Source: Marinobacter bohaiensis (GTDB lineage Bacteria; Pseudomonadota; Gammaproteobacteria; Pseudomonadales; Oleiphilaceae). From it: DNA of 64,000 bases. This document shows, in pieces, positions 1 to 64,000 of the stretch. The number at the start of each line of letters is the position of its first letter. Positions within the stretch are counted from its first letter, which is position 1. Location: positions 248,001-312,000 of the forward strand of contig NZ_QGEH01000004.1 of assembly GCF_003258515.1 (NCBI RefSeq), in the 5' to 3' direction. The notes under the pieces are model-generated. The model was not told the origin of the DNA and did not search any database. It saw only the letters and a list, made by a program, of their open reading frames with translations. Made by a program: the position numbers and the translations under genes.

Positions 1-1068
1 TCCAGCACCGGTTTCAAGGGGCTCAACGGCGGTTCGGCGCAGATCGCCGCCGCCTCGCGCCCGGCCAAGGACAAAGAAGTGGCACTGCTCGTTTCCCGGG
101 TGGATCTACGCAGCCCGCAGAGCGAGCATGTGGTGGCGATCGACGGCCTGGCAATCCTGGTCCATCCGGACAACGCTCTGTCGCAGCTCGACAAGACTAC
201 GCTGGCGCAGATCTTCGCCGGACAGATCAGCAACTGGCAGGTGCTGGGCGGCCCCGATCGGCCCATCCACGTCTATGCGCGGGACGACCGGTCAGGCACC
301 TGGGACACGTTCCGCCACCTGGTACTGGGCAGTGATTACTCGCTGACCGACAGCGCGCGGCGCTACGAATCCAACGACCAGCTGTCCGACGACGTCAGCC
401 AGGACCCTGCCGGCATCGGGTTCGCCGGGCTGGCCTCAGTACGCGATAGCAAGGTCCTGGCGATTGCCGATGGCGGCTCGGCCGCCCTGCTCCCCTCACG
501 GCTGAACGTGGCCACCGAGGATTACCCGCTGTCCCGCCGCCTGTTCATGTATTCCCTGGGCGCGGACGACCGTCCGGTCACCGCCGACTTCCTCGACTTC
601 GTGCAAAGCCGCAAGGGGCAGGAAATCGTGCAGCAGACCGGCTACATCTCCCAGAACATCCAGGCGGTCGAGGACGACCGGGGCGACAGCGTGCCGGCCA
701 CTCTCAACAGCCTCACCCGGGACTACCAGCGCCTGAGCGTCAACTTCCGCTTCGCCGAGGGGCGCACCAAGCTGGACAACAAGGCGCAACGGGACCTGGA
801 CCGGCTCAAGCGGTTCCTGCAGTCCCACCACGCCGACGGCCGCGACCTGATGCTGATCGGCTATGCCGACAAACAGTCCAACGAACTGCGCGCCCAGATG
901 ATTTCCGAACTGCGGGCGCTGTCGGTCAAGAAAGCCCTGCGCAAGGAACAGGACATCAACGTGGAGGCCTACACCGGCTACGGGCACTACGCGCCGGTCG
1001 GCAGCAGCGGCGGGGAAGCGGGTGCCAACCGCAACGGCCGCGTCGAGGTCTGGTTCCGCCAGCGCTGA
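1..1068 (+). CDS. PstS-like phosphate-binding domain fused to OmpA C-terminal domain (5' end missing)
   Basis: The reading frame is open from the first base, so the gene starts before the window; an internal GTG at 79 is not the true start. The N-terminal part reads as a PstS-type periplasmic binding lobe (SSTGFKGLNGGS, then IFAGQISNW and DDRSGTWDTF, which resemble the phosphate-binding loops). The last ~120 residues form an OmpA-like peptidoglycan-binding domain (FAEGRTKLD ... LIGYAD ... NRNGRVEVWF). Known family logic: a periplasmic ligand sensor anchored to the cell wall. It is followed after 164 bases by a kinase gene; a functional link is only a guess. Domain calls are firm, substrate is inferred. 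Confidence 0.82.
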   Translation, partial: SSTGFKGLNGGSAQIAAASRPAKDKEVALLVSRVDLRSPQSEHVVAIDGLAILVHPDNALSQLDKTTLAQIFAGQISNWQVLGGPDRPIHVYARDDRSGTWDTFRHLVLGSDYSLTDSARRYESNDQLSDDVSQDPAGIGFAGLASVRDSKVLAIADGGSAALLPSRLNVATEDYPLSRRLFMYSLGADDRPVTADFLDFVQSRKGQEIVQQTGYISQNIQAVEDDRGDSVPATLNSLTRDYQRLSVNFRFAEGRTKLDNKAQRDLDRLKRFLQSHHADGRDLMLIGYADKQSNELRAQMISELRALSVKKALRKEQDINVEAYTGYGHYAPVGSSGGEAGANRNGRVEVWFRQR

Positions 1069-1232
1069 AGCGGCCGCGTGCCGGGTGCGGTTGCCGTCGC
1101 CGCCCCGGCCTTTTCGCCTGCCCATCAGGGCGCGTTCGAAAACAATCGCTTACAAAAATTCAAAAAGTTCCTATATGACCTGCCCGGGCCAGCCTCTAGA
1201 CTCCGCGAAGGCGTTTTACATCTTTTCACGGA

Positions 1233-2891
1233 GTGCACGTCATTCGCTTTCTGTTTTCCCATATGTTCAGCTTGCGTTTGGTCGTGGTCGCGCTCGCTCT
1301 TTGGGTCGCCTTCAGCGCTGACCGGATGCCTCTGGTCCACACCATCGACCACGCCATTTTCAACGCCGTGTGGGACATTCCGGCCAACGCCGCCGAGACC
1401 GCCATTCCCGACAACGGCCCCGCCCTCACTGCCTTTATGGATCAGCACTCGTTGCACCGCCCTGCCTGGACGCCCTATCTGCAACTGGGGCTGACCGGAG
1501 GTGCGACCGCCCTGCTGGTCATGGGCATGCCGGGGCTGGGCACGGCGCTCACAACACTGCTGGTCGCCCTGGCGGTGATCGCGCTGGCCATCACCCAGGC
1601 GTCCCTGCTGCTGTACCGCCAGACGTGGCTGCCGCTGGGGGCGGTCAACGCCGTACTTCTCCCCGGCTACCTGATCATGCTGTTCTGGATGCAGCCGTAC
1701 CGCGAGATCCACACGCTTCAGCGCAACGTGCGGCAGGCGCGCCTGCAACTGGGCCGGCTGCTGCTTCAACAGGGAAAGCCGGAAGACGCCCTGGCCGCCC
1801 TGGCGCACTGTCCGCCCGGGCAGCGCACCCTGGCCCTGCAGTACGACATCGCCATCCAGCAGGAACGCAAGCGCCAGTATGAGGCTGCCGCGGCCACATA
1901 TCGCCAGATCATGGATCAGCGGCGCGGTTTCCGCGATGTCGCCAAGCGCCTGGAAACACTCGAGAAGTTCAGCCAGACCACGACCGTCACCCCGACGGGA
2001 AGCGGCTATGACGTCACCAGCACCCTGGTGCTGCCCGACCAGGCCGTGAGCAAGCCCACGCTGGGCCGCTACGAAGTCGAACGGGAACTGGGCCGCGGCG
2101 CCATGGGCGTGGTGTACCTGGGTCAGGATCCCAAGATCGCCCGACAGGTGGCAATCAAGACCTTCAGCTACGCACAGTTCGACGGCACCGAGCTGAAGGA
2201 GCTCAAGGACCGGTTCTTCCGCGAGGCCGAAGCCGCCGGACGCCTGAACCACCCGGCCATCGTCACGGTCTATGATGTAGGCGAGGAAGCGGACCTGGCA
2301 TTTATCGCCATGGACTACGCCGAAGGCCGGCCGCTGAGCGTGTATGGCAAGGCCGGCCAACTGCTGCGCCTGCCGGTGGTACTGGAAGTACTGGCCCAGG
2401 TGGCCGAAGCGCTGGACTACGCCCACAGGCAGAAGATCGTCCATCGCGACATCAAGCCGGGCAACATCATCTACGACGCCAGGAGCGGAGACGTGAAAAT
2501 CACCGACTTCGGCATCGCCAAGATTGCGGACGATTCCCGCACCAAGACGGGCAATGTCATGGGCAGCCCGCTCTATATGTCCCCCGAGCAGCTCAAGGGC
2601 CAGAAAGTCACCGGCCGATCGGACATATACAGCCTGGGCGTGACCCTCTACCGGCTGGTCTCCGGCGCCACACCGTTCAACGCCGACACCCTGGCCAACC
2701 TGACCTACCAGATTCTCAACAAGCGCCCGCGCAGCGTGCGCGAATACAACGCGGATCTGCCCGACGGCGTGGTCCGGCTGATCAACAAAGCAATCCAGCG
2801 GGACCCGGCCAAGCGTTTCGCCAGTGCAGGCGCGATGGCCGATGCCCTGCGCCGGGCCGCTGTGCGTGAAGGCAGCAAGGAGGCTTCCTGA
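1233..2891 (+). CDS. Membrane-anchored Hanks-type Ser/Thr protein kinase
   Basis: 552 residues. Four hydrophobic segments lie in the first ~155 residues (about 12-30, 80-107 as two, 132-155), followed by a TPR-like helical stretch (~165-255) and a kinase domain from ~278 to 540. Seen motifs: glycine loop GRGAMG (~287-292), VAIK lysine (~309), HRDIKPGN catalytic loop (~404), DFG (~425), SPEQ in place of APE (~450). All catalytic residues are present, so it should be active. The GTG start at 1233 overlaps its own GGAG; an in-frame ATG at 1263 is the alternative, with no clear ribosome site. It overlaps the phosphatase gene by one base (TGATG) and forms a kinase-phosphatase-FHA operon. Confidence 0.93.
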   Translation: MHVIRFLFSHMFSLRLVVVALALWVAFSADRMPLVHTIDHAIFNAVWDIPANAAETAIPDNGPALTAFMDQHSLHRPAWTPYLQLGLTGGATALLVMGMPGLGTALTTLLVALAVIALAITQASLLLYRQTWLPLGAVNAVLLPGYLIMLFWMQPYREIHTLQRNVRQARLQLGRLLLQQGKPEDALAALAHCPPGQRTLALQYDIAIQQERKRQYEAAAATYRQIMDQRRGFRDVAKRLETLEKFSQTTTVTPTGSGYDVTSTLVLPDQAVSKPTLGRYEVERELGRGAMGVVYLGQDPKIARQVAIKTFSYAQFDGTELKELKDRFFREAEAAGRLNHPAIVTVYDVGEEADLAFIAMDYAEGRPLSVYGKAGQLLRLPVVLEVLAQVAEALDYAHRQKIVHRDIKPGNIIYDARSGDVKITDFGIAKIADDSRTKTGNVMGSPLYMSPEQLKGQKVTGRSDIYSLGVTLYRLVSGATPFNADTLANLTYQILNKRPRSVREYNADLPDGVVRLINKAIQRDPAKRFASAGAMADALRRAAVREGSKEAS

Positions 2892-3640
2892 TGACGCTCA
2901 CCGCCACCGGAGTCACGGATATCGGCACCCGCCGCATCAGCAACCAGGATGCCATCGCCTGGCACGTCAGTCCGGACGGCAGCCGGGTGCTGGGCATCGT
3001 GGCGGACGGCATGGGCGGCTATAAAGGCGGTGAAATCGCCAGCCAGGTGGCGGTCAATGCCATCGTGCAGCGTCTCGCCCCGCTCATCAGCCAGGGCCTG
3101 ATAGGCGATGAGGCGCAGGTGGCGGCAGTACACGACGCCATTCGCGACGCCAACGAGCAGATCCAGGCCCTGCGCGAGGAGGACCCGGCGCTGGGCAACA
3201 TGGGCACCACCGTCGTGGCCACCTGGGTCCAGGGAGACGACGCGCTGATCGCCCACATAGGCGACTCGCGCTGCTACCTGATCAGCAACGATACACTCAG
3301 CCGCCGCACCCGCGACGACACCGTGGTCCAGAACATGATTGACGACGGCAGCATCCGCGAGTCCGATGCGCCGAACATACCTTTTCGCAACGTCCTGACC
3401 CAGGCCCTGGGTTCTTCGGAGCAGCCTGCCCCCAGCCTGAGCCGGCTGAAGCTGGCCGCGGGCGAGCGCCTGCTGCTGTGCTCCGACGGTCTGCCCGAGG
3501 CGATTCCCGAAGCCGAATGGACCGGCCTGCTGGCGCGCCGGTCAACGGCCCGGGATCAGGTCCGCACCCTGATCGACACCAGCCTCGACAATGGGGCCAA
3601 GGACAATGTGTCCGTAGTAATGATTCTCAAGGAGTCCTGA
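2891..3640 (+). CDS. PP2C-family Ser/Thr protein phosphatase
   Basis: 249 residues, the usual size of a bare bacterial PP2C/Stp domain, soluble. Metal-binding motifs are visible: VADGMGGYKGG (~37), GTTVVA, IGDSRCYLI (~123), LLLCSDGLPE and the closing KDNVSVVM. It should remove phosphates placed by the upstream kinase. The start codon overlaps the kinase stop codon, implying translational coupling, and the FHA gene follows after one base, so the three proteins should be made together. Kinase/PP2C/FHA trios are known in type VI secretion loci, but no T6SS gene is visible here. Confidence 0.93.
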   Translation: MTLTATGVTDIGTRRISNQDAIAWHVSPDGSRVLGIVADGMGGYKGGEIASQVAVNAIVQRLAPLISQGLIGDEAQVAAVHDAIRDANEQIQALREEDPALGNMGTTVVATWVQGDDALIAHIGDSRCYLISNDTLSRRTRDDTVVQNMIDDGSIRESDAPNIPFRNVLTQALGSSEQPAPSLSRLKLAAGERLLLCSDGLPEAIPEAEWTGLLARRSTARDQVRTLIDTSLDNGAKDNVSVVMILKES

Positions 3641-3641
3641 C

Positions 3642-3995
3642 ATGGCAGCGCTTTCCCAATTGGTCGACAACCTGGTGGTGACGAACTTCGACCTGACCGG
3701 CTCCCGGGTGAACATCGGCCGGCACCCGAACAACGACATCCAGATCGACGAGATTTCCGTCAGCGGTCATCACGCGGTGGTCGATATCGAGTCCAACGCC
3801 TACCTGGAAGGCACCACCGACCACTACATCACCGACGCCAACAGCACCAACGGCACCTACGTTAACGACATCCGGATCGACAGCCGCCAGCGGCTCAACA
3901 ACGGGGACGTGGTCCGCATCGGCTGGAACCTGTTCCGCTTTGTCGACGACGACGAAAACACGCTGGAAAAGACGGCCTTTATCCTGGAAGAGTGA
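3642..3995 (+). CDS. FHA-domain phosphothreonine-binding protein
   Basis: 117 residues, essentially one forkhead-associated domain. Conserved signature: GRHPNNDI (~26-33), SVSGHHA (~41-47) and NSTNGTYVN (~67-75), which form the phosphopeptide-binding face. AAGGAGTCCTGAC supplies the ribosome site and includes the phosphatase stop codon. As the last gene of the kinase-phosphatase operon it is the likely reader or adaptor for phosphothreonines made by the kinase. No fused effector domain is present, so its output partner is not visible. Confidence 0.9.
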   Translation: MAALSQLVDNLVVTNFDLTGSRVNIGRHPNNDIQIDEISVSGHHAVVDIESNAYLEGTTDHYITDANSTNGTYVNDIRIDSRQRLNNGDVVRIGWNLFRFVDDDENTLEKTAFILEE

Positions 3996-4324
3996 TGACG
4001 AGGGCGACAACCCGGCAGCGCTCAACGGGGCTTTAGCAGACCGGATACGGGCGGTTCGATTGCAACGCGCCACCGAAATCCGCCCGGGCTGACGACACTG
4101 GAAAGATTCCTGACGCCGATCGGCGCCCCCGCGGACACCCCATACGACCTAACCCTCTGATTGGAAAGACCCAGTAAAGCAAACAGAAATCGCTCTCAAG
4201 CGGCGCAGTCAGCTTGCTTTACAACCGCCGCGACGACGCCCGCCAACTCATTGATTTTGGCCATACCGATAATAGGCCCGCATTATGCACTGCATCCGAT
4301 GGGACTACATCGAGGACCGATATC
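3996..4324. other. Intergenic region with inverted repeat and sigma-54-type promoter
   Basis: 329 bases without a convincing gene. The distal half shows nothing. The proximal half holds a perfect 9-bp inverted repeat, GTAAAGCAA at 4174-4182 and TTGCTTTAC at 4214-4222, and then a -24/-12 element at 4274-4289. The order (dyad about 60-100 bases upstream of a sigma-54 promoter) is what an enhancer-binding activator site would look like. Confidence 0.55.
4274..4289 (+). promoter_or_regulatory. Sigma-54 (-24/-12) promoter
   Basis: AGGCCCGCATTATGCA has the invariant GG (4275-4276) and GC (4287-4288) separated by exactly 10 bases and matches most of TGGCACG-N4-TTGCA. It would start transcription near 4300, about 25 bases before the PEP-CTERM start codon. 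RpoN-dependent expression of PEP-CTERM genes through PrsK/PrsR is known in other bacteria, which makes this match more credible. Confidence 0.6.
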
Positions 4325-4486
4325 ATGGCTAAGCTCTACGTTCTTGCGGTAACACTGCTGGCTTCAGGAAGTGCACTGGCAACCCGTTACGAGGATCCCG
4401 TGGTCAGCGTACCGGAGCCCAGCACACTGGGCCTGATGGCCACCGCCGGTGTTGCCATCTATCTGATCAACCGTTTCAAGAAGTGA
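4325..4486 (+). CDS. Tiny PEP-CTERM sorting-domain protein (53 aa)
   Basis: The protein is almost only signals: an N-terminal signal peptide (hydrophobic to SALA, ~1-19), about ten residues of mature sequence (RYEDPVVS), then VPEPSTLGLM, a transmembrane stretch and a basic end (NRFKK). This is the PEP-CTERM tripartite signal recognised by exosortase. Start chosen at ATG 4325 (GAGGA upstream); a longer frame from 4214 would place the signal peptide internally and lie upstream of the promoter. No exosortase, PrsK/PrsR or exopolysaccharide gene is in the window. Expected fate: export, cleavage at PEP and possible linkage to extracellular polymer. Confidence 0.75.
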   Translation: MAKLYVLAVTLLASGSALATRYEDPVVSVPEPSTLGLMATAGVAIYLINRFKK

Positions 4487-4512
4487 AAGCGCTGAAATAA
4501 TCGAAGGGATTT

Positions 4513-4587
4513 TCGTCGGACACCGGGCCGCCCGCCGGCTGCCAGGAAGCCATGCCGAAGCGACATCAGTCAATCGGTGTCCGACGA
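4513..4587. repeat. Perfect 13-bp inverted repeat spanning 75 bp
   Basis: TCGTCGGACACCG (4513-4525) is matched by CGGTGTCCGACGA (4575-4587), 49 bases apart, in the convergent gap between the PEP-CTERM gene and the M48 protease gene. It could fold into a long hairpin shared as a transcription stop, or be the ends of a small non-coding element. No T-run follows, and I see no second copy in the window. Confidence 0.6.
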
Positions 4588-4599
4588 ACAGATAACAAA

Positions 4600-5673
4600 T
4601 TACCGGCTTGCCTCGCGGAATCGCTCCAGACGCTCGTCGGTGAGCGGGTGGGACGACACCAGCGCGCCCAGTTGGCCCAGCCACCCCTCGGATTCCTCCT
4701 CGTGGCTGCCCTGTTCACCCGTCTCGTCAGAGCCTGGCTCCCCGCCACCATGGGCGGATTCCATGCGCTGCATCACGATCACGAAATAGTTGGGATCCAG
4801 GCCCCGCGCCTGCATGGTGTCCAGGGCGAACTGGTCCGCTTCGCGCTCCATGTCCCGGGAATAGGCCAGGTTGAGCAACACGGCCGGGCCGGCCACCGTC
4901 GAATCCGCGAAGGACGACAGGTCACCGGTCATCATGACGATCAGCCAAGCCGTCAGCGACGAGTGCACCAGCCCCTCCATGCCGTGGTTGTGAGCCACGT
5001 GCCCCAGTTCATGGGCCAGCACGGCAACAAGCTCGCGATCGTCTTCGGCCAGGTTCACCAACTGATCCGTGAACACCACCGAGCCGTCGGGCAGCGCCAT
5101 GGCGTTGGGACCGATGCCCTCGGCGTCACGGAACAGCACGGTGACCGGGCGTCCGGCCACATCGAGGTAGGGCGAGAACGTTGACTGCAACGCCGCCTGG
5201 CGTTCGGCCGACAGGGTGGACGGGGCCATCCAGGTGGCGTCGAGCGCCTGCAGCGTGCTGGTACTGGCCTGCTCCACCACCGACTCGGGCATCCAGCCGG
5301 CCACCACCCGGGAGGTCCAGGGCAGGCCGTACAGGAAGGTTCCCAGCGTCACCAGGACCGTCACTACGGCGGCCACCAGGATCAGCCCCAGATGGTTCTC
5401 CAGGCGATGCACCCAGCGTGCGACCAGGCCTGAGCGGAACTGGCGCGACAGGGCATCGACGCCGTCATTGTCGGACGTCTCGAACACCCCGTCTTCGGGC
5501 AGGTGCAGGTAACGCGGGGTGTTGCCGACCCGCGGCGATACCTGGACCGAGGCCCAGTCCAGGGACCGGGCCTCGTCATCCAGTTCGAGTTTGAGGGCGC
5601 CCTCCTCCAGGCGCAGGCGAGCGGATCGCCGGCGGGAGGTGGCGCCACTGTAGAAATCGCCTTCGAGGATCAT
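4600..5673 (-). CDS. M48-family zinc metallopeptidase, membrane-anchored
   Basis: 357 residues. An N-terminal ~90-residue soluble domain precedes one membrane segment (~95-117) and the protease domain. The zinc site AHELGHVAHNH is at ~220-230 (HELGH 221-225), and READQFALD (~277-285) supplies the third ligand. Family role: HtpX/Oma1/BepA-like quality-control endopeptidase. The start overlaps the stop of the upstream DUF898 gene by one base (TGATG), so the two are translationally coupled; such M48/DUF898 pairs recur, suggesting a common envelope function. Confidence 0.9.
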   Translation of the reverse strand: MILEGDFYSGATSRRRSARLRLEEGALKLELDDEARSLDWASVQVSPRVGNTPRYLHLPEDGVFETSDNDGVDALSRQFRSGLVARWVHRLENHLGLILVAAVVTVLVTLGTFLYGLPWTSRVVAGWMPESVVEQASTSTLQALDATWMAPSTLSAERQAALQSTFSPYLDVAGRPVTVLFRDAEGIGPNAMALPDGSVVFTDQLVNLAEDDRELVAVLAHELGHVAHNHGMEGLVHSSLTAWLIVMMTGDLSSFADSTVAGPAVLLNLAYSRDMEREADQFALDTMQARGLDPNYFVIVMQRMESAHGGGEPGSDETGEQGSHEEESEGWLGQLGALVSSHPLTDERLERFREASR

Positions 5674-7181
5674 CAGAACGCGGCGATGCCCACGTCGAAG
5701 GCGTCACCCAGCTCCTGACCCAGGGCGCTGGTGCGCTTGCCTTCGGCGGCTACGAAGCCATCCAGGTCTCCGGCCACCACCATTTCCGTGCAGGCCGCGC
5801 GATAGCGGGCCATACGCACCTGCGCCCAGGGCGTGCCCAGGCCCAGGGTCAGCAGCACCAGCAGACTGTTGCTGAAGTAGATCCACACCAGCTGCTTGGG
5901 CTCCAGGGCGGAATGGAAACTGTGGGACTTGAGCGTCGAGCTGTTGAGGAAGAGGTTCGCCAGGCCCGCCTTGAAGTAGCCGAACACCGCCAGATAGCCC
6001 ACCATCGCCACCAGCATCCCGAGCATCGGGTGGATCAGCGAACTGGCCACCATGGAGCCGACGCCGAAGCCGATACCGATCAGCAGCCCCTTGCCGAAGA
6101 AACCGTAGTATTCGCCGTTGGTGTTCTCGAAATCGAACGCACTGGTGCCGTAGCGCATGCCGGTGGCGATAAAGCGATGATTCTTGAGCGTCGCGAACGG
6201 GGTCAGCAACAGCAGGGTCAACAGGTTCAGGAAGGGCCACACCACCATCACCATCAAGGCATCGGCGTAGCTCGCCTGGAAGTCAAAGCGCACGTTGCGG
6301 TAAGCGCTGTTCACCGCGCGGAAGCGCAGGGAGCGGATAATGATCCAGGGCATGGCAAAGATAAAGCAGATACCCAGCACGATCCCGGCCAGCGGAAACA
6401 TCTCCGACACGAAGCCGTACAGGACAAACGCGAAGAAGGCGATCAGCCGCCCCTTGAGGATGGTGATGGGCTCGGCCAGGTACTGGAAGCTGGCGTTATC
6501 CAGCCGGGTGTTGCCGTAAAAGTACTGATTATTGCGCACCGTCGCCCAGGCGGAGTAGATCCCCAGGGTGACGATGGTCAGCAGGATGTTGACGATCCAG
6601 ATGCCAAAATATTCCTTGCCGTTGCCGACGAACTCGAAACGTGCCTCGCGGAAATCTTCCGGTTCCGGCTCCTTGCGGATGGGGCGCTTGATGGGCGTTG
6701 AGCCCACGGGCTTGGCCTCGAAACGGGCCGGACCGCCCGCCTCGGAGGCTTCCCCCGCCGTCGGTTGTTCGTCCGCCATGGACAAGGCGGCGGCCTGCGG
6801 CGCCTGAGCATCGCCTTCGCTTTCCGCAGATTCCGGGTCTTCGCCCTCGATGGGCACCATGGACAACTCCGCGGCCGAGGTGGCGTGGCGCGGCGGTTGC
6901 GCAGGCTTCGGTGTCGGTGTCGACGGCGCAACGGCGGCTTCGGCGTCCGGCATGGGCTCGATGAACACCAGGGCGCCGGCCTTTTTCAGTTGCTCTCGAT
7001 AATGTTCCGCCTGGGCCTCGGAGAGATCTTTCTTGAGGTAGCGTGCGGCGCCGTCGAACAGTCGCTCGATGCGCTCGTCCGGAGCCTTGAAGATAGCCTG
7101 CAGGTTCTTCCTGACCTGCGCGGACGAAACCCCTTCGACAACCTGACCGTCAAATCGGATGCGGTAGCGTGCGGATGGCAT
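5673..7181 (-). CDS. DUF898 (YjgN-like) multispanning membrane protein
   Basis: 502 residues. Residues ~1-90 are soluble (MPSARYRIRFDGQVVEG), followed by a Pro/Ala/Glu-rich linker to ~170 and then a hydrophobic YjgN-type domain beginning FEFVGNGKEYFGIW with about eight membrane segments. The signature LGIYSAWATVRNNQYFYGNT is typical of DUF898. Start supported by AAGGTGAT upstream. Function is unknown in the family; the coupled downstream M48 protease suggests the two work together in the inner membrane. Confidence 0.85.
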   Translation of the reverse strand: MPSARYRIRFDGQVVEGVSSAQVRKNLQAIFKAPDERIERLFDGAARYLKKDLSEAQAEHYREQLKKAGALVFIEPMPDAEAAVAPSTPTPKPAQPPRHATSAAELSMVPIEGEDPESAESEGDAQAPQAAALSMADEQPTAGEASEAGGPARFEAKPVGSTPIKRPIRKEPEPEDFREARFEFVGNGKEYFGIWIVNILLTIVTLGIYSAWATVRNNQYFYGNTRLDNASFQYLAEPITILKGRLIAFFAFVLYGFVSEMFPLAGIVLGICFIFAMPWIIIRSLRFRAVNSAYRNVRFDFQASYADALMVMVVWPFLNLLTLLLLTPFATLKNHRFIATGMRYGTSAFDFENTNGEYYGFFGKGLLIGIGFGVGSMVASSLIHPMLGMLVAMVGYLAVFGYFKAGLANLFLNSSTLKSHSFHSALEPKQLVWIYFSNSLLVLLTLGLGTPWAQVRMARYRAACTEMVVAGDLDGFVAAEGKRTSALGQELGDAFDVGIAAF

Positions 7182-7481
7182 AAATCACCTTGATCCTGAT
7201 CCCTGAAAACGTGCGCGAGGAGGTGCACACGACAACGTCGGCTTCCCTGCTTTCCAAACCTTTTTGCAACGACGCCTATCGCGGAAGTTAACAGAAATTC
7301 ATCTGATATCTGTGACGTTTGGAAACAACGGTGTGAAATTATTTAAAATCTGAATCTTTTGTGATCAACTCCCGACAATTCCCGGCTCCAGGGCTGAAAA
7401 CCTGTCGATTTATATGGCGCAAAATCGCAAAGCTGTGTATTTTTGCGCGCTTCACGGAAGACGCATCACAGGAATATCGAC

Positions 7482-8888
7482 ATGGATCAAGCAGTCAAAA
7501 GCCGGCTGTCGTCGGCCTCCGGTTCGCTGTTGGCGAACCTGAAAAAGTACTTCGCCGGTATTGCCGGCGGCATCGTGGCCATCGTTCTGGCCATGTCCTC
7601 GTTTTTCACCACCGAACTGGGCTATACCTACGTCGTGCAGGACACCCTGTTCGGCACCATCCGCGTGTTCAGCGAGCCGGGCGTGCACTTCAAGGTGCCC
7701 TTGTTTTCCAACGTCTACACCTACAACCAGGCGATGACGCTGAACTTCGGCAACCAGGAAAACGGCGAAGTCATCAAGGCCACGCGTCAGCTCAACGAGG
7801 TGGAAGTCCAGTTTGCCGACACTTACACCGCGCGCATCCCGGCCACCTTCCGCTTCAAGCTCTCGGCCGACCCGAAGCGGATCGTCGCCATGCACCGGGA
7901 ATTCCGCAGCTACGACAACCTGATTGATTCCCTGCTGCTCAAGAACGCCAAGAACGTCACGGTGGTGACCGCCACCCAGTACACCGGCGAAGAGTTCTTC
8001 CAGGGCGGGCTGAACAAGTTCAAGGTGCAGTTGGAAGACCAGCTGCAGAACGGCCTCTACCAGACCGAACGCCGCCAGGTGGAAGTCGAGCAGACCGACC
8101 TGGCGGCGGTATCGTCGGAGAATTCGGACGCCGACCGGCTGGAGCACAAGAACCAGCTGGTCTGGAAGAACATCATCCTCCAGGACGATGCCGGGCAGGC
8201 GAAGCGACTGGCCAATCCGCTGGAGGCCTATGGCATCCAGGTGCGCCAGGTCACCATTGGCCGACCGATTCCGGAACACCGCCTGGACGAGCTGCTGGTC
8301 AAGAAGAAGGACCTGGTCGCCAAACGCATCACCGCCATCCAGGCCCAGGAAACCGCCCGCGCCGAAGCCAAGACCGCCCAACTGGAGAAGGAAATCGTGA
8401 AGGCCCGGGCTATCCAGGACGCCCAGCGCGCCAAGGAGCTGGCCATCATTTCCAAGCAGAAGGAAGTGGAAATGGAGCGTCAACAGGCGGAACTGGAGCG
8501 CGTGCGTAAGGAGAAGGAAAAGGCCGTCGCGCTGCTGCAGAAAGAGAAGGAACTGGACGTGGCCACAGCGGAACGCAACATCCAGAAAGCCAACGCCGAA
8601 GCCGCCAAATTCGCCGCCCAGGCCATCCGCGAGAAAGGCCTGGCCGAGGCGGAAGTAGCCAAGGCCAACCTGCTGGCCAAACAGGCCGCGCGCGACATCT
8701 ACCTGGCGGAAATCCAGCGCGACATCGCCCAGGTGATGTACCCGGCGCTGAAAGACACCCAGATCAACATGCCCGAATACTACGTCGGAGACGGCAGTGC
8801 CACACCGGTCTCCAGTCTCGACGTGTTCACCAGCCTTGGTGCCATGGATCACCTGCGCAAGTCCATGGACCCGCCCCGCCAGAACTGA
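7482..8888 (+). CDS. SPFH/Band-7 (prohibitin-like) membrane scaffold protein
   Basis: 468 residues. One N-terminal membrane segment (~20-42), an SPFH domain (~45-300) and a long Ala/Glu/Lys-rich coiled coil (~280-430) typical of flotillin/prohibitin proteins. Start at ATG 7482 (CAGGAATATCGAC upstream) rather than an in-frame codon at 7443. It probably forms inner-membrane oligomers that organise proteases or lipids. The upstream 7182-7481 region is A+T-rich and probably holds divergent promoters for this gene and the DUF898/M48 operon. Confidence 0.88.
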   Translation: MDQAVKSRLSSASGSLLANLKKYFAGIAGGIVAIVLAMSSFFTTELGYTYVVQDTLFGTIRVFSEPGVHFKVPLFSNVYTYNQAMTLNFGNQENGEVIKATRQLNEVEVQFADTYTARIPATFRFKLSADPKRIVAMHREFRSYDNLIDSLLLKNAKNVTVVTATQYTGEEFFQGGLNKFKVQLEDQLQNGLYQTERRQVEVEQTDLAAVSSENSDADRLEHKNQLVWKNIILQDDAGQAKRLANPLEAYGIQVRQVTIGRPIPEHRLDELLVKKKDLVAKRITAIQAQETARAEAKTAQLEKEIVKARAIQDAQRAKELAIISKQKEVEMERQQAELERVRKEKEKAVALLQKEKELDVATAERNIQKANAEAAKFAAQAIREKGLAEAEVAKANLLAKQAARDIYLAEIQRDIAQVMYPALKDTQINMPEYYVGDGSATPVSSLDVFTSLGAMDHLRKSMDPPRQN

Positions 8889-9235
8889 TGCCCCTGCCCC
8901 GCCGCTGCGCGGGGCACTCTCCCGCCCCTCTCTTGTTACCGGCCTGATTGCCTGTGCCTGATTGCCCCTTTCTGATCGTCCCTTGCTGACGGCCTCTATC
9001 CGATCGCCAGCGCGCCTGTCTGTCCGGATCGTCACATCCGGGGCATTGAACCGGGCGTATGCTGTCCCCAGAGCGTTTATAGGCCAACGGCGATCCGGTT
9101 AAGCCCGTAAGCTATGCTGGTGTCTGGCCACCCGATTCAAGCCTCGCTCGATACCGGACGCTGTTTTCAAACACGACTTCCCATGAGAACACCGCAGCCT
9201 CAACCAAACACCACGCCTCAACAACAGGAGGAGCC
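8889..9235. other. Intergenic gap with weak hairpin
   Basis: About 350 bases with no supported gene. GCCCCGC (8896-8902) and GCGGGGC (8909-8915) form a short stem just after the SPFH stop, but no T-run follows. The end carries ACAGGAGGAGCC, the ribosome site of the next gene. Nothing else stands out. Confidence 0.4.
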
Positions 9236-10231
9236 ATGAAAACCAGGACGTTAGGCAGTACCGACATCGAAGTCACTCCGATAGGTCTGGGCACCTGGGC
9301 CATCGGCGGCTGGATGTGGGGCGGCACCGATGAAAAGGCCTCCATCGACACGATTCATGCGGCCATCGACAAGGGCATCAACCTGATCGACACCGCACCG
9401 GTCTACGGCTTTGGCCGTTCCGAGGAAATCGTCGGCAAGGCGCTCGCCGGCGGTCGGCGCGACCAGGTGGTGCTGGCGACCAAGGTGGCCCTGAACTGGG
9501 ATGAGGACGCCGGCAAGATCTGGCGTGACGCCAGTGCCAAACGCATCCAGCGGGAGGTGGAGGACTCGCTGCGCCGCCTGCAGACCGATCACATCGATCT
9601 CTACCAGGTGCACTGGCCCGACCCGGCCACGCCGGTGGAAGAAACCGCCCAGGCCCTGGAAAAACTGCTGCGGGACGGCAAGATCCGCTCGATCGGGGTC
9701 AGTAACTTCTCGCCGGACCAGATGGACGCGTTCCGTGAGTTCGCCCCGCTGCACAGCGATCAGCCGCCCTACAACCTGTTCGAGCGGGAGGTTGAATCCG
9801 ACATCCTGCCCTACTGTCGCGACAACGACACCGCCACCATCACCTATGGCGGCCTGTGTCGCGGCCTGCTGAGCGGCAAGATGAACCCGAATTCCGAGTT
9901 CGAGGGCGACGACCTGCGCAACAAGGATCCCAAGTTCCAGGGCGAGCGTTTTACCCAGTATCTCAACGCCGTCAGCGCGCTGGACGCCTACGCCCGCGAT
10001 CACTTCGGCAAGGACGTGCTGGCCCTGGCGCTGCGCTGGCTGATCGATCAACCGGGCGTCACCTCGGCCCTGTGGGGCGCTCGTCGGCCGGATCAGCTGG
10101 ACCCTGTGACCAATGTGGAAGGCTGGTCCCTGGCCAAGGAAGACATGCAGGCCATCGACGCCATTCTCAGCGAGCACATCACCGACCCGGTGGGCCCCGA
10201 GTTCATGGCGCCGCCCAGTCGGGAGGACTGA
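9236..10231 (+). CDS. Aldo/keto reductase
   Basis: 331 residues, the normal length for this NADPH-dependent (beta/alpha)8-barrel family. Catalytic tetrad visible: Asp52 and Tyr57 in LIDTAPVYG, Lys83 in ATKVAL, His126 in YQVHWPDP. A second signature, IGVSNF, follows. ACAGGAGGAGCC is a strong ribosome site. It most resembles the YajO/IolS/Gcy-like group; the substrate cannot be told. It stands alone. Confidence 0.9.
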   Translation: MKTRTLGSTDIEVTPIGLGTWAIGGWMWGGTDEKASIDTIHAAIDKGINLIDTAPVYGFGRSEEIVGKALAGGRRDQVVLATKVALNWDEDAGKIWRDASAKRIQREVEDSLRRLQTDHIDLYQVHWPDPATPVEETAQALEKLLRDGKIRSIGVSNFSPDQMDAFREFAPLHSDQPPYNLFEREVESDILPYCRDNDTATITYGGLCRGLLSGKMNPNSEFEGDDLRNKDPKFQGERFTQYLNAVSALDAYARDHFGKDVLALALRWLIDQPGVTSALWGARRPDQLDPVTNVEGWSLAKEDMQAIDAILSEHITDPVGPEFMAPPSRED

Positions 10232-10262
10232 CGGCCACACGTTGTCCGGTCACACGTTGTTG

Positions 10263-10288
10263 CCCGCTTCCGCCTTGGCGGAAGCGGG
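10263..10288 (+). terminator. Strong 12-bp hairpin after aldo/keto reductase gene
   Basis: CCCGCTTCCGCC and GGCGGAAGCGGG are perfect complements separated by two bases. Only TTAT follows, so U-run support is poor; it may act as a mRNA end-stabiliser or partial terminator. A TATACT hexamer at 10290 may be the -10 element of the next gene. Confidence 0.5.
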
Positions 10289-10324
10289 TTATACTGGCCG
10301 CATCCCCTAGTCCCGGAGAACACC

Positions 10325-10996
10325 ATCCCGTCCCGACGTCGCTCCATCCTGCGTATCGCTGCCGAATCCGCCGTGCCGCTGGCCCTGGTGGCCGGACTGT
10401 CCTGGCTGATCGGTGGCTACCGGGTACTGGTGCCCTCGCCACCGACCAACCCGGACAACCTCTGCGACGTGTTCGAGCAGCACCCGCAATGGTACGACTA
10501 CGCCGCCGCCTCAGAGGAACGCTGGGGCACGCCCATCGCCACCCAGATGGCCTTCGTGCGCCAGGAGTCAGCCTTCCAGAGCCACATCCGACCGCCCCGC
10601 ACGCATCTTTTCGGGGTGATCCCCTGGGCCCGTCCATCGACGGCGTTCGGTTACGCGCAGGCCGTGGATCCCACCTGGGAGGAATACATGGCCGACGCCG
10701 GCAGCCTGTTCGCCGAACGTTCGCAGATGAAGCACGCCCTCGATTTCATCGGCTGGTACAACGCCCGGGTCCGGCGCCAACTGGGCCTGTCCCTGGACAA
10801 CACCCGCGACCTGTACCTGGCCTATCACGAAGGCCCCACCGGCTTTGCGCGCCAGAGCTACCGCCAGCGGCCCTGGGTGCAGCGGGTCGCCAACCGGGTA
10901 ACGGCTCACGCGAACACCTACAGCGGCCAACTGCAGCGCTGCGAAACGGCCTTGCGATGCCGTCATTTCTATTCGATCCGACCGTTCTGCGAGTAG
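10325..10996 (+). CDS. Lytic transglycosylase SLT-domain protein, possible ATC start
   Basis: Transglycosylase-type protein cleaving peptidoglycan: catalytic Glu in VRQESAF, then GYAQAVDPTW and a YHEG motif. A standard start exists only at GTG 10373, which cuts into the hydrophobic N-terminal anchor and has no ribosome site. Extending upstream in frame to ATC 10325 restores a basic MPSRRRSI-like N-terminus, with GGAGAA ideally spaced before it (10315-10320). I therefore place the start at 10325, as a rare ATC start or an ATG changed by mutation or sequencing error. The safe core is 10373-10996 (207 residues). Confidence 0.75.
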   Translation: MPSRRRSILRIAAESAVPLALVAGLSWLIGGYRVLVPSPPTNPDNLCDVFEQHPQWYDYAAASEERWGTPIATQMAFVRQESAFQSHIRPPRTHLFGVIPWARPSTAFGYAQAVDPTWEEYMADAGSLFAERSQMKHALDFIGWYNARVRRQLGLSLDNTRDLYLAYHEGPTGFARQSYRQRPWVQRVANRVTAHANTYSGQLQRCETALRCRHFYSIRPFCE

Positions 10997-11129
10997 CACG
11001 GGCGCGTGACAGGTCGCCGTGTGGATCGAGAAGAGAATGGTTGATCGGCGGGAAGATCGGGGAGGCGGCGAGATGGGAAGGTGCGAGCTGAAAAGAGAAT
11101 CGACGGGGTCCGTCCCGTCCGGAATCCGC

Positions 11130-11729
11130 TCAACGCGGATGCGCAAAAACCTGCGTCCAGTAATTGGCGTAATCGGTGCCGTCACCAGCCACTCGTGCGG
11201 TACCGAACTCGCTGAAGCTGTCCCGCATGATATTGGCACAGTGCCCGGGGCTGTCCAGCCAGCCGGCCATGACGGCGGACGGCGAGCTGTACCCGGCCGC
11301 GATGTTCTCACCCACGATGCTCCACGGATAGCCCGTGGCAGTGACCCGGTCGCCGACGGACAGGCCGTCCGACCCGGTATGACTGAAGAAGTTATAGGTG
11401 GCCATATCACTGCTGTGTGCCTGGGCCGCTTCCTCCAGGGTGCAACTGTAGGTCAGCGGTGCAGCTGCGGCGTAATGGGTATCACCGCACATGCGTGGCT
11501 CTGAGCGCGCCGCATTGACCAGCTCCAGCAGATCAGCCTGGTACGTCTCCACTTCACAGCCGGACAGTGTCGTAGTGCTTCCCGTGGACGACGATGACCC
11601 CGCCGATGACTCGCTGGCCGAGACGGCCGTGCCGGAATCGCTGCCGCCGGAACCGCCCCCGCCGCACGCTGTCAGCGCGACCGCCCCAAACAAGACAAAT
11701 GTTATTTTTGAGCCACGATTCATAGCCAC
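11130..11729 (-). CDS. CAP/SCP-domain lipoprotein
   Basis: 199 residues. A lipoprotein signal ends at the lipobox LTAC (~19-22), followed by a Gly/Ser/Thr-rich linker to ~57 and a CAP (SCP/PR-1) domain. Conserved motifs: AQAHSSDMA, FFSHTGSDG, GENIAAG and GWLDSPGHCANIM. Bacterial CAP proteins of this type are secreted or surface-attached and mostly of unknown activity. Four Cys residues after the linker suggest disulfides in the periplasm or outside. It stands alone. Confidence 0.9.
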   Translation of the reverse strand: MAMNRGSKITFVLFGAVALTACGGGGSGGSDSGTAVSASESSAGSSSSTGSTTTLSGCEVETYQADLLELVNAARSEPRMCGDTHYAAAAPLTYSCTLEEAAQAHSSDMATYNFFSHTGSDGLSVGDRVTATGYPWSIVGENIAAGYSSPSAVMAGWLDSPGHCANIMRDSFSEFGTARVAGDGTDYANYWTQVFAHPR

Positions 11730-12068
11730 CTCCTATTAGATTCAGGCGCTAACTATACCTGCAATTTCGGCGGCTGCACGTAGGTAATTCGCGAAATAAC
11801 AACAAGTTACGAAACTTTACAGCGGAAAGAAAAGGCGAGATAAAACAAAGACCTGTTTATTTATCGAACACTTTTTTGTTGAAAACACGGCCGTGCGGAC
11901 GTCGAACGGTCATCGTCGAATAGTCATAAATGCGGACATCGCATAGCCATAAAAAAAGTGCCGGACAGACAAACCATCCGGCACTTCTCCGACCGTCACT
12001 CACAAGCGCTATCCTGGCGTTGATGACTGAGTGCGGTCTTCCCTTCCTGAATCAGCTCACACGGTGCA
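11730..12068. other. A+T-rich intergenic region
   Basis: About 340 bases without a gene. It holds the A+T-rich promoter area of the CAP lipoprotein gene and, at 11951-11986, the terminator of the beta-barrel gene. I see no other structure. Confidence 0.5.
11951..11986 (-). terminator. Rho-independent terminator of the beta-barrel gene
   Basis: Read on the minus strand, AAGTGCCGGA (11977-11986) pairs with TCCGGCACTT (11956-11965) and is followed by a run of seven Ts. The 10-bp stem is perfect. Confidence 0.85.
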
Positions 12069-12644
12069 TCAGAACATGTAGCTCAAACCCACCCGGGCCG
12101 TATCGAAATCGGGCCCATCGTTGGTGACCTGACCGTTGAAATCGTCTTCATCCACTTCGACGTTATACCGGTCGTATTCAGCGAACGCGGTCAGACTCTG
12201 GGTGACACGGAAATCGACACCCGCACCCACGAAGGGACTGACCTCGTCATAGGTCTCGCTGTCGTCAAAGGCGTCCACATCGTAGGAGTAGACAAAGGCA
12301 CCGGCCTTACCGTAAATGCCAAAGCTCTCGGTAAGCGGCAGGCGACCCTTGGCGGACAGGGCCAGACCTTTCAGGTCGCTGTTGACGTCATCGTCCTCGC
12401 CGAATTCACCGAAATCGAGGTAATCGCCTTCCAGGGCGAAGTACCGGTTGAACTGGTAGCCGACGGTACCGGCAAACAGGTCATTTTCGTCTTCGAACTC
12501 ACCACCGTGGGATTTGAACCCGCCGTAACTACCGCCAATGTACAAACCAGATTCGTCACGCTTGTCCTGCGCCAAGACCGCCGGTGCGGTGAATACGGCA
12601 GCGCCCAGGAGCGTGATGCAAGCAAGATTTGTCTTGTAGTTCAT
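12069..12644 (-). CDS. Outer-membrane beta-barrel protein (OmpA/OmpW-like small porin)
   Basis: 191 residues. Signal peptide to VLAQ (~25), then alternating amphipathic strands (LYIGGSYGGF, GTVGYQFNRYFALEGDYLDF, VGAGVDFRVTQSLTAFAEYDRY) ending in the aromatic LSYMF expected of outer-membrane barrels. Very acidic loops fit a halophilic or marine cell. Start at ATG 12644 places the signal peptide first; a longer frame to 12734 only adds an unlikely N-terminus. Ligand unknown. Confidence 0.85.
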   Translation of the reverse strand: MNYKTNLACITLLGAAVFTAPAVLAQDKRDESGLYIGGSYGGFKSHGGEFEDENDLFAGTVGYQFNRYFALEGDYLDFGEFGEDDDVNSDLKGLALSAKGRLPLTESFGIYGKAGAFVYSYDVDAFDDSETYDEVSPFVGAGVDFRVTQSLTAFAEYDRYNVEVDEDDFNGQVTNDGPDFDTARVGLSYMF

Positions 12645-12903
12645 AACGTAAGAGTCCCCGTTGGTTACTTCTTTTGGGTTACCCGGACGATGACGGGTCA
12701 GCGATCTCCCGTGGCGCCCGAAACACCCAATCACCCTAACGGAACTTTTCAGGAAACGGGGTTAACCTGGGAATACGTTTTATTAATCAATTAGTTATAT
12801 TACGAGCTTTTCACCCGCGCAGACCCTGTGAGCCGGGCCTCCGGCCACTTTCACCGGGTCCGCCGAATTACGGCTAAACTGTGAGGGTCTGGACTGGAAA
12901 ATA

Positions 12904-13491
12904 ATGGAGAACGACATGCTCCGCCTGTTTGTCGGCCTGGAACTTCCGGACGCCATCAAGCACTCGCTGGTCGCAATCAGGAGCAACCTCAAGGGCGCAC
13001 GCTGGCAGACCACGGATCAACTGCACCTGACCCTGTGTTTTATTGGCAACCTGGACGACGATCACCTGCCGGCGATCTACGATGCGCTGCACGGGTTGAC
13101 AGTGACGCCCTTCACCCTGACCGTCGAAGGCATCGGCCTGTTCGGGTCGAGTCAGCACCCCAAGAATCTGTGGGTCGGCGTACGCGAGGAGGCGGCGGTG
13201 GCGACACTCCATGACGAACTGCACCGGCGCCTGGCACCGCTGGACATCGAGCCGCAGGGCCGCGCCTACCACCCGCACATCACCCTGGCCCGTTTTCGGG
13301 GTCGGCGGACCCGTCAGTACGCTGCCCGACAGGACAAACGCGAACCGCCATCCGGCCTGCGCGAGTTACTGCAACAGCACCAAGGCCTGAGCCTGCCGCC
13401 GTTCGGGGTGGACCACGTCAGCCTGTTCAGCAGCACACGAAGACCGGAAGGCTCGCACTATCAGGTCATCGGGCGCTTTCCGGCGGACTGA
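12904..13491 (+). CDS. thpR: RNA 2',3'-cyclic phosphodiesterase
   Basis: 195 residues, 2H phosphoesterase fold. Both catalytic HxTx motifs are present: HLTL (His41/Thr43) and HITL (His125/Thr127). The LRLFVGLELP beginning is typical of ThpR/LigT, which opens 2',3'-cyclic phosphates at RNA ends. The gene's last 26 bases overlap the end of the convergent sulfatase-like gene. Confidence 0.93.
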   Translation: MENDMLRLFVGLELPDAIKHSLVAIRSNLKGARWQTTDQLHLTLCFIGNLDDDHLPAIYDALHGLTVTPFTLTVEGIGLFGSSQHPKNLWVGVREEAAVATLHDELHRRLAPLDIEPQGRAYHPHITLARFRGRRTRQYAARQDKREPPSGLRELLQQHQGLSLPPFGVDHVSLFSSTRRPEGSHYQVIGRFPAD

Positions 13492-15088
13492 GACCGCTGA
13501 TCCGGACGCCCCCTGAATAGTGGACGTGCAGGAAGGACCTCAGAGCATCCATGCCGGCGCCCGCCTGCCCGGCCTGCGGCCAGGTGCCGCGCCGGAATCC
13601 AGGCAGGACCGTATCCGCATCCTCGTCCAGAAACGGCTGCAGCAGCTCGGGCCGGCGACTGATCACATGCACAGGCACATCCCGGCTGGCGCCTTCGCCG
13701 GTCACCAGCGGCGCCGGCTGGTGGTCTCCCAGCAGGATCAGCAGATCGTTGTCCTGCAGATAGCGGCTGGCGTAGTCCGTGGCCACGGCCAGCGAGTAAT
13801 CCAGAGCCCGCGCATAGTGCTGACGCACCCGCTCCGGGTCCTGCCACAGGCTTGACGGCGCCTCCCCGGCTCCCTGCCAGGGTTCGAACACGCGGCCGGC
13901 ACCGATGGTCCGCCAGTCGTCCAGCACCGGCAGGATCGGTACCCAGGGCGCATGGCTGCTGATCAGCGCCAGCTCGGCAAACACCGGCGTCGCGCCGGGC
14001 TGCCGGACGCGGCGTTCGAAGAACGACCAGGTGTACTGGTCCGGCATGGTGACCCAGTTCAGCGGCGGCCCCTCGTACCCCATACTGTCGGCGTCGTAGA
14101 TACGGTTGTAGCGCAGCCGTTCACCTTCCGGCCAGGCACGGGTAATCGCCGGCATCACCGCCACCGTGTCGTGGCCGGAGTGGCGAAAGTCGTCGATCAG
14201 GGTCGGGTAACCGCTGGCCAGCAGAATGTCGTAGTCCAGTTGGCTGTCCACCCACAGGCCGCTGAGCAAGGTGGCGTGGGCCAGCCAGGACTCTCCGCCC
14301 TGCACCGGCGAGCGCAGGCGGCCGCTGACCACCGCCAGGCCGGCCTGCTCCAGCGCCTGCGCCATGCTGTCCAGACGAGGCCCGATACGTTCCCGATAGC
14401 GGGGATCATTGAGCGCCGCCATACCGTAGGATTCGACGAAGCCGAGCATCACGTTGCTGGAAGCCAGGGCGCCCAGCGGCTTGGCACCATCCGTGCCCAT
14501 CGGCGCCGACAGCCGCTGCTCGAACGCCCGGCTGGCCTGCCGGGTTTCCAGCGCCAACGACCACTGCTCCGCCAGCAGCCCAGCGCCACTAATAACGACT
14601 GGCGACTGACGCACAGGCACCAGCAGAACACTCAACAGGCCGACACCCAACAGCCCCCAGGCCAACGGCGGCGCTACCCGGGGTCGCTGCAGGCGCATTA
14701 ACAGCGTCCTTACCAACCAGGTCACACCGACAAACCAGAGCAGCAGAACCAGGACCGCAACCAACGCCGCCGCCCCGCCCAGGTTCGCCGCCACCAGCTC
14801 CAGCCCCTTGCCGGCCAGCCCACCATCCAATATCAGGTTGAGCGACCGCCCCAGCGCCTGGTGGATCGCCAGGTCCGCCAGCGCCAGCAGGCTCATCAGG
14901 GCGTACCCGGCGCCCAGCAGCCAGGCCAACAGCAGGCTGAAGCGGGAGGCAGGCAGCAGGTTGAACAGCCCGGCCAGCAGCAGGGTCTCAACCGCCAGCC
15001 AGGGCAACACCGCAGCACCAGGCCACTGCAGTAACACGAAGCAGGCATTGAGTAGCAACAGAGGGATCAGGAGCGGGATCGGCGGCAT
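13466..15088 (-). CDS. Inner-membrane sulfatase/alkaline-phosphatase-superfamily protein
   Basis: 540 residues. About five membrane segments in the first ~165 residues, then a periplasmic catalytic domain resembling the LtaS/phosphoethanolamine-transferase/sulfatase group: FVESYG near its start, a WLAHATLLSG loop that could hold the nucleophile Thr, a SSHAPW segment and the metal-binding LLGDHQPAP near the end. Probably modifies envelope polymers, but the substrate is unknown. Start at ATG 15088, since the longer frame to 15184 would run into the mgtC-like gene and precede the first membrane helix. Confidence 0.8.
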   Translation of the reverse strand: MPPIPLLIPLLLLNACFVLLQWPGAAVLPWLAVETLLLAGLFNLLPASRFSLLLAWLLGAGYALMSLLALADLAIHQALGRSLNLILDGGLAGKGLELVAANLGGAAALVAVLVLLLWFVGVTWLVRTLLMRLQRPRVAPPLAWGLLGVGLLSVLLVPVRQSPVVISGAGLLAEQWSLALETRQASRAFEQRLSAPMGTDGAKPLGALASSNVMLGFVESYGMAALNDPRYRERIGPRLDSMAQALEQAGLAVVSGRLRSPVQGGESWLAHATLLSGLWVDSQLDYDILLASGYPTLIDDFRHSGHDTVAVMPAITRAWPEGERLRYNRIYDADSMGYEGPPLNWVTMPDQYTWSFFERRVRQPGATPVFAELALISSHAPWVPILPVLDDWRTIGAGRVFEPWQGAGEAPSSLWQDPERVRQHYARALDYSLAVATDYASRYLQDNDLLILLGDHQPAPLVTGEGASRDVPVHVISRRPELLQPFLDEDADTVLPGFRRGTWPQAGQAGAGMDALRSFLHVHYSGGVRISGLSPPESAR

Positions 15089-15164
15089 GAATGACGTCCG
15101 TAATGTGGGTTTCTTCTGATTCCTACGTCCATGACACCCAAAAGGACGCCTCGCTCCGGTTGCA

Positions 15165-15854
15165 TCAGCCCAGCATGGGTGCAATCCGGAACTCGATCAC
15201 CGCCTCCGTGATTTCCAGGGTCTCGGCCAGACGGGCCGCGCTGCTGTCGTCGGTCGAGCACAGCACCATCTTGTGCCGGCGCACCTGGCGCTCGGCGTGG
15301 ACCCGGTAGCTGAAGTGGGCGATGCTGAAGCCGTGGCGTTCGATCAGGTCACGCACGAACTGCTCGTTCATGTCCGCCGAGGGGGTGAGCTGCACATCGA
15401 AATGATAGAACCCCTGGGTGGGCACCTTGCTCTCGACCCAGCGGAACAGGGCCAGCACCACCACGACGATCAGCAACGACACTGTCAGCGGCAGGTAGAA
15501 GCCAACGCCGGCGAGAATACCGATAGCCGCCGTCACCCAGATCGACGCCGCCGTAGTGAGACCGCGCACGGTCAGGCCTTCCTTGACGATCACCCCCGCC
15601 CCGAGGAAACCGATGCCGGTCATGATGCCCTGGGCCATCCGGGTCGGGTCCAGCCGGACGTTCGCCATGGTCTCCGGGATCCAGTGGGACTCGTAGACCG
15701 TGACCAGCATCAGCAGACTGGACGCCAGGCACACCAGCGAGTGGGTGCGAAAGCCCGCGGGACGACCGTGGAACGAACGCTCGTAGCCAATGATTGCCCC
15801 GGCGCCCAATGCGGCAAGCAGCCGCCATGTCATTTCCAGCTCGTCACCGCTCAA
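15165..15854 (-). CDS. MgtC/SapB-family membrane protein
   Basis: 229 residues. The MgtC domain covers ~1-140 with about five membrane segments and the family signatures GAIIGYERSFHGRPAGFRTH and GIGFLGAGVIVKEG; a soluble ACT-like tail follows. The TTG start at 15854 has a good GGGAG site; ATG 15833 is an alternative. MgtC proteins are linked to low-Mg2+ survival and control of ATP synthase in pathogens; in free-living marine bacteria the role is less clear. Confidence 0.92.
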   Translation of the reverse strand: MSGDELEMTWRLLAALGAGAIIGYERSFHGRPAGFRTHSLVCLASSLLMLVTVYESHWIPETMANVRLDPTRMAQGIMTGIGFLGAGVIVKEGLTVRGLTTAASIWVTAAIGILAGVGFYLPLTVSLLIVVVVLALFRWVESKVPTQGFYHFDVQLTPSADMNEQFVRDLIERHGFSIAHFSYRVHAERQVRRHKMVLCSTDDSSAARLAETLEITEAVIEFRIAPMLG

Positions 15855-15978
15855 TCCGGATGCTCCCTGCTCACGCCTCTTATTGGGAGATTAGCAGAAG
15901 CACGGACAAACGCTGGTCCGCCCCGCCCGGCTAGCGTTAGGCTGAAATCACAGAACCACGGCCAGAGGAGATTGAACC

Positions 15979-16230
15979 ATGTATCTATCCGTGCAGATCA
16001 GCCACTACCCGCTGCAGGATGACTACAAACCCTGCATCAAGCAGGTCATCGAACGGTTGAAAAGCAGCGAGCTGGAAGTACACCCAAATCGTATGAGCAC
16101 CCAGGTGTTCGGCGAGTTCGACGACGTGATGCGGGTTCTGTCCGAGACCATGAAATGGTCTTTCGAAACCCACGGCAAGGCGGTATTTACCGCCAATTTC
16201 CTGGAGGGAGACCGGCGGCCAGCAGACTGA
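15979..16230 (+). CDS. Small YkoF/MTH1187-like thiamine-binding domain protein
   Basis: 83 residues, preceded by AGAGGAGATTGAACC. The ferredoxin-like pattern YLSVQISHYPL...Y...I...VIERLKSSELEV...MSTQVFGEFDDVMRVL matches the small YkoF/DUF77 (thiamine or HMP-binding) group. No thiamine-transport gene or TPP riboswitch lies beside it, so the ligand is inferred only. Soluble. Confidence 0.65.
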   Translation: MYLSVQISHYPLQDDYKPCIKQVIERLKSSELEVHPNRMSTQVFGEFDDVMRVLSETMKWSFETHGKAVFTANFLEGDRRPAD

Positions 16231-16234
16231 TCGC

Positions 16235-16849
16235 CTAGCGAAACAGCCAGGGCGCCACCAGCCGAACCACTCGGGGCATGACCAGGTACACCACCAGGGC
16301 CACGATGGTACCCGCAATCAACCCGTGCCGAATGCCCCAGGTGGAAAGCGTCGGGAGAGCTTCAAAAACAGGCTGCCAAAGAAGTGGGACAACCATAGTG
16401 AGCGGCCAGATCACCGCGGTGGTGACAAGCCACTGTTTCCAGCGCGTCGGCTGTTTGGCCCCGGATGCCGGCGGCGTGAACCAGAAATCAATGCCCGTTC
16501 GGATCTCCACCTGCTCATCCTGCTCCAGTGCGGGCAGGATGTCGGCGACCAGTTCCCGGCGGATATCGGAGTCCAGCCAGGCTTCCGCTTGCTGGGCGCC
16601 GGAGAACCGGACCGCGATCTCGAAAGCCTGACTTCCCTCGGGTGGTCGCAGCACATGAACGCCCTGATGCCCGGGAAACCGGGCCGCCGCCTCAATGATC
16701 TGCCTGAGCCAGGTTTCGTACCGTGCCCGTTCGCGCGGCCGTACCGTGTGGCGAATGAAAATGGTTCGCCCGGATTCATAGTGCGCCCCAGACTCACGGG
16801 GCGCTCCGGGTTCCGTTCTTTCTTGTGGGTCGTTCATGGCATCACTCAT
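16235..16849 (-). CDS. Antibiotic-biosynthesis-monooxygenase-domain membrane protein
   Basis: 204 residues. An ABM ferredoxin-like domain (~28-115; FIRHTVRPRERARYETWL and FPGHQGVHVLRP) is followed by two or three C-terminal membrane segments (~140-200). ABM-plus-membrane proteins of this kind are common and uncharacterised. Start at 16849 (MSDAMNDP) or at the internal ATG 16837, which has GAGTGA before it. Its end is 4 bases from the converging YkoF-like gene. Confidence 0.8.
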   Translation of the reverse strand: MSDAMNDPQERTEPGAPRESGAHYESGRTIFIRHTVRPRERARYETWLRQIIEAAARFPGHQGVHVLRPPEGSQAFEIAVRFSGAQQAEAWLDSDIRRELVADILPALEQDEQVEIRTGIDFWFTPPASGAKQPTRWKQWLVTTAVIWPLTMVVPLLWQPVFEALPTLSTWGIRHGLIAGTIVALVVYLVMPRVVRLVAPWLFR

Positions 16850-16866
16850 CGTCCGTCGCCGTGCCG

Positions 16867-16895
16867 ATCAGGCCCACGTTCCGTGTGGGCCTGAT
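16867..16895 (-). terminator. 11-bp hairpin downstream of the YcaC-like gene
   Basis: ATCAGGCCCAC (16867-16877) pairs perfectly with GTGGGCCTGAT (16885-16895) around a 7-base loop, 12 bases past the YcaC-like stop. No strong T-run follows on the minus strand, so termination may be partial. Confidence 0.5.
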
Positions 16896-16906
16896 GCCCA
16901 GAACCG

Positions 16907-17527
16907 TTACTTCTGCTGGGAAGCAAAGCTCTGCATCAGGTTGGAGTAATGCGGCAGATGGCTGGCCAGAATACCGCCAAAGCCTTCGATGTCGTTACGC
17001 CAGTCCCGGTGCAATTCGCCAGCCACGCTGAACCAGTTCATCAACTGGGCACCGGCCGCCTCCATGCGACGCCAGGCGGCATCCCGGGTGACGGCGTTAA
17101 AGGTACCCGAGGCATCGGTAACGACAAACACCTCATACCCTTCCTCTATGGCGGACAGAGTGGGGAAAGCCACGCAAACGTCCGTCACGACACCCGCAAT
17201 CAGCAGCTGTTTCTTGCCGGTCGCCTTCACCGCCTTTACGAAATCCTCGTTGTCCCAGGCATTGATCTGGCCCGGGCGCGGAAAATACGGCGCGTCGGGG
17301 AACGCGTCCTTGAGCTCCGGCACCATAGGCCCGTTGGGGCCATCCTCGAAGCTGGTGGTCAGAATGGTCGGAATATTGAAGAACTTGGCAATGTCCGCCA
17401 AAGCCAGCACGTTATTCTTGAAGTCGTCCGGGGAAAAATCCCGGACCAGGGACAACAACCCCGATTGATGGTCAACCAGCAGCAGCGCCACGTCGTCTTT
17501 GTCCAGTCGCTTGTATTGAAAAGCCAT
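16907..17527 (-). CDS. YcaC-like isochorismatase-family hydrolase
   Basis: 206 residues. The catalytic triad of the cysteine-hydrolase superfamily is visible: Asp19 (LLVDHQ), a Lys near 84-106 and Cys118 (GVVTDVCVAFP). The length and the FPRPGQINAWDNEDF stretch match YcaC, an octameric enzyme of unknown substrate. Start at ATG 17527 with GGAGATGGCTC. It is followed in the transcription map by the pirin-like gene upstream (91 bases), both divergent from a LysR regulator, a grouping that suggests co-regulation. Confidence 0.9.
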   Translation of the reverse strand: MAFQYKRLDKDDVALLLVDHQSGLLSLVRDFSPDDFKNNVLALADIAKFFNIPTILTTSFEDGPNGPMVPELKDAFPDAPYFPRPGQINAWDNEDFVKAVKATGKKQLLIAGVVTDVCVAFPTLSAIEEGYEVFVVTDASGTFNAVTRDAAWRRMEAAGAQLMNWFSVAGELHRDWRNDIEGFGGILASHLPHYSNLMQSFASQQK

Positions 17528-17618
17528 GAGCCATCTCCTTGTGTCTTTGATTTTGCGTCTTTGATTGCTTGGTTCTCCGGCCTGTCGACCGGACACTCAC
17601 CTCACCAGACCGGATGGT

Positions 17619-18488
17619 CTAGCGCTCAAGCAGGCCGAAACGCCCCTCCCGGAAGTCGCTGATCGCCTGCTGAATCTCTTGACGGGTGTTCATGACGAAG
17701 GGCCCCTGCCCCACCACCGGCTCATCAATGGGTTCGCCGGTGAGGATCAGGAGACGGGCCCGGTTGTTAGCTTCCAGCTCAATCGTTGTGCCGCTGCGTT
17801 CCAGGGAAGCCAGGCCGGCGTCACGCAGGATGTCCGAGCCATTGAGCAGGACCGTTCCGCTCAGCACCACCACGAACGTCGTGTGCCCTTCGGGCAGGTC
17901 AAGGGCAATCCGACCGCCCGGTTCCGCCTGGATATCCCAGACGTTGATGGGCGTGAAGGTCCTGGCCGGGCCACGCCGCCCCCAGTATTCGCCAGCAATG
18001 ATGCGCAGCTCGCCACTCTGGTCACTCAATGGGATTGTGGGAATCCGGTTGCTGAGGAGGGTCTGGTAAGCGGCAGGCGCGCTTTTGTCCCTTGCTGGCA
18101 GGTTGATCCACAGCTGGACCATCTCCAGTACACCGCCCTGTTCCGTAAACGCCGGAGAGTGAAACTCCTCATGGACAATGCCGGCACCCGCCGTCATCCA
18201 TTGCACATCGCCCGCCCTGATCACACCGCCGTTGCCGGCCGAGTCGCGATGCGCCAACTCGCCCTGGAAGACAAGCGTGACGGTTTCGAAGCCGCGATGG
18301 GGATGCGGGCCGACACCTCGCCGGCTCGTAGCTGGTGGAAAGGACGCGGGCCCGGCGTAGTCAATGAGCAGGAACGGCGACGTATTCCTCGCGCCCATTC
18401 GCTCATGGGACAGGAGTGTTCGAACCGGAAACCCATCGCCAACCCAGTGGCCACGGGGAGGGCTGTATGTCGTTGCTATCTTTTTCAT
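17619..18488 (-). CDS. Pirin-family cupin protein (first copy)
   Basis: 289 residues, bicupin. The N-terminal metal motif GPHPHRGFETVTLV and later a GIVHEEFHS loop are the pirin iron ligands. Some pirins have quercetin-dioxygenase activity, others act as redox-sensing regulators. Start at ATG 18488 (GGGAGA upstream). It sits between the YcaC-like gene and a divergent LysR regulator; a second pirin follows that regulator. Confidence 0.9.
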   Translation of the reverse strand: MKKIATTYSPPRGHWVGDGFPVRTLLSHERMGARNTSPFLLIDYAGPASFPPATSRRGVGPHPHRGFETVTLVFQGELAHRDSAGNGGVIRAGDVQWMTAGAGIVHEEFHSPAFTEQGGVLEMVQLWINLPARDKSAPAAYQTLLSNRIPTIPLSDQSGELRIIAGEYWGRRGPARTFTPINVWDIQAEPGGRIALDLPEGHTTFVVVLSGTVLLNGSDILRDAGLASLERSGTTIELEANNRARLLILTGEPIDEPVVGQGPFVMNTRQEIQQAISDFREGRFGLLER

Positions 18489-18633
18489 CACGACCGTCTC
18501 CCGATGCATCGTTCGCTGTGCAATCATCTGGCACGTCATCACCCAGCGATCAACCATCACGATAGAGCAGCCCGGACGCCGCGAGTAGGCACCAATTTTC
18601 ATACTCTGAGTTCCAGTAATAGGACGCCGACAT

Positions 18634-19554
18634 ATGCAGGACCTGAATGATCTCTACTACTTCGTCAAGGTGGTCGATCACGGTGGCTTCGCCCCCGCCG
18701 GCCGCGCCCTGGGACTGCCCAAATCCCGTCTGAGCCGCCGGATTGCAGAACTCGAGCATCGCCTGGATACGCGCCTGATCAATCGGTCCACGCGGGGATT
18801 CACCGTGACGGAACTGGGTAAGGAGTACTACCGGCACTGCCTGGCCATGCTGGTGGAAGCGGAGGCCGCGCAGGAAGTCATTGACCGGTCACAGTCCGAA
18901 CCCAAGGGCTGCATCCGGTTGAGTTGCCCGCCGGGGCTGATCTACTTTCTGATCGCCCCTCTGGTGGTGCGTTTTATGGAACGCTATCCGGAAGTAAAGA
19001 TTGAGATGAACGCGACGAGTCGCCGCGTCGACGTGGTCCGGGAAGGCTATGATCTCGCCCTGAGAGTCCGCTATCCACCGCTGGAGGACAGCGGCCTGAC
19101 CATGAAGGTGCTTTCGAAAAGCCCACAGTGCCTGATGGCTGCGCCGGATCTGGTAGCGGCGCAAGCCTCCCCCGCCACGCCGGACGATCTGGCCCACTGG
19201 CCCAGCATCGATTTCGAACAGTGGGACGGCCAACACGTCTGGTGCCTGGATGGCCCTGAAGGTGCCTCCGTCCAGATCCACCACCAGCCGCGCCTGGTCA
19301 CCGACGATGTGTTCACCTTGCGAGAGGCGGCGCTGGCCGGGCTGGGCGTCATAAAGATGCCCCTGATCGTGGGCGGGAGGGACCTGCTGGAAGGGCGGCT
19401 GGTCAGCGTGTTGCCGGAATGGAGACCGCGTGGCGGCATCTTCCACGCGGTCTTTCCTTCCCGGAGAGGCCTGTTACCGGCCGTCAGGGCTTTCCTGGAT
19501 TTCGTTGCCGAGGCCCTGGACGAGGTGGATTTCCGACTGCCGGGTGATGGATAA
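18634..19554 (+). CDS. LysR-type transcriptional regulator beside pirin genes
   Basis: 306 residues. Winged helix-turn-helix at ~1-60 (FAPAGRALGLPKSRLSRRIAELE), effector domain after ~90. The sequence matches the DsdC/PtxR/AaeR-like group with YYFVKVVDHGGF. The 145-base gap to the divergent pirin gene should carry its operator, so the likely targets are pirin 1 plus ycaC, and perhaps pirin 2, whose gene converges on it. Effector unknown. Confidence 0.92.
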   Translation: MQDLNDLYYFVKVVDHGGFAPAGRALGLPKSRLSRRIAELEHRLDTRLINRSTRGFTVTELGKEYYRHCLAMLVEAEAAQEVIDRSQSEPKGCIRLSCPPGLIYFLIAPLVVRFMERYPEVKIEMNATSRRVDVVREGYDLALRVRYPPLEDSGLTMKVLSKSPQCLMAAPDLVAAQASPATPDDLAHWPSIDFEQWDGQHVWCLDGPEGASVQIHHQPRLVTDDVFTLREAALAGLGVIKMPLIVGGRDLLEGRLVSVLPEWRPRGGIFHAVFPSRRGLLPAVRAFLDFVAEALDEVDFRLPGDG

Positions 19555-19570
19555 CGCGGGATTCCTACGG

Positions 19571-20488
19571 TCAGGTGCCGGGCAACGGAATGAACTCGTC
19601 CTCGTCCCCGGGCACCTTCGGGAAACGGCCCGCCTGCCAATCCGCTTTTGCCTGTTCCAGTCGTTCCTGGCGGCTGGACACGAAATTCCACTCCATGAAA
19701 CGGGGCGGAAACGCCTCGCCTCCAACCACGGCGATGCGCGCTTCTTCCGTGGCGACAATCTCGATACCGGCCTTGCGCTCAAAGACCGCCATGGCGTACT
19801 GCGGAATAATGGACTGTCGGGCCCGGATCGCTCCATCGGCCACATAGAGAGCCCTTTCGGGCGCATCCGGCAACACCAGAGACTGTCCTTGCTGGAGGTG
19901 GGCTTCGACGTACAGAGTCTCCGAATGGGTCTTGACCGGCGAGGTCACGCCGTAGGCCGTCCCCATGATGACCCGGACGGAAACACCGTCCACGTCCAGG
20001 GCCGGAATATCGGCGCTGGGGTAATGATAAAAAGCCGGTTCGGTCTCTTCCTGATCTTCCGGCAGGGCAAGCCACAGTTGGAGGCCGTGCAGGCGGTGAT
20101 CGGTGGCCGTTACTACGGGCCGCTCCCGTTCGGAATGCACAATGCCCTTACCGGCCACCATCAGGTTGATATCGCCGGGCCGTATCGGCTGTACGCTCCC
20201 CAGGGAGTCCCGGTGCAGGATCTCGCCTTCAAAGAGGTAGGTGACCGTCGCCAGATTGACGTGAGGATGCGGGCGGACATTGATACCCTCACCGGCCGGG
20301 AAATCCGCCGGCCCCATGTGGTCGAAGAAGATCCAGGGCCCCACCATCTGGCGTTCGCGGGTGGGCAGGACACGCCTCACGGAGAACCCACCCAGGTCCT
20401 TTTCGCGGGGCTGGATGATCATTTCAATGGCGCTGCAGGAGCGGTCAACATCACAGTCGCCCGCCAGCGCTTCACTCAGGTTGCTCAT
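19571..20488 (-). CDS. Pirin-family cupin protein (second copy)
   Basis: 305 residues. The pirin signature RPHPHVNLATVTYLFEG with the GKGIVHSER loop is intact, but the sequence differs widely from the copy at 17.6-18.5 kb, so this is not a recent duplication. Start at ATG 20488, with GAGGTGG just upstream. It ends 17 bases from the converging LysR gene. Function as for pirins: metal-binding cupin, possibly redox-related. Confidence 0.9.
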   Translation of the reverse strand: MSNLSEALAGDCDVDRSCSAIEMIIQPREKDLGGFSVRRVLPTRERQMVGPWIFFDHMGPADFPAGEGINVRPHPHVNLATVTYLFEGEILHRDSLGSVQPIRPGDINLMVAGKGIVHSERERPVVTATDHRLHGLQLWLALPEDQEETEPAFYHYPSADIPALDVDGVSVRVIMGTAYGVTSPVKTHSETLYVEAHLQQGQSLVLPDAPERALYVADGAIRARQSIIPQYAMAVFERKAGIEIVATEEARIAVVGGEAFPPRFMEWNFVSSRQERLEQAKADWQAGRFPKVPGDEDEFIPLPGT

Positions 20489-20651
20489 GGTCCACCTCAC
20501 ACTGTCCAGCGGCCGGGGAATCCCGTGCCTGTTGCCTGCGTTTAAACATAGCGGACTGTCGACAGAATCAGTAGACAGGCAACTGGAACTCAGCGTTCCA
20601 TGACAGCACCGGGAGCCATTGGACCCACGCGCGGCGATACACCTGCGTCAC

Positions 20652-21539
20652 TCACCAGTCCACGTCGCGCGCCAGCGCCAGGAACGCCGACAGGTAATCC
20701 ACCTCGAGTTCGGCTTCACGGACACCGAGGAAGATCTGCTTGGCAATGCCGGTCGGCCCCAGACGGACCGGAACCAGCGGCATCCGATGCGCGTATTCCT
20801 CCACCAGCCAGCGGGGCAGCGCGGCGACGCCCCGGTTGGCTGCCACCATCTGCAGCAGGATGTCGGTGGTTTCCAGAGTCTTGTGTTTGCGCGGCATGGT
20901 CTGCGCCGGCAGCAGAAACTGGTTGAAGATGTCGAGCCGCTCCACTTCCACGGGATAGGTGATCAGCACCTCGTCTTCCAGGTCCGCCGGCTCCACCCAC
21001 TCACGCCCCGCCAGGCGGTGGGAACGGCTGACCACCAGCACCTGCTCGTAATCATGGACGGGCGTGAAGATCAGCCCCGGGCGCTGGATCGGGTCGGGGG
21101 TGACCAGCATGTCGATGTCGTAGCCCAGCAAGGCGCCCAACCCGCCGAACTGGAACTTCTGCTTGACGTCCACATCCACCTGCTGCCAGCGCTCCAGGTA
21201 GGGCGCCACCACCTTCAACAACCACTGGTAACAGGGATGACACTCCATGCCGATGCGCAGGGTCCCGCGCTGGCCCTGCGCCATCTGCCCCACCACGGTC
21301 TCGGCGTGTTCCAGTTGCGGCAACAGCCGGTTGGCCACCGACAGCAGGTAATAGCCGGCCTGCGTCAGGTGCATGCTGCGTCCCTCGCGCGTCCACAACG
21401 GCGTGCCCAACTGGTGCTCCAGCTTCTTCACGGTGTGGCTCAACGCCGATTGGGTCAGGAACAGCTTGTCCGCGGCGGCGGTCATCGACCCCTGGCGGTC
21501 GATCTCCCGCAGAATGGCAAGGTGATTGCGGTCCAGCAC
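20652..21539 (-). CDS. metR: MetR, LysR-type regulator of methionine genes
   Basis: 295 residues. Helix-turn-helix at ~16-40 (SMTAAADKLFLTQSALSHTVKKLE). The effector domain carries stretches closely like E. coli MetR: RIGMECHPCYQWL, ITYPVEVERLDIFNQFL and LLQMVAANRGVAALP. MetR activates met genes in response to homocysteine. No met gene is adjacent, so it acts in trans or on genes outside the window. Neighbouring genes face other ways. Confidence 0.88.
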   Translation of the reverse strand: MLDRNHLAILREIDRQGSMTAAADKLFLTQSALSHTVKKLEHQLGTPLWTREGRSMHLTQAGYYLLSVANRLLPQLEHAETVVGQMAQGQRGTLRIGMECHPCYQWLLKVVAPYLERWQQVDVDVKQKFQFGGLGALLGYDIDMLVTPDPIQRPGLIFTPVHDYEQVLVVSRSHRLAGREWVEPADLEDEVLITYPVEVERLDIFNQFLLPAQTMPRKHKTLETTDILLQMVAANRGVAALPRWLVEEYAHRMPLVPVRLGPTGIAKQIFLGVREAELEVDYLSAFLALARDVDW

Positions 21540-21731
21540 GGCCGGCCTCCATGAGCGTATCTAATCGGTTTGCGCAAACTTAGCATTTTTAGTCATCCAG
21601 ATCCCGATCCAGTCTGGACGGGACCCCCTTCAGGAAAGGCGGAAGCACAGCTGACGACCTGGCAGCCGTGCGTGCCGTCCGGCCCGAGCGCTTCATGGCC
21701 GTCAACGATGAGGTGGATGCGCGCAGGGCGC

Positions 21732-22433
21732 TTAGTGGGCCGGTGTCACAGACCGGTAACGCCGCTCCGGTCGCCCCACGGTGCCGTAGCTGACTTCCGC
21801 GGTCAGCTCGCCGGCGGTGACCAGGTACTCCAGATAGCGTCGCGCGGTGGTGCGTGAGGCCCCGATCTGCTGGCCTACGGCGTCGGCGCTCCAGTCACCC
21901 GGCGCGCGCACCACATCGCGGATCTTGTCCAGGGTGAGCGGGTCGATGCCTTTGGGAAGTCGCGGGGCCGACGTGGCTGGAGCGTCCGTCTCCGGCGTGT
22001 TGCGCGGCAACAGGGCATCGACTTCGCGCTGGGCCAGGTCGCCGAGGCTGTCGAGGGTGTCCAGGTGCTGCTGATAGCGCTGCAGCGCCGCTTGCAGGCG
22101 CTCGAACACCAGCGGCTTGAGGATGTAGTCAAACACGCCGCCACGCAGGGCGCTGCGCAACGTCTCCACCTCCCGCGCCGCAGTGATCAGAATGACGTCC
22201 GACGGACTGTCGCCGGCGCGCAGTTCACGCAATAACTCCAGGCCATTGCCGTCCGGGAAATAGACGTCCAGCAGCACCAGGTCAGGCTGCAGCACATCCA
22301 GTTGGTCGCGGGCGTCCGCCAGAGAATGGGCAATGCCGCACAACTCCACGAAATCAATGCGCTCGATGAAACGCCGCTGGATTTCCGCAATCTGCCGGTC
22401 GTCTTCCACAATCAGCAGTCGAATCGTCTTCAC
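21732..22433 (-). CDS. CitB/DcuR-type response regulator
   Basis: 233 residues. Receiver domain ~1-125 with Asp11/Asp12, phosphorylation site Asp56 (LLDVYFPDG) and the Lys in YILKPL; C-terminal winged helix-turn-helix (~180-225: ADAVGQQIGASRTTARRYLEYL) typical of CitB/DctR-like regulators. GTG start at 22433. Its partner kinase lies upstream (gap ~130 bases) and the pair is divergent from tctCBA, which it most likely controls in response to a tricarboxylate. Confidence 0.92.
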   Translation of the reverse strand: MKTIRLLIVEDDRQIAEIQRRFIERIDFVELCGIAHSLADARDQLDVLQPDLVLLDVYFPDGNGLELLRELRAGDSPSDVILITAAREVETLRSALRGGVFDYILKPLVFERLQAALQRYQQHLDTLDSLGDLAQREVDALLPRNTPETDAPATSAPRLPKGIDPLTLDKIRDVVRAPGDWSADAVGQQIGASRTTARRYLEYLVTAGELTAEVSYGTVGRPERRYRSVTPAH

Positions 22434-22563
22434 TCGCTGGTCTCTCTCGTTCTTGTTGGATGGTCCGTGCCGTTCAGGTTGTGCCCGAGCGCCGCATCCG
22501 GTACGCCCGCCATCACACCAGTCCCGCGCCACGGCCGCAACGCCGGCCGGTGCTCCCGCTCAT

Positions 22564-24216
22564 TCAGTGGGCGGACGCTGCCTTGGCCTGATCCTGCCCT
22601 GTCGCCGCTGGCACTTTGGGCAGATAGAGCGTGAAACGGCTGCCCGAGGGCTGCAGGGTCTCTACCGTCACCGAACCGCCCCAGCGCTCGACGAACTGCC
22701 GCACCAGGAACAGGCCGATGCCGTGATCGCCATCCGGCTTATTGGTCACGCCCCGCTCGAAGATGCGCTCGTGCTGGTCTTCGGGAACGCCTGGCCCCTG
22801 GTCTTCCACTTCGAAGATCAGGTCGTGTCCCAGATCGGTCATGCTCAGGTGGACCAGGCCGCCCTCCCCGGTCTGCTGCCGGGTGGCTTCCAGCGCGTTG
22901 TCGATCAGGTTGCCCAGGGCGCTGACCAGTTGGTCCTTGGGCAGGTTGTCCGGCAGGTCCGCCATCTGGCTGTCCGGATCGATCACCAAGCGCAGGCCCA
23001 TTTCCCGCGCCCGGTTGTACTTGCCCAGCAGACAGCCGGCCAGTACGGAGTCCGGCACCGCTTCCAGCAGCAGGTGGATCAGCGCCTGGTGGTCGTCCAC
23101 TTCGCTGCCGATCAGGCTCAGGGCTTCGTCGTTGGCGCCGATCTGGATCAGCCCGGCGATGGTGTGCAGCTTGTTGGAATACTCGTGGGTCTGGCTGCGC
23201 AGGGTGTCGGCGTACTGCTGGATGCGGGTCAACTGGCGGCTGACCTGGTCCAGCTCATCGCGCAGCCGGAAACTGGCCACCACGCCGATGATGCGCCCGC
23301 CCTGCCGCACCGGCAGGCGGTTGACGATCATCTGCCGGCCGCGCATCCAGACTTCCTGGTCGAAGGCGGATTCGCCGGTCTCGATCACTCGGGTCAGGTT
23401 GTTCTCGGGCAGCACCTCGTCGATGGGACGGCCCGCCAGACGGGTGTCCGCCTCCAGGTTCAGGGTATCCACGGCGGTGCGGTTGAACGTGGTGATCACG
23501 CCGTCCCGGTTGATCGCGATGATGCCCTCGCGCACGGACTGCAGGGTGGCATCCCGTTCCTGGAACATGGCGGCGATCTGCTCCGGCTCCAGGCCGAAGA
23601 TGGCGCGCTTGAAGCGCCCGGCGATGACGATGGCCGCCAGCACACTGCCCAGCAGCATCAGGCCCATAACCGTGTAGAGCACCATGTTGTAGCGGGCGAT
23701 GGTTGAGAGCACCTGATCCAGCGAGTAGCCCACCGAGACGATGCCGATGATGGCGCCGGTCTCGGGCACCACGATGGGCGCCTTGCCGCGCATGGACAGC
23801 CCCAAACTGCCCTCTGCCCGCGCCACGTAGCCCTCGCCGTGGACCAGCGCGCGGGTGCCGTAGTCGCCGTCGTCGTCGGCCATGGAATGGCCCAGGCGCG
23901 ACGGGTCGGGATGGGCCAGGCGGATGGCGTTGTGGTCACCGATGACGATGAACAGCGCCTGGTTGGTCTGCGCCACCCGCTCGCTCAGCGCCATCAGCTC
24001 GTCGGAGTCGCGCCGCTGAACGCCGTCGATCACTGCCGGCATGGCCGCCACGGTCTTGGCGACCATCAGCGCGCGCTGGCCGATCTCGTCGTACAGGGAT
24101 TCGCTCAGGTAGTAGCCGGCAAACCCGCCGATCAGGCCGGTCTGCAGGGCGCTAACCAGGCCCAGTACGAGGATCATCCGGGTTTTGAGTTTGGGCTTTC
24201 GGTACGTCCAGCGCAT
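22564..24216 (-). CDS. CitA/DcuS-type sensor histidine kinase
   Basis: 550 residues. Two membrane segments (~13-35 and ~178-200) enclose a ~140-residue extracytoplasmic Cache/PDC-like sensor domain. A PAS domain (~218-325), a SpoOB-like dimerisation helix with His344 (SQTHEYSNKLHTIAGLIQ) and an ATPase domain follow (NLIDNALEA, DQGPGVPED, HGIGLFLVRQ). This architecture senses carboxylates such as citrate, malate or fumarate. Its divergent neighbour is the tripartite tricarboxylate transporter, the likely target. Confidence 0.93.
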   Translation of the reverse strand: MRWTYRKPKLKTRMILVLGLVSALQTGLIGGFAGYYLSESLYDEIGQRALMVAKTVAAMPAVIDGVQRRDSDELMALSERVAQTNQALFIVIGDHNAIRLAHPDPSRLGHSMADDDGDYGTRALVHGEGYVARAEGSLGLSMRGKAPIVVPETGAIIGIVSVGYSLDQVLSTIARYNMVLYTVMGLMLLGSVLAAIVIAGRFKRAIFGLEPEQIAAMFQERDATLQSVREGIIAINRDGVITTFNRTAVDTLNLEADTRLAGRPIDEVLPENNLTRVIETGESAFDQEVWMRGRQMIVNRLPVRQGGRIIGVVASFRLRDELDQVSRQLTRIQQYADTLRSQTHEYSNKLHTIAGLIQIGANDEALSLIGSEVDDHQALIHLLLEAVPDSVLAGCLLGKYNRAREMGLRLVIDPDSQMADLPDNLPKDQLVSALGNLIDNALEATRQQTGEGGLVHLSMTDLGHDLIFEVEDQGPGVPEDQHERIFERGVTNKPDGDHGIGLFLVRQFVERWGGSVTVETLQPSGSRFTLYLPKVPAATGQDQAKAASAH

Positions 24217-24537
24217 GGTCGGGAACGGGCTTCAGTATTGGGAGCGTCTGCATCACGCCTTTGTTATAGCCCTTCAGGTTACTGCACTCGGTGGCGTTTT
24301 GCCTGTGAACTTTATGAACAAAACGCGCTTTAAATTCTTTAAAGGCTTTACGCCCACAAACTTCTGCTGTTCCTGTTCACTCCTTAACCTGCCCGTCATG
24401 TTCCGGGTAGGTCTTACTACTTACAAAACCGCAAGCGCCACCCGGGACCCGAACGATGTTTCCACACGCGAGCGCCGGCCTCCGGCCGGTTCCGGCTTGC
24501 GCTGATAGCGAGACAACAACAAACCGAGGTGACAACG
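24217..24537. other. Divergent regulatory region between sensor kinase and tctC
   Basis: 321 bases. Mostly G+C-rich but with an A+T-rich island at 24310-24350 holding three phased copies of CTTTA(AA). Both operons must start from here. No gene is visible. Confidence 0.6.
24328..24354 (+). repeat. Three direct repeats of CTTTA(AA) at 9-bp spacing
   Basis: CTTTAAATT, CTTTAAAGG and CTTTACGCC follow head to tail. The 9-bp phasing between the divergent CitA/CitB-type regulator operon and tctC makes them a candidate binding site for the response regulator. Binding itself is inference. Confidence 0.4.
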
Positions 24538-25515
24538 ATGCTTATCAAACGATGCCTGTCCTTCGTGGCCATGGCCACGTTCAGTGTTTCCGCCCTGGCC
24601 TGGGAGCCTTCCGGAAAAGTCGAATGTATCGCCCCGTCCGATCCCGGCGGCGGCTGGGATTTCACCTGCCGCAGCGTCGGTAACGTGCTGCAGGATCTTG
24701 AGCTGGTGCCGGGCAGCGTCCAGACCACCAACATGGCCGGCGCCGGCGGTGGCGTGGCCTATGCCCACACCATCAGCAAGCGTAACGACGACGATACCCT
24801 GCTGGTGGCCGGCTCCACCGCCACCATCACCCGTCTGGCCCAGAACCAGTTCCCGGGCATGAACGCCGACATGGTGCAATGGGTCGGCGCGCTGGGCGCT
24901 GACTACGGCATCATTGCCGTGGGCAAGGATTCCAAGTACCAGAACCTGAACCAGTTGATGGACGCCATGAAGGCCAACCCGCGCTCGGTCAAGTTCGCCG
25001 GCGGCAGTGCCCGCGGCGGCTGGGATCACCTCAAGGTGCTGATGACGGCCAAGGAAGCCGGCGTCGATAAGCTGCCTTCCGTGCCCTACCTGTCCTACAA
25101 CAACGGTGGCGAAGCCCTGACCCAGGTGGTCGGTGGCCAGGTGGACGCCTTCACCGGCGACGTCACCGAGACCACCGGCTTTATGGAATCCGGCGATATC
25201 CGCATCCTCGCGGTACTGGCCGATGAGCGCCTGCCCGGCAAGCTGAGCGACATTCCCACCGCCAAGGAACAGGGCATCGACGCCGTCGGCCCGAACTGGC
25301 GCGGCTTCTACATGCCCAAGGGCGCTTCCGACGAGGCCAAGGCCTACTGGACCGACGCCATCAACACCGTCTACGCCAGCGACGAGTGGAAGAAGGTCAT
25401 GAAGCGGAACGGCCTGATCCCGTTCCACCCGGACTCCGACCAGTTCGACAACTTCATCCACAAGCAGGTGGACGACATCCAGCAACTGTCCCGTGAAATA
25501 GGGCTGCTGAAATGA
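24538..25515 (+). CDS. tctC: Tripartite tricarboxylate transporter, solute-binding protein TctC
   Basis: 325 residues. Signal peptide to SALA (~21), then a Bug/TctC periplasmic domain: IAPSDPGGGWDFTCR near the start and VPYLSYNNGGEALTQVVGGQVDA in the second lobe are diagnostic. It captures a carboxylate and hands it to TctAB. Start at ATG 24538; an upstream GTG at 24529 is part of the GAGGTG ribosome site. First gene of tctCBA; the next gene overlaps by 4 bases. Confidence 0.94.
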   Translation: MLIKRCLSFVAMATFSVSALAWEPSGKVECIAPSDPGGGWDFTCRSVGNVLQDLELVPGSVQTTNMAGAGGGVAYAHTISKRNDDDTLLVAGSTATITRLAQNQFPGMNADMVQWVGALGADYGIIAVGKDSKYQNLNQLMDAMKANPRSVKFAGGSARGGWDHLKVLMTAKEAGVDKLPSVPYLSYNNGGEALTQVVGGQVDAFTGDVTETTGFMESGDIRILAVLADERLPGKLSDIPTAKEQGIDAVGPNWRGFYMPKGASDEAKAYWTDAINTVYASDEWKKVMKRNGLIPFHPDSDQFDNFIHKQVDDIQQLSREIGLLK

Positions 25516-25958
25516 CAGCCCGCGGCGACCGTATCCTCGGTCTGGGGCTGTTCGTCCTCGCTGTCGCCTATGGCTGGGCCGCCCAACAGTGGCCCGAGCC
25601 TTTCGGCGGCACGGAGACCGTCGGCCCCGAGACCTTTCCCACGCTGCTGGCCATCGTCCTGGCCCTGTCCAGCGTCTACCTGATCGTCAAGCCGGACCCG
25701 GATGCCCAGTGGCCAATGGGCCGCACCGCCGCCGAGATCCTGCTGTCGATCGCCATCCTGGTGGCCTACGCCTTCCTGCTGGAGCCACTGGGCTTTGTCA
25801 TCGCCACCACCCTGGCGGTGGGCACCCTGTGCTGGCGCATGGGCGCGCGGCTGCGGTCGGCCTTCGTCATCGGCCTGATCGGCGCCGTCGTGGTGTTCGT
25901 GCTGTTTAACTACGGTCTGGAACTGAGTCTGCCCGGCGGACTCCTGGAGTTCGAATAA
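25512..25958 (+). CDS. tctB: Tripartite tricarboxylate transporter, small membrane subunit TctB
   Basis: 148 residues with four membrane segments, the TctB size and pattern (ILGLGLFVLAVAYGW ... AEILLSIAILVAYAFLLEPLGFVIAT). It overlaps tctC by 4 bases (ATGA) and tctA by 1 base, so the three subunits are translationally coupled. Confidence 0.93.
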   Translation: MTARGDRILGLGLFVLAVAYGWAAQQWPEPFGGTETVGPETFPTLLAIVLALSSVYLIVKPDPDAQWPMGRTAAEILLSIAILVAYAFLLEPLGFVIATTLAVGTLCWRMGARLRSAFVIGLIGAVVVFVLFNYGLELSLPGGLLEFE

Positions 25959-27484
25959 TGGAGACGGTCCAGTTTCTGATGGACGGCTTTGCCGTCGCCC
26001 TGACCCCGACCAACCTGATGTTCGCGCTGTTCGGCGCCTTCATCGGCACCCTGATCGGCGCCCTGCCCGGCCTGGGGCCGGCCAACGGCGTGGCGATCCT
26101 GATCCCGCTGGCGTTCACCCTGGGGCTGCCGCCGGAAACGGCGATGATCCTGCTGACGTCCGTCTATGCGGGCGCCATGTACGGCGGCCGGATTTCCTCG
26201 ATCCTGCTGAATATTCCCGGTGACGAACCGGCGATGATGACCTGCCTGGACGGCTATCCCATGGCCCAGAAAGGCAAGGCGGCCGAGGCCCTGGCCATGT
26301 CCGCCATCGCCTCGTTCGCAGGCAGCCTGGTGGGCACCATCGGCCTGATCCTGCTGGCCCCGGCCCTGGCCAAGTTCGCCCTGACCTTTGGCCCGGCGGA
26401 GTACTTCGCGCTGTTCATGCTGGCGTTCGCCACCCTCGGCGGCATCACCGGCAAGAACCCGATGAAAACCGTCGTCGCGGCCACCCTGGGCCTGATGATT
26501 TCCACCGTGGGCATCGACATCGCCACCGGCACCCAGCGCTACACCTTCGGCGTGCTGGAGCTGTTTGAAGGCATCGACTTCATCCTCGCCATCGTCGGCC
26601 TGTTCGCCATCTCCGAACTGCTGTTCTTCATCGAGCAGCGCGCCGGAGCCGGCCGCAAGCTGATCAAGGTGGGTAAGCTCATGCTGCGCCCGAAAGAGAT
26701 CCTGCAGGCGGTGCCCACCATGTTCCGCGGCGGCATCCTCGGCTTCATCGCCGGCGTCCTACCCGGCGCGGGGGCGTCCCTGGGCAGCTTCATCAGCTAC
26801 ACCCTGGAGAAGCAGTACCTGGGCAAACGCAGCCAGTTCGGCGAAGGGGATCCGCGCGGTGTGGCGGCGCCCGAGGCCGGTAACAACGGCGCGTCTTCCG
26901 GCGCGCTGGTGCCCATGCTGACGCTGGGGGTTCCGGGCAGCGGCACCACCGCCGTGCTGCTGGCGATGCTGATCTCCCTCAACATCACGCCGGGCCCGCT
27001 GATGTTCACCCAGAACGCGGACATCGTCTGGGGCGTGATCGCGGCACTGCTGATCGGCAACGTGATCCTGCTGCTGCTCAATATCCCGCTGGTCGGGTTC
27101 TTCGTGAAGCTGCTGTCGGTGCCGCCGATGTACCTGCTGCCCATCGTCACCATGGTTGCGTTCGTGGGCATCTACTCAATCAGCCACAGCACCTTCGATC
27201 TGTACTTCATGATCGCTTTCGGCATCGCCGGCTTCATCCTGCGCAAGCTGGAGATTCCCATGGTGCCGATCATCCTGGGTCTGCTGCTGGGGCCGGAAAT
27301 GGAGAAGAACCTGGGCCACGCCCTGGTCATCTCCGACGGCGACTGGAGCATCCTGTGGGCCAGCCCGCTGGCACTGGGCCTGTGGATCGTGGCCGGCCTG
27401 GGACTGATCCTGCCGTACATCATCGGCCCCCTCCTGCGCCGTCGGATGAACGCGGCCATGAAAGAGGACCCGGTTTCCGACTGA
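25958..27484 (+). CDS. tctA: Tripartite tricarboxylate transporter, large membrane subunit TctA
   Basis: 508 residues, about eleven membrane segments. Typical motifs: GTLIGALPGLGPANGVAILIP near the N-terminus and the internal repeat GGILGFIAGVLPGAGASLGSF, with the PEAGNNGASSGALVPMLTLGVPGSGTT segment conserved in TctA. It forms the Na+/H+-driven transport channel. Ends the operon, with a good terminator 40 bases downstream. Confidence 0.95.
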   Translation: METVQFLMDGFAVALTPTNLMFALFGAFIGTLIGALPGLGPANGVAILIPLAFTLGLPPETAMILLTSVYAGAMYGGRISSILLNIPGDEPAMMTCLDGYPMAQKGKAAEALAMSAIASFAGSLVGTIGLILLAPALAKFALTFGPAEYFALFMLAFATLGGITGKNPMKTVVAATLGLMISTVGIDIATGTQRYTFGVLELFEGIDFILAIVGLFAISELLFFIEQRAGAGRKLIKVGKLMLRPKEILQAVPTMFRGGILGFIAGVLPGAGASLGSFISYTLEKQYLGKRSQFGEGDPRGVAAPEAGNNGASSGALVPMLTLGVPGSGTTAVLLAMLISLNITPGPLMFTQNADIVWGVIAALLIGNVILLLLNIPLVGFFVKLLSVPPMYLLPIVTMVAFVGIYSISHSTFDLYFMIAFGIAGFILRKLEIPMVPIILGLLLGPEMEKNLGHALVISDGDWSILWASPLALGLWIVAGLGLILPYIIGPLLRRRMNAAMKEDPVSD

Positions 27485-27825
27485 TTGCTCTTCAATCTGC
27501 TGATGATCTGTCATCGGTGCTTTGGGGCGTCCGGCCTGGCTGGACGCCCCCTTTTTTTGGGTTTATCGCTCTTTAACGGCCCGAAACGCCCGACTCCCCA
27601 TCCAGAAAGCGACACTTCCCCTCGTCTCCTCGACGCTCGCCAAATAACCCGATTGCATAAGAAAGACTCCTTTTCGACGATTATCCCGCCGTTTACTTAC
27701 CGTTTTACGAGTTACCTATGTCATCGTGTAAAAAATTGTACAAATGTTCATTTTCATCTGTCGCTTGAGCGGCGCCACCGCTAGAGTCTCTCCAGGGATC
27801 GACACAATAAACGGAGGGGGCCCCG
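27485..27825. other. Intergenic region after tctA
   Basis: 341 bases: the tctCBA terminator at 27524-27558 and then an A+T-richer leader upstream of the chemoreceptor gene, ending in the ribosome site ACGGAGGGGGCC. No gene or other repeat seen. Confidence 0.5.
27524..27558 (+). terminator. Rho-independent terminator of tctCBA
   Basis: GGGGCGTCC (27524-27532) pairs perfectly with GGACGCCCC (27542-27550), followed by CTTTTTTT. Confidence 0.92.
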
Positions 27826-29121
27826 ATGTTCGGGATCAAGTTGCTCGAGAAACATAACGACATGGAAGAGCGCCTCGGCTGGCAGGACAGCTACATTGAG
27901 GCCATAAAAAGCTGTAACGCCGTCATCGAATTCACCACCGACGGCATCATCGTAGACGCCAACGAGCGTTTCCTGGACGTGGTTGGCTACAGCCGGGAGG
28001 AAGTCCTGGGCCGGCACCACTCGATGTTCTGCGATGGTGATTACGTCAAGAGCCAGGAATACCGGAGCTTCTGGGACGAACTGCGCCGGGGCGTCCCGCA
28101 GAATGGCGAATTCTCGCGCCTGGGCAAGAACGGTCAGCGGATCTGGCTGCAGGCCAACTATTTCCCGGTCACCCAGCACGGGCAGACCGTCCGCGTGGTG
28201 AAATTTGCGTCGGACATCAGCGAATCGACCAACAAGCGACGCGCGGATGCCGCCGTGTTCGAAGCCCTCAACCGTTCCATGGCGGTGATCGAGTTCACCC
28301 CGGACGGACACATCCTGACCGCCAACGACAACTTCCTGGCCACGACCGGCTACGCCCTCGACGACATCCGGGGCCAGCATCACCGGATGTTCTGCGACGA
28401 CCAGTTCTACCGGGACAATCCGGATTTCTGGGCCCGGCTGGCCGCCGGCAACTTCCGTTCGGGGCAGTTCCAGCGCAAGAACCGGGCCGGCCAGGATCTG
28501 TGGCTGGAAGCCACCTACAACCCGGTGTTCGATGCTGACGGCCGGGTCATCAAGGTGATCAAGTTCGCCAGCGACATTACCGAAAAAGTGCAGCAGACCG
28601 AATCCCTGCAGTCGATCACCGAGGCCGTCAATGTGGCGGCGGAACAAACCATCAGCCGCGCCGACAATGGCTCGGAGACCCTGCAGTCGGCGGTGGACGC
28701 CACGCATCGGATCTCGTCGGCGGTAGGGGAGTCGTCACAACTGGCGGATCAACTGCTGGCCCAGTCACGCAAGATCACCGACATCGTCAGCAGCATCAGC
28801 GGCATTTCGGAGCAGACCAACCTCCTGGCGCTGAACGCAGCCATCGAAGCCGCCCGGGCCGGCGAGTACGGGCGCGGTTTTGCCGTGGTGGCCGATGAGG
28901 TGCGGCAACTGGCCGCACGGGCCCAGCAGGCGACGGTGGAAATTACGGCGCTGGTGGACACCAACCGCGACCTGACGGAGAAGATGAACCAGCAGATGGC
29001 GGCGGCCAATGACCACGCCGGCGCCGGTGCCGAACGGGTGCAGGAGGCCTCGCACGCTTTCGATGAGGTGCGCGAGGGCGCCCGCTCACTGGCCCGGATC
29101 ATCAACCACAGCCAGCACTGA
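27826..29121 (+). CDS. Cytosolic PAS-PAS methyl-accepting chemotaxis protein (BdlA-like)
   Basis: 431 residues without membrane segments. Two PAS domains (~28-140 and ~150-262), each with a [18 protein letters not shown] type motif, are followed by a short MCP signalling domain with the conserved hairpin tip [20 protein letters not shown]. The length and order match BdlA (about 417 residues), a biofilm-dispersal receptor of Pseudomonas aeruginosa, and Aer-like redox receptors. ACGGAGGGGGCC precedes the ATG. A paralogue lies at 40.9-42.2 kb. Confidence 0.9.
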
Positions 29122-29192
29122 GCCGGCCCGCCCATATCCCGCCGCCCTATCGGGGCTTCAGGGACGGGGCTGGCCGTATGGCGGCAGGCCTG

Positions 29193-29750
29193 TTAGCGGT
29201 TGCCTTCCAGCCACGCGGCCACCTCCGCAGCGTGCTCGCCGGGCGGGAAGACCGGGTAGAACACCTTGGTAATCACACCCTTCTCCACAACCAGCGTCAG
29301 CCGCTGGATATAGGTCTGCCCCTTGAACTCGAACGTGGGCAGTTCCAGCGCCGTGGCAAACGCCAGATCGCTGTCGTTGAGCAGATCAAAGGTCAGGCCC
29401 AGCCGCTCGTGCGCCTCGTGCTGCTCGGCCAGCGGCTGCGCGCTCAGCCCGAACACGCGGACACCCAGTGCACGCCATTCCAGATTATGGTTGCGGAATC
29501 CGCAAGCCTCCGGCGTGCAGCCCTTGGCTCCGGGAATGCCAGCCCACTCGGGCCCTGGTGGCTGGTCCGGATGACCAATGCGAGGGTAGACGTAGACCAC
29601 CGAGGTGCCTTTCAGAGTCGACAGGTCGACCTTCTCTCCCGCGGTACTGGCCAACGGCATCGCCGGCACGCGCCGTCTACGCAGGTGATCGCAGGCACCG
29701 TCATCAATGGGCACCGGCAGTTCTTCCCCGGCCTTGTCTGCTTCCGCCAT
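29193..29750 (-). CDS. Peroxiredoxin (AhpC/TSA, Bcp/PrxQ-like with extended loop)
   Basis: 185 residues. The peroxidatic Cys lies in GAKGCTPEACGFRNH, with a second Cys five residues later as in Bcp/PrxQ enzymes, which reduce peroxides with thioredoxin. Before it is an insertion of about 14 residues (GHPDQPPGPEWAGIP) absent from E. coli Bcp. Start at ATG 29750 with GGAGGT upstream. Cytosolic. It sits alone between the chemoreceptor and the glucose dehydrogenase. Confidence 0.88.
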   Translation of the reverse strand: MAEADKAGEELPVPIDDGACDHLRRRRVPAMPLASTAGEKVDLSTLKGTSVVYVYPRIGHPDQPPGPEWAGIPGAKGCTPEACGFRNHNLEWRALGVRVFGLSAQPLAEQHEAHERLGLTFDLLNDSDLAFATALELPTFEFKGQTYIQRLTLVVEKGVITKVFYPVFPPGEHAAEVAAWLEGNR

Positions 29751-29797
29751 AAACCGTCTACCTCCACCTGTATAACCTGTCATTCCTCACATAAAAG

Positions 29798-29821
29798 AAA
29801 ACCCGGCCAGGGCCGGGTTTT
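29798..29821 (-). terminator. Terminator downstream of glucose dehydrogenase
   Basis: AAAACCCGGCC and GGCCGGGTTTT are perfect complements around a 2-base gap, with a T-rich run on the minus strand. It separates the glucose-dehydrogenase transcript from the peroxiredoxin gene. Confidence 0.8.
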
Positions 29822-29858
29822 CCATATGCCTGGGCGTTGCCACCCAGTGTAGGCGAAT

Positions 29859-32201
29859 TTACCGCTTCAGTTTATACGCCACCACGTAATCGCCAATCGT
29901 GGTGCCGATCGAGCCGTGACCACCGGCCACCTGGACGACCATCTGCTCGCCCTGGCTGTTCAGGTAAGTCATCGGCGTGGCCTGGCCACCCGCCGGCAGA
30001 CGGGATTCCCAGATCTGCTCGCCGGTCTTCAGGTTGTAGCCGCGGATGTAATCGTCCACGGACGCAGCCATGAACACCACGCCACTGTCGGTGATCACCG
30101 GACCACCGATACCCGGCACGCCCATCTTGAGCGGCAGCGGCAGCGCGGTCATGTCCTCAACGGTACCGTTCTTGTGCTTCCAGGTGATCTCACCGGTCTG
30201 CAGATCCGCGCCCGCGACATAGCCCCAGGGCGGCTGCTGGCAGGGAACACCCAGCGGTGACAGGAACGGCTTCATTTCAACGGCGTAGGGAGCGCCGGCG
30301 TTCTCGTTCAGGCCCTGCTCGCCCTGGTTAGTTTCACCCAGCTCGGCCCCGTCTTTGGGAACCAGCTTGGAGGTGAAGGCCAGGTACAGCGGCATGCCGA
30401 ACATGACCTGACGCTTGGGATCGACCGCAATGCTGCCCCAGTTGAAGACACCGAAGTTGCCCGGGAACACGATGGTGCCCTGCTCGGACGGCGGCGTGTA
30501 CTGGCCTTCGTAGTTGAGGGAGTTGAAGTCGATGCGACACAGCATCTGGTCGATCGGTGTCGCGCCCCACATATCCGACTCGGTCAGCGTGGGCGGACGG
30601 AACGTCAGGCCGGAGATCGGCTGGGTCGGCGACGCCTGATCACCCTCGATGGTGCCCTGGGGCGCCTCTTTCTCGGTGATCGGGAAGATCGGCTCGCCGG
30701 TCTCGCGGTTCAGCACATACACGTCGCCCTGCTTGGTCGGCACCGCCAGCGCCGGCTCGGTGCCGCCGTCTTCGGTCTTGCGATCAAACAGCACGGGCTG
30801 CGCCGGGGTATCCATGTCCCACAGATCGTGGTGCACGAACTGCTGGACCCACTGCACCTGGCCGGTTTCCAGACTCAGGGCGACGACGGACGTGGCGTAC
30901 TTCTCTTCTTCCGGAGAGCGGTACATGCCCAGCTGGTCCGGCGTGCGGTTGCCCATCGGCAGGTAGATCATGCCCAGCTCTTCATCGGCACTGGCCACGG
31001 ACCACATGTTCGGGGAGCTGGTGGTGTAGACCTCATCCTCACCCAGGGGCGCGGTGTCTTCCGGGTTGCCGGAATCCCAGTTCCACTGGAGTTCGCCGGT
31101 TTTCACGTCGTAGGCGCGAATCACGCCGGACGGTGACTTGACCGCGTAGTTGTCGTTGACGGAGCCGCCCACCACAACAACGCCGTTGGCCACTACGGGG
31201 GGCGACGTGGAGTAGTAGAAGCCGGACTGCTTGTACGGCATGTTGTGCATCAGGTCCAGCGAGCCATCGTCGGCAAAGTTGCTGCAACGGGCGCCGGTGG
31301 CCGGATCGATGGCCAGCAGGCGGGCATCGGAGGTGGGCAGGAACAGCTGCGCGTCACACTGGACGCTGGCCAGTTCTTCCGCCGGGCCCTGGGCCGGTTG
31401 CACGTCGATGGCATCCGGGTCGCCACTGGCCGGAGGCAGGTAGGATACACCACGGCAGGTCTGGTGCTGGCGCATGCTTTCGGCCGGCACCTTGGCGTCG
31501 TAGACCCACTGCTCCTCGCCGGTATCGGCGTCCAGCGCGATCAGCCAGTTGTGAGGGGTGCACACGTACAGGGTGTTGCCGACTTTCAGCGGCGTGACTT
31601 CGTAGGTGGTCTCGCCCACATCCTGGGGGCCCTTCTTGTCACCGGTCTGGTACTGCCAGGCGACTTCAAGCTGGTCGATGTTGTCCGGCGTGATCTGCTT
31701 GAGCGGTGAGAAGCGCTGGCCCATGTTGCTGCGGCCATAGGCGTGCCAGCTGCCTTCGGGGACGTTTCCGGTGTTGGCGTCGTCCACCACCACATCGGTG
31801 TTCAACTCACCGTCGATGCGATGCGGGTTAGAGGCCAGGCTGCCGACAGTCACCAGCCCTACGATGACCCAAACCGGCACCAGGACCATGGCACCGCTGG
31901 GTGCGCCTTTGCGGGCCGGGAACAACAGCGGGATAGCCAGCACCAGGAACAGCCCCAGACGGGTCGCCAGCGGCCACCAGTCGTATCCGGACTCAGACAG
32001 CGCCCAGATGGCGGTGCCCGCGAGAAACAGCGCGTAGAGCATCTGGGCCGTGCGCCGGCGCCCTTTCGCTGTCACCCCGACAACGATCAGGGCGAGGCCG
32101 GCAATGGCGTAATACCAGCTTCCTCCCAGCGCGATAAGCCAGATACCGCCTCCCAGCAGTACCAGCCCCAGCAGCAGGAATATCAATGAAAGAATCAGCA
32201 T
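29859..32201 (-). CDS. gcd: Membrane-bound PQQ-dependent glucose dehydrogenase
   Basis: 780 residues, close to E. coli Gcd (796). About five N-terminal membrane segments (~1-120), then a periplasmic eight-bladed PQQ propeller starting NTGNVPEGSWHAYGRSNMGQRFSPLKQI. Typical quinoprotein blocks: TPLKVGNTLYVCTPHNWLIALDADTGEEQWVYD, HQTCRGVSY, WDMDTPAQPVLFD. It oxidises glucose to gluconolactone and feeds electrons to ubiquinone. No pqq synthesis genes are in the window. Single-gene unit with its own terminator. Confidence 0.93.
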   Translation of the reverse strand: MLILSLIFLLLGLVLLGGGIWLIALGGSWYYAIAGLALIVVGVTAKGRRRTAQMLYALFLAGTAIWALSESGYDWWPLATRLGLFLVLAIPLLFPARKGAPSGAMVLVPVWVIVGLVTVGSLASNPHRIDGELNTDVVVDDANTGNVPEGSWHAYGRSNMGQRFSPLKQITPDNIDQLEVAWQYQTGDKKGPQDVGETTYEVTPLKVGNTLYVCTPHNWLIALDADTGEEQWVYDAKVPAESMRQHQTCRGVSYLPPASGDPDAIDVQPAQGPAEELASVQCDAQLFLPTSDARLLAIDPATGARCSNFADDGSLDLMHNMPYKQSGFYYSTSPPVVANGVVVVGGSVNDNYAVKSPSGVIRAYDVKTGELQWNWDSGNPEDTAPLGEDEVYTTSSPNMWSVASADEELGMIYLPMGNRTPDQLGMYRSPEEEKYATSVVALSLETGQVQWVQQFVHHDLWDMDTPAQPVLFDRKTEDGGTEPALAVPTKQGDVYVLNRETGEPIFPITEKEAPQGTIEGDQASPTQPISGLTFRPPTLTESDMWGATPIDQMLCRIDFNSLNYEGQYTPPSEQGTIVFPGNFGVFNWGSIAVDPKRQVMFGMPLYLAFTSKLVPKDGAELGETNQGEQGLNENAGAPYAVEMKPFLSPLGVPCQQPPWGYVAGADLQTGEITWKHKNGTVEDMTALPLPLKMGVPGIGGPVITDSGVVFMAASVDDYIRGYNLKTGEQIWESRLPAGGQATPMTYLNSQGEQMVVQVAGGHGSIGTTIGDYVVAYKLKR

Positions 32202-32593
32202 TCGTAGCGTCCCTATTCACAATAAGATTCACTTTTAGCGTAGGTCCATGACTCCAGAATGAAAGTCGGGCCCGGTACAAAATCAGGGGCCGTCATCAGG
32301 GTTGGAGTCCGGTTGCCAAAAGACATAAGGGATTTGACCAGGCCGCGATGGTGCATCGACGACTCGGTCGGCACGGACCGCATGGGCGGACGTGCGCGAG
32401 AGGTTGTTGCAAAGCGACGGTGCTTGATCGTGACGCTTTGCAGCACCCTCCTGGGTGTCGGTACGGGTCCTTCAGGAAGCCGCGCACCTTTCATAGCAAG
32501 CTAAACAATTATCCCGTAACGGAGGGATTTACGCCATTACGGCGACTACGGATTGCAGGGTAGTTTACACGATTCAGCAACGTAACGGGGCGA
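32202..32593. other. Intergenic region upstream of gcd
   Basis: About 390 bases with no gene. One perfect 8-bp inverted repeat, GCAAAGCG (32409-32416) and CGCTTTGC (32434-32441), could be a hairpin or operator for gcd. The final stretch is A+T-richer. Nothing more is seen. Confidence 0.45.
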
Positions 32594-33850
32594 TCAGGCC
32601 GGGAGCGACCGGCAGGGATTGAAATGCACCTGATTGCGCCCCTGATCCTTGGCCACGTAGAGGGCGGAGTCCGCCTGCATGAGCAACTCATTGAACGTGC
32701 GATGGTTGCCGCAGCGATGCACACCACCGAAGCTGGCTGACAGCTGGATCGGGTTGCCGGCGATCTCCGCGCCGCGCTCGAACACCTTCTCGCGCAGGCG
32801 TTCGGAGATCAGGCGGGCCTGGTCTTCGGTGGTGTCCGGCAGTGCCACCGCAAACTCCTCGCCGCCAATACGGCCGATGATGTCCGTCTCACGCAGCTCT
32901 TCCCGCAGCAACCGGGCAATGAAACAGAGCACCTCATCTCCGACCGGATGCCCCCAACGATCGTTAATCGTCTTGAAGTGATCCAGATCAACCATCAGCA
33001 CCGTCAACGGACGTTGGCGGCGCACCGCGTCCGCAAACATCGCCTGCCCCCGCTTATGGAAGGACCGGCGATTGCAAAGGCCGGTCAGGTCATCGCTTTC
33101 GGCCAGGCTGCGCAGGTGCTGTTCGGAGCGCACGAAAGCCAGCAACGGAAACGTCAGTGCCGTGGCATTGGCCAACAGGATGTGGCTGATCAGGATCGAG
33201 TCCAGAACCGGGTCGGCATCGACTGAGGCACCCAGCTGCCAGGCGCGGGTCAAGGTCACGACCTGCAACAGCATCATCCCACAATGGATCAGGAAAAAGA
33301 GCTGGAGAGCCCGGACCGGCAGCGCGTTGCCCGGCCGAATCCGTCGGGTGAGATAAAAGGCGCAGACAAATATGGCCGCGGTGTAAGCCGCCGTGAACAG
33401 CCGCGGTGCATAGGGGCTTTCCCGGAATACAGCGATCAGCAGCAGACATGCCGCCACGCCGTAGAACAGACCGCGCACGGTTCGTGTGTGGGTGCGCCCG
33501 TCAACAAAACGCACCAGGCCACAGAGTACGAAAAGCGGAGCCAGAACCAGCAGGCCGTACGCCATCACCACGGTCAGCCAGGGCGCCTCGACAAAGGCCC
33601 GGGCACCGGCGGCCACGCAGCCGGCGGCGAACAACAGACAGGACAACCCCCAGTACCAGAAACAGAGCTGCTCACGGCGCAACCGGTAAATCGCCCACAT
33701 GAAACTGCCGATCAGCACGTTAATGCCAACGGTCAGTATCATCAGCGTTGCCAAGTCCAGTTTGACCACGGCCAGCTCTGCATCCGTTAGTGGGGATTGC
33801 AAAATCAGTTCAGTGGAGCGCGGTGAAAGATCACCGGCCAGCTTCCGCAA
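32594..33850 (-). CDS. Membrane diguanylate cyclase (GGDEF)
   Basis: 418 residues. About six to seven membrane segments over ~35-235, then a GGDEF domain. The active-site signature reads GGEEF, still catalytic in many cyclases, and the inhibitory I-site RETD lies five residues before it, so it probably makes c-di-GMP under product feedback. The best start is TTG 33850 with GGGGTGG upstream; no ATG precedes the first membrane helix. No EAL domain is present. Confidence 0.88.
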   Translation of the reverse strand: MRKLAGDLSPRSTELILQSPLTDAELAVVKLDLATLMILTVGINVLIGSFMWAIYRLRREQLCFWYWGLSCLLFAAGCVAAGARAFVEAPWLTVVMAYGLLVLAPLFVLCGLVRFVDGRTHTRTVRGLFYGVAACLLLIAVFRESPYAPRLFTAAYTAAIFVCAFYLTRRIRPGNALPVRALQLFFLIHCGMMLLQVVTLTRAWQLGASVDADPVLDSILISHILLANATALTFPLLAFVRSEQHLRSLAESDDLTGLCNRRSFHKRGQAMFADAVRRQRPLTVLMVDLDHFKTINDRWGHPVGDEVLCFIARLLREELRETDIIGRIGGEEFAVALPDTTEDQARLISERLREKVFERGAEIAGNPIQLSASFGGVHRCGNHRTFNELLMQADSALYVAKDQGRNQVHFNPCRSLPA

Positions 33851-34253
33851 CCACCCCGTTAGCTATGGGGAAACCTTCCAATGTAGCCTAACACTACGCG
33901 CCGACAACGGTTTTGGGTTTTGTGGTGACTGGGTAAGGAAATGTTTCAGCGCAGGGCCAACTGACCCGCAGCGGTAATAGCCCGCTCGACTTGATCAATG
34001 TCATCCGCCTGGTGACCCTTCCAGGGGCGCGATTTCCGTTTCCATTTCAAATCCTTAAGCGTAAGTAAAAGCCCTGATACGTAGTACCACCTACCCCTGC
34101 CCCTATTGAAATCCATTGCCACGCATCGGAGTATGGCCAGCCTCTCAAAAGGACCGTCCGGCGTTCCCGTCGGCATCCGCCAACACCCGAGCTGACCGAC
34201 CGCTCTTCGCCAGCGATTGTCGGATAACACCTTCAACAATTCAGGAACCTACG
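33851..34253. other. Divergent gap between diguanylate cyclase gene and cstA
   Basis: About 400 bases with no supported gene. It must hold promoters for both flanking genes. I could not find a convincing CRP-type dyad for cstA. Confidence 0.4.
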
Positions 34254-35933
34254 ATGAGTGCCATCTTGCTGCTGGTCCTGGGTCTGGGGGGAATGGCCTT
34301 TGGCTATTTCGTCTATTCCCGGTTTATCGCCAAAGTCATCTACAAGGTCGACGAGAAATTCCGCACCCCGTCGGAAGAATATGAGGATGGTGTGGACTTC
34401 GTTCCCACCAACAAGTTCGTCCTCTGGGGCCACCACTTCACCTCCGTCGCGGGGGCGGCTCCCATCGTCGGACCGGCCATCGCCGTCATCTGGGGCTGGC
34501 TGCCGGCCTTCCTGTGGGTCACCATCGGCACCATCTTCTTTGCGGGCATCCATGATTTCGGGGCCATCTGGGCCAGTGTCCGCAACAAGGCCAAATCCAT
34601 CGGCACTCTGACCGGCGAAGTGGTCGGCACTCGCGCGCGCTCGATCTTCACCATCGTAATCTTCCTGGTGCTGCTGATGGTCAACGCCGTGTTCGGCGTG
34701 GTCATCGCCAAGCTGCTGATCAACAATCCCGGTTCGGTCGTGCCCGTCTGGGGCGCGATCGCCGTGGCGCTGGTCATCGGCCAGTTAATCTACCGCGCCA
34801 AGCTGAGCCTGCCACTGGTGTCCCTGCTGGGTGTGGGCGCACTCTACTTCCTGATCTACATCGGCCCGTCCGTCCCGGTGTCTCTGCCGGAAACCATCGG
34901 CCCGGTTTCCGACAACGCCGCCTGGATCCTGATCCTGTTCGGCTACGCCGCCATCGCCTCCCTGCTGCCGGTGTGGGTGCTGTTGCAGCCGCGTGACTAC
35001 ATCAACGGCCTGCAGCTGTTCGTCGGCCTGATCGCGCTCTACGCGGCAGTGCTGATCGGCAACCCGACCGTGGTGGCGCCGATGATCAACTTCGGGGTGC
35101 CGGAGGGCACGCCGTCGATGATTCCGCTGCTGTTCGTCACCATCGCCTGTGGCGCCATCTCCGGCTTCCACGGCCTGGTCGCCTCCGGCACCACTTCCAA
35201 GCAGCTGCGTCGTGAAACCGATGCCCGCTTCGTCGGCTACTTCGGCGCCACCGGTGAAGGCGCGCTGGCCCTGGCAGCGATTATCGCCGCCACCGCCGGC
35301 TTTGCGTCACTGTCCGACTGGCAGGCGGTCTACAGCTCCTTCGGCCAGGGCGGCGTGCTGGCGTTCGTCAACGGCGGCGCCGCCATCCTCAGCCAGGGCA
35401 CCGGCCTGGACGCGGAAGTCGCCGGCACCATGCTGACGGTGATGGCGGCCCTGTTCGCCGGTACCACCATGGACACCGGCCTGCGCCTGCAGCGCTACAT
35501 CTTCCAGGAATGGGGCGAGATCTACAGCGTCAAATGGATGGCCAAGCCGGCTCCGGCGACTCTGCTGTCGGTCGGCACCTGCCTGCTGCTGGCCTTTGGC
35601 GCCGGCGGTGCGGACGGTTCCGGCGGCCTGCTGATCTGGCCGCTGTTCGGCACCACCAACCAGCTGCTGGCCGGCCTGACCCTGCTGGTCGTCACGGTGA
35701 TGCTGGTGCGTCGCGGTTCACCGACCCGCTACACCCTGATCCCGCTGGTGTTCCTGCTGGCCATGACGCTGTTTGCCCTGCTGCTCCAGCTCAAGGGCTT
35801 CTACGAGACCGGTGACTGGTTCCTGCTGGGCCTGGACCTGGTGGTGCTGGTGGCCGCCATACTGGTTACACTGGAATGCGTGTCGTCCCTGCGTCGCGTG
35901 AAACAGGAGCAGGCGCAGACCGACGCCGCCTGA
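34254..35933 (+). CDS. cstA: Carbon starvation protein CstA family transporter
   Basis: 559 residues, about 15 membrane segments, shorter than E. coli CstA (701). CstA signatures are clear: NKFVLWGHHFTSVAGAAPIVGPAIAVIWG, GIHDFGAIWASVRNKA, and a WPLFGTTNQLLAGLTL block near the end. The family imports pyruvate or peptides. Start at ATG 34254 (CAGGAACCTACG). The usual small partner YbdD is absent; instead a Cys-Cys-ending protein and an ArsA ATPase follow. Confidence 0.93.
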   Translation: MSAILLLVLGLGGMAFGYFVYSRFIAKVIYKVDEKFRTPSEEYEDGVDFVPTNKFVLWGHHFTSVAGAAPIVGPAIAVIWGWLPAFLWVTIGTIFFAGIHDFGAIWASVRNKAKSIGTLTGEVVGTRARSIFTIVIFLVLLMVNAVFGVVIAKLLINNPGSVVPVWGAIAVALVIGQLIYRAKLSLPLVSLLGVGALYFLIYIGPSVPVSLPETIGPVSDNAAWILILFGYAAIASLLPVWVLLQPRDYINGLQLFVGLIALYAAVLIGNPTVVAPMINFGVPEGTPSMIPLLFVTIACGAISGFHGLVASGTTSKQLRRETDARFVGYFGATGEGALALAAIIAATAGFASLSDWQAVYSSFGQGGVLAFVNGGAAILSQGTGLDAEVAGTMLTVMAALFAGTTMDTGLRLQRYIFQEWGEIYSVKWMAKPAPATLLSVGTCLLLAFGAGGADGSGGLLIWPLFGTTNQLLAGLTLLVVTVMLVRRGSPTRYTLIPLVFLLAMTLFALLLQLKGFYETGDWFLLGLDLVVLVAAILVTLECVSSLRRVKQEQAQTDAA

Positions 35934-35939
35934 CTCTGA

Positions 35940-35969
35940 CCGTCCCCGCCCGTCACGGTGCGGGGACGG
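35940..35969 (+). terminator. Hairpin between cstA and the CC-ending protein gene
   Basis: CCGTCCCCGC (35940-35949) pairs with GCGGGGACGG (35960-35969). No T-run follows, so it may tune readthrough into the next two genes. Confidence 0.45.
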
Positions 35970-36003
35970 ATTCTCCCGCCCCTTCCAACCCCTGGAGGGT
36001 TCC

Positions 36004-36282
36004 ATGAAAGAGACCCTGTCCCGTCTGAAATACTGGTACCGGCGCGCCAGCGCCGCCGGCGCCGAGTACTACAACGCTCCCTACCGGGCCGCCATCGCCC
36101 GCGCCCAGCGTGACGAAGACGACCTGTTCATGCTGCTGGTGTTTGGCGAGATGATGGGCCTGCCCAACCCGGCGAGCTGGTACACCCTGGAGCTGCAGCC
36201 CCTGCTGCTGGAACGGTTCCACGACTGGCACACCCGCATGGGCATGGAACGTTCGCCCCTCGATGGCGTGCGCTGCTGCTGA
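36004..36282 (+). CDS. Small CstA-linked protein ending in Cys-Cys (cory-CC-star-like)
   Basis: 92 residues, soluble, ending GVRCC. It starts with a basic amphipathic segment (LKYWYRRASAAGAEYY) followed by DEDDLFMLLVFGEMMGLPNPASWYTLEL. It matches my memory of a small family named for its terminal CC and found beside ArsA-type ATPases. CCTGGAGGGTTCC is the ribosome site. The next gene's GAGG overlaps its stop codon, indicating coupling. Terminal paired cysteines suggest metal binding or use as a targeting tag; that is inference. Confidence 0.7.
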   Translation: MKETLSRLKYWYRRASAAGAEYYNAPYRAAIARAQRDEDDLFMLLVFGEMMGLPNPASWYTLELQPLLLERFHDWHTRMGMERSPLDGVRCC

Positions 36283-36289
36283 GGTTTCG

Positions 36290-37300
36290 ATGCTGAATAT
36301 TCCCGAATTGATTGAAAACCGGCGCCTGCTGATGGTGGGCGGTAAAGGCGGCGTGGGTAAAACCACGGTGTCTGCCGCCCTCGCCGTGGCGGCCGCCGAC
36401 GCCGGCAAGCGGGTCCTGCTGATTTCCACGGACCCAGCCCACAGCCTGGCCGATGCCTTCGATCGCCCCATCGGCGACCGTCCGGTCATGCTGCAGCCCA
36501 ATCTGAGCGCACTGGAGATCGACCCGGACAGCGAGGTTGACACCTATCTGGAGCGGGTCTTCGCCCAGATGCGCCGCTACGTCGGACCGGACCAGGTCAA
36601 CGAGCTGCAACGCCAGCTGCGCCTGAGCAGTCAGTCCCCCGGCGCCCAGGAAGCGGCCCTGCTGGAGCGGATTGCCCGGCTGATCGAAGACAGCCAGAAA
36701 GACTACGACCTGCTGATCTTCGACACCGCGCCGACCGGCCACACCCTGCGCCTGCTGAGCCTGCCGGAAGTGATGGCGGCCTGGACCGATGGCCTGCTCA
36801 AGCACAACAAGCGCTCCGAAAAACTGGGCAAGGCCCTGGCGCACCTGACGCCGGGACGCAGCGTCGGCAATCCGCTGAAAGACCCCAGCGAGAACGCCAC
36901 CGAAGGCATGGACAACCGCAGCCGCGAGCTGACCGAGACCCTGCTGGCCCGCCAACGGTTGTTCCAGCGCACCCGGCGCGTACTGCACGACGCGGAACAG
37001 ACGGCGTTCCTGTTCGTGCTGACGCCGGAGCGCCTGCCTATCCTGGAAACCGAGCGCGCCGTGCGGTCGCTGACCGAGGCCTCCGTCCCCGTAGCCGGCC
37101 TGGTGGTCAACCGGCTGCTACCAGACCTCGCCGACAACGGCTTCTGGGCCACCCGCCGTGCACGCCAGCAGCGTCACCTGGAGGAAATCGACCAGCGGCT
37201 GGCCGGCCTGGCGCAGCATCGCGTTCCGCTGTTCGAGGACGATATCCAGGGCGCCGACAACCTGCGCCAGCTCGCCGACACGCTGCAACGGCAGGACTAG
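36290..37300 (+). CDS. ArsA/GET3-family ATPase
   Basis: 336 residues. Deviant Walker A GGKGGVGKTT at ~16-25, switch I DPAHS, and FDTAPTGHTLRLL (switch II) identify the ArsA/GET3 class. It has a single ATPase half, as in GET3, rather than the doubled ArsA. No arsB, arsC or arsR lies nearby, so arsenite pumping is unlikely; a role in delivering or maturing a membrane or metal partner is more plausible. Start at ATG 36290; its ribosome site overlaps the previous stop. Confidence 0.9.
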   Translation: MLNIPELIENRRLLMVGGKGGVGKTTVSAALAVAAADAGKRVLLISTDPAHSLADAFDRPIGDRPVMLQPNLSALEIDPDSEVDTYLERVFAQMRRYVGPDQVNELQRQLRLSSQSPGAQEAALLERIARLIEDSQKDYDLLIFDTAPTGHTLRLLSLPEVMAAWTDGLLKHNKRSEKLGKALAHLTPGRSVGNPLKDPSENATEGMDNRSRELTETLLARQRLFQRTRRVLHDAEQTAFLFVLTPERLPILETERAVRSLTEASVPVAGLVVNRLLPDLADNGFWATRRARQQRHLEEIDQRLAGLAQHRVPLFEDDIQGADNLRQLADTLQRQD

Positions 37301-37308
37301 TGCCCCCT

Positions 37309-38517
37309 CTACCAGGAGGCACCGGCCTGAATGTAGACGGCGGTGTCCTCCGGCCCACGGGCCACGTCCAGCCCCATGCGTAAGCCGTAGCGGCGGGCGA
37401 TCAGGTAGCGAAAGCCGCCCCCCACGCTGTTGCCGGACTCGGCGTCGTCGTGCAGATCACCGAAGCTGCTGGCGGCCCGGCCGCCGCCGGTAAAGCCGTT
37501 GACGCTCCAGCGCGGCGTCATCTTCCACGTCAGTTCCAACTCCCCCACCAGCACGGCCCGGCCCTGATAGCGATTCTTGGCGATGCCGCGCAGGTCGATG
37601 AACGGCTCAACGTAGGTCGGCAGACGCTCCGAGTCGGACGCCTGAATGCCGTCGTACTGCACCCGGAATCCCAGGTTGAAACGGTCGGATAACTGCCAGT
37701 AATTGAGCCCTTCCAACTGATAGCTGGCGTAGTCCGCATCGCTGCCGATGGCATCGTCGAACACGAGGTAGTTTGCCGAGTACTGGACACCGCTTTCCGG
37801 GTACAGCGGGTTGTCGCGACTGTCGTATTCCAGCAACAGACCCAGGCCGGACGTGGTCTGCCGGTCACCCAGGGTCTGATCCAGGAAGTCGTTCACCCGT
37901 TCCTCCAGCGCCGGATTCGGCAATGTAATCTCACTCTCGAGGTTCGTTTTCACTACCCGGTAAAGCTGGCGCGCGCCCACCAGCCAGTGGCTGTCCCCGA
38001 CCCGGAACTTTAGATCCTGGAGCACCACAGGGCCTTTCAGGTTGAGTTTGACCGGCCGCTCCAGGTTGCGCTGCGCCAGCGAGTAGAAATCGAGATTCAG
38101 GTCGCCGTAGAGCAGGAACCCGCGGTAGCGGATGCTGTCCTGCTTCCAGAATCCCAGATGCCCCAGTCCAAGGCCGCGCGTGCCGTTTTCGGTAGCGCCA
38201 AGCCCGACAATCGAGATGTTCTCCGGCAGCAGCGGGCGCGTGCTGGCGTCCTGCTTCTTCTGGGCCTCGGATTCGTGGAAGAAGACACCGGCGACGGCGA
38301 GCCCCGTTCCCACCGCCGGCTCGGTGATGATGGTTGGCACGGGCAGGAAGCCCGAACGGAGGGTGGACAGGTAGCGGCTGACGTCAAACATGCCGTCCTC
38401 CTCATCCACCATGTAGGTTTCAAAAAACGAGGCGTGGGCAAACAGGGGAAACAGCAGGACAAGGCCGGTGCCGATGAACCGGACTCGTCCCCTGGACCGG
38501 CATCGTCCGTCGGTCAT
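37309..38517 (-). CDS. BamA/TamA-family outer-membrane surface-antigen barrel
   Basis: 402 residues. Signal peptide (~1-29, ending AHAS), then a 16-strand-like barrel with SLLEYDSRDNPLYPESGVQY-type surface-antigen (D15) motif and a final aromatic residue (GASW). No POTRA repeats precede the barrel, so it is not BamA itself. Typical roles of such lone barrels are lipid or surface-protein handling, unknown here. It converges on the ArsA gene, only 8 bases apart. Confidence 0.85.
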   Translation of the reverse strand: MTDGRCRSRGRVRFIGTGLVLLFPLFAHASFFETYMVDEEDGMFDVSRYLSTLRSGFLPVPTIITEPAVGTGLAVAGVFFHESEAQKKQDASTRPLLPENISIVGLGATENGTRGLGLGHLGFWKQDSIRYRGFLLYGDLNLDFYSLAQRNLERPVKLNLKGPVVLQDLKFRVGDSHWLVGARQLYRVVKTNLESEITLPNPALEERVNDFLDQTLGDRQTTSGLGLLLEYDSRDNPLYPESGVQYSANYLVFDDAIGSDADYASYQLEGLNYWQLSDRFNLGFRVQYDGIQASDSERLPTYVEPFIDLRGIAKNRYQGRAVLVGELELTWKMTPRWSVNGFTGGGRAASSFGDLHDDAESGNSVGGGFRYLIARRYGLRMGLDVARGPEDTAVYIQAGASW

Positions 38518-38616
38518 GATCAGCGCGCTCCGTGCAGCAAATGGGCAATACGGGCCCGTACAGACCCTGGGTGCATCGTCTAAGCCTAGCTCAAACCCGC
38601 CCAGGCAGGGCCGAAA

Positions 38617-38976
38617 TCACTCGGGCGCACCCAGCATGCGCAGGTACTGACGCAGAACCACGGCGTTGTTGCGCTCGTCATGAGACGCGCTGTAGATCAG
38701 TGTGATGGTTTGCTGGCGGGATCGTTCAGCCAGCGGGCGGAGGGTCTCGCGGTGCGCTGTCAGTTCCGACAGATAAGCACGCCGGAAGGCCACCCAGTCG
38801 AGATCGGCCTGGTGGAAGGCTTTGCGCAGATCGTCGCTGGGCGCGACCGATTTGAGCCAGTCATCCAGTTGCAGCCGGTCCTTGCTCACACCGCGCGGCC
38901 AGAGCCGATCCACCAGGATGCGTACCCCGTCTTCCAGGGCCGGGGCATCGTAGGCGCGCTTCAGGTGAATCGGCAT
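38617..38976 (-). CDS. DUF488-family protein (YeaO-like)
   Basis: 119 residues. The signature HLKRAYDAP...GVRILVDRLWPRGVSK and the C-terminal LIYSASHDERNNAVVLRQYL identify the YeaO branch of DUF488. Biochemical role unknown. Start at ATG 38976. It follows the Gfo/Idh/MocA gene by 12 bases and is probably co-transcribed. Confidence 0.9.
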   Translation of the reverse strand: MPIHLKRAYDAPALEDGVRILVDRLWPRGVSKDRLQLDDWLKSVAPSDDLRKAFHQADLDWVAFRRAYLSELTAHRETLRPLAERSRQQTITLIYSASHDERNNAVVLRQYLRMLGAPE

Positions 38977-38988
38977 ATGGCCATCTCG

Positions 38989-40053
38989 CTACTCGGGAAG
39001 GTGGACCACTTTCCGTTCGGCGGAAGATCGCTGGGCGGCGGCGATGATTTCCAGGCCGTCCGCGGCATCGGCGGCGTTGACCGGCGGACGCGTGCCATTC
39101 TGGACCGCAACGGCAACCGCCTCATAATAGCGGCGATAGGCACCGGGATCGTTGTGGACCGGCCGTTCCTCGGAGCCGGCGGTCAAATAGCCCTGCCCGT
39201 CTTCCACCACTTCGCGCCAATCCGGCTGGTTGGGCCGGGCGCCGGCCTTGAGCGCATTTTCCTGTCCGTCCATGCCGAAGCTGGTATACGCCGCGCGGCT
39301 GCCCAGGACCCGGAAGCGCGGTCCGGACTGGGCCGCAACGCTGCTCATCCACAGGTGCGAGCGCACACCGTTGCGGTGAGTCAGCGCCACGAAGGTGTCG
39401 TCATCCACCTCGGCGTCCGGATAGCGGTGTTCCAGCTCCGCGTACACCGAGGCCACCGGCCCGAACAGCACCAGTGCCTGGTCGATCAGGTGCGCACCCA
39501 GATCGTAAAGCACGCCACCGGCCTCGCCCGGTGCGCCCGACTGGCGCCAGCCCCCCTTGGGCTCCGGCCGCCAACGCTCGAAGCGGGATTCGAAGCGACG
39601 GATGTCACCCAGTTCGCCCTCTTCACGCAGGCGCTCGATGGTCATGAAGTCGCCGTCCCAGCGGCGGTTCTGGAACACGCTGAGGAACTGGCCGCGCTTT
39701 TCAGCTTCGGCAATCACTTCCCGGGCGTCTTCAGCGGAGGCCGCCAGCGGCTTGTCCACCACCACCCCCAGGCCAGCCTGCAAGGCCGCCATGGCAAGAT
39801 GCTTGTGGGTCCGGTTCGGAGAGGCGACCACCACCAGATCAAACTGATCGGCGTTTTGCCAGAGCTGGGCCGGGGTGGCATGGACGGTAACACCTGGGTA
39901 GGCCCGGCGGGCCTCCTCTGCCCGTTCCTCGCTGGAGGTAACCACGGCGTGCAGGGCCATACCCCGGGCCGCGTCGATCAGAGGCGCGTGGAATACGGAA
40001 CCCGCCATGCCATAGCCGATCAGGGCAACCCGGACGTCAGGTGATTCGGACAT
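38989..40053 (-). CDS. Gfo/Idh/MocA-family oxidoreductase
   Basis: 354 residues. Rossmann fold at the N-terminus (VALIGYGMAGSVFHAPLI), then the catalytic dinucleotide motif DKPLA with its Lys, and the C-terminal GVLYDLGAHLIDQAL block. It resembles YdgJ/YvaA-like enzymes that oxidise sugar-like substrates with NAD(P). AAGGAAAG precedes the ATG. Probably one operon with the DUF488 gene and perhaps with the SDR gene 48 bases upstream. Confidence 0.92.
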   Translation of the reverse strand: MSESPDVRVALIGYGMAGSVFHAPLIDAARGMALHAVVTSSEERAEEARRAYPGVTVHATPAQLWQNADQFDLVVVASPNRTHKHLAMAALQAGLGVVVDKPLAASAEDAREVIAEAEKRGQFLSVFQNRRWDGDFMTIERLREEGELGDIRRFESRFERWRPEPKGGWRQSGAPGEAGGVLYDLGAHLIDQALVLFGPVASVYAELEHRYPDAEVDDDTFVALTHRNGVRSHLWMSSVAAQSGPRFRVLGSRAAYTSFGMDGQENALKAGARPNQPDWREVVEDGQGYLTAGSEERPVHNDPGAYRRYYEAVAVAVQNGTRPPVNAADAADGLEIIAAAQRSSAERKVVHLPE

Positions 40054-40101
40054 TAATCGCTTTCCTTGTTGGTCAGTATTCTGGTAACGGTTCAGCCGGG
40101 A

Positions 40102-40740
40102 TCAGAGACCGGCGACGGCCTCTGCCACGGGTATCTCGCCGGACAGCACATCGAACGTCCGGTTCTCGGTGTTGGCCGCGTCGAGGGTCGCGAGCAGAAC
40201 GGCGGCAACGTCCTCGCGCGGGATCTTCCCGGTACGGTCGAGCTTGTCACCAACCTCAATACGTCCAGTAGCCGGATCTTCAGTCAGCGGGCCCGGCCGC
40301 ACGACGGTGTAATCCATACCGCTGGCGCGAAGGTGGTCATCCGCCTTCTGTTTGGCGAGCAGGTAGTGGCGGATCTTTTCCGGCCCCTTGTCGGGCTCGT
40401 CCGCCCGCATCGCGCTGACCATGACAAAACGGCGGATACCGGCGGCGGCCGCGGCGTCCACGATTCGCATGGCACCGTTCTGGTCCACGTCAACGGTCTT
40501 GTCCGGACCGGTGTGAGGGCCGGACCCGGCGGTGAAGACGACCGCGTCGCAACTGCGCAGCGCCTCGCCGCAATCCCCTTCCAGGTCAGCCACAACCGCT
40601 TCGGTGGCGCCGAGCTTTTCCATCAGGGGAATCTGGTCCGCATCCCGCACCATGGCCCGGGCCTCGTGCGGGCTTTCCGCCATCAACTCTAACAGGTGGC
40701 GCCCGATTTTGCCGTTGGCACCGACGATCAATACGCGCAT
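40102..40740 (-). CDS. NAD(P)-binding atypical SDR protein (YhfK/SDR_a5-like)
   Basis: 212 residues. N-terminal GANGKIGRHL nucleotide loop, then VFTAGSGPHTGPDKTVDVDQNGA and the YTVVRPGPLTEDP segment typical of this group, which lacks the classical SDR Tyr-x3-Lys pair in standard context. Start at ATG 40740. Likely a stress-related or flavin-reductase-like protein; substrate unknown. Confidence 0.88.
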   Translation of the reverse strand: MRVLIVGANGKIGRHLLELMAESPHEARAMVRDADQIPLMEKLGATEAVVADLEGDCGEALRSCDAVVFTAGSGPHTGPDKTVDVDQNGAMRIVDAAAAAGIRRFVMVSAMRADEPDKGPEKIRHYLLAKQKADDHLRASGMDYTVVRPGPLTEDPATGRIEVGDKLDRTGKIPREDVAAVLLATLDAANTENRTFDVLSGEIPVAEAVAGL

Positions 40741-40928
40741 GGCCGCTCTCCTTACCGGTCCTGAGTGAGTCCTATAGAACTGCGCCCGCATGCCCCCGGA
40801 TTCAACCCCTGGCGATAGTTACACGGTTTTACACAGTTTTTAGATTGTCAGTGAGCGCTCGCCCCACTCCACACGTATGATCAGCTTTGACTCAATTGAT
40901 CATTTTCCCACCACCGGTATTCAGCCCC

Positions 40929-42233
40929 ATGATCTTCAACCGCCACAAGCAGTCCGTTGAACGACTTACCGCCGAGAAACAGAATCTGGCCGCCACCCTC
41001 GACGCCATCGACGACGCCGTTGCGGTTATCGAATTCACGCCTGAAGGCATTATCCAGCGGGCCAACGATCATTTCCTGGGTACTGTCGGCTACAGCCGGG
41101 CGGAAGTCGAGGGCCAGCATCACCGCCTCTTCTGCGATAGCGAGTATCACCAGAGCGAGGCATACAAGCGATTCTGGCGTGAACTGCAGAACGGGCAGAG
41201 TCACAGCGGTCATTTCCCTCGTCTGACAAAAGACGGCCGGAAAATCTGGCTGGAGGCCACCTACTTCCCGGTCAGGGACCAGGCCGGGCGGGTTCACAAA
41301 ATTCTCAAGATGGCGGCGGACGTATCCGAGCAGCACGACACGGTCCAGGACCAGCAGGCGGTCTTCAACGCCATCGACCGGTCCATGGCCGTTATCGAAT
41401 TCCAACCGGACGGAACCATCCTGAACGCCAACCGGAATTTCCTGGATACGGTGGGCTACAGTCTTGCCCAACTGCAGGGCCAGCATCACCGCATGCTCTG
41501 CCCCGACAGCTTCCTTGAGGCCCACCCGGATTTCTGGGGCGAGCTGGCGCAGGGCGAGTTCAAATCAGGGAAATTCGAGCGTATCGACGCTCATGGCCGC
41601 ACCATCTGGCTGGAAGCGTCCTACAACCCGATTCTCGACGACCAGGGCCAGGTGGCCAAAGTGATCAAGTTTGCCAGCGACATCACCGAGCGCATTCGTT
41701 TCAGCGAGCGCACGATTGAAGCCGCTGACCTGGCCTATCGGATTGCGCGGGAGACGTCGGACACATCCAATGAGGCAAAAGCCTCCCTGCAACGCTCGCT
41801 GACGACGTCGGAGCAGATCCGGGCGCGGTCCGAGGACGCCCAACAGGTCATCCGCCAGCTCACCGAACAGTCCCGCAGCATCGAACGCATTCTGGGGACC
41901 ATTGCCGAGATCGCCGACCAGACCAACCTGCTGGCGCTGAACGCGGCCATCGAAGCGGCGCGCGCCGGCGACCAGGGGCGGGGCTTTGCCGTCGTGGCCG
42001 ACGAGGTGCGACAGCTGGCCCGGCGTTCCAGCGAGGCGACATCGGAGATTGAGGCGGTGATCCAGAAGAACCTGGGCCTGACCGGCGACGTGCTTGCACG
42101 GGTCGAAGAGGTCTCGTCCGTCGCCCAGGAGGGTCAGCGACAGGTCCAGTCCGTCGACGAACTGATGAGTACCATCCAGTCAGCCTCCCGGCAGGTGGTG
42201 GAGGCTGTGGGCGCGATTCAGGCGGATACCTGA
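40929..42233 (+). CDS. Cytosolic PAS-PAS methyl-accepting chemotaxis protein (second BdlA-like)
   Basis: 434 residues with no membrane segment. Two PAS domains (~15-130 and ~145-250; GQHHRLFC and GQHHRMLC motifs), then the MCP domain with [24 protein letters not shown] tip. Same architecture as the receptor at 27.8-29.1 kb, with which it shares long stretches, so the two are paralogues. Start at ATG 40929 aligns with the paralogue; a TTG at 40887 is the in-frame alternative, and neither has a good ribosome site. Confidence 0.88.
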
Positions 42234-42258
42234 TTTCAAAACGAAGGACCGAACGATA

Positions 42259-42295
42259 AAAAACCCCGCCGCCCAACGGACGACGGGGTTTTCTT
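42259..42295. terminator. Bidirectional terminator between chemoreceptor and ahpF
   Basis: AAAAACCCCG (42259-42268) pairs with CGGGGTTTT (42284-42292). A-run on the left and T-run on the right allow it to stop both converging transcripts. Confidence 0.85.
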
Positions 42296-42338
42296 TATTG
42301 GAAACCGGGCGGTCAGGCCACCCGGCGCGCGGGGCCGT

Positions 42339-43925
42339 TTAGGCCGCCGCACCCTCTTCATCAGGAACAGAGTTGCGGATGAGGAAGTCGAAGGCGCTCA
42401 GTGCCGCCTTGGAGCCTTCGCCCATGGAAATCACAATCTGCTTGTACGGCACGGTGGTGGCATCGCCCGCCGCGAAGACCCCCGGGATGGACGTCTCGCC
42501 GCGGTCATTGACGATGATCTCGCCGTGCTGGCTCAGCTCGATGTCGCCCTTGAGCCACTCGGTGTTCGGCACCAGACCGATCTGGACGAACACGCCTTCC
42601 AGCGACACGTGGTGGCTCTCGCCGGACTCTCGGTCGGTGTAGCTGAGCCCACTGACCTTTCCGTTCTCACCGGTGATCTCGGTGGTTTGGGCGGACAGCA
42701 GGATCTCGACGTTGGGCAGGCTGCGCAGTTTCTTCTGCAGTACATCGTCCGCGCGCATCTCGGCGCCAAACTCGATCAGGGTCACGTGACCGACGATGCC
42801 CGCCAGGTCGATGGCCGCTTCCACGCCGGAGTTACCGCCGCCGATGACGGCCACGCGCTTGCCTTTGAACAACGGTCCGTCGCAGTGCGGGCAGTAGGCC
42901 ACGCCCTTGTTACGGTACTCGTCTTCGCCTGGCACGCCCAGCTGGCGCCAGCGGGCACCGGTGGACAGCACCAGAGTGCGGGACTTCAACGACGCGCCAT
43001 TAGCCAGGCGCACTTCGTGCATTCCGCCTTTGCTGGCGGCCGGAATCAGCTTCTCGGCGCGCTGGAGGTTCATGATGTCCACGTCGTATTCCTTGACGTG
43101 TTGCTCCATCGCCGCCACCAGTTTGGGGCCTTCGGTGTAAGGCACGGAGATCAGGTTCTCGATGCCCATGGTGTCCCCCACCTGACCGCCGAAACGCTCG
43201 GCCGCGACACCGGTGGAAATGCCTTTACGCGCGGCGTAGATCGCAGCGGAAGCGCCTGCCGGACCGCCACCGATGACCAGCACTTCGAACGGGTCTTTCT
43301 GGTTCAGCTTCTCGGCTTCGCGGGCGTCGGAATTGGTATCCAGCTTGGCGGCGATTTCTTCCAGGTTCATCCGGCCCTGGCCGAACGACTCGCCGTTGAG
43401 GTAGACACTCGGCACCGCCATGACTTCGCGCTGCTCGACTTCATCCTGGAACAGGGCGCCGTCGATGGACGTGTGCTTGATCTTCGGGTTCAGCACGCTC
43501 ATCAGGTTCAGCGCCTGGACCACGTCCGGGCAGTTCTGGCAGGACAGGGAAAAGTAGGTCTCGAACACGTAGTCGCCGTCGAGTGACTGCACCTGCTCGA
43601 TCACTTCCTGGGAGGCCTTGGACGGGTGACCGCCCACCTGCAGCAGCGCCAGCACCAGTGACGTGAACTCGTGCCCCATGGGGATGCCGGCGAAACGAAC
43701 GCCGATGTCGCTGCCCACACGGTTAATGGCGAACGACGGGCGACGCACGTCGGCGGCGCCGTCTTCACGCAGAGAGATCTTGTCGGACAGCGCCTCGATT
43801 TCTTCCAGAAGCTCCTTCAGCTCTTTGGACTTGGCGCTGTCATCCAGAGAAGGAACCAGCTCGATCGGCTCGCGCAGGTTCTCCATGTAGGCTTTCAGTT
43901 GATCCTTCAGATTGGCATCCAACAT
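42339..43925 (-). CDS. ahpF: Alkyl hydroperoxide reductase subunit F
   Basis: 528 residues, normal AhpF length. Two N-terminal thioredoxin folds with a CxxC at SCQNCPD (~130), then an FAD/NADH domain: [17 protein letters not shown], redox CxxC in YCPHCDGP, and [10 protein letters not shown]. It moves electrons from NADH to AhpC. GGGGA precedes the ATG. ahpC lies upstream on the same strand, 359 bases away, with an OxyR-like site in the gap, so ahpF seems to have its own promoter. Confidence 0.96.
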
Positions 43926-44041
43926 AGGCTGTTCCCCTTAAGTGTGTCGATTCGGGACTGGCGATTCCCTGAACAACAAAATGTATTGAATTCGAGAATT
44001 CGATAGGCGCTAACGATAAGATCGCCAGGGATAACGCTCAA

Positions 44042-44078
44042 ATTAATTGAGCTTAAACATCCGATAGCAAGTTGCTAT
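44042..44078 (-). promoter_or_regulatory. OxyR-type operator upstream of ahpF
   Basis: Four tetranucleotides at the exact 11-base OxyR step: ATTA, TTAA, ATAG and CTAT; the last pair, ATAG-N7-CTAT (44064-44078), is a perfect half site. It lies ~117 bases before the ahpF start. Confidence 0.6.
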
Positions 44079-44230
44079 ATGACGATCGTTCGCTTTTCCT
44101 GCCGGGAACCTCTGAGAAAACCTGTCGCTGAACGGCCACGGAATGGACCGCAAACCGACCAATTTCGGGGCGGAGCACCCCAATATGGGGCGTTTCCGGC
44201 GTCAGACTTTGTCAAAGGCACCCGTTATAC

Positions 44231-44260
44231 AAAGAAGGCCCGCAGTGCGGGCCTTCCTTT
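44231..44260 (-). terminator. Terminator of ahpC
   Basis: GAAGGCCCGC (44234-44243) pairs with GCGGGCCTTC (44247-44256), followed on the minus strand by a TTTG-rich stretch. Confidence 0.75.
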
Positions 44261-44283
44261 AGAGCTTCACCGGAAGGCGAAAC

Positions 44284-44847
44284 TTAGATCTTGCCAACCA
44301 GGTCCAGGGAAGGAGCCAGCGTTTCTTCGCCTTCCTTCCACTTGGCCGGGCAGACTTCGCCCGGGTTGTTGCGAACGTACTGAGCGGCTTTAACCTTGCG
44401 CAGCAGGTCGTCAGCGTCACGGCCGATGCCTTCGGCAGTGATTTCAACGGCCTGGATAACGCCGTCCGGATCGATCAGGAAGGTAGCGCGGTCGGCCAGG
44501 CCCTGGCCTTCACGCATCACACCGAAGTTGTTGGTGATGGTGCCGGTCTGGTCGCCAACCATGTAGTAGCTGATCTTGCCGATGGTTTCGGAGCTGTCGT
44601 GCCACGCCTTGTGAGTGAAGTGAGTGTCGGTGGACACGGAGAAGACTTCCACGCCCAGCTTCTGCAGCTCGTCGTACTTGTCGGCCACGTCGCCCAGCTC
44701 AGTCGGGCAAACGAAAGTGAAGTCAGCCGGGTAGAAGAAGAAGACCGCCCACTTGCCTTTCACGTCGGCTTCGGAAATCTCAACGAACTCGCCCTGTTTG
44801 AAGGCGGTGGCGTTAAACGGCTTGATCTCGCTGTTAACAATGCCCAT
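44284..44847 (-). CDS. ahpC: Alkyl hydroperoxide reductase subunit C (2-Cys peroxiredoxin)
   Basis: 187 residues, the exact size of AhpC. Peroxidatic Cys in [12 protein letters not shown] (~47) and resolving Cys in GEVCPAKW (~168). It reduces H2O2 and organic peroxides and is recharged by AhpF, encoded downstream. GAGGAGATATT precedes the start. An OxyR-like site lies ~65-100 bases upstream. Confidence 0.97.
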
Positions 44848-44911
44848 TTGGAATATCTCCTCAAAAGTTGATTCGGATGCGTAAGGTAACGGGAAGCCCG
44901 AGACCCTTTAA

Positions 44912-44948
44912 ATTGATAATTCTTAAATGACCCATAGGGGTGATCTAT
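44912..44948 (-). promoter_or_regulatory. OxyR-type operator upstream of ahpC
   Basis: ATTG, TTAA, ATAG and CTAT stand at the 11-base OxyR step; ATAG-N7-CTAT (44934-44948) is a perfect half site. The same degenerate-then-perfect arrangement occurs before ahpF, which strengthens both calls. Confidence 0.62.
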
Positions 44949-45135
44949 AGAGTGGGTATAAAAACCTGCTTTTCAATCGCTTATACGTATTTACCCTGAC
45001 ACCCTGCTATCGCAGGCATGGCACGATTTAAGCATGAAAAAGCTCCCCCTTCCGCAGGGCGTAGCCCTCCGGATGAGTTTCTTGTAACGCAACGGCATTA
45101 CACTGGTGTTTCCAGTCACTTCTGGGACTATTGCC

Positions 45136-46026
45136 ATGCAAGAAGCAATCCTGATCATCGGCGGCGCTTCCCTCGACACCATCGTCCAGCTCGACGACCT
45201 CCCGCAGCCGGTTCCGCAAACCATCTGGCCCCGCCGGAGCTATCGAGCCCTGGGCAGTACCGGGGCGGGCAAGGCACTTAACCTTGTCGGACTGGAGCAA
45301 CGGGTGACGCTTCACACGCTGCTGGGACGGGATGAGGCCGGCCGCACGATTCAAGATGCCCTGGAAGCGACGGGCCTGACGCTGCTGGTGGAGGAAACCG
45401 ACGCGCCCACCGAGCAGCACGTCAACCTCATGGACCCACACGGCCGCCGGATATCGCTGTTCGTACAGCCGCCGGCAGCCCCGGACCGGGTCGACTGGGC
45501 AGCGGTCCGCGCCGCGATGACCCGCTGCCCGCTGGTGGTGGTGAACATCCTCGATTACGCCCGACCGGCGCTGGAGCTGGCCCGGAACAGCGGCACGCCC
45601 ATCTGGACGGACCTGCACGACTACGACGGCCGCAACCCTCACCACCGGACCTTTATCGACGCCGCCGATGTAATCTTCCTGTCCAGCGACAACCTGCCCG
45701 ACTACAGGGCGTTCATGCGGGCGCAGATGGATCAGGGCAAGTCGATGGTCGTGTGCACCCATGGCAGCCAGGGCGCAACGCTGCTGGATCGTGACGGTCG
45801 ATGGCTTGAGCAGCCGGCGTTCGCGGTTCCACAGGTCGTCGATACCAACGGTGCCGGCGACGCCTTTTTCAGCGGCTTCCTTTATGGACACCTGCGCGGC
45901 GACTCCCCGGCCCGCTGCCTGCAGCTCGCGGCCGCGTGCGGCGCCCTGGCGGTGCAATCCACCGGCCTGGCCCGCGAGACTCTGTCACCGGCGACGCTGG
46001 ATGCGGTCATTGCCGGCTATCGATGA
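45136..46026 (+). CDS. PfkB-family carbohydrate kinase
   Basis: 296 residues, ribokinase fold. The N-terminal LIIGGASLDTIVQLDDLPQP and STGAGKALNL segments and the C-terminal catalytic DTNGAGDAFFSGFLYG (Asp base, anion hole) are typical. Substrate unknown: a sugar or nucleoside. Start at ATG 45136 aligns with the family; a codon at 45106 would add an unlikely extension. Stands alone. Confidence 0.9.
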   Translation: MQEAILIIGGASLDTIVQLDDLPQPVPQTIWPRRSYRALGSTGAGKALNLVGLEQRVTLHTLLGRDEAGRTIQDALEATGLTLLVEETDAPTEQHVNLMDPHGRRISLFVQPPAAPDRVDWAAVRAAMTRCPLVVVNILDYARPALELARNSGTPIWTDLHDYDGRNPHHRTFIDAADVIFLSSDNLPDYRAFMRAQMDQGKSMVVCTHGSQGATLLDRDGRWLEQPAFAVPQVVDTNGAGDAFFSGFLYGHLRGDSPARCLQLAAACGALAVQSTGLARETLSPATLDAVIAGYR

Positions 46027-46188
46027 CGAGCGCCCCTACCAGCAGGCATACGTCCAATTGCGTATGCCGCCTGACAAGATCTGACATTGTCCACCCACCA
46101 TGGCCGCTATACTGTATGCCGATTCAACGTCCCGACTTGTCATTCACTCAGCCGCCATTCATACACTCCCTCGAATCCGACAATACCC

Positions 46189-46950
46189 ATGCGCCTTCTG
46201 CTGACGATCTGTCTGATCCTGACGTCACTGACCGCCCAGGCGGACAGGCAACGCGTGGTGGTGGGCGTCAATCACGCGCCGCCCTATCGGATCATCGAAG
46301 ATGGGCACATCGGCGGCTTCTATATCGACGTGTTCAACGAGATCGGACGTCAGTTGGACTGGGAAATTGTCTATCGGGAAGCGCCCTTCCGCCGGCTGCT
46401 GAAACTGATGGAGGACGGCCAGGTGGACGTGATGCTCGGGCCGGTCCGGACGCCCGAGCGGGAAACCTACATGGCCTACGTGGCTCAGGCTTTTCCGGCG
46501 GAGCAGCGGCTGTTCTTCTATCAGCAACCGGAAAACCGCATCACCGAATACGGTGACCTCGCCGGCAAGACGATCGGCATGCTGCGCGGCAGCGCCCACT
46601 TTCCCCGGTTCGACCGTGATGACACCCTGGACAAGGCCCCCGCCACGCGCTATCGAAACCTGATGCAGATGCTGGCCATGGACCATGTGGACGTGGTCAT
46701 CGCGCCGGAGCTGATGGGCCTGCAACTCATCGACCGGGAAGGACTGGATGTCCACGTCTCGCCCTACACGGTACCCGGCAAACCCGCCTGGATCGCCGTA
46801 TCCCGGCGCTCTCCAATGCTCCAGCAACAGCAAGCCCTGCGCACCACCCTCGACCGCTTCCGTCAGACCCCGCGCTATCACAATCTGCTGCTGCGCTATC
46901 GCTCCGGTATCACTGGCGAACCAGCCACGCTGCAGGTGCATACCGACTAG
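46189..46950 (+). CDS. Extracellular solute-binding family 3 protein (amino-acid-type SBP)
   Basis: 253 residues. Signal peptide ending TAQA (~19), then an SBP_bac_3 fold: VVGVNHAPPYRIIEDGHIGGFYIDVFNEIGRQL and VDVMLGPVRTPERETYM are typical. No ABC permease or ATPase gene is adjacent, so it may be an orphan sensor-type binding protein. Start at ATG 46189 gives a proper signal peptide; the longer frame from 46087 does not. Confidence 0.85.
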   Translation: MRLLLTICLILTSLTAQADRQRVVVGVNHAPPYRIIEDGHIGGFYIDVFNEIGRQLDWEIVYREAPFRRLLKLMEDGQVDVMLGPVRTPERETYMAYVAQAFPAEQRLFFYQQPENRITEYGDLAGKTIGMLRGSAHFPRFDRDDTLDKAPATRYRNLMQMLAMDHVDVVIAPELMGLQLIDREGLDVHVSPYTVPGKPAWIAVSRRSPMLQQQQALRTTLDRFRQTPRYHNLLLRYRSGITGEPATLQVHTD

Positions 46951-47194
46951 GCTGATTCGCTGCGCTACGGTAATTCCCTATCCCTCTTTTGCCCCCCCGG
47001 AAGGGTGGATTCGGGTTTCTACGAATGGCGAATTATCGTCCAAAAACTGGATAATAGAAAACTTCGACCTCCCGCTTTACCTCCGTAAGTCATTAAATTC
47101 ATTGACGAATACGGGTTTCCTTGTATTCCCCGAAAACAGTTCGGGACCTATCATATTGTCATCATCAATTAACCCCTCTACTGGAGATGACGTT

Positions 47195-47350
47195 ATGAAA
47201 TCCGTATTCAGCGTATTCAACAAATGGAAGAAGAAGCGCGACTTCGCTTACATGGTCGGCCGTATGGACGAGCGCCTGCTGCTGGACGTGGGCTACTCCC
47301 GCGCCGAAGCCGAAGAGCGCCTGAGCACACCGTTCTGGAAGTTCCACTAA
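47195..47350 (+). CDS. Small DUF1127-type protein
   Basis: 51 residues. After a basic N-terminus (FNKWKKKRD), the motif MVGRMDERLLLDVGYSRAEAEERLSTPFWKF matches the DUF1127 pattern (L-x-D-R-x-L-x-D-I/V-G-x-[ST]-R). CTGGAGATGACGTT gives a good ribosome site. Some DUF1127 proteins bind RNA or affect phosphate and carbon metabolism; its role here is unknown. Confidence 0.78.
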   Translation: MKSVFSVFNKWKKKRDFAYMVGRMDERLLLDVGYSRAEAEERLSTPFWKFH

Positions 47351-47622
47351 GCACCACCGGAACGCGGCCTCACGGCCGACACCGTCCCCACGTCGGTAGA
47401 TCGCAGCTCGCCGCATAAGCGACTGGATTCCGGGGACACTTCAAGCCCACGCTCATGATTCATCACCGGGCTTGTACCCATACCGACACCGCGTTAGAAG
47501 AAGACGGGGCGAGCCAGGCGACCATCGCCCAGCCCGCCCCGGAATAACCTTTCCTCCCGCCGACGGCGGCACGCCCTGTCCCCTGCATCACCTGACACGA
47601 GTTCCGGAAACTGAAACCCGCT

Positions 47623-48600
47623 TCAGGCCGGCGATTGCAGGCTCGCAAGCACGCGCTTGTCCGGCATGCCATCCTCGTCATAGAGCGACGCCAGCCCGAA
47701 CTGTTCGAGAATGGACAGCCCCTCGTCAATCAGCCGCGGCTCGATATCGTCCTTCCACGACGTCACCGGTGAGGACCCGGACGCCAGGCTGGTTTCATTA
47801 CGCACCACCCGGCTGGGTCGGTTGATCAGCGCCTGGTCGAGTTCGATGCGGTAGTCCGGCTGCCCCTGCAGGAAACCGAATAGCCGGGACACTTCCCGGT
47901 TGGGCTCGGCGTAGATGCTCTCATAGAAACTGACGTAGATATCCTGCGGTGCGAACTGGCGCAGGGGCACCGTGTTGATGATCGACCAGATGAGGATGTG
48001 GTTGAGCAACAGGTCGCTCCGCGCACTGGTGCGGCGAATCAGGTCTTCGTAGGGTGCCAGGAAATCCTCGTACAGCGCCGGCTGCTTGAGCAAATCCATA
48101 GGTTCGGACGCCCAGTACCAGTCCTTCTTACGTGCCTTGGACTGGGCCACGGCAAAGGGATTACGGATCAGCAGCACCGGTTTGACCCAGTCCAGCTCCC
48201 GGCACACCGCATGGCACATCAGATTGGCGAAGATGTCCTTAACCAGCAGGCCACGGTAGAAGAACGCTTTGTTGGCGACATCCACCCGCTGGTCGCACAG
48301 CCGGCCGCTGAGGATGGTCCGGGCCAGATTCCGGAGTTCGTCGTTCATCTCCCCGCCGCGCACGTACAGGTGCGGCGTAAAGGTGCCGGCCCCCTGCGCC
48401 AGCTGCGGATGGAACGGCTCGAACATCTCCCGGTAGCCACGGTCGTGGTTGATCAGGTCGGACACCCAGGTGGTGCCGCTACGCCCATCGCCGATCAGCC
48501 AGACCGCATCGCGGTAATTTCCCAGCGCATGGTTGGCGCGCAGGACCAGACGCTTGCCAAGGGTCCGGGCCCTCGAAGTGATGCCGGTAGCTCTATCCAT
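47623..48600 (-). CDS. Sulfotransferase-family protein
   Basis: 325 residues. The PAPS-binding loop GDGRSGTTWVSDLI (~37-50) and a later LIRNPFAVAQSKARKKDW (3'-phosphate binding RNP/S region) identify the sulfotransferase fold. Substrate unknown; surface glycans are typical for bacterial members. GAGGGA precedes the start at some distance. No capsule or Nod-type genes are adjacent. Confidence 0.85.
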   Translation of the reverse strand: MDRATGITSRARTLGKRLVLRANHALGNYRDAVWLIGDGRSGTTWVSDLINHDRGYREMFEPFHPQLAQGAGTFTPHLYVRGGEMNDELRNLARTILSGRLCDQRVDVANKAFFYRGLLVKDIFANLMCHAVCRELDWVKPVLLIRNPFAVAQSKARKKDWYWASEPMDLLKQPALYEDFLAPYEDLIRRTSARSDLLLNHILIWSIINTVPLRQFAPQDIYVSFYESIYAEPNREVSRLFGFLQGQPDYRIELDQALINRPSRVVRNETSLASGSSPVTSWKDDIEPRLIDEGLSILEQFGLASLYDEDGMPDKRVLASLQSPA

Positions 48601-48958
48601 CGTTCACGCGTTCCCTCACAGTGAATGGTGTATCGCCGAGTTTTCTGCTCTTGTTGTTATCGAGAGTGGGTATCAGGCATTGATATCAAGTGTTGCGATC
48701 AAATCATAGCGGGCACCCATCGCGATCAAAGACCTGTCTATCCTGGCGCCACACCGACCTGATTTATACCAGATCCATGCCAGTTTTTTGTTTCAGCGGC
48801 GAGTCACCTTCTATGTGATGTGCCGGAGCGCAGCGATGCCCCGCCCCTCTCCAGCAAATAATCTGGCAAACACCCGATCGAAGACGTATGATCGCCATCC
48901 AAATTCACGCACGTACCGTGCAGCGGCGCCCCGGGCGCCCACAGAAAAGGAGCTCACC
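48601..48958. other. Intergenic region upstream of the leader-peptide unit
   Basis: About 360 bases without a convincing gene; it must hold the sulfotransferase promoter and the promoter of the 48.96 kb unit. The A+T-rich part at 48640-48790 is the best place for both. No repeat found. Confidence 0.4.
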
Positions 48959-48991
48959 ATGAAACAACGGACACAGGTATCCCGTTACTGA
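48959..48991 (+). CDS. Candidate 10-residue leader peptide
   Basis: ATG to TGA encodes MKQRTQVSRY, preceded by the near-ideal ribosome site AAAAGGAGCTCACC. Such a strong site before a ten-codon frame, followed by stem-loops and a terminator at 49059-49093 and then a small gene, is the plan of an attenuation leader. There is no run of one codon, so a simple amino-acid sensor is not obvious. Purely sequence-based; unproven. Confidence 0.45.
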   Translation: MKQRTQVSRY

Positions 48992-49009
48992 TATCGCCTT
49001 CCTCCTTTT

Positions 49010-49093
49010 GTGGCTGGAAGGCATAAGGTCTTCCGGCGCGGTGCGTGCAAGCACGACGAAACCCTGGTGGACCCTGTTCACCAGGGTTTTTTT
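49010..49093 (+). ncRNA. Candidate structured leader RNA or small RNA ending in a terminator
   Basis: Three stems in a row: GGAAG/CTTCC (49017-49034 area), GTGC/GCAC (49041-49054), then the terminator stem at 49059-49093. It lies between the leader peptide and the small basic protein gene. It may be an attenuator or the 3' end of an sRNA. Confidence 0.4.
49059..49093 (+). terminator. Perfect 11-bp terminator after the leader peptide
   Basis: AAACCCTGGTG (49059-49069) pairs perfectly with CACCAGGGTTT (49079-49089) around a 9-base loop and continues into seven Ts. Confidence 0.9.
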
Positions 49094-49153
49094 ATGGTCG
49101 CTCCGGCGACCCGCCGGCTACTCCGGCAACATCCACAGCAAGGAGAAAAAAAC

Positions 49154-49396
49154 ATGGCCAAAGGCCCCAAACCCATGCGCAACTGGGCGGCCACGAACCC
49201 GCTGATGCGCAAGGGCGGCCCGCACCGGGTCGCCAAACTCAAACAGCGTCCACGCCAGGATACACGCCAGGCGCTGGACGCCTTCGAAGACTGGCTGGAT
49301 GAGGAAACGACCACCTCGTCACAGCACCACAACGAAGGGCCTCAGGGCCCTTCTTTTATTCGTGCGCCCTTTCTTGTGCGCGCCACCGCCATCTGA
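49154..49396 (+). CDS. Small basic/acidic protein whose frame crosses a terminator
   Basis: 80 residues from ATG 49154, with AAGGAGAAAAAAAC as ribosome site. The N-terminal half is basic (MAKGPKPMRNW, MRKGGPHRVAKLKQRPRQ), the middle acidic (DAFEDWLDEE). I do not recognise a named family. Oddly, the perfect terminator at 49334-49357 lies inside the frame, 37 bases before the stop codon at 49394, so most transcripts should lack a stop codon. E. coli arfA has this layout, but the ArfA core KKGKGSY is missing here, so it is not called ArfA. Confidence 0.55.
   Translation: MAKGPKPMRNWAATNPLMRKGGPHRVAKLKQRPRQDTRQALDAFEDWLDEETTTSSQHHNEGPQGPSFIRAPFLVRATAI
49334..49357 (+). terminator. Terminator located inside the 80-residue frame
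   Basis: GAAGGGCC (49334-49341) pairs with GGCCCTTC (49346-49353), loop of four, followed by TTTT. Codons GAA GGG CCT CAG GGC CCT TCT TTT of the frame run straight through it. Confidence 0.8.
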
Positions 49397-49521
49397 CCTG
49401 CCGCAAACCAACGCCCCTATCCTACCCGGCCATCCGTATCCCAGCCCCGTTGACCCGGCCCATACTCGCCGAGCGCCCACAAAAAAGGGCGCGCTGGCCC
49501 AGGCCAGACACGCCCCGAAAG

Positions 49522-49539
49522 CGGTTCGCTAACGAACCG
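49522..49539 (-). terminator. Hairpin after the nitrilase-family gene
   Basis: CGGTTCG (49522-49528) pairs with CGAACCG (49533-49539), loop of four, just past the nitrilase-family stop; followed on the minus strand by CTTTC. Weak U-run. Confidence 0.45.
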
Positions 49540-49553
49540 GGGACAGGAAGGGA

Positions 49554-50432
49554 TCAGCTCAATCGTCGCGGGTCCAGACGGCCCTCGTACATGGGCAGCT
49601 CCAGCACCGGATCGTCCGTGCGGAACTGAGACCAGACGCGGTTGAGGCCGGCGGTGCCGAAGGTCCTGACCCGTTCCACCTCTTCCAGATTGAGCACGTC
49701 GGTAAGGATGCCGGCGGACGCGCCACTCATGGCGGCCCGCTCCCGGCCCTCCGGGTCCACGATCAGGCTTTGGCCGACGCCGGTGGGCTCGGCCACATTG
49801 GCGCTGACCACGAACACCTGGTTGAAGATGGCGTTGGCCTTGACCAGCACCTGTTCCTGGGCCCGGTCGCAGGTAGTGGTCGCGGCCTGGTTGATGATTA
49901 CCTCGGCCCCCATCCACGCCAACTGGCGCGAGACTTCCGGGAACCAGATGTCGTAGCAGACCGCCAGACCCACCCGGCCCACGCCGGGCACCTCGAACAC
50001 CTCGAAGCGCTTGCCCGGCCGGTAGGGTTCGAACGGGCGCCAGGGGAAGCACTTGCGGTACGCCGCCACCAGCTCGCCGTCCGGTGAGAACACCGGCGCC
50101 GTGTTGTAGAGGTGGCCGTCCTCGCCGCGCTCGCAGATGGTGCCCGGCAACAGCCACACGCCCAGCCTGGCGGCGATCGCCCCCAGGCGGCGAATGCGCG
50201 ATCCGTTGAGCGGCTCGGCGATGCTCTCCAGCAATGCGGTGCGCTCCTCCGGTGTGCCTTCCGCCGCGCACAGATGCAGCTCGGGATAGACCACCATGCG
50301 CCTGGGCTCAAACCCCGGCCCGAAGTCGCTCAGGTGGGTGGCGATCTCGTGCTCGAATCCATCCAGGCTGGCGTCCGTCCCCGGGCGCCGTGAAGGCGCC
50401 TGGACCAGCAATATGGGCAAGTATCGGGACAT
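49554..50432 (-). CDS. Carbon-nitrogen hydrolase (nitrilase superfamily)
   Basis: 292 residues. The Glu-Lys-Cys triad is visible: Glu51 in VYPELHL, Lys127 in YRKCFPW and Cys159 in LAVCYDIWFPE. This superfamily hydrolyses amides or N-carbamoyl compounds. Start at ATG 50432 (AGAGTGAG upstream). It directly follows an amino-acid permease gene on the same strand, and both diverge from a LuxR regulator, suggesting uptake and deamidation of an N-containing compound. Confidence 0.9.
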   Translation of the reverse strand: MSRYLPILLVQAPSRRPGTDASLDGFEHEIATHLSDFGPGFEPRRMVVYPELHLCAAEGTPEERTALLESIAEPLNGSRIRRLGAIAARLGVWLLPGTICERGEDGHLYNTAPVFSPDGELVAAYRKCFPWRPFEPYRPGKRFEVFEVPGVGRVGLAVCYDIWFPEVSRQLAWMGAEVIINQAATTTCDRAQEQVLVKANAIFNQVFVVSANVAEPTGVGQSLIVDPEGRERAAMSGASAGILTDVLNLEEVERVRTFGTAGLNRVWSQFRTDDPVLELPMYEGRLDPRRLS

Positions 50433-50474
50433 ACGGTTTCTCACTCTTTGTTCAAATCGGAACCGGCGGGGTGC

Positions 50475-51848
50475 TCAGACCGGCTCCGGCGTGCTCGAGC
50501 CGTTCTCAGGCATTTCCTCACTGAAATCCACTTCCGGCGGCTTGCGGGTGAAGAAGCGGGTCAGATGCGTCAGGTGGATCAGACCGATCGCCAGCCAGAC
50601 CAGCCCCAGCACCACGGCGTGGATGTCCAGCTTGCTCATCAGCCACAGGTTCACTCCGGCACCGACCAGCGGCACGACGACCGCCTTGAGCACGCCGTAC
50701 TCGGCCCGCATCGACGCATCCTTCAGATACATGACGATCACCGACACGTTGACCATGGTGAACGCGATGAAAGCACCGAAGTTGATGAACGAAGCGGCCG
50801 ACAACACGTCCAGGAACAGCGCCACGACGCCGATCAAACCGGTCAGCACGATGCTGAACACCGGCGTGTGGAAGCGCGGGTGCAGCGCCCCGAAGAGCTT
50901 GCGCGGCAGGACCGCATCCCGGCCCATGGCGAACAAGAGGCGCGAGGCGGAAGCCTGGGCGGCGATACCGGAGGTGAACTGCGCCAGGATCATGCCGGCC
51001 AGGAAAATCGCGCCGAACAGATCCGCACCGATGGTTCTGGCAATCTCGAATGCGGCCGAATCGGCGTTCTCGAACACCGCCCCCGGATGCACCAACTGCG
51101 TGGTGTAACCCACCAGCACGTAGATGCCGCCGCCGATCAGCGCCGTCAGGAGGATGGCGCGGGGGATGTTGCGCCGCGGGTTGATGGTTTCCTCGGTCAG
51201 CGTGGTCACCGCATCAAAACCCAGGAAGGAGTACGCCGCCACCGCCGCACCGGCGGCAATCGTCGCAAAGCTCGAATCGGCGTTGAAGAACGGCGCCATG
51301 CTGAACAGCGCGTCGGTGCCGCCATCCATGAACACATGGCGCAGGGACAGCACCACGAAGAAGACGATGACCAGCACCTGGAACACCATCAGCAGCGAAT
51401 TCACCTTCGCCGCCAGCTTGATGCCCATCACGTTGAGTACGGTAGTGATGCCGATGAAGCCCAGCAGGAACACCCAGGTGGGCACATCCGGAAATTTCGC
51501 GCCCAGGTAGGCCGCGCCGATCAACCAGATGACCATCGGCAGGAAGAAGTAGTCCAGCAGCACACCCCAGCCCACCATGAAGCCAACGCGGGAGTCGATG
51601 GTCTTGCGCACATAGGTGTAGGCGGACCCGGACACCGGAAACGCCCGGGACATCACACCGTAGCTGTACGCGGTGAACAGCATGGCGATGGTGGTGATGA
51701 TGTAAGCGGTGGGCACCGAGCCCTGAGTGGTCGTCGCCACCACACCGAAGGTGCCCAGCACGATCAGCGGGGTCATGTAGGCCAGGCCAAAGAGCACCAC
51801 AGCCTTGAGGGAGAGCGTTCGCTCCAGTTGAATTCTGTTATCAGACAT
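50475..51848 (-). CDS. APC-superfamily amino-acid/polyamine permease
   Basis: 457 residues, about 12 membrane segments. It begins with SLKAVVLFGLAYMTPLIVLGTFGV and carries SGSAYTYVRKTIDSRVGFMVGW, as in PuuP/YjeM-like APC carriers; FLGFDAVTTLTEET is the conserved mid-region motif. GGAGACGGGCT precedes ATG 51848. It is 42 bases upstream of the nitrilase-family gene, a likely operon. Substrate not deducible. Confidence 0.92.
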   Translation of the reverse strand: MSDNRIQLERTLSLKAVVLFGLAYMTPLIVLGTFGVVATTTQGSVPTAYIITTIAMLFTAYSYGVMSRAFPVSGSAYTYVRKTIDSRVGFMVGWGVLLDYFFLPMVIWLIGAAYLGAKFPDVPTWVFLLGFIGITTVLNVMGIKLAAKVNSLLMVFQVLVIVFFVVLSLRHVFMDGGTDALFSMAPFFNADSSFATIAAGAAVAAYSFLGFDAVTTLTEETINPRRNIPRAILLTALIGGGIYVLVGYTTQLVHPGAVFENADSAAFEIARTIGADLFGAIFLAGMILAQFTSGIAAQASASRLLFAMGRDAVLPRKLFGALHPRFHTPVFSIVLTGLIGVVALFLDVLSAASFINFGAFIAFTMVNVSVIVMYLKDASMRAEYGVLKAVVVPLVGAGVNLWLMSKLDIHAVVLGLVWLAIGLIHLTHLTRFFTRKPPEVDFSEEMPENGSSTPEPV

Positions 51849-52130
51849 AGCCCGTCTCCAAAATCGGTCGGGGCGTGCCGGAGCCGTCCTCGTCGTTCGA
51901 GCCGCCACCGGTCCCGCGCCCTTTTATTGGATGCCGTGCCGCGGGGTTTGGGAAGCGGCCGGCCTATTTTTCGTTATCGGGATCAACTGCTGGCCCGGAC
52001 CCGGATTGCCGGCTCCAGGGCGACGCAGCTAGACTGCAATACGTAGTGATCACAGTGTCTTTAAACCGTAACGATAAGGCGCAGGGCCGAATATAACCCC
52101 AGTGTGGTATGTTTTTGAGAGCAGTCATCC

Positions 52131-52931
52131 GTGAGCAGATCTGACAACGACCGGGCCCTGGCCCAGGCCATCCACACCCTGGGCACGCCGGATTTCATGG
52201 GCGCCTACGCGGCGCTGGTCCGCACCCGTGCGGCCTTCGACAACCTCATTGTCATCGCCTACCACGGCGAACAGCAGCCGGCGGTGCTCTACCGGGAATT
52301 CACCGACCCCATCGTCTACCTGCCCATGGACAGCGACTACCTGGGCGGCGCCTACCTGCTGGATCCGTTCTACCACCAGCACCGAAAGGGGGATAACCGG
52401 GGCATCCTGCGCCTGCGGGACGTTGCGCCCGACCATTTCCGCCGCACGCAGTACTACAAGACCTACTACCAGCAGACCACCCTGCTCGACGAGATCGCCG
52501 TGTTCGCCACCCTGTCCGAACGCGTGACGCTGACCGCCTGCCTCGGGCGCGACCGGTCGAGCGGCGCCCCCTTCAGCAAACGCGAGCGGCAGGCGTTGCA
52601 GGACATGGAACAGACATTGAGCGCGCTGCTGGAGACCCACTGGCGAGACTACCAGCCCGAGGCCGCCGCGGCGGACCAGCCACCACCGGTGCGCGACCGG
52701 CTGCGCGACGCCCTCAAGCGCCAGCACGACATCAAGCTCAGCCCGCGCCAGGCGGAAGTCGCGCTGTTCATCCTGCGCGGCCATTCCTCCCTGTCCATCA
52801 GCCTGCACCTGGAGGTCAGCCAACAGACGGTCAAGGTGTTCCGCCGCCAGCTTTACGCCAAGTGCGGCATTTCCTCCCAGGCGGAACTGTTCGCCCTGAT
52901 GATGCCGCTGCTATCGGCTCTGTCAGATTGA
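52131..52931 (+). CDS. LuxR-family transcriptional regulator
   Basis: 266 residues. N-terminal ~1-185 is an uncharacterised sensor region (no receiver Asp motif, no obvious autoinducer-domain WxxY set). C-terminal LuxR helix-turn-helix at ~200-260: LSPRQAEVALFILRGHSSLSISLHLEVSQQTVKVFRRQLYAKCGI. GTG start at 52131. Divergent from the permease/nitrilase operon across ~280 bases, so it most likely controls that pair. Confidence 0.9.
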   Translation: MSRSDNDRALAQAIHTLGTPDFMGAYAALVRTRAAFDNLIVIAYHGEQQPAVLYREFTDPIVYLPMDSDYLGGAYLLDPFYHQHRKGDNRGILRLRDVAPDHFRRTQYYKTYYQQTTLLDEIAVFATLSERVTLTACLGRDRSSGAPFSKRERQALQDMEQTLSALLETHWRDYQPEAAAADQPPPVRDRLRDALKRQHDIKLSPRQAEVALFILRGHSSLSISLHLEVSQQTVKVFRRQLYAKCGISSQAELFALMMPLLSALSD

Positions 52932-52935
52932 GGCC

Positions 52936-53838
52936 CTAAGGCTGGGCCAGTACCGGCTCAGCGGCCTCCGGCACCAGCGTGCGATAGAGGAACTGCACGC
53001 CCGCATCAACCGCCCCCTGCCCGGTCAGGAACGAGGCGATGTGCCCGCGCCAGCGCAGGATCATCATTTCCGTGGGTACGCCTTCCGATGCCAGCGCGGC
53101 CTGGAAATCCGTGGCGTGATCCACCGGCACCAGCCCGTCCCAGGAACCGTGGTAGAGGAAGAACGGCGGCGCGGTGTCGGTAATATGAGTGACCGGTGAC
53201 GCCGCGGCATAACGCGCCGGCACCTCCGCCATGGTCCCGCCCAGCAACTGTTCCACCAGCCGCCCGGAACCGAACTTGCGCAGATCGCTGGGCGTGCCAC
53301 CGGCGACCACGGCGGCCAATCGGGTCTGCGGGCCGCCGTAGGGTCGATCCAGCTCACCGCCTTCCGCCGCAACCAGCGCCAGCAGGCTGACCAGGTGGGC
53401 GCCGGAGGAATAGCCGAAACCGGCCACCCGGCCAGTGTCGATGTCCAGGTCATCGGCCTGGCGGTGCAGCCAGTGCATCGCCTGCTGCAGATCCTGCAAC
53501 TGGGCCGGGAAGCGATGGTCCGGCGTGAAACGGTAATCGATGTTCATCACCGCAAAACCATGGCCCGCCAGGGTCTCGGCGATGTCCGTCATGTCCGCCC
53601 GGGAGCGATTGGTCCAGCCACCGCCGTGCACCGTCAGCACCGCCGGATGCGGCCCCGCGCCTTGCGGCCGGTAGATGTCGGCGTACAGCGGCTCCGGCCA
53701 GTCCGGCGGGGAATAACGCACCGACGCCTCCACGGTCCAGTTCGTCTCGGGCAGGGGGACCGGTTGTCCGGGGGCATTCAGGTGGCTGGCACAGCCGGTG
53801 ACGATCAGGCCCAGCAAGACCGGGATCAGAGCTTTCAT
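52936..53838 (-). CDS. Alpha/beta-hydrolase lipoprotein (carboxylesterase-type)
   Basis: 300 residues. Lipobox LIVTGC with Cys16, then an alpha/beta-hydrolase of the hormone-sensitive-lipase/BD-FAE type: oxyanion HGGG (71-74), nucleophile Ser145 in GYSSGAH, Asp in SWDGLVP and His in WRGHIASF. Outer-membrane or periplasmic esterase. ACGGGAGAACCC is the ribosome site. It follows the tannase-family gene by 122 bases on the same strand; the two may act on the same plant- or algal-type esters. Confidence 0.92.
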   Translation of the reverse strand: MKALIPVLLGLIVTGCASHLNAPGQPVPLPETNWTVEASVRYSPPDWPEPLYADIYRPQGAGPHPAVLTVHGGGWTNRSRADMTDIAETLAGHGFAVMNIDYRFTPDHRFPAQLQDLQQAMHWLHRQADDLDIDTGRVAGFGYSSGAHLVSLLALVAAEGGELDRPYGGPQTRLAAVVAGGTPSDLRKFGSGRLVEQLLGGTMAEVPARYAAASPVTHITDTAPPFFLYHGSWDGLVPVDHATDFQAALASEGVPTEMMILRWRGHIASFLTGQGAVDAGVQFLYRTLVPEAAEPVLAQP

Positions 53839-53960
53839 GGGTTCTCCCGTTGGGCAGCGGATGGGTTCCGGCTGCGTCCGTTGTGCTCTGAAATACGGGG
53901 AGAACGTGGGGATGGATGCCCGCCCGGCGGCGCCAACCGTGCGCAACCGGGCGGCCTGTC

Positions 53961-55751
53961 TCACCGCTCGCGCGGCTCGTAGGGCATGTAGAAATCGCTG
54001 CCGGCCCAGTCCGGCATGGGCACGGCGTTGAGCGCATCGCCACGCTCGAAACTGGCGGCGTCGTTCTCGTCGCCTTCACCCGTGTAGGCGGCTACGTCCG
54101 GATAGGGGTAGATCGGGCGACTGCGCTCAGGGACGTCCGCAGACGACGTCAGCATCGGCGGCGGTCCGTCCGCCATGGGACCGTGACCGTCCCGGCCGGC
54201 TCCCGGTGGCTTACCCGGGCGCGGGCCCTTGCCCGCTTTACCTTCACCCATATGGGGCTGGCCGAAATCGCTGGCCTGTTCGCTGGCGCTCTGGCGGGTG
54301 ACGATGGCGTCCGGTGCCTGGCCATTCTCCACCCACGTCATCATCGGCGTCAGCAGGTCGACCTGGCTCGGCCCTTCACCCTGGCCACAATGGTAGACAC
54401 CCGGCAGCAGGTAGAGCCGTTCAAAGGCCTCGGCCTGCGCCTCGCCCATCTGCGACTGCACCGCCTGGTGATAGGCGATGGTATTGAGCGGCGAGATGTG
54501 CGGATCGGCCAGCCCATGCCAGAGAATCAGTTTGCCGCCCTGCCCCGCGAATGCGGACAGGTCCGGGTTGGTGGCGTCGTACAACGGGTGCCGGGCGCGC
54601 AGGCGGTTGAAGGTGGCCAGGTCGAAGCGCAGGTCATCCAGAGTGAATGCCTCGCCCGGCGACTCGTCGAACGCCAGGTAGCGCAACGCCGGCAGGGCCG
54701 CCATGCGGCTCATCACCTGGCCGTCGGCGCTGGTCGGCACGTAGACACCGGCCCAGGCCAGCTCGGATCCATACAGCGGCTGCCCGGCGGTCAGGTGCGT
54801 GCCGGTGTCTGCGTCCACTGGCCCCTGGTAGAACTGGCTGGCCACACGCGCCTCGGCGGGGGTCAGGCAATCGCGGGTGTCCGTGACGTCGTCCGGGCAG
54901 ACCACGCTGGCCGGATCGAAATCGCACTGCAGCGGTGCCGAAATCAGCCCATCGCTGAGTCCGTCCAGATCGTCGCAGGCCGCAACCACCGCCCGGTGCA
55001 GCACCGGCAGCCGGTCCGCCAGCAGGATGGCGTTGCCGTCGTCATCCCGGTTCACGGTTGCCTGCCAGCCGTGATACAGCGTGTTCTGGACCTGGAAGTT
55101 CATGGCCGGGGCGCCAGCAATGATGCCGTCGAAATCGTCCGGATACCGCTGGGCTTCCACCAGGGCTTCGCGGCCGCCGTCCGAACAGCCGTTGAAATAG
55201 GCGTACTCGGGTGACTGGCCGTAGTAGGCGCGGATCAGTCGCTTGGCGGTATCGGCCGTCAGGTGCTGGGCGCGGTAGGCGAAGTCCGCCCGCTTCTGTG
55301 GATCCAGCCCAAACTCGCCGCCATTGCCGTCATGGCCCATGTTGGTACTGCCCAGGACGAAACCGCCGTTGGCGAGCACCTGGCAGCCGTCGGAGGCTCC
55401 CGAGCGCATGGAAATACGACCGCACAGCCCGCCGCAGCCCAGTTGCATGTAACGCTGGGTCCAGGTCTCACGCGGCAGCAACACCCGGAACTCGATGGCC
55501 GGCGCCAGGGTGCCCGACACGGCACAGACCGGCACGCCGTCATTGGTGGTATCCACCGCCGCGGTGACGCGACTGCCCTTGCCCCCGATATGGACCAGGT
55601 CGGTATTGATCAGGCTGGTGCACGCCACCGCCGGTTTGACTCTCGCCAGGTCTGCCGGCCCGGTCGATGCCTGCGCGGCCGACACCCCAAACAGCAGCCC
55701 CAGCAGCCCGATAATCGCCGGCCAACGCCGGTTGCCTTTGCACAGATTCAC
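53961..55751 (-). CDS. Secreted tannase/feruloyl-esterase family protein
   Basis: 596 residues. Signal peptide (~10-30, ending AAQA), then the tannase fold. The catalytic CS-D-HC motif is complete: NGCSDGGREA, WHGLADPHISP and GVYHCGQGEG. A Gly/Pro-rich insertion of ~45 residues (MGEGKAGKGPRPGKPPGAGR...) splits the usual C-terminus before RPIYPYPDVAAYTGEGDENDAASF. GTG start at 55751 with GGGAG. It hydrolyses phenolic esters such as tannins or feruloyl-sugars; exact substrate unknown. Confidence 0.9.
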   Translation of the reverse strand: MNLCKGNRRWPAIIGLLGLLFGVSAAQASTGPADLARVKPAVACTSLINTDLVHIGGKGSRVTAAVDTTNDGVPVCAVSGTLAPAIEFRVLLPRETWTQRYMQLGCGGLCGRISMRSGASDGCQVLANGGFVLGSTNMGHDGNGGEFGLDPQKRADFAYRAQHLTADTAKRLIRAYYGQSPEYAYFNGCSDGGREALVEAQRYPDDFDGIIAGAPAMNFQVQNTLYHGWQATVNRDDDGNAILLADRLPVLHRAVVAACDDLDGLSDGLISAPLQCDFDPASVVCPDDVTDTRDCLTPAEARVASQFYQGPVDADTGTHLTAGQPLYGSELAWAGVYVPTSADGQVMSRMAALPALRYLAFDESPGEAFTLDDLRFDLATFNRLRARHPLYDATNPDLSAFAGQGGKLILWHGLADPHISPLNTIAYHQAVQSQMGEAQAEAFERLYLLPGVYHCGQGEGPSQVDLLTPMMTWVENGQAPDAIVTRQSASEQASDFGQPHMGEGKAGKGPRPGKPPGAGRDGHGPMADGPPPMLTSSADVPERSRPIYPYPDVAAYTGEGDENDAASFERGDALNAVPMPDWAGSDFYMPYEPRER

Positions 55752-56019
55752 GCAAACAACTCCCTTCTCCCGATCCAGAAACCGCCGGCGGCGAGCCGGC
55801 AACAGACGGTTCCTATGTTAGTCAAAGACAGGCGCGGACTGGGCGGGGCGGGTGTAAAAGTTGTGTAAGGAGCGTTTCCCGGCATCGCAGGACAACGCCA
55901 AAAGGCGGTCCTTTATAAAGCTGGCCCTTTCTATTCCAACATTGTTGAACAATCTGCAAAGCCATCGATCCCGCCCGCTCGTAACGATCCTTGCAATCTC
56001 ACATCATGAGGACAACAAG

Positions 56020-57372
56020 ATGACGAACGCTGCAAGGTTGCTTTTGATCTCCCTGTTCTCCGTTGCCCTGGCTGGCTGTTTCGATGGTGACAACGACGAT
56101 GACACCGCCGACCTGGTGGTGCTCCATGCCGCTGCCGACGCACCCAACGTCAACGTCCGGGGCGGGGGCGGCACGCTGTTCAGTGACGTGCCTTTCAAAA
56201 GCGGTGGCGAACGGGGAATCGAAGAAGGAACCTACAACCTGTCCGTAGACGCCCGGCTGCCGGGCGATCAGACCACGACGGTCATCCGCCCGACGGAAGT
56301 GAGGTTCCGTGATGGCATCCGCTACTACGCGGCGGCCGTCGGTACCGTGGGCGCGGGGGGCCCGACCCTGCTGCTGGTGAAACAGACCGACACCGACGCC
56401 TCCGACGGCAACGCGCAGGTCCAGGTGGCGCATCTGGCGTCCGCTGCGCCCACCGTCGACATCTACGTCACCGCGCCCGGCGACGACCTGGGCAGCGCCT
56501 CGCCCATCGCGACACTGACGTTCCAGGACGTCACCGATCCGGTGGAAGTGCCGGCCGGCGACTACCGCATTCGCGTCACCCCGCAAGGCAGCGCCACCGT
56601 GGTGTTCGACAGCGGCACCGTGGCACTGGCTGACGACCAGGAACTGTTCATCGGCGCCGTGGACAACACCAACTTCGGTGACTCCCCGATCAGCCTGATC
56701 GTTGAAGACGACGGCGACGTGTCCGAGATCGTCGATGCCGATGCAACCGCCGGCGTACGCGCGGTTCACAACTCCTACGACGCGCCCGACGTGGACCTCT
56801 ACGTCGACACCGTGCTGGCCGCCGAAGACCTCGCCTTCCCCAACGCCTTCCCGGGCTCCGGCAACGACCCGGACACCGACTACGCCGACCTGCCCGCTGG
56901 CACCACCAACATCGGCGTCACCGCGGCGAACGACCCTAATGTCGTGGCGGACGCCGATCTGGACCTGGTGGGCGGGCAGGCCTACACCGTGCTGGCCGCC
57001 AATGCCGTATCCAGCCTGGAACTGCTGCCCTACGAGGACGACAACCGCAGCATCGCCACCGCCGCCAAACTGCGGGTGATCCACGGCGCGGCCATGGCGC
57101 CCAACGTGGACGTGTACGCCGTGGCGCAAGGCAACGCCTGCCCGGGCAATGCGGATCCGCTGCTGTCGGACGTGCCCTATCAGACCAGTTCGGGGTATCT
57201 GGAAGTGGCCGCCGCTGACTACACCGTCTGCGTGACCGTTGCGGGCACCGGCACCGTCGCCATCGGCCCGGTGGATATCAGCCTGGTGGCGGGTGGCGTC
57301 TACACCGTCGTCGCCCGTGAAGTGGCCGGTGATGGCAGTAGCTTTACCCTCACGACCCTTGGCGATTTCTGA
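56020..57372 (+). CDS. DUF4397-repeat lipoprotein
   Basis: 450 residues. Lipobox ALAGC (~19), an Asp-rich linker (FDGDNDDDTAD), then repeated DUF4397 units beginning LVVLHAAADAPNVNV, VQVAHLASAAPTVDI, VRAVHNSYDAPDVDL and LRVIHGAAMAPNVDV: four repeats of about 100 residues. Strongly acidic, extracytoplasmic, probably a surface or matrix lipoprotein. GAGGACAACAAG precedes ATG 56020. Function unknown in the family. Terminator follows. Confidence 0.88.
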   Translation: MTNAARLLLISLFSVALAGCFDGDNDDDTADLVVLHAAADAPNVNVRGGGGTLFSDVPFKSGGERGIEEGTYNLSVDARLPGDQTTTVIRPTEVRFRDGIRYYAAAVGTVGAGGPTLLLVKQTDTDASDGNAQVQVAHLASAAPTVDIYVTAPGDDLGSASPIATLTFQDVTDPVEVPAGDYRIRVTPQGSATVVFDSGTVALADDQELFIGAVDNTNFGDSPISLIVEDDGDVSEIVDADATAGVRAVHNSYDAPDVDLYVDTVLAAEDLAFPNAFPGSGNDPDTDYADLPAGTTNIGVTAANDPNVVADADLDLVGGQAYTVLAANAVSSLELLPYEDDNRSIATAAKLRVIHGAAMAPNVDVYAVAQGNACPGNADPLLSDVPYQTSSGYLEVAAADYTVCVTVAGTGTVAIGPVDISLVAGGVYTVVAREVAGDGSSFTLTTLGDF

Positions 57373-57379
57373 GGGACCC

Positions 57380-57414
57380 GACCCCGGACCGCGTTGGCGT
57401 CCGGGGTCTTTTTC
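57380..57414 (+). terminator. Terminator of the DUF4397 lipoprotein gene
   Basis: GACCCCGGA (57380-57388) pairs with TCCGGGGTC (57400-57408), followed by TTTTT. Confidence 0.88.
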
Positions 57415-57512
57415 CAGCTTCAAGCACGCCGCGGCGCCCTTCCCTCACCTCTTGTCAACGCCCTGAAAACTGAGTAAAAATCAGGCTATCCGCATTATGG
57501 CGTCACCGACGT

Positions 57513-57588
57513 GCCGGGATAGCTCAGTCGGTAGAGCAGGGCATTCGTAATGCTCAGGTCGCAGGTTCGACTCCTGTTCCCGGCACCA
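57513..57588 (+). tRNA. tRNA-Thr (anticodon CGT)
   Basis: 76 bases including an encoded CCA. Acceptor GCCGGGA (57513-57519) pairs with TCCCGGC (57578-57584); D arm GCTC/GAGC; anticodon stem GGGCA/TGCTC around loop TTCGTAA, anticodon CGT; T arm GCAGG-TTCGACT-CCTG. All stems close. It lies between the DUF4397 gene and the M14-type gene, close to the integron array. Confidence 0.95.
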
Positions 57589-57669
57589 TTTCCTGATTTT
57601 CCGTTCTCAGGTCCCCATCTCGTTCGTCTGCGCCGGAGAGGGCTCGCGTTCTACGGTAACCGCCCTTCC

Positions 57670-58593
57670 CTAACGGTGTTCCAGCGCGTAGTCGATCGCC
57701 GCACACACCGCAGCGGCCTGCGCCGCGTTGCATTGATCGGGCGTCACACGCGGGCTGTCGGGATAGACCTCGGTGGTGGTCTTGTGGAGCGCGGGGGTCA
57801 GGCCGGCGCACAGGCCCAGTTGCTTGAGTGGGTATTGGATCACGCCTCGTGCGGCCACCGCGGAACCAAAAATCTCGCCGCTGTCGTCGGCCGGCGCGAT
57901 ATGGGTGATCGGCTCCACCGCATCGATCACAGCCTGCTGGAATGCGGGATTCGGATTCGCGCTGTCATCGACCAGATAGAAGCCATCAGGAATCGCGCCC
58001 GGCTTGAAGGGCTTGCCGTCCCGGGCCGCCAGGGCGGGACGAAACTCGGATTCGTCGGTATCGGTGGTCTCGTGCAAGTCGATGTGCATCAGCACACGAT
58101 CACGGACGGGCGCCACCAGTTGCATGAGCGCCGCCGACTCTCCCGCCGGGCTGTCTTCGCGGAACGAGCGGTTGGGGTCGACCGCGTTCGCGTTCCAGCG
58201 GTGGATGCGCTCATAGGCCCAGGGGCTGACGCATGGGGCAACCAATAGGTTGACGCGCCCCGCGTAAGCCGCCGCATGCTGATCGACGAAGCGCAATGCG
58301 CCCTGCACGCCGCTGGTTTCATAACCGTGCACGCCGCCTGTGACCAGCATGACCGGCAGATCGTCACGCCAATCGCGACTCCGGATCGCCATCAGCGGGT
58401 ACTGATCGGCGCCATAGTCCAGGTGCCCGTACTCTTCCACGTCGAAGCGCGAACGCAGGCCCTCGATCACACTCAATACCTCGGATTCGTAGCTGCGCTG
58501 ACGGGTCTGTCGCGACAACCACTCGGCGCGTTCTGCCTCGCCCCAGGGCGTGCCGGGCGTACCGATGGGATAAGGCGTGGGGGCTGAGCTCAT
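57670..58593 (-). CDS. M14-family zinc carboxypeptidase/deacylase-like protein
   Basis: 307 residues. Zinc ligands of the M14/succinylglutamate-desuccinylase fold: GGVHGYET (HxxE) and HIDLHETTD, with a late Glu in TTEVYPDSP as the catalytic base. No signal peptide, so cytosolic. It is the last host-like gene before the low-G+C cassette array begins. Confidence 0.88.
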   Translation of the reverse strand: MSSAPTPYPIGTPGTPWGEAERAEWLSRQTRQRSYESEVLSVIEGLRSRFDVEEYGHLDYGADQYPLMAIRSRDWRDDLPVMLVTGGVHGYETSGVQGALRFVDQHAAAYAGRVNLLVAPCVSPWAYERIHRWNANAVDPNRSFREDSPAGESAALMQLVAPVRDRVLMHIDLHETTDTDESEFRPALAARDGKPFKPGAIPDGFYLVDDSANPNPAFQQAVIDAVEPITHIAPADDSGEIFGSAVAARGVIQYPLKQLGLCAGLTPALHKTTTEVYPDSPRVTPDQCNAAQAAAVCAAIDYALEHR

Positions 58594-58728
58594 AGGGTTT
58601 CTCTCCGGTGGGGGTCTGTGCGGGTGGGTATTCTAGGATCGACGATCACCGCTGGGAATAGGGGCTGACGTGGCGTTGATGCGGTTATCCAGGGCCGCCG
58701 GCAGAAAGTAGCGCTGTCCCAGCTTTCC

Positions 58729-58735
58729 GTTACGA
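58729..58735 (-). other. Left-end attC remnant
   Basis: GTTACGA on the plus strand (58729-58735) gives the first core of an attC site next to the last cassette gene; the matching second core was not found before the M14-type gene. It marks a degenerate or truncated array end. Confidence 0.4.
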
Positions 58736-59029
58736 TCACTCTTCAAGCTCATGCAGATGTCGGAGCCCTTCTTTCCTGAACCAATGCCCTGCAAAGAAAC
58801 CAATGATCAAAAACCCAATGATAAGCAACTGGGTAGACCCAGACAGAGCACCTAGAATCTCAAATATCGAGGAAAGATCGGTTTGATTGAGGAATACGAT
58901 TTCCAGAATCGCGGCCAGAGGCACGACCGTAAAGAGAAGGATGATGCTCTTAAATATCGACACGCCGACATCAATCAGCGTCCTACCAAATGCCTCTCTT
59001 GCCATCGGATTATAGTCATCTGGTTTCAT
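58736..59029 (-). CDS. Cassette 8: small two-TM membrane protein
   Basis: 97 residues, unrecognised. Two membrane segments (~25-47 and ~65-84). A basic and acidic C-tail (FRKEGLRHLHELEE) follows. AGGAGAATCC ahead of ATG 59029 is a good ribosome site. The start lies 14 bases from the crossover core of its attC neighbour. Last gene of the array in transcription order. Confidence 0.75.
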   Translation of the reverse strand: MKPDDYNPMAREAFGRTLIDVGVSIFKSIILLFTVVPLAAILEIVFLNQTDLSSIFEILGALSGSTQLLIIGFLIIGFFAGHWFRKEGLRHLHELEE

Positions 59030-59043
59030 GGATTCTCCTGCAC

Positions 59044-59142
59044 TCGTAACGTTCCTGTTCAGAGGTGCCCATGAAGCGTAGCAAAAAGGTCATCCGGCGG
59101 AGAGCCCTACAGTCCAGAACGAACTGGAACTATGGGTTAAAG
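59044..59142 (-). other. attC site G (cassettes 7|8)
   Basis: 99 bp. Cores GTTACGA (minus, 59044-59050) and GTTAAAG (plus, 59136-59142). Inner arms GTTCCTGTTC and GAACTGGAAC are complementary but for one position. Overlaps the stop of cassette gene 7. Confidence 0.6.
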
Positions 59143-59405
59143 ATCAGTGCGAGCAACGAGGCAACAGCCACAACCACCCACCACAGTCCATAAAGCTCTA
59201 GCAGCTTGGAAACAGCAGAATTGTTATAGCGTTCGTTACGTTGGGTAGCCTCATTCCAAAAGGTGCTGAAGTTCGTCCACGCCCAAAGTGGGCTGGCTTT
59301 CATCTCATAACCATGTTTGCGGAACTCAGCCCTAATTTGAACGGCCGTCACAACAGACCAAAGAGAGCACCCGATGAGGATTGTGATAAAGATATAGTCC
59401 GTCAT
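59130..59405 (-). CDS. Cassette 7: small two-TM membrane protein
   Basis: 91 residues, unrecognised. Membrane segments at ~3-21 and ~70-89, joined by a hydrophilic loop with KHGYEMKASPLWAWTNFSTFWNEA. CAAGGTAG precedes ATG 59405, right after the crossover core GTTAAAT. Stop overlaps its attC site. Confidence 0.75.
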   Translation of the reverse strand: MTDYIFITILIGCSLWSVVTAVQIRAEFRKHGYEMKASPLWAWTNFSTFWNEATQRNERYNNSAVSKLLELYGLWWVVVAVASLLALIFNP

Positions 59406-59413
59406 CTACCTTG

Positions 59414-59497
59414 ATTTAACGCGAAGCTAAGCGGCGTGCTTTAGTGCGTCCGGTGTAGGTCTAACGGACCGAAACGTACATGAGCGATTGGTTACAC
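59414..59497 (-). other. attC site F (cassettes 6|7)
   Basis: 84 bp, with ATTTAAC at 59414-59420 and GTTACAC at 59491-59497 and the TAAGCGGC/GCGTCCGG arm type also seen in site D. The end of cassette gene 6 is encoded inside it. Confidence 0.8.
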
Positions 59498-59918
59498 GGC
59501 TTTCAGCGATACGCACAAGGTCAAACATCCGTTCCCTTTGCACTAGCCATAGAGCTTCAAAAATATAGATGGGAGAGGAAATTAATGCCTGCACACTGAA
59601 TGGGAGCTGACCTATCCCTTTCAGCGGACCTAAAACAATAAGCAAGAGATAGACTGCAAAGACAGATAAAAAGAGAAGAAGCAACGCATAGGTTCGAACA
59701 ATGCTCAATGTGACACTGTGATGTCCCCGCGCACTGTCAATTAGCTTTCTTCTCGATCTCCACCGATTCACCCTCAAACGCGTACGAGATTTTTTCGAAA
59801 TGAGTGAAGCGAGGCCGATCAGGTACTCGCCAAGCGTAGAGAGACGCTTCGCAAACATAGCGCCCAAAACGGTAACAACGAGACTTACCAATACAGCTGG
59901 TTCAAACAGAACTTCCAT
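59427..59918 (-). CDS. Cassette 6: three-TM protein with attC-encoded C-terminus
   Basis: 163 residues, unrecognised. Membrane segments ~7-24, ~77-98 and ~108-125, with a basic loop (~42-60). The last ~22 residues (VTNRSCTFRSVRPTP...) are read from the attC site, a known route to fused tails in cassettes. Start at ATG 59918 with GGAAAAGGTGAAT; a TTG at 59954 would extend it into the upstream attC site. Confidence 0.7.
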   Translation of the reverse strand: MEVLFEPAVLVSLVVTVLGAMFAKRLSTLGEYLIGLASLISKKSRTRLRVNRWRSRRKLIDSARGHHSVTLSIVRTYALLLLFLSVFAVYLLLIVLGPLKGIGQLPFSVQALISSPIYIFEALWLVQRERMFDLVRIAESRVTNRSCTFRSVRPTPDALKHAA

Positions 59919-59942
59919 ATTCACCTTTTCCGATACCTGTAG

Positions 59943-60053
59943 CGCCTTGCTCAATTGCGCAGCGGTTGTAGTGGATTTTTGTGCGACAATGAGCGTAGCG
60001 AATGCACAAAAAGAAACGTAGACCTCTGCGTCAATTGGAGAAATTTGTTACAT
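59943..60053 (-). other. attC site E, degenerate (cassettes 5|6)
   Basis: 111 bp. Plus-strand GTTACAT at 60047-60053 is a fair core and overlaps the stop of gene 5; the other core is only GCCTTGC at 59943-59949. Arms CAATTGACGCAG and CTGCGCAATTG still match. It may be poorly recombined, freezing genes 5 and 6 together. Confidence 0.5.
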
Positions 60054-60953
60054 TTTTTTTCTAACGAACTCTCTATACTCTGACTTGCTTTTGTCATCAC
60101 TCAGAGCTTTTTCGAGCTTCATCAAATTGGCTTTTTCTAGCAACGCCACACCGTATTTTAGAATTTCTTCTGATTCCTTGATCTTTCGCTCGACTTCGGA
60201 TGACCAGCCGGACCAGTGCTTGAGTTCGGAATCGGACGCATCATCTAGGTTTAACTCTTCGATTGCCTTAAATCCCTCCTCCAAGTCTATGATTAGACGT
60301 TCACGCAAGTCATTTTCTTTGTAGAGAAAAGGCAGACCGCTTAAGTAATCAACTTTTTCTTCTATGTAGTACGGCCTAGGAAGACTTTTTCCTTGAATCG
60401 CCTCCAAATCTTCAACCTCTTGCTTGCTGGCGATCCTATCTTTAGTAATATCAGTATTCCTAGACCTCACCACCCTGGATAATATTTTGACAGCTTCTTC
60501 AGGGCATCCTGAGGTGTTTTTTAGCAGCAGGTTTGCTTTTCTATATACCGCATCTGCACCAAAAGGTCCGGATCTAAGCTTATTAACTGCTTCTTTGTGT
60601 TGGTCAATAAATATGAGAAAACTACCGATGATGTCTCGATATGTTTTTATTCTAATTTCTGTTTCTAGAGTTTTTGACAGTTCTTCAAATTCAACACCAA
60701 AGTGATTTCTCCCGCAGTTTCTACCAATGTTTGTTATCGGCCCCGTTTTTGTCGTAACTATATAACCCTTTCCATGAGGTGTATGACAGCTAGACAGTCC
60801 GCACTTTATATAGTCTTTGAAGATATAGCGCCCAATAATTTCCTTTAGCTCGTACTCTTTGGGATCTATATCTTTAGTGAAGCCAGGCAACTCCTCAATT
60901 TCTTGCCAAGTCTCAACTTTGATCAGCCCTCTTTCCGTGTTCAAGGTGATCAT
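60048..60953 (-). CDS. Cassette 5: 301-residue protein with Cys/His cluster
   Basis: Largest and most A+T-rich cassette gene. N-terminal half carries a Cys/His cluster, Cys51, Cys56, His57, His60 then Cys80 and His84 (CGLSSCHTPH ... IGRNCGRNHFG), which looks like a zinc site. C-terminal half is helical and charged. I recognise no named family, and no membrane segment. TTGAGGAAACC precedes the ATG. Codon use (AAA, AGA, ATT) differs from the flanking host genes, pointing to transfer. Confidence 0.8.
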   Translation of the reverse strand: MITLNTERGLIKVETWQEIEELPGFTKDIDPKEYELKEIIGRYIFKDYIKCGLSSCHTPHGKGYIVTTKTGPITNIGRNCGRNHFGVEFEELSKTLETEIRIKTYRDIIGSFLIFIDQHKEAVNKLRSGPFGADAVYRKANLLLKNTSGCPEEAVKILSRVVRSRNTDITKDRIASKQEVEDLEAIQGKSLPRPYYIEEKVDYLSGLPFLYKENDLRERLIIDLEEGFKAIEELNLDDASDSELKHWSGWSSEVERKIKESEEILKYGVALLEKANLMKLEKALSDDKSKSEYREFVRKKM

Positions 60954-60972
60954 AGGGTTTCCTCAATTTAAA

Positions 60973-61059
60973 ATGTAACGCCAGCCATAAGCGGCGCCCT
61001 GACAAGGGCGTCCGGTGGAGGGCCAAAGGCCCGGAACGACCTTAATGGCATTGTTAAAT
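60973..61059 (-). other. attC site D (cassettes 4|5)
   Basis: 87 bp, ATGTAAC at 60973-60979 and GTTAAAT at 61053-61059; arms AAGCGGCG...GGGCGTCCGG and GGCCAAAGGCCCGG give the folded middle. Confidence 0.75.
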
Positions 61060-61066
61060 GAATTAT

Positions 61067-61606
61067 TCACAGCAAGCCTGCAAGGGCGATGACGGTTGTA
61101 ACAGCAAAAGCTACGAAGCCCCAGAAGTATGGCCGTCGTTTGAATTCGTTGGATAAGAAGTTTTCTAACCGCTCGAATAAATTTTTAGGCGCCGGATTTT
61201 TCACCGGCATTTCAGAAATCCGTAATGCACAAATCATTGATGCCTGAGCGGGATCATGAATGCTACCAGTGTAAATGTGCCCGGCACTCGAGCCATCGTC
61301 GTTCATCTGTGTTGCGATAGGTCCTGAGGCGAACAAACCCGAGTATTGGCGTAATGCTTCATACCACCGTTCTTCTGGCGACAAAATACCCAGAACAGCC
61401 TCACTCAGTTCCTCAGGCTGTATCTCCGAAAGCTTGACGCCAGCCAATGAGCACAATTTTTCAAACTCTCTCAATTTTGGACTAACTGGAACACCGGCGA
61501 GTCGATAATAGGTGCCGGCAGCGCCCCATTGATAATCGATACGGACGAACCTAAGTGCCTCCTCACAAGCTTGAAATTCCTTTCGTAAATCTTGCCAGCT
61601 CAACAT
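61067..61606 (-). CDS. Cassette 4: tail-anchored-type protein
   Basis: 179 residues, unrecognised. Cytosolic-type domain of ~155 residues rich in Glu/Leu helices (KLREFEKLCSLAG, EELSEAVLGILSPEERWYEALRQYSGLFASG), then one membrane segment at ~161-178 right at the C-terminus (GFVAFAVTTVIALAGLL). Start at ATG 61606, 13 bases after the GTTAAAT core; longer frames cross the attC site and are rejected. Confidence 0.75.
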   Translation of the reverse strand: MLSWQDLRKEFQACEEALRFVRIDYQWGAAGTYYRLAGVPVSPKLREFEKLCSLAGVKLSEIQPEELSEAVLGILSPEERWYEALRQYSGLFASGPIATQMNDDGSSAGHIYTGSIHDPAQASMICALRISEMPVKNPAPKNLFERLENFLSNEFKRRPYFWGFVAFAVTTVIALAGLL

Positions 61607-61618
61607 GAAGCCATTTCC

Positions 61619-61702
61619 ATTTAACGCTTGCAGCATGCGCGCCCGCGAAATGGAGCCGAAGGCGCAATGTAGTGGGCGTCGCCGTGCCTGCACTGGTTAG
61701 GT
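61619..61702 (-). other. attC site C (cassettes 3|4)
   Basis: 84 bp with perfect cores ATTTAAC (61619-61625) and GTTAGGT (61696-61702); inner TTGCAGCATG...GTGCCTGCAC arms and GGCG...CGCC middle. Overlaps the stop of cassette gene 3. Confidence 0.82.
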
Positions 61703-62248
61703 CCTAGCATGCGACTGAATAATTCCGTTGCAGACGTAAAGGCAATTTCGAACAGTGCTATCAACTTTTTCGAAGAAGTCATCGTTGAGAACCTGCTCCT
61801 TATGCCCTCCACTGTAATACTGAAGCACATAGCCATCATGCTGATCATGGAGTACTTGTCCATGGGCAAATGCATTTCTCCACAACATTAGTTTGTTTAA
61901 GTCTGCCTTCAGGCTTTTAATCTTTTCGCGCCCCAACAACTTAAACTCTTCTAGGAGACGCGTGAAAACCCGACGTTTAAATGAGAATGAGAAGTCGGAG
62001 GTTCCCATGATCTCACTCACGAAGAAATCTCTGTAGTTGCGATTCTGGCCTGTCTCAGTAAAAAGGATCTTGCTGACCGCCTCAATAATTCGGTCCTCGA
62101 TCATCACCATCGCGGAAAGTATTTCAGTGCCATTTTTCTCTATTACAGCCATCTCATCGACCAAGCTTGAAGGCCGTCTTTGCAGCGGGTCTGGGCGATC
62201 AAGATCTAAGCGAAGAGTGATGGCCTTCGGGAATTTCAGCTCTTTCAT
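61697..62248 (-). CDS. Cassette 3: HEPN-like protein with R-x4-H motif
   Basis: 183 residues, soluble, helical. WRNAFAHG (Arg124, His129) is an R-x4-H motif of the kind found in HEPN RNases and related RNA-binding proteins. Long helices lie before it. No partner antitoxin of obvious type is in the same cassette. Start at ATG 62248, 4 bases after GTTAGGT. The fold is inferred from the motif and needs structure prediction. Confidence 0.7.
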   Translation of the reverse strand: MKELKFPKAITLRLDLDRPDPLQRRPSSLVDEMAVIEKNGTEILSAMVMIEDRIIEAVSKILFTETGQNRNYRDFFVSEIMGTSDFSFSFKRRVFTRLLEEFKLLGREKIKSLKADLNKLMLWRNAFAHGQVLHDQHDGYVLQYYSGGHKEQVLNDDFFEKVDSTVRNCLYVCNGIIQSHART

Positions 62249-62252
62249 ATAA

Positions 62253-62312
62253 ACCTAACGCCTGCAGCAGGGGCGCGACGTCAGGAGCGTCCCTTGCCTG
62301 CTTTGGTTAGGT
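62253..62312 (-). other. attC site B (cassettes 2|3)
   Basis: 60 bp with perfect cores ACCTAAC (62253-62259) and GTTAGGT (62306-62312), the shortest and cleanest site in the array; arms GCCTGCAGCAGGGGCG and CGTCCCTTGCCTGC. Confidence 0.88.
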
Positions 62313-62981
62313 AAACAGTTCAGGATCATCTTGAATGAGCTGCCTTCCAAGGTCACGTGCTGCTTCTTCCAAAGCTGTTAATGCTCGCAAAACTTGCTGG
62401 TAATAGTCAGAGTATCGATCTAGGTGAACAGCGTTGGGAATTGGTAACGGAACTCCCTGCGATCTCTGATCTGCAAGGTACTTCATGCCCTCAACCAACC
62501 ACTTTTGGAATTCCGCATGGGCGATTTGGAATTGTGCATGCACCTGATCAAATTCAGGAAAGTAGAGCTTTTGAAGCATAGTGGCGGTCGAGAATGCCGA
62601 TTTTTCGTAATCAACTTTCGAGTTGAAAAGTTTCTCATTCATTTCCCTTGATAAATTTTCCGACGCCTCGATTGCCTTAGCTACATAACATTCAAGTTTT
62701 TCACGGCGAAGGGTTTCAATAGCATGTCGCCTATTGAGAGTATGATCTAACTTACCCCGAATCGACTCAGTGATCTCTGTAGTGTCTTTCAACTGCTGTT
62801 TGATTAGATCAAAGTCCGCTGCAATCGCTTTGTGCTCGCCTCTCCTACCGAAATAAGAGCTGAGGAAAGCACCAACTGCGCCCGAGACCAGGGTGAGCAG
62901 GCCAATAGAGAGGAAATAAGGCCAAGAGCGACTCAGCGTCTCTGAAGATATGGCCGAAGCCAATGCCTGAATATCATCCAT
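62307..62981 (-). CDS. Cassette 2: single-TM coiled-coil protein
   Basis: 224 residues. One membrane segment (~21-43), the juxtamembrane motif SSYFGRRGEHKAIAADFD, and then a long coiled-coil-prone helix (~53-125). This SYxxxRGEHKAxxxDF pattern recurs in accessory genes of many bacteria, but I know no established function. ATG 62981 lies 10 bases after GTTAGGT. Confidence 0.75.
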   Translation of the reverse strand: MDDIQALASAISSETLSRSWPYFLSIGLLTLVSGAVGAFLSSYFGRRGEHKAIAADFDLIKQQLKDTTEITESIRGKLDHTLNRRHAIETLRREKLECYVAKAIEASENLSREMNEKLFNSKVDYEKSAFSTATMLQKLYFPEFDQVHAQFQIAHAEFQKWLVEGMKYLADQRSQGVPLPIPNAVHLDRYSDYYQQVLRALTALEEAARDLGRQLIQDDPELFT

Positions 62982-62991
62982 GTGTATTCTT

Positions 62992-63075
62992 ACCTAACGC
63001 CCGCAGCAACCGCAGCTTTGTAGTGGAGCCGCAGGCGCAACGGAAAAGCTGTCGGATTGCCTGCGATTGTTAGGG
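62992..63075 (-). other. attC site A (cassettes 1|2)
   Basis: 84 bp with ACCTAAC (62992-62998) and GTTAGGG (63069-63075; last base off consensus); inner CGCAGC...AGCTTT and AAAGCT arms pair. Follows the stop of cassette gene 1. Confidence 0.82.
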
Positions 63076-63087
63076 CGTGACTTAGCG

Positions 63088-63588
63088 CTACCCACCTTTA
63101 ATTGCCGCTCCGACAAATACACCAACCAATGAGGACAACACGCCGATGACCACCGGCACCCACCATCGAAGCTCCTTACGACGAACAACTGCTTGAGTTT
63201 GTAGCTTCACTGCTACATCTATTAATGCAAGGATTTGTTCGGAGGACAGAGGCAAACGGGAGATATGAGACCTATTGTCTTTCGGCAATGCCTTGAATTG
63301 CTCTACCGTAATTACTTCTTCAGTCTGTGTGTTATAAACTCTAGGTTGAGCGCGCCGAACGACTAGTGACTGAAAATCGTCATCGCCTATACCGGCCCGA
63401 AAAAATTCGGGATGCTCATTAAAAATGGATTGCCAGTCATTCGCGCTCTTTGGCTTTTCGCCGAGCAAATTAGCCCATGACTCTACCTTGCGTCCCGAAT
63501 ACCTATATGTACCCATTACCTGGATTGCAGCGATTACATCAGCAAGCCTATGTTGATGAGCAAGGTAAGGGGATTGTTTCTCAATCAT
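63088..63588 (-). CDS. Cassette 1: C-terminally anchored accessory protein
   Basis: 166 residues. The soluble N-terminus contains LADVIAAIQVMGTYRYSGRKVESW and the EHPEFFR motif (~58-64); a membrane segment (~143-163) ends the protein. Start at ATG 63588. I have seen similar EHPEFFR membrane proteins in other accessory regions, but no function is assigned. First gene of the array in transcription order, so probably the best expressed. Confidence 0.75.
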   Translation of the reverse strand: MIEKQSPYLAHQHRLADVIAAIQVMGTYRYSGRKVESWANLLGEKPKSANDWQSIFNEHPEFFRAGIGDDDFQSLVVRRAQPRVYNTQTEEVITVEQFKALPKDNRSHISRLPLSSEQILALIDVAVKLQTQAVVRRKELRWWVPVVIGVLSSLVGVFVGAAIKGG

Positions 63589-63606
63589 GACTTGTCCTGT
63601 TGTGAG

Positions 63607-63700
63607 CCCTAACAGCAATTAGACCGCGTTCCGCGATATCGAATAACCGTGCGTTCTCGATAATGTCGCCCTACGGGCGGTTTCGGAACGGCCGTTAATC
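63607..63700 (-). other. Right-hand attC- or attI-like site
   Basis: 94 bp. Cores GTTAGGG (minus, 63607-63613) and GTTAATC (plus, 63694-63700; near-consensus). Arms GTTCCG (63628-63633) and CGGAAC (63684-63689) pair. It either ends an earlier cassette or is the attI site. Confidence 0.55.
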
Positions 63701-63801
63701 CCATTTAAACAACACCTTAGCGTCTCGTCGCTAACAGCGCCATGTATTCGTTTGACGTCTTCTTTTCGTGTTTTCAATATAACTGTATAAAAACAGGCCA
63801 T
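63619..63801 (-). CDS. Possible small cassette gene, doubtful
   Basis: 60 codons from ATG 63801 (MACFYTVILKTRKEDVKRIH...). Its C-terminal part is read inside the attC-like site, as in cassette 6. No clear ribosome site and no boundary core upstream. Could be chance. Confidence 0.25.
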   Translation of the reverse strand: MACFYTVILKTRKEDVKRIHGAVSDETLRCCLNGINGRSETARRATLSRTHGYSISRNAV

Positions 63802-63856
63802 CGCAAACCGCGCCACATACCCAGAGCCAGAACCGAGTTCCCCGGCGCGGATGTCC

Positions 63857-64000
63857 TCAACTTTCCGATTCAATCCGCCGCCCCCACCGCCCACGGACGC
63901 GCTCCATCAGCCGGTCGACCACCGCGCCAACGGCTTGTTTTGACGAGCCCGAGAACATCGTGCGCCCGGTAGCTGTCGCGGCCGTGGAAATAGCGCTTTG
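63857..64000 (-). CDS. Possible 3' end of an unknown gene
   Basis: The minus-strand frame is open from the window end to TGA at 63857-63859 (47 residues, FSGSSKQAVGAVVDRLMERVRGRWGRR...). It matches no integrase or other family I know. An overlapping frame (stop at 63870) also stays open to the edge, so assignment is weak. G+C-rich, unlike the cassettes. Confidence 0.25.
   Translation of the reverse strand, partial: QSAISTAATATGRTMFSGSSKQAVGAVVDRLMERVRGRWGRRIESES

Follow-up and report, generated by a model that had tools for sequence, protein, structure and literature searches.

The 64,000-nt stretch of Marinobacter bohaiensis DNA analysed here (the window) carries, on its minus strand between 58727 and 63612, eight ORFs that on direct reading are set apart by seven attC sites, and the row was confirmed to be a true array of mobile gene cassettes. 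The array is probably (at about 0.72, judged from sequence) an integrase-less platform in which a cassette promoter (Pc) and an attI site precede the eight cassettes, with an integrase encoded elsewhere in the genome, on contig C5, acting or having recently acted in trans on seven such platforms. Action in trans is suggested by the location on that other contig of the only integron integrase in the genome above the family cut-off (397 bits to TIGR02249, cut-off 265). The features of the array are listed in Table 1.

Table 1. Features of the array and its borders, in reading direction (closure: complementary positions between the start of a cassette and its own end).
Feature	Position	Strand	Remarks
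Left-hand neighbour, DUF6559 gene, 3' part	63870-64000	-	PF20196, 102 bits
Decayed LexA-type box CTGTTTTTATACAG	63783-63796	-	Direct reading; intact box of the intI-linked copy is 2 bp longer
Putative Pc, -35 hexamer ATGGCG	63738-63743	-	Block conserved in 33 modules not labelled intI-linked
Putative Pc, -10 hexamer TAAGGT	63714-63719	-	18 bp spacing; same conserved block as -35
attI	63611-63667	-	Crossover G 63613 / T 63612; R2 62 bits; paralogue of intI-linked C5 attI
Cassette 1	62998-63612	-	ORF 63088-63588, 166 aa; start GTTAGGGC complementary to R'' GCCCTAAC, closure 5/5
attC 1	62992-63076	-	R3 E 2.3e-11
Cassette 2	62259-62997	-	ORF 62307-62981, 224 aa; closure 5/5
attC 2	62253-62312	-	R3 E 3.1e-9
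Cassette 3	61625-62258	-	ORF 61697-62248, 183 aa; closure 4/5
attC 3	61619-61702	-	R3 E 8.2e-16
Cassette 4	60979-61624	-	ORF 61067-61606, 179 aa; closure 5/5
attC 4	60973-61059	-	R3 E 3.2e-9
Cassette 5	59943-60978	-	ORF 60048-60953, 301 aa; closure 5/5
attC 5	59935-60053	-	Degenerate R' box (GCTACAG); R3 E 5.7e-4
Cassette 6	59420-59942	-	ORF 59427-59918, 163 aa; closure 4/5
attC 6	59414-59497	-	No R3 match at E<=1; retained in G030 copy
Cassette 7	59050-59419	-	ORF 59130-59405, 91 aa; closure 3/5
attC 7	59044-59142	-	R'' overlaps ORF end; R3 E 0.037
Cassette 8	58727-59049	-	ORF 58736-59029, 97 aa; closure 4/5
attC 8, cut to R'' box ATCGTAACGG	58727-58736	-	Direct reading; remainder not seen
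Right-hand host gene, AstE/AspA, M14-like	57670-58593	-	PF24827, 27.3 bits vs cut-off 25

A preliminary description had placed seven attC sites between eight minus-strand genes with starts 4-28 bases past the crossovers, and this layout is borne out by direct reading, by cassette closure and by a covariance model; the in-frame ATGs taken as starts lie 10-25 nt past the crossovers. With boxes picked by hand, the starts of the window cassettes are complementary to their own ends at 35 of 40 variable positions vs 18 of 35 for neighbouring pairing, and 1 of 40,320 permutations attains 35/40. The covariance-model search that the same description had proposed was made with model R3, whose training set comprised 42 attC hits at other loci and included no window sequence; it recovered six of the seven sites (all but attC 6), five of them at E<1e-3, and gave two weak matches elsewhere in the window (E 0.19 and 0.38).

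None of the eight cassette products reaches a family cut-off in Pfam or NCBIfam. The earlier remark that they lack named functions thus holds for the most part; the cassette 5 product belongs to phage family phrog_7003 (E 1.1e-59), itself without known function. The product of cassette 3 has a HEPN_RiboL-PSP match below cut-off (Pfam E 8e-4) and contains, on direct reading, an RNAFAH motif of the R-X4-H kind, and that of cassette 7 weakly matches phrog_5054 (E 8e-4). PADLOC gave weak matches only (best E 0.0068). Among solved structures at E<=1 there was no match for cassette 3 and one weak match for cassette 5 (E 0.047), and a search of viral contigs for relatives of cassette 5 yielded 23 pattern-matching stretches, none of them confirmed. 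Of the bordering genes, the DUF6559 gene runs past the window (L008 5870-6259), shares the orientation of the cassettes and is present in one of six genus genomes, its own; the AstE/AspA gene, on which the comparison of loci was anchored, has orthologues in four of five congeners.

The array begins with a module of about 200 bp (63611-63796) that comprises attI and the putative Pc and aligns over 216 nt, at 85% identity, with the intI-attI leader of the C5 integron. The preliminary description had missed this module. The attI is the sole match in the window at E<=0.01 to model R2, which has this site among its 22 training sequences, and cassette 1 closes on the attI junction at 5/5 positions. 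The pattern ATGGCG-18-TAAGGT is a predicted promoter, absent from some modules. The module comes after the DUF6559 gene, and the one attC match to its right in L008 or L009 lies at the far end of the contig.

A tblastn search at E<=1e-3 found no intI in the window, nor onward in its contig, C4, as far as base 346000 of 346318, and no match to TIGR02249 was seen on C4 among the matches listed. The preliminary description had seen no integrase up to 64000, and none was found to the right on the contig either; its choice between an integrase to the right and none at all leaves out a third case, an integrase elsewhere in the genome, here on C5. There it forms part of a complete integron whose intI module has an intact LexA box. 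BLAST revealed seven copies of the leader in the genome, of which four align for at least about 184 nt and three in the final 53-58 nt, and a profile of intI-linked leaders matches all seven modules. One of the seven adjoins intI, no traces of intI were present at the six orphan modules in the fetched loci, and at 7/7 modules attC matches lie downstream on the attI strand. Copies C1a and C4 are 95% and 90% identical to the intI-linked copy, which argues that several of the copies are recent. In addition, attC 2 of the window is 91% identical to one attC of the C5 integron.

A survey of 163 family genomes with the attI model gave 77 sites in 42 genomes, 18 of which have two or more; 16 of the sites have a listed intI match no more than 1.5 kb away. 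In two overlapping sets of attI-bearing loci examined, attC matches were downstream and on the attI strand in 29/29 and 58/58 cases. Outside the window and C5, cassette starts are complementary to their own ends at 134/200 positions vs 80/200 for the next cassette, a result seen in 0 of 20,000 shuffles. A CTGT-N8-ACAG LexA box with at most one mismatch occurs in 13/13 modules beside a full or damaged intI vs 7/31 of the others, and in 28/31 modules without adjacent intI the profile match starts in the interval from the inferred start of intI to the Pint region (HMM 127-182). In M. mobilis the modules share their left flank further out. That species has no cognate integrase at E<=1e-20 despite its orphan attI, and M. 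halodurans and M. mangrovi, with orphan attI present, have only integrase types 45-47% identical to that of M. bohaiensis. Orphan platforms in genomes that lack a cognate integrase may be fossils or may be served by another IntI.

Single cassettes of the window recur in other genomes, in matches that at both ends coincide with the cassette boundaries or fall within about 50 nt of them. Cassette 2 has a 94% match in G053 over 63028-62256, which is the cassette plus 31 nt of attC 1; cassette 3 is 84% identical in G151 over 62260-61676, with a different attC there; the first 180 nt of cassette 4 are 93% identical in G138; and cassette 7 is 84% identical in M. mangrovi over 59422-59047. A 90% identical copy of cassette 6 occurs in a genome of another genus (G030), where it directly follows an intI-less attI as first cassette and starts GTTACACG, as predicted from its R''. 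The four congeners with the right-hand gene have other cassettes there or no detected attC, so the same genes in fixed order, which the preliminary description had named as counter-evidence, were not seen in relatives. In one of these loci, that of BGYM27, the right-hand gene borders a module-led array with other cassettes, with a left-hand neighbour unlike that of the window and an attI core decayed beyond model R2. Its module is called from a profile match (E 2.4e-21, 420-base target) and from 5/5 closure of the first cassette, because its best identity to other modules (0.69) hardly exceeds the maximum of 0.66 that shuffled modules reach against 10 of the modules. A 523-aa protein common to two G116 platforms was rejected as a shared cassette, being a DDE transposase, 90% identical to one adjoining an array in G004.

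Taken together, the precise attI junction, the self-closure and the sharing of single cassettes show indirectly that cassettes were inserted by an integron integrase at G|TT of attI. Cassette changes could also have come about by replacement of whole arrays, through homologous recombination in the flanks. Platform C1b has a counterpart in M. halodurans with a 95% identical left gene (attI ends 246 and 244 bp past its stop) and a syntenic right flank, and no ORF is common to the two between the flanks. This difference is no proof of action in trans by the M. bohaiensis integrase type, because M. halodurans is without a cognate integrase.

That the array consists of host genes with chance inverted repeats only deserves next to no credence. 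Folding of the attC sites exceeds that of shuffles in only some of them (z for attC 1-7: -2.74, -1.31, 0.05, -2.05, -2.69, 1.31 and 0.22), with attC 3, 6 and 7 showing no advantage over shuffles, and no useful structure came out of RNAalifold when it was run on a plain MAFFT alignment of attC sites. A crude arm-energy scan placed pairing weakly above shuffles (at the loosest threshold, -7, seven matches including five true sites vs 2.9 on average and at most 6 in shuffles; at -10, three matches vs 0.2 on average and at most 1) and was dropped as evidence because it discriminates weakly between array and shuffles. The closure statistics, the R3 matches without window training and the single sharing of cassettes across genomes nevertheless refute chance repeats. 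Very improbable, too, is an ordinary CALIN whose cassettes were inserted at a non-attI chromosomal site, attG. CALINs are common, and cassette insertion at attG is described in the available text of PMC12444791, but this array has at its head a conserved 58-nt attI and a promoter-like block that are paralogous to the intI-linked leader.

The orphan platforms might instead be fossils, complete integrons that were loaded before they lost intI and whose arrays are now static, which we consider unlikely as a general account. Some orphans are indeed former complete integrons, as shown by intI or its remains adjoining attI in L092, L097 and L103 and by module alignments that extend past the inferred intI start in L091, L092, L093 and L107; likewise, the last attC of the window is truncated and some attC are decayed. 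Static relics do not, however, readily account for the recent copies C1a and C4, for the different cassettes in orthologous orphan platforms, or for Pc and attI blocks that stay conserved in intI-less modules where the LexA box decays. Orphan platforms tend to retain Pc and attI and to lose the box that would control intI, which would be expected were they maintained for use in the absence of an adjoining integrase.

The order along the array is putative Pc, attI, eight cassettes and host DNA, and under the reading of a platform served in trans each platform is predicted to express its first cassettes from its own Pc. We lean slightly towards a broader proposal, a decentralised integron, in which one SOS-controlled integrase would act in trans on several scattered Pc-attI platforms, each with expression of its own first cassettes, and in which platforms would multiply within genomes and, in many members of the family, be maintained by selection even with no integrase gene nearby. 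If so, several first cassettes could be expressed at once, given seven attI platforms and one intact integrase, and some of the CALINs seen as "degraded" may still capture cassettes. The standard tool, IntegronFinder 2, detects attI in class 1 only, according to the available text of PMC9024848, which would explain why such platforms had gone unnoticed.

The same text describes integrons as typically having one attI, near the integrase, and CALINs as proposed degraded integrons (PMC9024848). With a complete chromosomal integron, such as the C5 copy, the window array shares attI, promoter-like block, G|TT junction and attC-bounded cassettes, but it has no adjacent intI. It fits the definition of a CALIN (two or more attC, no neighbouring intI), one of the two cases that the preliminary description had named, yet it is not a bare one, having at its head a conserved attI of its own and a promoter-like block, the putative Pc, and being one of six such arrays found in the genome. 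Delta-attI-type cassettes, as far as the available portion of PMC12901181 describes them, likewise carry, apart from intI, a copy of attI on which IntI can act; in them, however, a shortened attI takes the place of the attC at the cassette end, whereas here a Pc-attI module heads the array directly after a host gene. The closest precedent found, going by the accessible part of its account, is that of Shewanella sp., in which one genome has a complete integron and, alongside it, an integrase-less array headed by an attI; that is one prophage case, whereas here there are seven platforms in a genome and sites in 42 of 163 genomes, with another attI sequence.

The cassette layout claimed in the preliminary description, eight minus-strand ORFs separated by seven attC sites read in the window, held up in the covariance-model check proposed there: six of the seven sites, five of them at E<1e-3, were recovered by R3, an attC model trained on 42 matches outside the window (with a small leak, as the training alignment was built with the earlier model R1). 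The site at 59414-59497 gave no R3 match at E<=1, and two weak stray R3 matches fell in the window. Window matches by R1 are not independent because this model was trained on the sites of the window and of contig C5, which carries a complete integron. A cassette that was once circular must begin with bases (GTTxxxxx) that pair with its own R'' box. For the window, where the boxes were chosen by hand, agreement at the variable positions was 35/40, a score reached by 1 of 40,320 permutations, vs. 18/35 when each box was paired with the next cassette; seven cassettes of the C5 array gave 31/35, reached by 1 of 5,040. A tRNA-Thr(CGT) gene lies at 57513-57588, just left of the host gene bordering the array.

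The sequence ahead of window cassette 1 matches the intI-attI leader on C5 at 85% identity over 216 nt, and there the integrase (TIGR02249, 397 bits; cut-off 265) is the sole match above cut-off in this genome. The leader is present seven times in the genome by BLAST, and all seven copies extend further upstream when searched with a profile of intI-linked leaders. For the six modules other than that of C5, tblastn (E<=1e-3) detected no intI in the loci retrieved (window, L008, L020-L024), and same-strand attC matches lie downstream of all seven. An isolated strong attC site (R3, E 2.9e-11) is located at the extreme end of contig C4 (C4:345672-345753; L009 19672-19753), on which the window occupies 248001-312000. 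Arrays seem to break the assembly of this genome, and the platforms on C3 and C7 likewise extend into contig ends.

Leader copies and attC sites in the Marinobacter bohaiensis genome (C1a-C1c, the three platforms on contig C1)
Feature	Location	Strand	Basis
Leader copies, long (~184 nt or more)	C4 (window), C5, two on C1		BLAST
Leader copies, last 53-58 nt	C7, C3, one on C1		BLAST
Downstream attC	C4, C5, C1a, C1c		R1
Downstream attC	C3, C7		R3
Downstream attC	C1b		R1 weakly (E 0.19); R3, three sites, one a training site
attC 8, only R'' box left	58727-58736	-	read directly

The exact attI pattern occurs in 16 stretches of the named genome collection, 12 of them in Marinobacter (including four in M. 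mobilis and two in Marinobacter sp. BGYM27) and the others in Pseudomonas cuatrocienegasensis (two), Stutzerimonas urumqiensis (one) and Methylonatrum kenyense (one). R2, a sequence model built from 22 attI, detected 77 sites in 42 of 163 family genomes at E<=1e-3, with two or more sites in 18 genomes; of the 77, 18 had served to train R2, and two are 50-nt fragments from contig ends in one genome (G049). An order-wide draw gave an attI match in 10 of 390 genomes, three of these outside the family. Among the 37 intI places from the matches listed, intI lies within 1.5 kb of 16 of the 77 sites and not of the other 61, and for the 48 strongest sites the numbers are 12 and 36; both counts cover the listed intI matches, and integrase remnants such as those in L092 and L097 are scored as absence. 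No trace of intI was seen within ~1.5 kb (E<=1e-5) in 19 of 30 attI loci inspected, and an attC match (E<=1) was found in 15 of these 19 and in 8 of the other 11. One of the 11 (L093) has an integrase-like ORF alone, 35% identical to the M. bohaiensis IntI and on the cassette side of attI; in Marinobacter sp. ELB17 this ORF (L040 6911-7690 = L093 598-1377) directly follows attI. On M. mangrovi contig C9 (L026, minus strand) the attI end of a module gives way to a long TTTGC microsatellite.

All 29 R1 attC matches (E<=1) in the 30 attI loci, and all 58 in longer loci, lie downstream of attI and on its strand; some sites belong to both sets, and 12 of the 58 had been used in training. A further locus (L083) has three more R1 attC matches without an attI by R2. 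At loci other than the window and C5, cassette starts agreed with their own R'' box at 134/200 positions vs. 80/200 for the next cassette, and none of 20,000 shuffles reached 134 (maximum 117). Fifteen of these 40 cassettes close at 5/5, and the non-closing ones are explained in part by undetected attC sites that interrupt the chain.

Congeners of M. bohaiensis in the comparison include M. mangrovi (G003), M. halodurans (G002) and BGYM27 (G005). At C1b, the left gene is 95% identical in M. halodurans and the right flank is syntenic, with attI ending 246 bp (C1b) and 244 bp (M. halodurans) after the left-gene stop, and no ORF of >=70 aa is common to the two between the flanks. The only integrases of M. 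halodurans are types 45-47% identical to that of M. bohaiensis. In two other congeners different genes follow the left gene and no module was seen. The right-hand gene of the window (57670-58593) has orthologues in four of five congeners. In BGYM27 it is accompanied by seven attC matches (five at E<=1.1e-4). The Pc-attI module at their head has decayed: it is matched by the profile (E 2.4e-21), not by R2, and its first cassette closes at 5/5. The left-hand neighbour there differs from that of the window. Another congener (G004) has one attC match (E 0.0094) and another by eye, and the corresponding stretches of M. halodurans (L084) and M. mangrovi (L085) gave no R3 attC at E<=1.

Single cassettes are shared between genomes; the relatives given here are those among the matches listed, and more may exist. 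In a different genus (G030), an attI without intI has as its first cassette a copy that is 90% identical to window cassette 6 over 524 nt and starts with GTTACACG, exactly as predicted from its own R''; in the window these bases have drifted to GCTACAGG. Relatives of cassettes 2, 7 and 3 occur in G053 (94%), G003 (84%) and G151 (84%), respectively. For cassettes 6 and 7 the matched stretch corresponds to the cassette; for cassette 2 it adds 31 nt of the preceding attC, and for cassette 3 it ends 51 nt short, where G151 has a different attC. The attC 3 type (61622-61710) is family-wide, with up to 99% identity among the matches listed, and Providencia plasmids carry stretches ~90% identical to it; 203 plasmid records have a match somewhere in the window array. 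The cassette 3 ORF (61697-62248) has the motif RNAFAHG, similar to that of HEPN proteins, and cassette 3 shares 33% identity over 142 aa with the cassette in first position on one of the M. mobilis platforms. A DDE transposase of 523 aa lies in or beside several arrays (L082 6852-8423 and 9504-11075; L129 5861-7432).

Among the 33 modules not labelled intI-linked, two of which carry remains of intI, two blocks are conserved: the -35/-10 region of the putative Pc and the last ~56 nt (attI), separated by ~55 variable nt; the exact Pc pattern is absent from part of the modules. A LexA box (CTGT-N8-ACAG, <=1 mismatch) is present in 13/13 modules beside a full or damaged intI vs. 7/31 others. Orphan modules, those without intI alongside, therefore tend to lose integrase control and to keep the promoter-like block and the docking site. 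Copies C5, C1a, C4 and C1b form one group and three M. mobilis copies another; modules therefore multiply, or are homogenised, within genomes. Several M. mobilis attI modules are 3-11 kb apart, and some (L126 10250-10310; L127 3810-4000 and 6630-6800) have further left flank in common, as though the copying had covered a longer unit.

In the accessible parts of the literature searched, mostly papers outside subscription (including PMC9024848, PMC9892861, PMC9668308, PMC12444791, PMC9229058 and PMC12901181), we found no report of numerous orphan attI platforms in one chromosome. The M. bohaiensis genome has an integron array with its attI, paralogous platforms, and single cassettes shared with other genomes. 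Transcription of the array would start at Pc, the C5 integrase may insert cassettes at the window attI in trans, and the LexA box on C5 would place this integrase under SOS control.
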